Positions 1-21,506 of a stretch of DNA of 21,506 nucleotides are shown here, in pieces. How positions within the stretch are numbered: the stretch's first letter is position 1; each line of letters starts with the position of its first letter. The notes below the pieces were generated by a model. That model saw only the letters and a program-made list of their open reading frames with translations, had not been told where the DNA came from and made no database searches. This DNA comes from Jaapia argillacea MUCL 33604. Lineage: Eukaryota; Basidiomycota; Agaricomycetes; Jaapiales; Jaapiaceae. Location of the stretch: assembly GCA_000697665.1 (NCBI GenBank), contig KL197788.1, forward strand, positions 50,092-71,597, given 5' to 3'. Both the position numbers and the translations under genes were made by a program.

Positions 1-310
1 TTTCCAGGTCATGTGACCTGCCAAACAGCACCAAATCCTCTGCCTACCCTAGTGCAATTTATTCTGATTTTTCCTGATTTTTAGTGATTTATTCTGCTCT
101 TTTATTCCGCTTTTTCTGCTATTTACCATTTTAGGTAGCTAGCTATATATGGACATCCCCTGAGTCAGGTCCACATGGTCCACATGGTCCCAGCAGGTCC
201 TAGCTGGCCAAGCTATGCCACTGCCTGTGGACCTGGGACTTATTGCAATAGATTTGCTGGGGTTTATTGCAATACACTCCTAGCCATTTGCTGGTATAAT
301 TGCAATTATA
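1..310. other. AT-rich non-coding edge with short palindromes and direct repeats
   Basis: No gene is supported here. The stretch starts with a 7-bp inverted repeat, CAGGTCA-TG-TGACCTG (5-20). It continues with T-rich imperfect repeats built on TTTATTCTG (about 56-120), a doubled ATGGTCCAC motif (about 168-190), and two copies of TTATTGCAATA each followed by ATTTGCTGG (about 239-296). This pattern resembles the subterminal repeats of a DNA transposon end, but no terminal inverted repeat pair or target duplication can be recognised. A 77-codon open frame at 175-408 has no convincing coding character. Confidence 0.4.
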
Positions 311-698
311 TTACAACAGCGGCTGATAAGAACGGATACCCCCTAGCTGAACAATTAAGTAGGTTAAACGATGGAAAAATCACAACAGGGAATGAGCATA
401 CCTGGTAGCACTTTGGAGGAGGGGCTGGTGGTGCATCTCCTAAAGAGCCACTCGGTGTTGAATCAAAGGATGCGAGAGACGTTTGGACTCTCTGCCGTTT
501 TTTCGGGGGCTGATCGATTTCGATTTGAGTCGTCTTCCTTGTTGAGGCGTTGGTGCTCAGGCTTTGGTGATAACCAACTTCGGAGCCACTGGCACCAATG
601 AACGTGGATATCCCTGGGCGCTTCTGGGGATCGTTGGGTTGAGAGGGTGGATTGGGGTGGGTAGGATTTCTGGAGGGGTTTCCTTGGGAGCGAGCCAT
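311..698 (-). pseudogene. truncated nuclear protein fragment with NLS, possibly transposon-related
   Basis: On the minus strand an ATG at 698 opens a Pro/Ser-rich reading frame (exon 698-402, 99 codons). A plausible 55-nt GT-AG intron (401-347) follows, then a 12-codon second exon that stops at 313-311, giving about 110 residues. The protein has a basic nuclear-localisation-like run, PPKKRQRV, followed at once by QTSLASFD. That resembles a degenerate PCNA-interacting box but lacks its second aromatic residue. The frame runs into the AT-rich, repeat-bearing edge of the window, so the 3' part is probably missing. N-termini of this kind (disordered, NLS) occur in transposases and in DNA-maintenance proteins. 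No catalytic domain is present, so no function is assigned. Confidence 0.35.
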
Positions 699-929
699 GG
701 AAAAGAAGACAAATTGGCAATGGGAGGGGGAGAGGAAAGAGGGAGTACGAGAGGAAGTTGGGCGGCTGACAGTCAAGCTGCTTCGCTCATGATGAGTGGC
801 ATGGACGCCCTCGCTTTGTCTCAAAGGCCACCTCCCATGGGGTCGACAAGTAGATAACCATGACCCGGTTTCACGTCGGCTCATATCAAAGAAAAACAGG
901 GGATGGGGGGTGTAGATTACAAGGATATG

Positions 930-1220
930 CCTGACTTGAAATTCCACCAATCATTTGATTGGCATTGAGTAGAGCGACGAAGCACCAGTACATCGGAGCA
1001 AGGATGATTGGCCAGATCTCCAAGCATTTAGTCGAACCTCACAAGGCTCAGACAGGCCAAAGAATAGAACACTACGTGCCCTGACATGAAATTCCTCCAA
1101 TTGTCGGATCAGCGTTGAGTAGAGCGATCAGCACTGGTGCGTCAGAGCCAGGATCTCTTGAAGTGTTCAGCTGCACCTCACAACATTTGTGTTCAGAAAG
1201 GCCAAGACATAGAACCTTTG
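930..1220. repeat. diverged direct duplication, period about 150 bp
   Basis: Two head-to-tail copies start at 930 and 1080. Both begin CCTGAC(T/A)TGAAATTCC, then share TTGAGTAGAGCGA, a CACCTCACA/AACCTCACA segment and AGGCCAA-AGA-ATAGAAC near the end (1054-1069 and 1199-1214). Small indels give offsets of 145-150. The copies lie upstream of gene A and contain no convincing gene. Confidence 0.75.
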
Positions 1221-1578
1221 AGACCACTGGCAGCAACAAAAGATATTATCCAGGTGTATTTGATAATGAGTACACAGAACAAATGGACGTGTCTGAGACT
1301 CTGAGTCAACAGACAAGATCTCGACGAGGTAATTGTGATGGCGAGCCAGTGGCTGAAGCACTGAAGGTACCAAACCTTGTTGCGACCCAGAGTCTTTGCC
1401 ACGACACCTTGACGAAACGCTTTGCTCCTCCCCTGCACTGCGCCTCTACTGCCCGTCATTTGTTAGAAAATGCTAGGGCCATGTGTGTCTGCTATATATT
1501 CCCAATCATCTATCAAATCCTGCCAACAACAACTGACTCCCAATCCAAACCTCTTCATCGCCTGCTCTCCCCATCCTT
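1221..1578 (+). promoter_or_regulatory. upstream region of gene A with TATA-like box
   Basis: No gene is supported here. The useful signal is TATATAT at 1493-1499, about 80 bp before the gene A start codon, followed by a C-rich leader typical of fungal 5' untranslated regions. A 155-codon open frame covers 1115-1582, but its composition is unremarkable and it overlaps the duplicated sequence, so it was not called. Confidence 0.45.
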
Positions 1579-2827
1579 ATGACTCCATACACCACCCCTG
1601 CTGTCGAACTGAAGCTGCTCAAGCTTTTCAAGTCGTATGTGAACGGTCACATCAAACTACACCCCACGCAGTATTTGGGTAAACCGTTCTTCACTCAGTC
1701 GAAGCAATGGCTGGTCGACACACCGTGCGCAAACCGTCACACCTTCTCCATCCATTTTGGTATCAAAGCTCCCCTTAGACTTGGTGAGGTTACGGAAAGG
1801 GTACGTCCCTTAACTTTCTTGTATCTAACCCAACACAACCTGATAAACGGTTCGTATGCTTAGTGCCCCAATGGGTGCCGGCAGTTGATTAAGCTGTATC
1901 TGGGTACTCCTCGTATGCAAGACCATCTTTGCAACTTGCAGAGTGTGTATAGGGCTTCAAATGCAGAGGCTTCTAGAAAGAGGAAGAATGAGAAGGCTAA
2001 ACTGCAGCAGGCGGAGAGGCAGGCTCTCCGCGACGGAGTTGGTAAGCTTAGTGTCTATCTCTCATTGTAACTACCCTGACTTAGCGTTCCTGGATGGGAT
2101 TATAGCTCAAAATACACCTCCACCCGAAGAAGACGCCCGTCTCCGACCTGTAGCTCAGTCGCCCACACCCCCACCCCTCCCCACAGCCCTAACTGTCCAA
2201 CCACTGCCCACTTGTTCTCATGGAGTGCAGACCTCCAGTCCTCTCCGCAAACATCCATGCCCATCTCCACTCTCACACCAGCCCATGCTCCTGGAAACGC
2301 ACACCAGTGCATCGTCCTCTCTCGCCGTCCATTTGCCCAAACCCTCGCAGCCTTCATCCTCACAGAAAGTGCTACCTCTCCGCCCTTCACCACCAACAGC
2401 CTCTTCTTCATCGTATCCCTCAGCCCTAATCGACACGCCTTCTTCTTCAAAACTCGTGAACCCCACGCTGCGAAAGAGGAAATGAGTGACCGATTTCACT
2501 GGGATGGACGTCTTGGAAATATGCAGTGACAACGAAGTGTCGCTGAAGAAGGCTCGTCGAACTGAAAGTTGTTTCGTGGACACGTTGGAGGTTTCTAGTG
2601 ACAAGGAGGGGGTTATTGTGGGGAATGGAAAGGCGAAGGCGTATCGATTGGTTTACAACGTTGACGAGGATTTTGATGAGGTAGAAGAAGTTCGAATGTA
2701 AGTGTTCCCTTCAATTATATATCTCAGACATTATGTCGTCTCCACTCCCTTCTGCAGTGGCCGGTGTCTACTTGTTAGAATGGGTTTCTCATCTGGTTAT
2801 TTACTTCTCGTCTTGTTCCGTGGCTAA
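1579..2827 (+). CDS. gene A: unknown basic/coiled protein split by an in-frame TGA
   Basis: Family not recognised. The model has four exons, 1579-1800, 1864-2041, 2085-2697 and 2758-2827, with introns of 63, 43 and 60 nt. All are GT-AG and keep frame, and the last has a textbook GTAAGT donor and CTGCAG acceptor. The first ~74 residues are globular-looking. Residues ~75-133 include CPNGC and a charged helical stretch (RKRKNEKAKLQQAERQALRD) that could form a coiled coil. The third exon is Pro/Ser-rich. At 2483-2485 a TGA interrupts the frame after RKRK. The same frame then stays open for 93 more residues and continues through the third intron. The tail contains DVLEICSDNE and DTLEVSSDKE, which look like acid-flanked SUMO-interacting motifs. 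Length is 266 residues to the TGA, about 360 without it. The TGA is one C-to-T change from CGA (Arg), which would extend a basic run. It is either a recent pseudogene or a protein that ends at the TGA. A TATA-like box lies 80 bp upstream of the start. Confidence 0.6.
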
Positions 2828-3080
2828 AGAAATGTAGTAGTGTATGTTAAAACTTAAACTTATGTCGCTGAAATCCCGACCTTTGCAAAGCAATGTTGGG
2901 TCTCCTGGCTTGGGTATTGAGATGGATGTAATAACTTTAAGTTTATATGCCGAAGAAGCACGGCACATCCACAAATAATAAAAGTGTTCACAATCAACGC
3001 GTCCACAATCCACGTCCACAATCAACAAACTCACGTGTTGGGCCTTTATAAAGCGCCAAAGTTGCACTCTTCAACCCCTC
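2828..3080 (+). promoter_or_regulatory. gene B promoter: MCB-like box, E-box and TATA box
   Basis: The A-B spacer carries a compact promoter just before gene B. It has ACGCGT at 2997-3002 (the MluI cell-cycle box bound by MBF-type factors in yeasts), tandem TCCACAATC-type units at about 3002-3027, a palindromic CACGTG E-box at 3032-3037 and TTTATAAA at 3045-3052. The gene B ATG follows 30 bp later, which implies a very short leader. The earlier part (2828-2980) holds only the presumed 3' region of gene A. Confidence 0.5.
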
Positions 3081-3081
3081 A

Positions 3082-4824
3082 ATGCTCCCCCCTTGTGAGT
3101 TTGTTCCTCCTTGTCATTGGCCGTGGTCAAGGACTTTGCCTGAGCTGCACGTGGACCCAACTTTGGAGACCACAGAATGTGAGGGTTGAGACTGCCTTGA
3201 TGCACAGCCAATTGTAGCCCCTTCTCGTCTAACTCCACCTTCTACCCTTCAGACTGCCCCGTCCCTGTATCCCAGGCTCCTATAGCGCCAACTCATTCGG
3301 TGAGTAACCCCTGCTCAACACCCTTTCTCAGCTTATCTTATCTTATCTCACTAGCTCCGATCTGGAAAGGAGTTCTCGCCGTGGTCCTTTGCATCTATCG
3401 GCGTCCTGGTTGAGCTTAATTTCAGCAATCTCATTCACCTGGCCTTTGTACAGGATGTCGTCACCGATCTGTGCAAGCCCGATGACGACGCACCTCACGA
3501 CACCCCCTCCCCCTTGGTGCACCCCCTCAACAACGACAACGCCCTCGCTCCCAAACCCGTACCACCTCCCATCCAACACGAACACCTTTCTCACCAGAAG
3601 AAGCACAGTTGAAACAAAAGGGACAAGGGCCGTGTGTCCACTCAACTCATCGAAGTACAAGCGTCGAAGGAAGGCAAAAGGGATCCATACGGATCTCGAA
3701 ACCGAGGGCCTTTCTGTGTCTTCCACTGGCTGGGAGGGGGGAAGGGCGAAATTGAGGGATCCAGAGAAGGAGTATGGGTTGGATGAGTTGAAGGGAATGG
3801 GGTTTGAGGTGGTTGCTTGGGATGGAGTGTGAGTCGCCTTGTTTTCTCAGACAAACTCTCACCTGACTCAGAGTCCCTTCTTTCAGGGAGCCAAGCGCAG
3901 TCGTGGATGCAGATTCCACCGTAGTTGCTGTGCTCGCAGGCCACCCTCGTGGTCAGGAGTTTATCGACCAAGTTACTGCCCCCCTGTTCTCGGCGATGAA
4001 TTGTACGCACAAGCGATGCATTTTCTCTACTGAGAAACATCGGCGTGGCCATTTTGCCGCCGTCAATGTTGGAATTTCTCGTGGGCCTGGGTCAATGGTA
4101 CGCATCTCCTCACAGATTCACTGCCCTTCTCTGAGGCCGCTTCCAGGAACCTGAAACCTTGCGCGTTGATCCCAAGAATCAAGTTCCGATTGAGGAGCTG
4201 CTCAAGGAGCCCTCCTTGAGGCGTTTGGTGGGCTTTACTACCAGTACGTTCTGACCGTTTGAACCCATTACTGGCAGCTTGATAACCCGAATCCATCTAG
4301 ATGCCTTCAATTTATATGCTCCGCGCCTGTACAAGTACTACCGAACGACCCTGGAGTCGCTTCTTCAGTGGAAACCGACTCTTCGCCCTTACCTTCCAAA
4401 CTCACCCTTCTCTGCCTGTACGTTCAACTTTGGTCCTAACGTTCAGACATTTATCCACACGGATCCAAAGAACTTACTGTGGGGTTGGTGCGTTGTCACT
4501 GCCCTTGGTCGCTTCAACCCCAAACACGGCGGCCACCTCATTCTGTGGGATCTGAACCTGGTGGTTGAGTTTCCACCTGTCTCAACACTCTTTATTCCCT
4601 CTGCGGTCATTCGTCATTCGAACGTTCTGGTGGCAGCAGGCGAGCAACGACTATCTTATACCCAATACACTGCCGGTGGCGTTTTTCGTTGGGTCAAGTA
4701 CCGCTACAAGTCCGTTGGGGAAGTTGTGAGATCAATTGGAGAGCTAGAGGTCCGGCGACTGAACGCCAGTCGATGGAAGGCCGGAATAGAGATGTTCTCA
4801 AAGTTAGGAGAGCTCTCTGAATGA
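3082..4824 (+). CDS. gene B: 2-oxoglutarate/Fe(II) dioxygenase-like protein, candidate TET/JBP type, with a 1-nt frame lesion
   Basis: Six exons: 3082-3178, 3253-3299, 3355-3828, 3887-4097, 4147-4243 and 4301-4824. Introns are 74, 55, 58, 49 and 57 nt, with good branch points such as CTAAC and CTGAC. The product is about 482 residues once one extra nucleotide in exon 3 is allowed for. The N-terminus is short and Pro-rich and leads to LRSGKEFSPW. A basic linker (KYKRRRKAKG) and a conserved-looking GFEVVAWDG segment follow. The C-terminal ~170 residues form the catalytic-looking core: FNFGPN, then HTD (~361-363, DNA 4456-4464), GWC, GGHLILWDL, IPSAVIRHSN with His ~414 (DNA 4615), and Arg ~425 in EQRLSYTQY. 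HxD...H plus an Arg 11 residues on is the iron and 2-oxoglutarate ligand set of this superfamily. The 53-residue His-to-His spacing fits TET/JBP enzymes, which oxidise modified pyrimidines in DNA; that substrate is inferred. Exon 3 changes frame between about 3580 and 3690: the upstream frame meets TGA at 3610-3612 and the downstream frame is +1. Confidence 0.65.
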
Positions 4825-5482
4825 TTCCGTGCATCTGTTTTTCATGTTTGGGCGGCTTGTTATAACATTCAGCCACAGATGTTAGTAGGAGTTCTTAGAT
4901 AGGTTGCCCAGGTGGCATCAACTGGTGCAATATCATTTTCGTGTCTTTCCTTCTGGAGTATGGTGTGCCTCTGGCAAAACCACTTACCCTCTGACTGTCC
5001 TTGCTCGCCTTCAACCGTCCTTGCTTGCCTTCAACGTGCTACTGAATTACGACTTCAGAATCAGCTAAACAATAGCAGTCCGATCTTTTGCTGGCCCTGA
5101 GTGACAATGAATGCAAGACCTGTGCTTGGACCTTGTAATGCCATTGATTGGTTTGCAGCTTGGATGCCGTTCTTTTATCACTGCTTGGGCCTTGATCCGA
5201 CTGTCGGTTGCTTGTTAGCCACAGGCCCAAGCTATGAGTTTGGGCCTTCAGATGTGTCAAGGGGAACAAATGGTGAGCCTCGCTATTGTCTACCTCTTTG
5301 GCCCACCTGCAGAGTGAAAGCGACAAGTGCCACCCATGGACTCTGTTCATCGCTTTCTCTCCCATTTATCCTTGCTGATATTGCCCTTATCGTATCAAGA
5401 CCCCCGCTGTTCCCCCAAACTACCTTTCATTGCAACTCTTTTGTTACAACGACTCCAACCCTTCTTCATCCTCTTGCTCACG
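4825..5482. other. B-C intergenic spacer
   Basis: No convincing gene. It contains a tandem 20-bp repeat, GTCCTTGCTYGCCTTCAAC, at about 4997-5035 and several scattered TTGGGCCTT words between 5185 and 5250. The last ~120 bp before gene C are C/T-rich, as expected for a fungal promoter or leader. No clear TATA box is seen. Confidence 0.4.
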
Positions 5483-7645
5483 ATGCCACCCAAGGTTCCC
5501 CCACTCCCTTCATGGCCTGCCAGCGCTCGTTGATTACAGCCTGGACGACCTTCCAGACATCTTGCGGCGCAAAGGGGTTGCCAAAGACTGGCTGAAAGTC
5601 GACCTTCCCCAATACATGTCGCTAACCGTTCACGGTCAGAAGGCCAGCTACGCCCGAGAACAGGCAGAGCGATTCATTATGGCCTTCCAACTCAGACCCA
5701 GGCAGCTCGACAACGGTACGACCTACGACCCAATGGAAGGACAGACTGTCACTCTGTCTGAGCTGCGAACTGTATGTTGTCCCAGTCTTTCTTTCGGAAG
5801 CTTTCTTATTCATTGCGCCATAGTCCATTACAAGTTGGTACAAAAATGCTCTTGCTCAGGCATCGCCTCAACGAGGCTGTGCGCCCAAGGGCCTTTTGAA
5901 GCTCTCAGTGCTGAAGGAGAAGAGAATCACTGCATTGTCAGTTTTCGTGCAAGAGAAGTCGTTAGAACTAAAAGAGGACATGCATGCTCGCATGCGATCT
6001 CACGGCGTTGACAGTAACAGCCACCAAAATCTACCCCACTGGAATGCGGCACTCCAATCCCAATGGGAGAAGCTCTCTGAGGAGGAGCAGGATGAGTACA
6101 AGAAGAAGGCCGAGGCACACCATCAGAAGAAGGGATCGAAAGGTGAACCTATTGACGACGTTCAGATATTTTGGTGTGCTTTATGCCTTCCTTTCTGTGA
6201 TCCCGTCCATTGCTGACGTTCATGTCGCAGTAACCAAGACCATCTGGCAGAAGGTCTTCAAGATTTCCTCTGGACGCTCCCAGGTTGTGGTGAAGGCCAG
6301 TTTGGAGACATTGTTTTTCACATCCAGCTAGCATTCCGAAATCGAGGAGACATGCTTGTCATCAAATCGTATGCCCTTCACCCTCCCTTTGCACCTGTGC
6401 CCTCAGTCGTAACTCATCTTGTCTATAGATTCGTTGCTGGAACAGGAAGCGAGGAATCCCCTTTCAATCAAACTGAGGTCTACCCACAAGCCTTAAGACC
6501 CTTTCAAACTTGGGCTGCTGCTGCCATCCCTAGTATGTACCTCAGCTAACCAGTTGTCACATAACTCACCTCGCTGCCTCCACCATAGAGAATACTAATG
6601 ACAATGGGTATCTCGATCCAGAAGATCAGCCCTTTTGTGTAACGATTGGTGAGGATGGCCGTGCCCATCTACTGAACGTCGACTTCGACACGGTCACAAA
6701 TAAAGACCTTGCAAACTTGCTCACAACCTATTTCAACATTGAGTGGGGTAAGTTTTCTGCTATTTGTTCAATGGTCGTGGCTTGATTCCATTTCCAGAGA
6801 AATCTCTTCCAGTCGACCCCACATATCCAACAATTCCATGGGAGGAGGTGGAGAAATCGCCATTGAGATTTGTAGCCCCTGGGTTTGATAACCCAATGCT
6901 TTAGTTATTGAAGCAGCCCAGCAAACTAGGAAGATGTGTTCAAGATCTATACGAGTACGTTTCTGAGAACGCCACAAGTTCTCCCTTTCTTCAACACCCG
7001 CCGCCTCCACCACCACCTCGTCCACAGACTCCATCAACCCCACCTCAGCGTCGCTCACCATCTCCAGAGGACCCCCTCCTCTCTTCTCCAGCATTTATGC
7101 TGGGAAAACTTCTGTCTTCACCGCTGACGCCTCCAAGTCGCATCACACCCGAACCAACCAAACCGACATCTGCTACAACTGCTGTCAACCCAACAAACCC
7201 TCTAAATCCCACTCATAACGACGAGCACCCGCTTGCAGAGTCGCAAAACGTCCCATCCACCCCCTATCCACTAAATCCAACCTCCACGGCTACCCATCCT
7301 ATTGGTGCTACTGCCAGTGATGGGAGACTGGGCGCTTCGGGTCCAGATGGGCCAGACAATTGTGCTGCGTCGCCCTTGCACAGTGCTCCACCGCCGCAGC
7401 TGGTTGATTTGACAGGACAGGTGCCGGCAGTCGGTTGGATGACGAGGAGCAAGAAACGAGAGTTGGATGGCAAAGGTGGCTCTACCAATGGAAGCGAGAA
7501 GAAAGCGAAGTTAACTCCATCGGGAGGACCTGCAGAGGAAATGGGAGAGCCGTTGCCAGGACCAGCGTTGGGACGAGCGAAACCATCAACCAAACCTTGG
7601 GGAGGTAAAAAGGGGGGGGTGGGGAGGAAGGGGAAAGCGCGGTAA
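5483..7645 (+). CDS. gene C: HMG-box-like nuclear protein with an early frame lesion and an in-frame TAG
   Basis: Six exons: 5483-5771, 5860-6173, 6231-6368, 6429-6532, 6589-6747 and 6798-7645. Introns are 88, 57, 60, 56 and 50 nt, all GT-AG and in phase. The ATG at 5483 (MPPKVPP) is one nucleotide out of frame with the body; removing one C from the run at about 5497-5501 restores it. Residues ~119-187 resemble an HMG box: ALSVFVQEKS at the start and W-E-K-L-S-E-E-E-Q-D-E-Y-K-K-K-A at the end. This fold bends DNA and occurs in chromatin proteins. A second region begins NQDHLAEGLQ and includes GQFGDIVFHI and the segment up to FQTWAAAAIP; I have seen similar regions in agaric hypothetical proteins but cannot name it. 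A TAG at 6902-6904 ends the frame after ~369 residues, yet the same frame continues for 246 codons: LLKQPSKLGR, a polyproline stretch, QLVDLTGQ (SUMO-interacting core), then a Lys/Gly-rich basic end. TAG is one C-to-T change from CAG. Confidence 0.6.
7612..7633 (+). other. G-quadruplex-type guanine runs at the 3' end of gene C
   Basis: A run of eight G is followed by T, four G, AGG, AA and four G, all on the coding strand. It encodes the Gly/Lys-rich end of the gene C tail and lies just before its final stop at 7643-7645. Four or more G-runs at this spacing can fold as a quadruplex in DNA or mRNA. Confidence 0.6.
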
Positions 7646-8623
7646 CTGCTTGGTACCTGTATCCCGGCTTGGCTTTACCTGTATTAATTAATGAACGCAA
7701 TTTACTTGATCTTTTAAATTCAGGACCCTCTGCGTGGGCGCACACCTCTACGCGGTGCAGAGGACGAGTAGGCATCCACGATGCCGAAACCAAGATGCGC
7801 CCATTCCGTGTGTCTCAGGCAAATCAAGGTTCGTGTGGTGCGACCCATCTTGCAGGCTATGCTGACTTATAATGGCTAGGTCTCGCTACCAGTTGTCCTG
7901 CCAGAGTGTGAGTCAGAGTTGTTCGTCGATAATCTGATTCTCAGTCTCCTGGATAGTCCACTCAGAATCAGCTGTTCCTCGATAATCCGATTCCAAGTCC
8001 TCTTCGATAATCCATTCCACATTCCTTTTCGTCATCTTCATTCTTTGGATTTTCAGCAGTAAATCAGATTGTTCCTCGATGATCTGATTCCAAGTCCTCC
8101 GTAATCCATCCTTTGGATTTTCGGCAGTAAATCAGATTCACGTGAAGACATCAACCAGCCTGGAATTGGTTAACCCTCGATAGACCAACTCGAAGTGAAT
8201 CAGTTTGCCTGGTCAGAATCTGATTACTAGTTTCTATGTACTTAGTCCTCATAATCTGATTGTCTTCGATTAAGACATGCTCAAAACAGCCAATAGTCGT
8301 GTCCTTGTTGAATCTGACACTTAGGATTAATCCGAACCTTGGATTAATCCGAACTAACGACATACTTGCAACAATCTTCCCTCCATTGACCCTCCCTGTT
8401 GCCAGACACATTACTAACACAGGCCTTGGTTTAATCCAGGGGGCCTGCAATTTGGGGGAAGGGATTAATCAAACGAGCTGACATCCCTGAAGGACACCTT
8501 CCAAGAAGCCCAGGACAACGAGGTGATAGGCCTGGTGGCTGCGGATCCATTCCAACCTTCTGTCGGCCTTCTTAGTGTGACAGTCAAGTATTATTTACAT
8601 TGTGCAAAGATTACAAAGTTGAA
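7646..8623. repeat. convergent C-D spacer with degenerate repeats and palindromic ATTA-type sites
   Basis: There is no gene in this ~980-bp spacer between the 3' ends of C and D. From 7917 to 8140 it holds direct repeats: TTCCTCGAT(A/G)ATC(C/T)GATT near 7975 and 8072, and TTTGGATTTTC(A/G)GCAGTAAA at 8044 and 8112. AATCNGATT occurs at 7931, 7984, 8062, 8130, 8217 and 8253. Then GGATTAATCC, a perfect palindrome, occurs twice with the trailing GAAC (8324-8337 and 8341-8354, 17 bp apart). Short open frames here are not convincing as genes. Confidence 0.65.
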
Positions 8624-10288
8624 TCATGATACAACGTCCGCCCCCTCCACATACTCAATGGTGGCAGCAAGAGATTGTAGGGACTTCAGCTGCATCTCCA
8701 GCAACCTACCCTGAGTCTCTGCGTCATTCAGAGTTGCTTGGAGATTGTGATAAGCCTGGAATGAATGCCCAGACTCAAAGACATTCCTCACATCGTTGAG
8801 CAGCTGTGTCCCAATGTGGTGAGACCAGAACACCCCGCGATTGCTAATATCGACCACCCAGCGAGATGGCTGCTGGAAATCAGATTGGTATAAAGTTATT
8901 CTGGGATACACTCACTGGCTGATTGTAATATGACGAAGGGTAAGGTCGCTGATGAGGAGGTGGAAACACTCCCCAGCTTGTCGGATAACGGGGCAGGTCA
9001 TCTGAGGGTCCAGCCTCAGCATTCTCAGCAGATGTGGTGCGAGTGGGTGGCGTGGATTTGGTGAGGTCAATCACATCAACTCCAGGTATCTTGTTTGGAG
9101 TTCTTTCTATCTTGATGCGTTCGCGGAGCTTGGGGGTTGGTGAAGTCAAGTCAATTGCCTCATCCCCTGCATCAACTGGGATAGGCGATGCCTCTGTTCT
9201 TGATGGCTCATCGACGCGCTGGACAGTTTGGATGGAAAGATTGGGGTGTTTGACTATGGTCAGCATTTTGACCTCGATGTCCGAGTTGTCTCTCTTCGAT
9301 GGAATTTGAACCCTCCGCGGCTTGGGTCTACACCACAGTGATGAGGACTTTGGTACGCCAGGAATCTCTATTGCCGGCATCAATGCAACGGGATGCAGCA
9401 TCTCAGAGACAGTCGCGACGCTCAGGGATTGAGGAGGATCTTGAGATTCTGGTCAGAAAGAAAATAATTGTTGGGGGTTAGAAGGAGGAGGTGGCGACAA
9501 GTTGAAAGGGCTGCAGTGCCTAGGCTGCGATTGTGTTGGAGGCAGTGGAGAAAGATCGAAGGGGTCGAGGATGGGAGGATTTGTGGTGTCAGCATCGATG
9601 ACCATAGAAGGCTCTTCGATGTTGGAGCCACTGTCAGCGGCAAGTTGTCGAAATGTTACGGGAGGTGGTGTCAACTCTGCAGTGTCCATGAGATGAGAGT
9701 CGACACCAGTTGATTCAACCAGTTCTTCGTGAGAAGGTGGAGAAGGGGTCAAGTCCATAGGATCGACCTGTTGAGTAGGGGGAGTCATAGGACAACCTAC
9801 AGTCGAATCTTGGACTGGTGATGGTATCCCAAACTTTGAGACGATGGATGGGCTCCTGGCATCGGTTTGCGGGACGATGCACAGTACTTCGAACTCAGGG
9901 TTGAAGTCATCGTTCTTGCCAACGGCTAATGAATCCACCTGACTAGGACTCGGCGACAGGGGACTATGATCTGATGTGCCAACAGTTGAAGAAGCGAACC
10001 AGCCTTCCAAGGAGAATTAACGCACCAAAATTCAACTCGCCTCTATCTATGATACTCAGTGATGGGCTGGCAATTCCTCCATTGACTGGAATATCCCCTC
10101 TCAAACAGCATGGATAATGTTGTACCGGCAGACCAATTCAACCCTTTTATAGGGTTGAAAACAGATGCTGGTGTAGCTTCTGGTGATGCAATGAATCTCA
10201 GCAATGCTGTCAACTTTGGAATTACATGATTCATACCGCGCTCATTGTGCAGAATCTCGGAGTCCTCAGGCAAAAAGCGAGCGTCCAT
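8624..10288 (-). CDS. gene D: disordered D-L-(T/S)-P repeat protein with SUMO-interacting motifs and an in-frame TGA
   Basis: Minus strand, divergent from gene E. The 3' part is firm: exon 8916 upward, a 43-nt GTGAGT-CAG intron (8915-8873) and a last exon 8872-8624 ending in a helical stretch (LEMQLKSLQSLAATIEY). The body (about 10010-8916) is acidic and Pro/Ser-rich, with a short motif repeated: PMDLTPSPPS, AELTPPP, PFDLSPLPP, PFNLSPPPP, then EAIDLTSPTP and DVIDLTKSTPP. The last two match the classic SUMO-interacting core (V/I-D-L-T), and every copy has S/T-P sites for proline-directed kinases. TGA at 9455-9453 splits the frame after LFSF, but the frame stays open for 179 codons plus 82 in the last exon; CGA would be the one-step ancestor. 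The 5' end is uncertain. MDARFLPED starts at 10288 and its frame runs to about 10050, but joining it to the body needs an atypical ~112-nt intron (GTATCA donor to CCTAG), or another lesion. Confidence 0.5.
10140..10156 (-). promoter_or_regulatory. TATAAAA inside a 5-bp inverted repeat
   Basis: On the minus strand TATAAAA (10151-10145) is flanked by AACCC and GGGTT. It lies within the proposed 5' exon of gene D, so it may be only a coding coincidence (NPIKG). If it is a real promoter, transcription would start downstream and the first coding exon of D given here would be wrong. Confidence 0.25.
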
Positions 10289-10499
10289 AGAGGTGTTGAA
10301 AAGCACAATTGAATGGCAAAGATAGCAGAGGCAGAAGTATGCAGACCGTGCGGCAAATGATGAAGTTCAAACTCTCACGGCAATTGTGCGTTTGCCTCGC
10401 GTCCCCATTGCCGGCCGTTCCCAGGAATATCTTGCACTGCGATCTTTGCTACTGCAGTCAACCAACTCAACCCAACCACCACTCTACTCGTCGCATACT
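10289..10499. promoter_or_regulatory. divergent promoter region between genes D and E
   Basis: About 210 bp separates the proposed start codons of D (minus) and E (plus). The E side is C/A-rich (CAACTCAACCCAACCACC) right before its ATG, typical of fungal leaders. No clear TATA box is seen on the E side. Sharing so small a space suggests co-regulation of D and E. Confidence 0.4.
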
Positions 10500-12814
10500 A
10501 TGGCCTCTGTCGAACGCATCAACACTGCTAAGGCTGCACTCAAGCCATTCTCTTATGTACTCTACATGTTCTCTCACCGTGTCAACCTCTGGCACTCCTG
10601 CATTGCCAACGCTACTCCACACAACCTCGAGGCTTGGATTCCTTTCATTGAACAGGAATTCAACGAGTTCAAAACTGCTCTGTCAGCTGCCCAGAACGTT
10701 GTGAATACCTATCCAGATGTTTACCGTCCCCTCAGGCTGACGCGGCTCGTCGCTGACCTGCAATGCATCAAATGGGAAGCAGTGGCGCAGAGGAGGAGGC
10801 TCTCAGCTGCAGACCTGATTGAGCTATCTCGAGATCATTACAAGGCCAGCACCAATTTCTGGAAGGATGAATTGCCAGAATGGGTGCATGATCGCCCCAT
10901 GGCCGCTAAGTTTTGGCTTGTGGAGAATCCTTCTGGTATGTTCCATCTTTATTTCTCAATTTTGTCGCTGACAGATTCCAGCTCCATCTGTCGATCCTCA
11001 GATGATCTCCGGTGATGTGACCCCTGTCTCTACTCCCTCCGGCCACCTTATCCCACCTCCACCTCAACTCTCTCCAGGTCGCATCCCTGCTGTGGCAAAA
11101 GGCAAGGCCAAAGCCGATGCTCAGGACGTTCAAATGGAAGATGCCGATAAGACCGCGGAGAGGGAAAGTGAGGAAGAGGCTGCAATTGGACAGGAAGGCG
11201 AGTTAGAGGATGAGGAGATGGATCTGGGCAACGATGGTGAGGACGTCCCAATGAAGTCTGTGGAGGGCAGAGAGCACGCGGCTGGTTCATCAAGGCAGAA
11301 GAAGCATCCCGCGCCAGATTCGCCTCCTAAGGTCACTCCCAAGAGAGTGAAGTCGAAGGATGTGGTGAAGGAGCCTGTTGACATCCTGGATTCATCGATT
11401 TTGGGTTATCCAGATGACCTCACGAAGTCGATGCAGATGATGAGTCTGATATGGTTTTCATGAGACTGATTCTCATATCCCTTAGATGTTTGCTACGCCT
11501 TGTGCCAATTGCGTTCATGCAAACGCCATATGCGCAAACTATAAGACAGGCAGCAACTGCCTCTGGTGCACCATGAAGCACTACATCTGCGAACACAAGA
11601 AGAATCCCTGCGTGGTCATACCCAACCCCCACTTCAATCCCAACACTCAACCCATCCAAGTCATTCGCCCCCCCACCAAGAGCAAGTCAAAGGCCAAGGT
11701 GACCCCAAAGGACGCGGAGCCCATGGGGCTACCAGGTGCCATCTATGGGCCAGGAACCACCACGTTCAGCGGTCTCCTACCCGATGCCCCTCATATCCCC
11801 CACAAGAGGGCTATTGCTGCTGTCGTGGAACCTCAAACCGAGCTGCAACCTGTGGCACCAGTTCGCCCTAAGCCCAGACGAGGTACTGCGAAGGGTAACA
11901 AGCCGGATGTTGATCCTCCCATGGATCTCGCAAACAAATCACAACCTGCCGTGTCCATTCCTCCCAAGACCAAACGAGGTGCTCCTAAGGCCACTTTGCC
12001 AGATGTCAATCCTCCGGCTGTCGCGCAACCACCCAAGAGACCCAGTTGGTCCAAAAAGTCTGCCAAGTTGAAGGAGGTTATCGCTGACAGTGAGGAGGAC
12101 ATCGCTGAGCCTGAGCAGCTGAAGGCACCCCTACAAGAAGGAGGGAAGAGGTTGCAGCTCATTGTTCATCTCCCACCAAAGCCGAAGCCCATCGCCGGCG
12201 GTAGCAGGATCATGACCATAGGTAAATTTGCTGCTACTTTAGCTTGGCAGAGCTCATATACTCAATTTCGACTTTGAACACATGGATCCGAAGGTAAAGA
12301 TTCAAGGTGAGGGTTTTGAACTTCCTTTGAATCTTTAAAGGTTAACCTTTTTGCTTTTGTAGTGTCATCCGCTGTGTTGGACGTTCCAATGTCTTACCCC
12401 ATTGTTCCCAAGTTTCAAGATCGTGTTGCAAATGCAGTTGGAATTCTACTGGTGAGTGTCGCATCCCTTTGTTGTCATCTTCTGCTCACAAATCTCATCC
12501 CATTCCAGCGAACGCAAGATGAGCTTGATGTGATGATCCAAAGAGCCGTTGACAAGGCCGCGGAGAAGATCGTCAAGCAGGAGTTGCAGCCCCTCCACGA
12601 TGAAGTCGCCACCCTCAAGGCCAAGTCCAGGAAGCTGGAAAAGCTTTGCGAAGAGCTTTCAACTGAGGTTGACTCAACTAGGAAGGGTCTGTCGGATCTC
12701 CGCTCCGTCGCGATTACCAGTGATGACATTGTGAGGCTTGAGAAGGCTCATGACGCTGAGATGTGTGAACTGAAGAAGCGTGTAGGGTTTTATGTGTCAT
12801 TGCCGCAATCTTGA
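10500..12814 (+). CDS. gene E: Zn2Cys6-type cluster protein with acidic region and C-terminal coiled coil
   Basis: Start ATG at 10500 (MASVERINTAKAAL). Exon 1 is 10500-10935, intron 46 nt, exon 2 from 10982, then an exon 11486-12221, exon 12363-12451, a 57-nt intron, and the last exon 12509-12814. Exon 1 (145 residues) is helical and Trp-rich, family unknown. Exon 2 is basic then strongly acidic (ESEEEAAIGQEGELEDEEMD). The 11486 exon opens with six cysteines spaced CX2CX6CX8CX2CX6C, the spacing of fungal Zn2Cys6 DNA-binding clusters, but in mid-protein. A Lys/Pro-rich linker follows, and the last ~100 residues form a long charged coiled coil (LQPLHDEVATLKAKSRKLEK). The exon 2-3 link is open. 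A GTGAAG donor at 11365 with a strong CTGAT...TAG acceptor (121-nt intron) keeps frame. Otherwise a 1-nt lesion near 11425 would restore an acidic VDADDESDM segment. The 12222-12362 intron (141 nt) may hide a microexon. About 649 residues in the first model. Confidence 0.55.
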
Positions 12815-13471
12815 GGCTGTGTTCATTTTTGTGGTGTCCAATTCCTTCTTGTAGTTATCCTGCTTCCCCGCTGTGCTCCGCATTCTTTGTTCTGGATTGT
12901 TTTAATTGTCCCTGTCATTGTATCTACTCACTGGTAAAATTCTCAAAGATTTTTTGTCGGTTGTTAGGTTCAGTACTACTCCCTCTGGCGGTCTTGCAAA
13001 TGTCTCGCAATGTCAACCAATATTTCAGGAGGTTATCACTGTTTTATTCTATCATTGCCGGCATCCAATCATTGTTCACGAGTGTGCAGTCGCATTTGAA
13101 CATTCAGGACTAGTAACATCCATGACATTGTTCACCGCACATTTTGCACTGCCATTGCCTGCAGAATTATGACCCAGCAGATTGGGCTAAGACACTTTCC
13201 AATAGCATCATCACTGGCTACAAGTCTCGCAATCATGCCAGTGTAACATGCGGTCGTCCGCATATAATTTCCTGTCAATATCCCAGTTTGCCGGGCTACT
13301 GCTGGTCCCTGCAAGCATTACCATGGAATGCCTGACAACCGCGAACCACGAGTCATTGCTCAAAATGCGAAGGATTGCTATGACAATCCTATTGGGTCTC
13401 ATAGCATTAGCAGGTCCCCAGCACCCGCCCAAAAAGACGATAATCTGCTACAGGCACTGTGAAATATATAG
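12815..13471. other. spacer right of the gene cluster
   Basis: About 650 bp with no supported gene. Open frames of 60-100 codons exist on both strands, but none has introns, a promoter or convincing composition. The sequence includes the presumed 3' region of gene E and passes into the repeat array at 13472. Confidence 0.4.
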
Positions 13472-13679
13472 GTCGGCTGAGCCATTACTAATGAAGTGTC
13501 GGCATTGTTGGCTGAGCCATTACTACTGGTTCAGCAGCCTAATGGTCTAAGTCGGCTGACACACTACTAATGGCATGTCCGCTGGGCCATTAACAATGGG
13601 CCGCAGACACATGTCGGCTGAGTCCACTGGCACATTAACAATGGTCAATATGCATGGTCCGCTGGCCATTACTACTGAA
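13472..13679. repeat. degenerate tandem array with core GTCGGCTGAGCCATTACTAA
   Basis: About six units begin near 13472, 13498, 13551, 13577, 13613 and 13658. Each starts GTCGGCTG or GTCCGCTG (the second has an insertion after GTCGGC) and ends CATTACTAATG, CATTAACAATGG or a variant. Unit lengths vary (about 22-53 bp), so this is an old, eroded array and not a clean minisatellite. Confidence 0.7.
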
Positions 13680-13691
13680 AAAAATAGCTGA

Positions 13692-14929
13692 ATGGGTTGT
13701 TCCATATCCGATCAGGCTTGCCAAGGCAACAACCGCAGATCTCTATTAGCCACCTCGGGGTTGGACATTGTCGTTTCCAATCCGCTACTGACCTTGCAGA
13801 GTTCAGAGGCTTCTACATCCCCAAGTGATGTGTTCCTTCAGGTTTACGGAGCCTCAACACTCAACGCCTCCAGTCTACCTTCATCTCACACTATGGGTGG
13901 CTGCTCCTTGTTGTCGGCTCAGAACCTCTCACCTGAAATAGCTGCATCCAAGCCTACTGGCAAGGAGAATTCAACGGTAGGCCTCAGGCTCAGTGAACCT
14001 TCACCATGAGCTGCACCTTGGAATTCTATGTCCCCCAGCTCGAGGATTCACCCTATCAACAAGGCGGAAATCCCAGATCCACAAAAGGTGTGAGATCCTC
14101 AGGATCGAGGTGGTCGACAAGTGATGTTGGTCCATAGAGCTGAGCATGCTCAATCCAAGCTATGGTGCAGTCGAATTTGGAAGCCCTGGGTCCAGCGAGG
14201 GTTGTTGTCCTTCCCCTTACCTAGGTGGTTCGGTGATACTGCTAATTGCACTCACAAAGTGAGGAGTCTCGGGCTAGGTTGAATGGTGAACATTTGGGTG
14301 GTCGTGAGGTTCCTCTGCTTCAAACAGCCTGACTCCCTTGGTATTTGTCCACTGCCGCATCCTTGACAAATCCATCATCCCGTCAGTCTGAACTCGGGCC
14401 CACTGTCACAGCCTCTATGTTGCCTTTGGGTACCTCTAACTTTATTGCTGATGATCTCTTGGGGTCTTCATTGCTGAACCTTCAATCACCTGTGAAATGG
14501 ATTGCCGATGCGGAAGCTTCCCCAGGACCTACTGGCCTGGTCAAACCCCTCACAACGGTGGCTAACACGACTGTACGGGATTGTGATTCTGATGTGAACC
14601 TGGTCTTTAGCCCTACACCACCCTCACTCACTACCTCCTCCTCAAGCCATCCACTCTGCGAGGAGACAAATGTCCATGTTCTGTCCCTGTTGATTGGCGT
14701 TACTAAGATAGTGGATCTGCGACCTGCTCTGCTAATAATGCTCTCTCCAAGTTCTCGAGCCCCTGGCCTCTCCTCACCTTCAATGTCACTGATTACCGAT
14801 TCTCCTGTACTACCTGGTCAACTCACTAGTGCTGGCTCAGTCAGCGCCTCTCATTATGGAGGATCGAGCCTGGGGGGCAAACCATCCATTTCAGTTTGCT
14901 CAGCCTCTATAGCCTTTTCGGACCTGTGA
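13692..14929 (+). CDS. doubtful Ser/Thr/Pro-rich ORFs, possible spliced gene or degenerate element ORF
   Basis: Two long open frames, 13692-14009 (105 codons, MGCSISDQAC start) and 14345-14929 (194 codons, no ATG near its start), have similar Ser/Thr/Pro/Leu-rich composition. They may be exons of one gene. A GTAGGC donor near 13977 and a CCCCCAG acceptor near 14038 would lead into LEDSPYQQGG, but the rest of the interval cannot be spliced convincingly. There is no recognisable domain. The start lies directly beside the eroded repeat array, so a transposon-derived ORF is equally possible. MGCSIS fits an N-myristoylation consensus if that ATG is used. Confidence 0.2.
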
Positions 14930-15599
14930 GGAAATGATACTAAGGCCTGACAAGTTCTGGGAATGCCGGAGGCAGAACCGCAGAATCAATTTCTAAGTGT
15001 ACGTCCACTTATATCTCATCCAGACACGACTACGCGAGATACAATTCGTCAAACCTCTGAAACGGGCTGTTTCCAAAATTCTTCTTGCCCTCTTCAGCTC
15101 AAAATTGATCAACCTATCAAGTCTTGGCTCGCAGGGCTTGCACTACTTCCCCAGAGAAGTCTGCCAGCTGTTCCAGTATTGAGGGATCCAAATAAACACA
15201 TTTCTGGACATTTCGACCTTCAAGAATGGGGGGGGAGGGTTAATCGAGTTTTCGTTTCCTATCTGCTTTTAACTAGTTGTCCAGTTCTTCTATGGAGTTT
15301 TACGATTCCCGAGGTACGAGGAAAGAATCGTTATTCCCTGGTTCAGAGCCACGACACCTTACTGTGTCAAAAGTTCTCACGGACTTTGTCTCACGGTTTC
15401 AATTACATTGAGTGTGCGACCGTTCTTTAATATTGCTGACGTCAGGGTGTCCGTTCCCACACTCAGTTGCGATCACTGATTTTCGCCGCGCGTCGTCTCA
15501 CTTTTGATTTCCCGTGCACATCACACTGGTAACACTTCGAGTGACCGTTCATTTTGCGATATACTTCGCTCTCGCTCCCCATTCTCAACTGTAACTTGC
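14930..15599. promoter_or_regulatory. gene F upstream region with a palindromic CRE-type site
   Basis: No gene is firmly supported. An ORF of 155 codons (14963-15430) has no recognisable feature. The perfect palindrome TGACGTCA at 15437-15444 is the ATF/CREB-type bZIP site and lies about 160 bp before the gene F start codon. No TATA box is visible between it and the ATG. Confidence 0.4.
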
Positions 15600-16261
15600 A
15601 TGAACATGGATCATCCTCCTAATCCAGTTGGATTGGCTGTGGATTTTGAAGATATGTTTGATGGTAGTGTTGTTTCACCCACCTATCGTCAACTTACAGA
15701 ATATCAGATCCTTGTATGTGTTCTTTGTATCTGCCTTACAGATCATACAATTCATTGTCTACATAGATTTCTTGGAATGCATCTCCAGATGATGAGGAGA
15801 ATGAAAATGGGATTTTAGATGTGCCTTTAGATAATCTCCAACCAACAGATCTTCTACTCGCCTTACATTTCTCCTCCACCATCTTGGATTTCGACAGTGG
15901 TGTCCCACTTCCTGACAATATTGATGGGGCTGTATATGTTTATGGGGTTCACCCCACTGATGCGGTATTTCTTTTTGAACAAAAATGCTGTTGTGCTTGT
16001 TATTGACTGTTATTCTAGGCTGGAGATCATAGTAATCCTCGTTGTCATTGCAAAGGCATTGCTTTCACTGGAAGGTGTCGCAATGGTGGTCGAGAAAAGT
16101 ATTGGGATGCATATGTTCCTATCTATGAGAACAAGGAGGAACTGGATGAAAATTATGTGGCTTTGAGGATTCATCATGAGTTTGATGTTCCTCACGAGAT
16201 GCGTGTCGCGACAGTGATTACATTGGTTGTTTTAACTAGTCTTCAGGACTCTGTCTTCTAA
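15600..16261 (+). CDS. gene F: three-exon orphan protein, 184 residues
   Basis: Family not recognised. Exons 15600-15713, 15767-15964 and 16019-16261 are all phase 0 (38, 66 and 81 codons with stop). They are separated by introns of 53 and 54 nt with GTATGT and GTATTT donors and TAG acceptors. The frame is uninterrupted after splicing, unlike the cluster genes to the left. The protein is acidic at the N-terminus (SPDDEENENGILDVPLD). It has a hydrophobic segment LLLALHFSSTILDFD, then a small Cys/His patch (NPRCHCKGIAFTGRCR), a Trp/Tyr-rich WDAYVPIYEN, and a hydrophobic C-terminus. The CHC...C spacing could bind a metal, but no known finger is matched. It stands alone in repeat-rich DNA, so it could be an element-borne ORF or a lineage-specific gene. 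Its AT-rich codon use differs from the GC-richer cluster genes. Confidence 0.5.
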
Positions 16262-16869
16262 TTTGGTATCAGGCACTCCAGTAAATGTTGTACAATTAGT
16301 TGCCTTCCTCAGTTTTTGTATAGTGTCTGCATTTATGAAAGTTGAATGCTGCCCTGGGAGAAATCTATGTGGTGTGGTGTTGGATGTCATGAGCTTGTTT
16401 ATAGTGTGATATTGCAATTGAGGAGTAGTATAATCTTTGGATTCTTCCTTACTTTATAGATATTACAATGGGTATGGAACAGGGGTTTCAAGTAGATAGA
16501 CTAGATATAAGATGTAGTGGATACTACAATAGGCAATAGAAAAATTACCTGAGCTAACGGATAATATATTCCAAGCAAGTGGAGTGAGTGTAGGAATAAA
16601 TCTTTGATTTTCAGAGGTTTCAGTGAAATTTCCAGTTGGGAGAACTGACTGGACAGAATTGACTTCACATACTTACTCAAATCTTTACAATGACAGGCGA
16701 AAGATACTGCAATGGCTGGGAGATATCTGATACATATGCCAGTGCTGTATGCACAGTCTAATACATAGGACTACTAGGATTCCAAACTAATACTGTACGT
16801 AGTTAGTCAGGAATCATTTTAGTTGGTTGATCAAGGTGTGTAGGTTACTCATGGACCAAGTAAGCAGCT
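16262..16869. other. AT-rich gene-free DNA
   Basis: No open frame of note and no clear repeat unit. The base composition is visibly more AT-rich than the gene cluster. The first part is likely the 3' region of gene F. Confidence 0.5.
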
Positions 16870-17330
16870 AAAGTACGAGTAGAACATTTTACAAGAGTCC
16901 TAGAATATCATGGAATTAAGGAGAGCAAGTCCAGGCATACTGCGTATCCCCAAGTGGCTCAGAGAGTGTGAGGCAGCGCCTCACGAAGCTTCAGCCACAG
17001 TTCCCGTATTGAGCAAGCATTGCATGCTGCGACTTCTGTTTAAGGAAGGTGAGGGGCTGAACCTTTCTTATACAGAAACAAGTGGTTGAGACGTTCTTCT
17101 GGTCATTTGAGGCGTGCTCGGACTTGAATAGGTAGTGCTACACGACTCCTCACAACTTCCGGTAACTTGCGTCATTTTAGTATACTCCTAATATACTTGG
17201 ATCTGGTTTTGTAAGTTATGTGACATTCTGCGAAGCATGCTGGAGCGAAGTAAGTATTATTACAACTACTTTAAGTCAGACATTGGATACTTTGGATAAT
17301 TCTATACTTAAGGAACAGTAGTGCAGTCAG
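16870..17330. repeat. diverged direct repeat, copy 1 of 2
   Basis: Shares an ordered series of words with 17470-17930: ACA(T/C)T...TACAAGAG(T/C)CC, TTAGCCACAGTT versus TCAGCCACAGTT, GGTTGAGACG versus GGCTGAGGCT, TAGTGCTACA(C/T)GACTC (17133 and 17735), CTGGTAACTT versus CCGGTAACTT, and TACAACTACT (17261 and 17859). Offsets of 598-602 show collinear duplication with small indels. No coding frame is kept. Confidence 0.75.
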
Positions 17331-17469
17331 ACATAGTAGGTAATAATTTACTCTAATACATGACAATATTGTCCTCATATAAATCCGTGAGGAGTCTGAC
17401 TGTGAAAGTCGCTATGAATCATAGAAACTCTACATAAACACTGGAAAATGTGGTATAGGGTTTGGACAA
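17331..17469. other. spacer between the two ~600-bp-period repeats
   Basis: A gap of about 140 bp, without a gene, between the matching parts of the two copies. It may be the remainder of a 600-bp unit whose second copy is truncated. Confidence 0.35.
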
Positions 17470-17930
17470 ACTGCTTAATTACAAGCATGAACACTCTACA
17501 AGAGCCCTGGAATTTTATGGCTGAAAGGTAAATGTATTTGGGCCGCAGTGGATTATTCGATGGCTCAAGCGCAGTTATACACTGTTTTGCTTTGCTTTAG
17601 CCACAGTTGCCTCATTTAGCAAACATCACATGGTTTGATTTATAGTTAAGAAAGATCAGTTGCTGAGGCCTTATATGGAAACAGTTGGCTGAGGCTTCTC
17701 TTGGTTATGCGAGGTGAACTCTGATTTGAATAGATAGTGCTACATGACTCAATCGTGACATCTGGTAACTTTCATTGTCTTAGTATGTTCTTAGATTATT
17801 TGGATTTATGAATTGCTTGGTTGATCCGTGGGGCATACTAGACTGAGGTATGTGTTCTTACAACTACTCAAAGTTAGACTTTGAGTACTTGAGATGCTTC
17901 TATCCCTAAGGGTTGGTAGCTCAATCATTT
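17470..17930. repeat. diverged direct repeat, copy 2 of 2
   Basis: Collinear with 16870-17330 at an offset of about 600 bp. The matching ends near 17925, just before an open frame at 17913-18173. Confidence 0.75.
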
Positions 17931-18173
17931 ATAGTACAGTTGTCCTCCACCATCTTGCATTTGGACAATATTCCCAAAACTCTTGGTAATGCTGAGGGGA
18001 ATGTGTTGATTCGCAAACTCTACCAGTTTAATGAGTACAATTTTTCACATTTTGTGAATATGGTTGCATTGATCTGTAGAAATAATATTTTGTATCCAGA
18101 TCTTGCTCTTTGTGCAGCCCATTCAGCCAAAAAACCCTATGATAACCCGTCACCTGACGAACATAATACCTGA
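17913..18173 (+). pseudogene. short coding-like fragment with SSTIL motif
   Basis: An 86-codon frame without an ATG start reads like a real protein fragment (GNVLIRKLYQFNEYNFSHFV). Near its start it has QLSSTILHLDN, which recalls FSSTILDFDSG in gene F. The DNA also matches there: TCCTCCACCATCTTG occurs in both, followed by ATTT and GACA. It may be a detached exon of a gene F relative, or the match may be chance. A TTATAG acceptor-like site precedes it. Confidence 0.25.
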
Positions 18174-18460
18174 TGTTAACAAGTCAACCAACATCGGCCG
18201 ACGGTGGTTGATAACCTGTCAGCTGACGCTGGATGGTAATGTGTCGGCCGATGTCAGGAAGCTGGTTGTTAGAGGAGCAGCCGACGAGGGGCTCTGGGTT
18301 AGTAACCCATTAACCGACAAGTAAGGATATAGCTGCCAGGCAGCTATTAAATGGGATTGGGTAGGTATTGTATTGTTTGATAATAGCTCACCAGCCAACA
18401 ATAAAACATTGGGTTGGTAACCTGTCAGCCGATGCTGGATGGTAACATGATAACATCAAC
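18119..18460. repeat. duplicated CTGTCAGC(T/C)GA block with a palindrome between the copies
   Basis: A 35-bp block at 18206-18240 recurs at 18412-18446. Both read GGTTG(A/G)TAACCTGTCAGC(T/C)GA(C/T)GCTGGATGGTAA with only transitions between them. Shorter relatives (ATAACCCGTCACCTGACG, GTCGGCCGATG) lie around them. Between the copies is a near-perfect palindrome, ATAGCTGCC-A-GGCAGCTAT (18329-18347). Confidence 0.7.
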
Positions 18461-18649
18461 TACAGGCCTGCTAAGAAAATACATTGTTCGGCGCATCAGG
18501 TGGGTTGTGCTTCAGCGAGTAGCACTTATGAAAAGCACAGTAGTGCATTGCAGAGCATTCTAACTGATGGGGTGTTTAGAAAATGCAGTAGATATGACAG
18601 AGGAATCACTGGTCAATGCAGCTGGGAAAAAAGAAACAGCCTCTATGCT

Positions 18650-18810
18650 CGCCGGAACCCATTCCAAACTTGCCAGAACATACCTGAACAGTCACCACTC
18701 TTCCCATAATTGTGGTAGAAACATAGCTAAACATTCACCATGCTCCCCAGGGCCTATTTCAAACTGGCCGGAACATATCTGAACTCTCCCCACTCTCCCC
18801 AGAGCAAATT
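18650..18810. repeat. short direct repeat of about 44 bp, period ~95 bp
   Basis: A block around 18662-18705 recurs around 18757-18800: TTCCAAACTTGCCAGAACAT versus TTTCAAACTGGCCGGAACAT, then A(C/T)CTGAAC and CCACTCT(T/C)CCC. It lies immediately left of the 170-bp satellite. Confidence 0.6.
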
Positions 18811-18820
18811 AATAGTCCCC

Positions 18821-19860
18821 ACTCTCCCAGACCAACTACACAAGTATGCTCACTGATGTCTTGCTAAGCAATAACCTGTTGAGTCGCCAACTGGCGTGTG
18901 TGTGCATACACTTAACCTCGCCGAGACATCGCCAAGTTAGGTGTATGCCTATGCTCAACCTCGCTGAGTCATTGCCAAGTTATGTGCACAACTCTCCCAG
19001 ACCAACTGCACAAGTACACTTGCTGATGACTTACTGAGCGATAACCTGTTGAGTCACCAACTGGCATGCGTGTGCGTACACTTAACCTCGCCGAGACGTT
19101 GCCGAGTTAGGTGTGTGCCTATGCTCAACCTCGCCGAGTCATTGCCAAGTTACGTGCATGACTCTCCCAGCCCAACTGCACAAGTACACTCACTGATGAC
19201 TTGCTGAGCGGTAACCTGTTGAGTCACCAACTGGTGTGCGTGTGTGTACACTTAACCTCGCTGAGACATCGCCAAGTTAGGTGTGTGCCTATGCTCAACC
19301 TCGCCGAGTCATTGCTGAGTTACGAGCATGACTCTCCCAGCCCAACTGCATAAGTATGCTTGCTGATGACTTGCTGGGCGATAACCTATTGAGTCGCCAA
19401 CTGGTGTGCATGTGCATACACTCATCCTCGCTGAGACGTCGCTGAGTTAGGTGTGTGCTTATGCTCAACCTTGCCGAGTCATTGCCAAGTTACGTGTATG
19501 ACTCTCCCAGCCCAACTGCACAAGTAGGCTTGCTGATGACTTGCTGAGCGACAACCTGTTGAGTCACCAACTGGCGTGCATGCACGTATGCTCAACCCCG
19601 TCAAGACATTGCTGAGACATTGCTGAGTTAGGTGTGTGTATATGCACAACCTCGCCGAGTCATTGCCGAGTTATGTGCACAACTCTCCTGGACCAACTGC
19701 ACAAGTATGCTTGCTGATGACTTGCTGAGCAATAACCTGTTGAGTCGCCAACTTGTGGGCATGTGTGTATGCTCTACCTTGCTGAGAGATCACCAAGTTA
19801 GGTGTGCACTTATGCTCAACCTTGCTGACTCATTGCCGAGTTACATGCACATCCATACAC
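18821..19860. repeat. 170-bp tandem satellite, about six monomers
   Basis: ACTCTCCCAG-(A/C)CCAACTGCACAAGTA marks each monomer start at 18821, 18991, 19161, 19331, 19501 and 19682. The first four intervals are exactly 170 bp. The fifth is 181 because of an 11-bp internal duplication (ACATTGCTGAG twice near 19607-19628). Within each monomer three related segments recur: CCTGTTGAGTCACCAACTGG, CCTCGCCGAGACATCGCCAA and CCTCGCCGAGTCATTGCCAA, so the unit was itself built from subrepeats of about 42 bp. Copies differ mostly by C/T and G/A changes, many at CpG or TpG. The array has no gene; open frames in it are by-products of the period. Confidence 0.9.
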
Positions 19861-20224
19861 CCATCCTCGCCAAGACCCCTCTCTTTTGACTCTCTTGGCC
19901 CTGAACAGGTAAGTCTTCTACTTGAGAATGAAATTAAAATGGCTGCATATCTCAATTCTACCTCTGAAATGGTAATGAGCCAGTAGATAGTCTAATGGTA
20001 CTGAGAGAAAAGTGTGGTATGGTTGAAACCATGTAGTATGAATCTGGGGCAGGCTATATTTTACCTAGTTTTCACCCAATACGTGGGTTGAATGGGTCAT
20101 TCACATGTCAAGTGGGTGATTCCAGATCAATGAACATCAACTCAAGGCAACAGAAGTCAGCTGGTCAGGCAAAATGAAGTGAAAGCCATCATATAACAGC
20201 CCCTTCAGTACTTTTTACCACTTA
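19861..20224. other. spacer between the two tandem arrays
   Basis: About 360 bp with no supported gene. A strong splice-donor-like word, CAGGTAAGT, occurs near 19907, and a short open frame surrounds it; without neighbouring exons it cannot be called. Confidence 0.4.
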
Positions 20225-21050
20225 AGGTATACCTAGGGTGTACAGATTATCAATTTTGCAGTCTACCCAGAGGCCACCTGGAACACAGATTGTACCATAG
20301 AATAGGGTATATCCAGGTTACACCCAGTCCCTAAAGCAGGGTATACCCAGTTGACTATGGGTACTGATTGTACCTACCCCAGGGCATACCTGGTAGGATA
20401 GTCAATACAGGTTGTACCAACTACAGTGCATACCTGGTACCATGGTCAATACATATTGTACCTTCCCTAGGCCATACCTGACATACTAGTGATACAGATT
20501 GCATCTTTGCTAGACCATACCCAGTCAGGTATCCAATCAAGACTGTATGTAGGTCAGGCCATACCAAAGATACCAACCACAGTGCATACCTGGTACCATG
20601 GTCAATACATATTGTACCCGACATAGTAGCAATACAGTTTGTATCTTCGCTAGGCCACACCCAGTCAGGTATCCGATACAGACTGTACATAGGTCAGGCC
20701 ATACCCAAGATGATCATCTATACAGATTGTACCTACCCCAGGGTATACCCAACAGACTAAGCTATACAGATCATACGTACCCTAGGTGATACCTGGTAGA
20801 CTCAAGTATACAGATTGTACCTACCCCACAGTGGAGCTGACATACTAAGATATACAGATTGTACGTACCCCAGGCCACACACGGTCACTCAGCCAATACA
20901 GAATGTATGTACCCTACAGTGTAACCAATAAACTAAGCCATACAGATTGTATCTACCCCAGGGTGTACCTGGTGCAATGAGATATACAGACTGTACCTAC
21001 CCTATGCCATACCTGAAATACAAGTTATACAGATTGTACCCAATACATGC
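20225..21050. repeat. 44-bp minisatellite, about 18 units, with hairpin-forming core
   Basis: The marker TACAGATTGTACC and its variants recur at 20241, 20284, 20362, 20406, 20450, 20493, 20537, 20606, 20633, 20677, 20721, 20765, 20809, 20853, 20897, 20941, 20985 and 21028. From 20633 to 20985 the spacing is exactly 44 bp. The rest of the unit approximates TACCCCAGGGTATACCTGGT. This makes a dyad: at 20373-20397, CCTACCCCAGG pairs with CCTGGTAGG around a GCATA loop, with a two-base bulge. Units vary mainly by substitution, so the length is held more firmly than the sequence. Confidence 0.9.
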
Positions 21051-21506
21051 TTGACTTGAGATAGTGGTTTGGGGTGGGTGTGAGGATTGAATTTTGCCAA
21101 CTTAGAATCTGAGGTTGGCCACACAGTGAGTTGGTATATCATCTCTCAAACTATCCATATCCACCTCAAGACTGGTGTTAGTGTGAGAGAGCTTGGTTTC
21201 AAGGGAATGACTATGAGCATGGGTGATCATGGGTGTTGAATCCAGGGAACATCAAATCTATACCTGGTTTCAACTCAGGTTGTAGGGTGGTGACTGAGAA
21301 TGTATTGTGGACAGTCAGAGCAAACTGGTTGTCAACCAACCTCAGATCCAAGGTGAGTGAAAATTACATGTCACAGTCACCTCAACTGAACTATCTCAAG
21401 TCATGGATATATGTGAAAGATGTCTGAGGACACTGTTATGACTCACTCATCTTCTGCAAGCACCCAGCAAAACATAAATCGGAGAGTCAGGATGTTGTTT
21501 CCAGTA
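21051..21506. other. right edge, no feature recognised
   Basis: About 450 bp of mildly AT-rich sequence. A 64-codon frame (21233-21427) has no supporting signals. No tandem repeat continues from the minisatellite. Confidence 0.4.

Follow-up and report, generated by a model that had tools for sequence, protein, structure and literature searches.

As described by Kojima 2025 (PMC12730594), Kyakuja elements have 7-bp target-site duplications and CA..TG ends. Terminal inverted repeats (TIRs) are reported there as absent from Kyakuja-1_LB and Kyakuja-2_LB, and the TET dioxygenase assigned to Kyakuja is of the AG type, not of the PE type, whose hallmark is HxE in place of HxD. For CcTet, the TET enzyme of Coprinopsis cinerea (7vpn), the exchange D337F is reported to abolish 5mC oxidation and to spare 6mA demethylation (PMC11040006).

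We analysed a window of 21,506 nucleotides, the whole stretch of Jaapia argillacea DNA given above (C80:50092-71597), whose right edge is the end of contig C80 (71,597 bp). Own-genome searches covered the 43.7-Mb genome in 95 contigs; C1, C23, C80 and similar names are contig labels. Short intron-like gaps, together with the KDZ and TET families present, indicate an agaricomycete source. An initial annotation had read five genes, A to E, in this window, and we recovered all five, with coding blocks near the places where they had been put. These genes are held as passengers by two nested Kyakuja-type (KDZ) DNA transposons: A, B and C lie in element 1 and D and E in element 2, within which element 1 is inserted. 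An Rfam scan of the window gave nothing at the gathering cut-off. The features are as follows, in window positions.

1..8489, element 1, right part; placed by its ends and an empty site in C1, the element beginning left of the window
351..641, minus strand, probable 5' part of the element-1 KDZ transposase gene; 37-44% protein match in C23 and C56
1579..2485, plus strand, gene A; exons ~1579-1800, 1864-2040 and 2085-2482 (by eye); relatives in C23 and C56
3355..4824, plus strand, gene B, resembling 2OG-Fe(II) dioxygenases; exon 4297-4824 is catalytic, with H at 4456, D at 4462, H at 4615 and R at 4648; protein searches
5549..7645, plus strand, gene C; weak HMG-like stretch ~5944-6130; searches and dN/dS
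8478..8489, element 1 right terminus, CTGACATCCCTG; the identical 12-mer ends the C23 and C56 relatives
8490..8496, right copy of the target-site duplication, AAGGACA; its left counterpart, AAGGACG, lies at C80:44626-44632, alike at 6/7
8490..13699, element 2, right part; 84.7-94% match to C1; C1 and C36 share its right end
8883..10016, minus strand, gene D; domain searches negative; reading frame interrupted by TGA at 9453-9455
10500..12814, plus strand, gene E; N-terminal block 10500-10934; coiled coil ~12500-12780
13687..13699, element 2 right terminus, GCTGAATGGGTTG; recurs in C1 and C36

Two nested Kyakuja-type transposons

Contig C1 holds the empty site of element 1: its sequence runs unbroken from the match of C80:44631 into the match of window position 8490, with a 6-base overlap. 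Whole element 1 occupies C80:44633-58580 (13,948 bp); the insert starts with CAAGATTGTCAG and ends with CTGACATCCCTG. Its two ends in C80 form imperfect TIRs: they agree at 24/30 positions, and no other comparison among 39,761 positions exceeded 21. In C23, an element related to element 1 (491610-503836) is flanked by perfect 7-bp copies of ACAAGTG, and its own ends are alike at 17/30, which is within chance. CA..TG ends are present on both copies.

The transposase sequence of element 1 matches the KDZ family PF18758 at 4.2e-30 (L041:4604-5044, minus strand) and, in part, CxC2 at 1.5e-18; most of it lies beyond the left edge of the window. Between it and the minus-strand window stretch 641-351 there are 1,686 Ns (C80:48406-50091). 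The counterparts of this stretch in C23 and C56 lie directly 5' of the CxC2 exon and share its strand. Because the stretch matches this region, the transposase gene is probably partly inside the window, and we infer that the two pieces belong to the same gene.

The C1 copy of element 2 (3336463-3354590; 18,128 bp) starts with CA, ends with TG and is flanked by a perfect 7-bp target duplication, GTGTGAC. In C80 the element extends from ~32211 to 63790 (window 13699) and is split by element 1. A search for its left target duplication in C80 found none, and the left tip is missing: homology to C1 begins only at C80:32211, so the outer ~100 bp has been lost or replaced. Left of the window, element 2 has transposase sequence matching KDZ at 1.8e-29 and CxC2 at 4.2e-25. 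It also carries a Tet_JBP gene (PF12851; C80:39947-40333; 51 bits against a cut-off of 34.9), decayed by two in-frame stops, with HRD and WFD motifs still readable. When five such genes of this genome were combined into a profile, it matched CcTet at 1.9e-22, and by profile and motifs the element 2 gene classes as AG-type and CcTet-like, with HxD and the equivalent of Asp337.

The element ends, duplications and transposases bear out two suggestions of the initial annotation, namely that the genes are mobile and that their setting is one of KDZ transposons with TET/JBP genes. The comparison of boundaries that it proposed gave target duplications perfect over 7 bp in C1 and C23 and alike at 6/7 for element 1 in C80. 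Mobility need not be non-autonomous, an option of the initial annotation that we rejected: KDZ and CxC2 transposase sequence, intact or not, is present in each element, almost entirely beyond the left edge of the window.

The initial annotation had also proposed recurrent linkage as a check, and this proved an apt test. Protein searches of the organism's own genome, with one exon or block per gene as query, gave the following counts, which are lower bounds. Exon 1 of A and gene C were each found in at least three places (C80, C23 and C56), the catalytic exon of B in at least 11, and D in at least two (C80 and C1). The E N-terminus was found in at least three places (C80, C1 and C64), and its middle exon gave at least six matches in at least five places, C36 and C18 being added to those three. 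The order and orientation of A-B-C are repeated at 3/3 places that have C, and the D-E pair is again divergent at C1; C64 has no counterpart of the C1 stretch 3340317 to 3342755, which holds D. A single co-inherited five-gene chromatin module, which the packing of all five genes within 11 kb here would favour, is very improbable, since the five were found jointly only in C80 within this genome, A-B-C (three loci) and D-E (two loci) recur apart, and a transposon end at window 8489 separates C from D. The C1 element, with D and E and without the A-B-C insertion, led us to reject the module.

Both elements resemble the TET+ Kyakuja of Agaricomycetes, as far as these are described (PMC12730594), in a KDZ transposase with a CxC domain, CA..TG ends and perfect 7-bp duplications (element 2 in C1, element 1 in C23), and element 2 shares their AG-type TET/JBP gene. 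They differ in that element 1 has a B-type dioxygenase in place of the AG-type TET, together with A and C as cargo, and in that element 2 carries D and E. The C80 copy of element 1, with its 6/7 duplication and imperfect TIRs, also departs from Kyakuja as described there, without TIRs. The words HMG and zinc are absent from the main text of that account. Among the literature matches listed, none dealt with KDZ elements that carry a non-TET dioxygenase or cargo of the HMG or six-cysteine kind; an earlier mention is possible.

We consider it probable that the locus as a whole consists of nested Kyakuja-type KDZ transposons with anti-silencing cargo, of which element 2 is the older. Element 2, with its transposase, AG-type TET/JBP gene, one more, unassigned stretch, D and E, was resident first; element 1, with its transposase, A, B and C, then inserted just left of D, duplicating ~7 bp. 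The empty site, the element ends and the target duplications show these steps.

Gene B and the TET position

Gene B has the HxD...H...R ligand set noted at the outset: H54-x-D56 (window 4456-4464), H107 (4615) and R118 (4648). We first read a stop near 3610 in its N-terminal frame as a lesion; since the aligned frames of C23, C50 and C56 are interrupted there as well, we read it as an intron. Among eight B-type copies, including that of the window, HxD is kept in seven (C30 has HVN) and the arginine in five. B and CcTet share HxD and the second H, and the H-to-H spacing is 53 in B and 50 in CcTet as reported (His326 to His376; PMC11040006). Unlike CcTet, however, all eight copies read W/A-C-x-V/I near the Asp337 position, without an acid; the column matched to Asp337 is uncertain by one, and the neighbouring columns also lack an acid.

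These motifs place B outside both described types: the Asp of the AG type is absent, and the HxE of the PE type is replaced by HxD in 7/8 copies and HxN in 1/8. Judged by sequence, B is different from the TET/JBP type known from Kyakuja. We think it unlikely that B has already been described, either as a PE-type TET/JBP (Kojima 2025) or within a group of Iyer 2014. PE-type proteins are reported to be very distant from known TET and to occur in Agaricales transposons, as such an identity would have it, but B-type proteins do not carry their hallmark, and Kyakuja is reported with the AG type instead (PMC12730594).

With an AG profile of 12 sequences, 6/8 B-type proteins scored above every one of 4000 shuffles (0.022 for the best protein, 3.1 for the best shuffle); those of C28 and C30 did not. 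In the reverse test, in which a B profile was run on 12 AG proteins together with 4200 shuffles, a shuffle took the top score. Alignment of B with TET by hhalign paired the metal triads (E 0.045), but with a probability of 1.2%. Among five B-type members searched against Pfam, Tet_JBP was weak in 2/5 (best 0.0048, below cut-off) and 2OG-FeII_Oxy_3 reached 0.025 in 1/5. The B profile found no solved structure in the PDB up to E 10. A single-sequence fold model of B was useless (pLDDT 33), and a pattern search of IMG/VR for B relatives gave 36 matches, none of which was confirmed. We regard a relationship of B to TET/JBP as probable. We note that the PDB result, the reverse profile and the hhalign probability run against the explanation that we prefer for the locus as a whole.

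B-like proteins are probably widespread among Agaricomycetes. In this genome, a PF18758 search gave 71 matched pieces that merged into 41 KDZ loci; for the locus at C13:749526 the match was below the cut-off. Tet_JBP lies 1.1-2.1 kb upstream of KDZ on the same strand at 18/41 loci, where the C13, C34 and C56 matches fall below the Pfam cut-off. At three loci (C24, C29 and C30) a B-type gene, distantly related to B, precedes KDZ by 1.5-1.7 kb in the same orientation, and at two more B is upstream on the opposite strand, by 5.0 kb in C23 and 7.0 kb in element 1 of C80. At 18/41 loci neither B nor Tet_JBP was listed within 8 kb as part of the locus's own element. No single element among the 41 loci had both types, and the only joint locus is the nest itself. 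Under uniform placement, at least three of eight B genes would fall in the TET position with a chance of ~6e-8. KDZ is absent within 8 kb of 7/25 Tet_JBP matches and of 6/11 B matches (one of the six, in C56, borders an N run), and the latter count also runs against our preferred explanation.

We compared 23 transposase cores in a tree (17/18 TET-linked, 5/5 B-linked and one other). The tree places the B-linked cores to one side with support 82/57, one change suffices in 200/200 bootstrap trees, and 1/500 label shuffles were as low, with the caveat that the joining of the two long B branches may be an artefact. In one KDZ lineage, TET seems to have been replaced by the B-type dioxygenase family, and the B-type occupant of Kyakuja looks new, TET+ Kyakuja being already known. 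With less certainty, we infer that B is a remote TET/JBP relative in this position, perhaps with another base preference.

Alternatively, the nest is correctly read and B is a protein or RNA hydroxylase, or another 2OG enzyme, carried for a reason other than action on DNA. The missing PDB match and the weak Pfam scores fit such an enzyme; the occupation of the TET position by its relatives, and the six of eight that outrank every shuffle, argue against it, and we rate it as rather unlikely.

Selection and decay of the passengers

The six-cysteine cluster reported in E, CX2CX6CX8CX2CX6C, is present at 11501-11590, and its cysteines are kept in 5/5 copies examined under a loose pattern, one of them at 34% identity. 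Its spacing fits the fungal Zn2Cys6 class; E differs from such proteins in being transposon-borne and in lacking a Pfam match, no Zn2Cys6 family being found at E up to 1. The HMG-like region proposed for C fared less evenly: it lies in a constrained exon, but its best match to the Pfam HMG box (E 0.018; 16.2 bits) is below the cut-off of 22.4. The SUMO-interacting cores of C and D are poorly conserved, which leaves little support for the SUMO-dependent assembly once proposed. The C core LVDLT is missing from 2/2 relatives (C23 and C56), and in the one relative of D, in C1, VIDLT has become AIDLT and AIDLT has become ANDLT, changes that leave the cores partly hydrophobic.

dN/dS was 0.09-0.10 for the catalytic exon of B (its wrong-strand control, 1.20) and 0.17 for the exon upstream, 0.09 for the C exon with the HMG-like stretch, 0.30 and 0.44 for E, and 0.50 for D; four wrong-strand controls gave 0.80-1.20. 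The values for B and C are rough because dS exceeds 1. By these ratios, the catalytic exon of B is under purifying selection.

The copies in the window carry lesions. Gene A has an in-frame TGA (2483-2485) where C23 and C56 have AGG, and homology continues to ~2638. Gene C has TAG (6902-6904) against CAG in C23 and CGG in C56, and the TGA of D (9453-9455) is CGG in C1, where the frame is open (383 aa). Since these stops stand against sense codons in relatives, the copies are probably not functional as full sets.

C/T differences fall at CpG in 98/110 cases for the close pair C1 and C64, and in 179/204 and 78/93 for two stretches of C23 and C56. In close copies 35-42% of CpG sites differ, compared with 0.2-2% of other cytosines. 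The CpG share is lower in distant pairs (139/252 for C80 and C1; 68/131 for C50 and C56). We rejected TCG-type RIP: in C1 and C64 the TCG rate of C/T change (30/76) is close to the all-CG rate (98/279), so methyl-CpG decay fits better. On the evidence of these alignments, the copies here are decaying, largely through CpG mutation, and this bias suggests that cytosine methylation did act on these elements. The CpG excess may apply to repeats of this genome in general.

Proposed role of the cargo

We propose that the cargo would help each element against methylation-based silencing: the dioxygenase would oxidise bases on DNA, and C and E would bind DNA. More specifically, and only tentatively, one KDZ lineage may have a second dioxygenase family in place of TET, one that has a pocket without the 5mC acid of CcTet and acts against silencing on 6mA or a further modified base; we would call this unlikely as it stands. 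If it is true, rival transposon lineages in one genome employ different DNA-oxidising chemistries. The activity of B would show if TET-like enzymes carried by transposons are restricted to 5mC. The locus, for its part, lets two KDZ insertions be put in order by means of an empty site, and it reveals which genes travel together.

Cargo genes of element 1 and KDZ loci at large

Gene A, carried with B and C by element 1 (a KDZ transposon), is 36-38% identical to its relatives in contigs C23 and C56 of the same genome over window 1579-1995. A C-x3-H pair and a C-x3-C pair in this region are nevertheless kept in both relatives and may form a zinc site. Between B, the dioxygenase-like gene, and C, contig C56 has approximately 3.4 kb (C56:14681-18039, stretches L036-L037) that is missing in C23 and is perhaps another insertion. 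Neither Tet_JBP nor B is listed within 8 kb of 18 of the genome's 41 KDZ transposase loci.

Coding-like sequence and tandem arrays

Three further features were recorded on this contig (C80):

Window 15600-16261, plus strand: gene-like exons, right of element 2 (the enclosing KDZ transposon)
C80:42092-44631 (L041 1-2540), plus strand: further coding-like sequence, within element 2
Window 18821-19851 and 20362-21040: tandem arrays, near the contig end

Two ORFs scanned in the first gave no Pfam family, and two in the second gave none above cut-off; the second is also present in contigs C1 and C64. The arrays comprise units of ~170 bp, in 6 copies, and 44-bp-based units.

Possible end of another KDZ-like element

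At window 18115, right of element 2, lies CAGCCCATTCAGC, which is similar to the terminus of that element. Window 18115-18445 matches C23:490376-490912 at 85-88%, and the end in the C23 match is GCTGAATGGGCTG. Judged from these sequences, window 18115-18445 is possibly the end of a further KDZ-like element.
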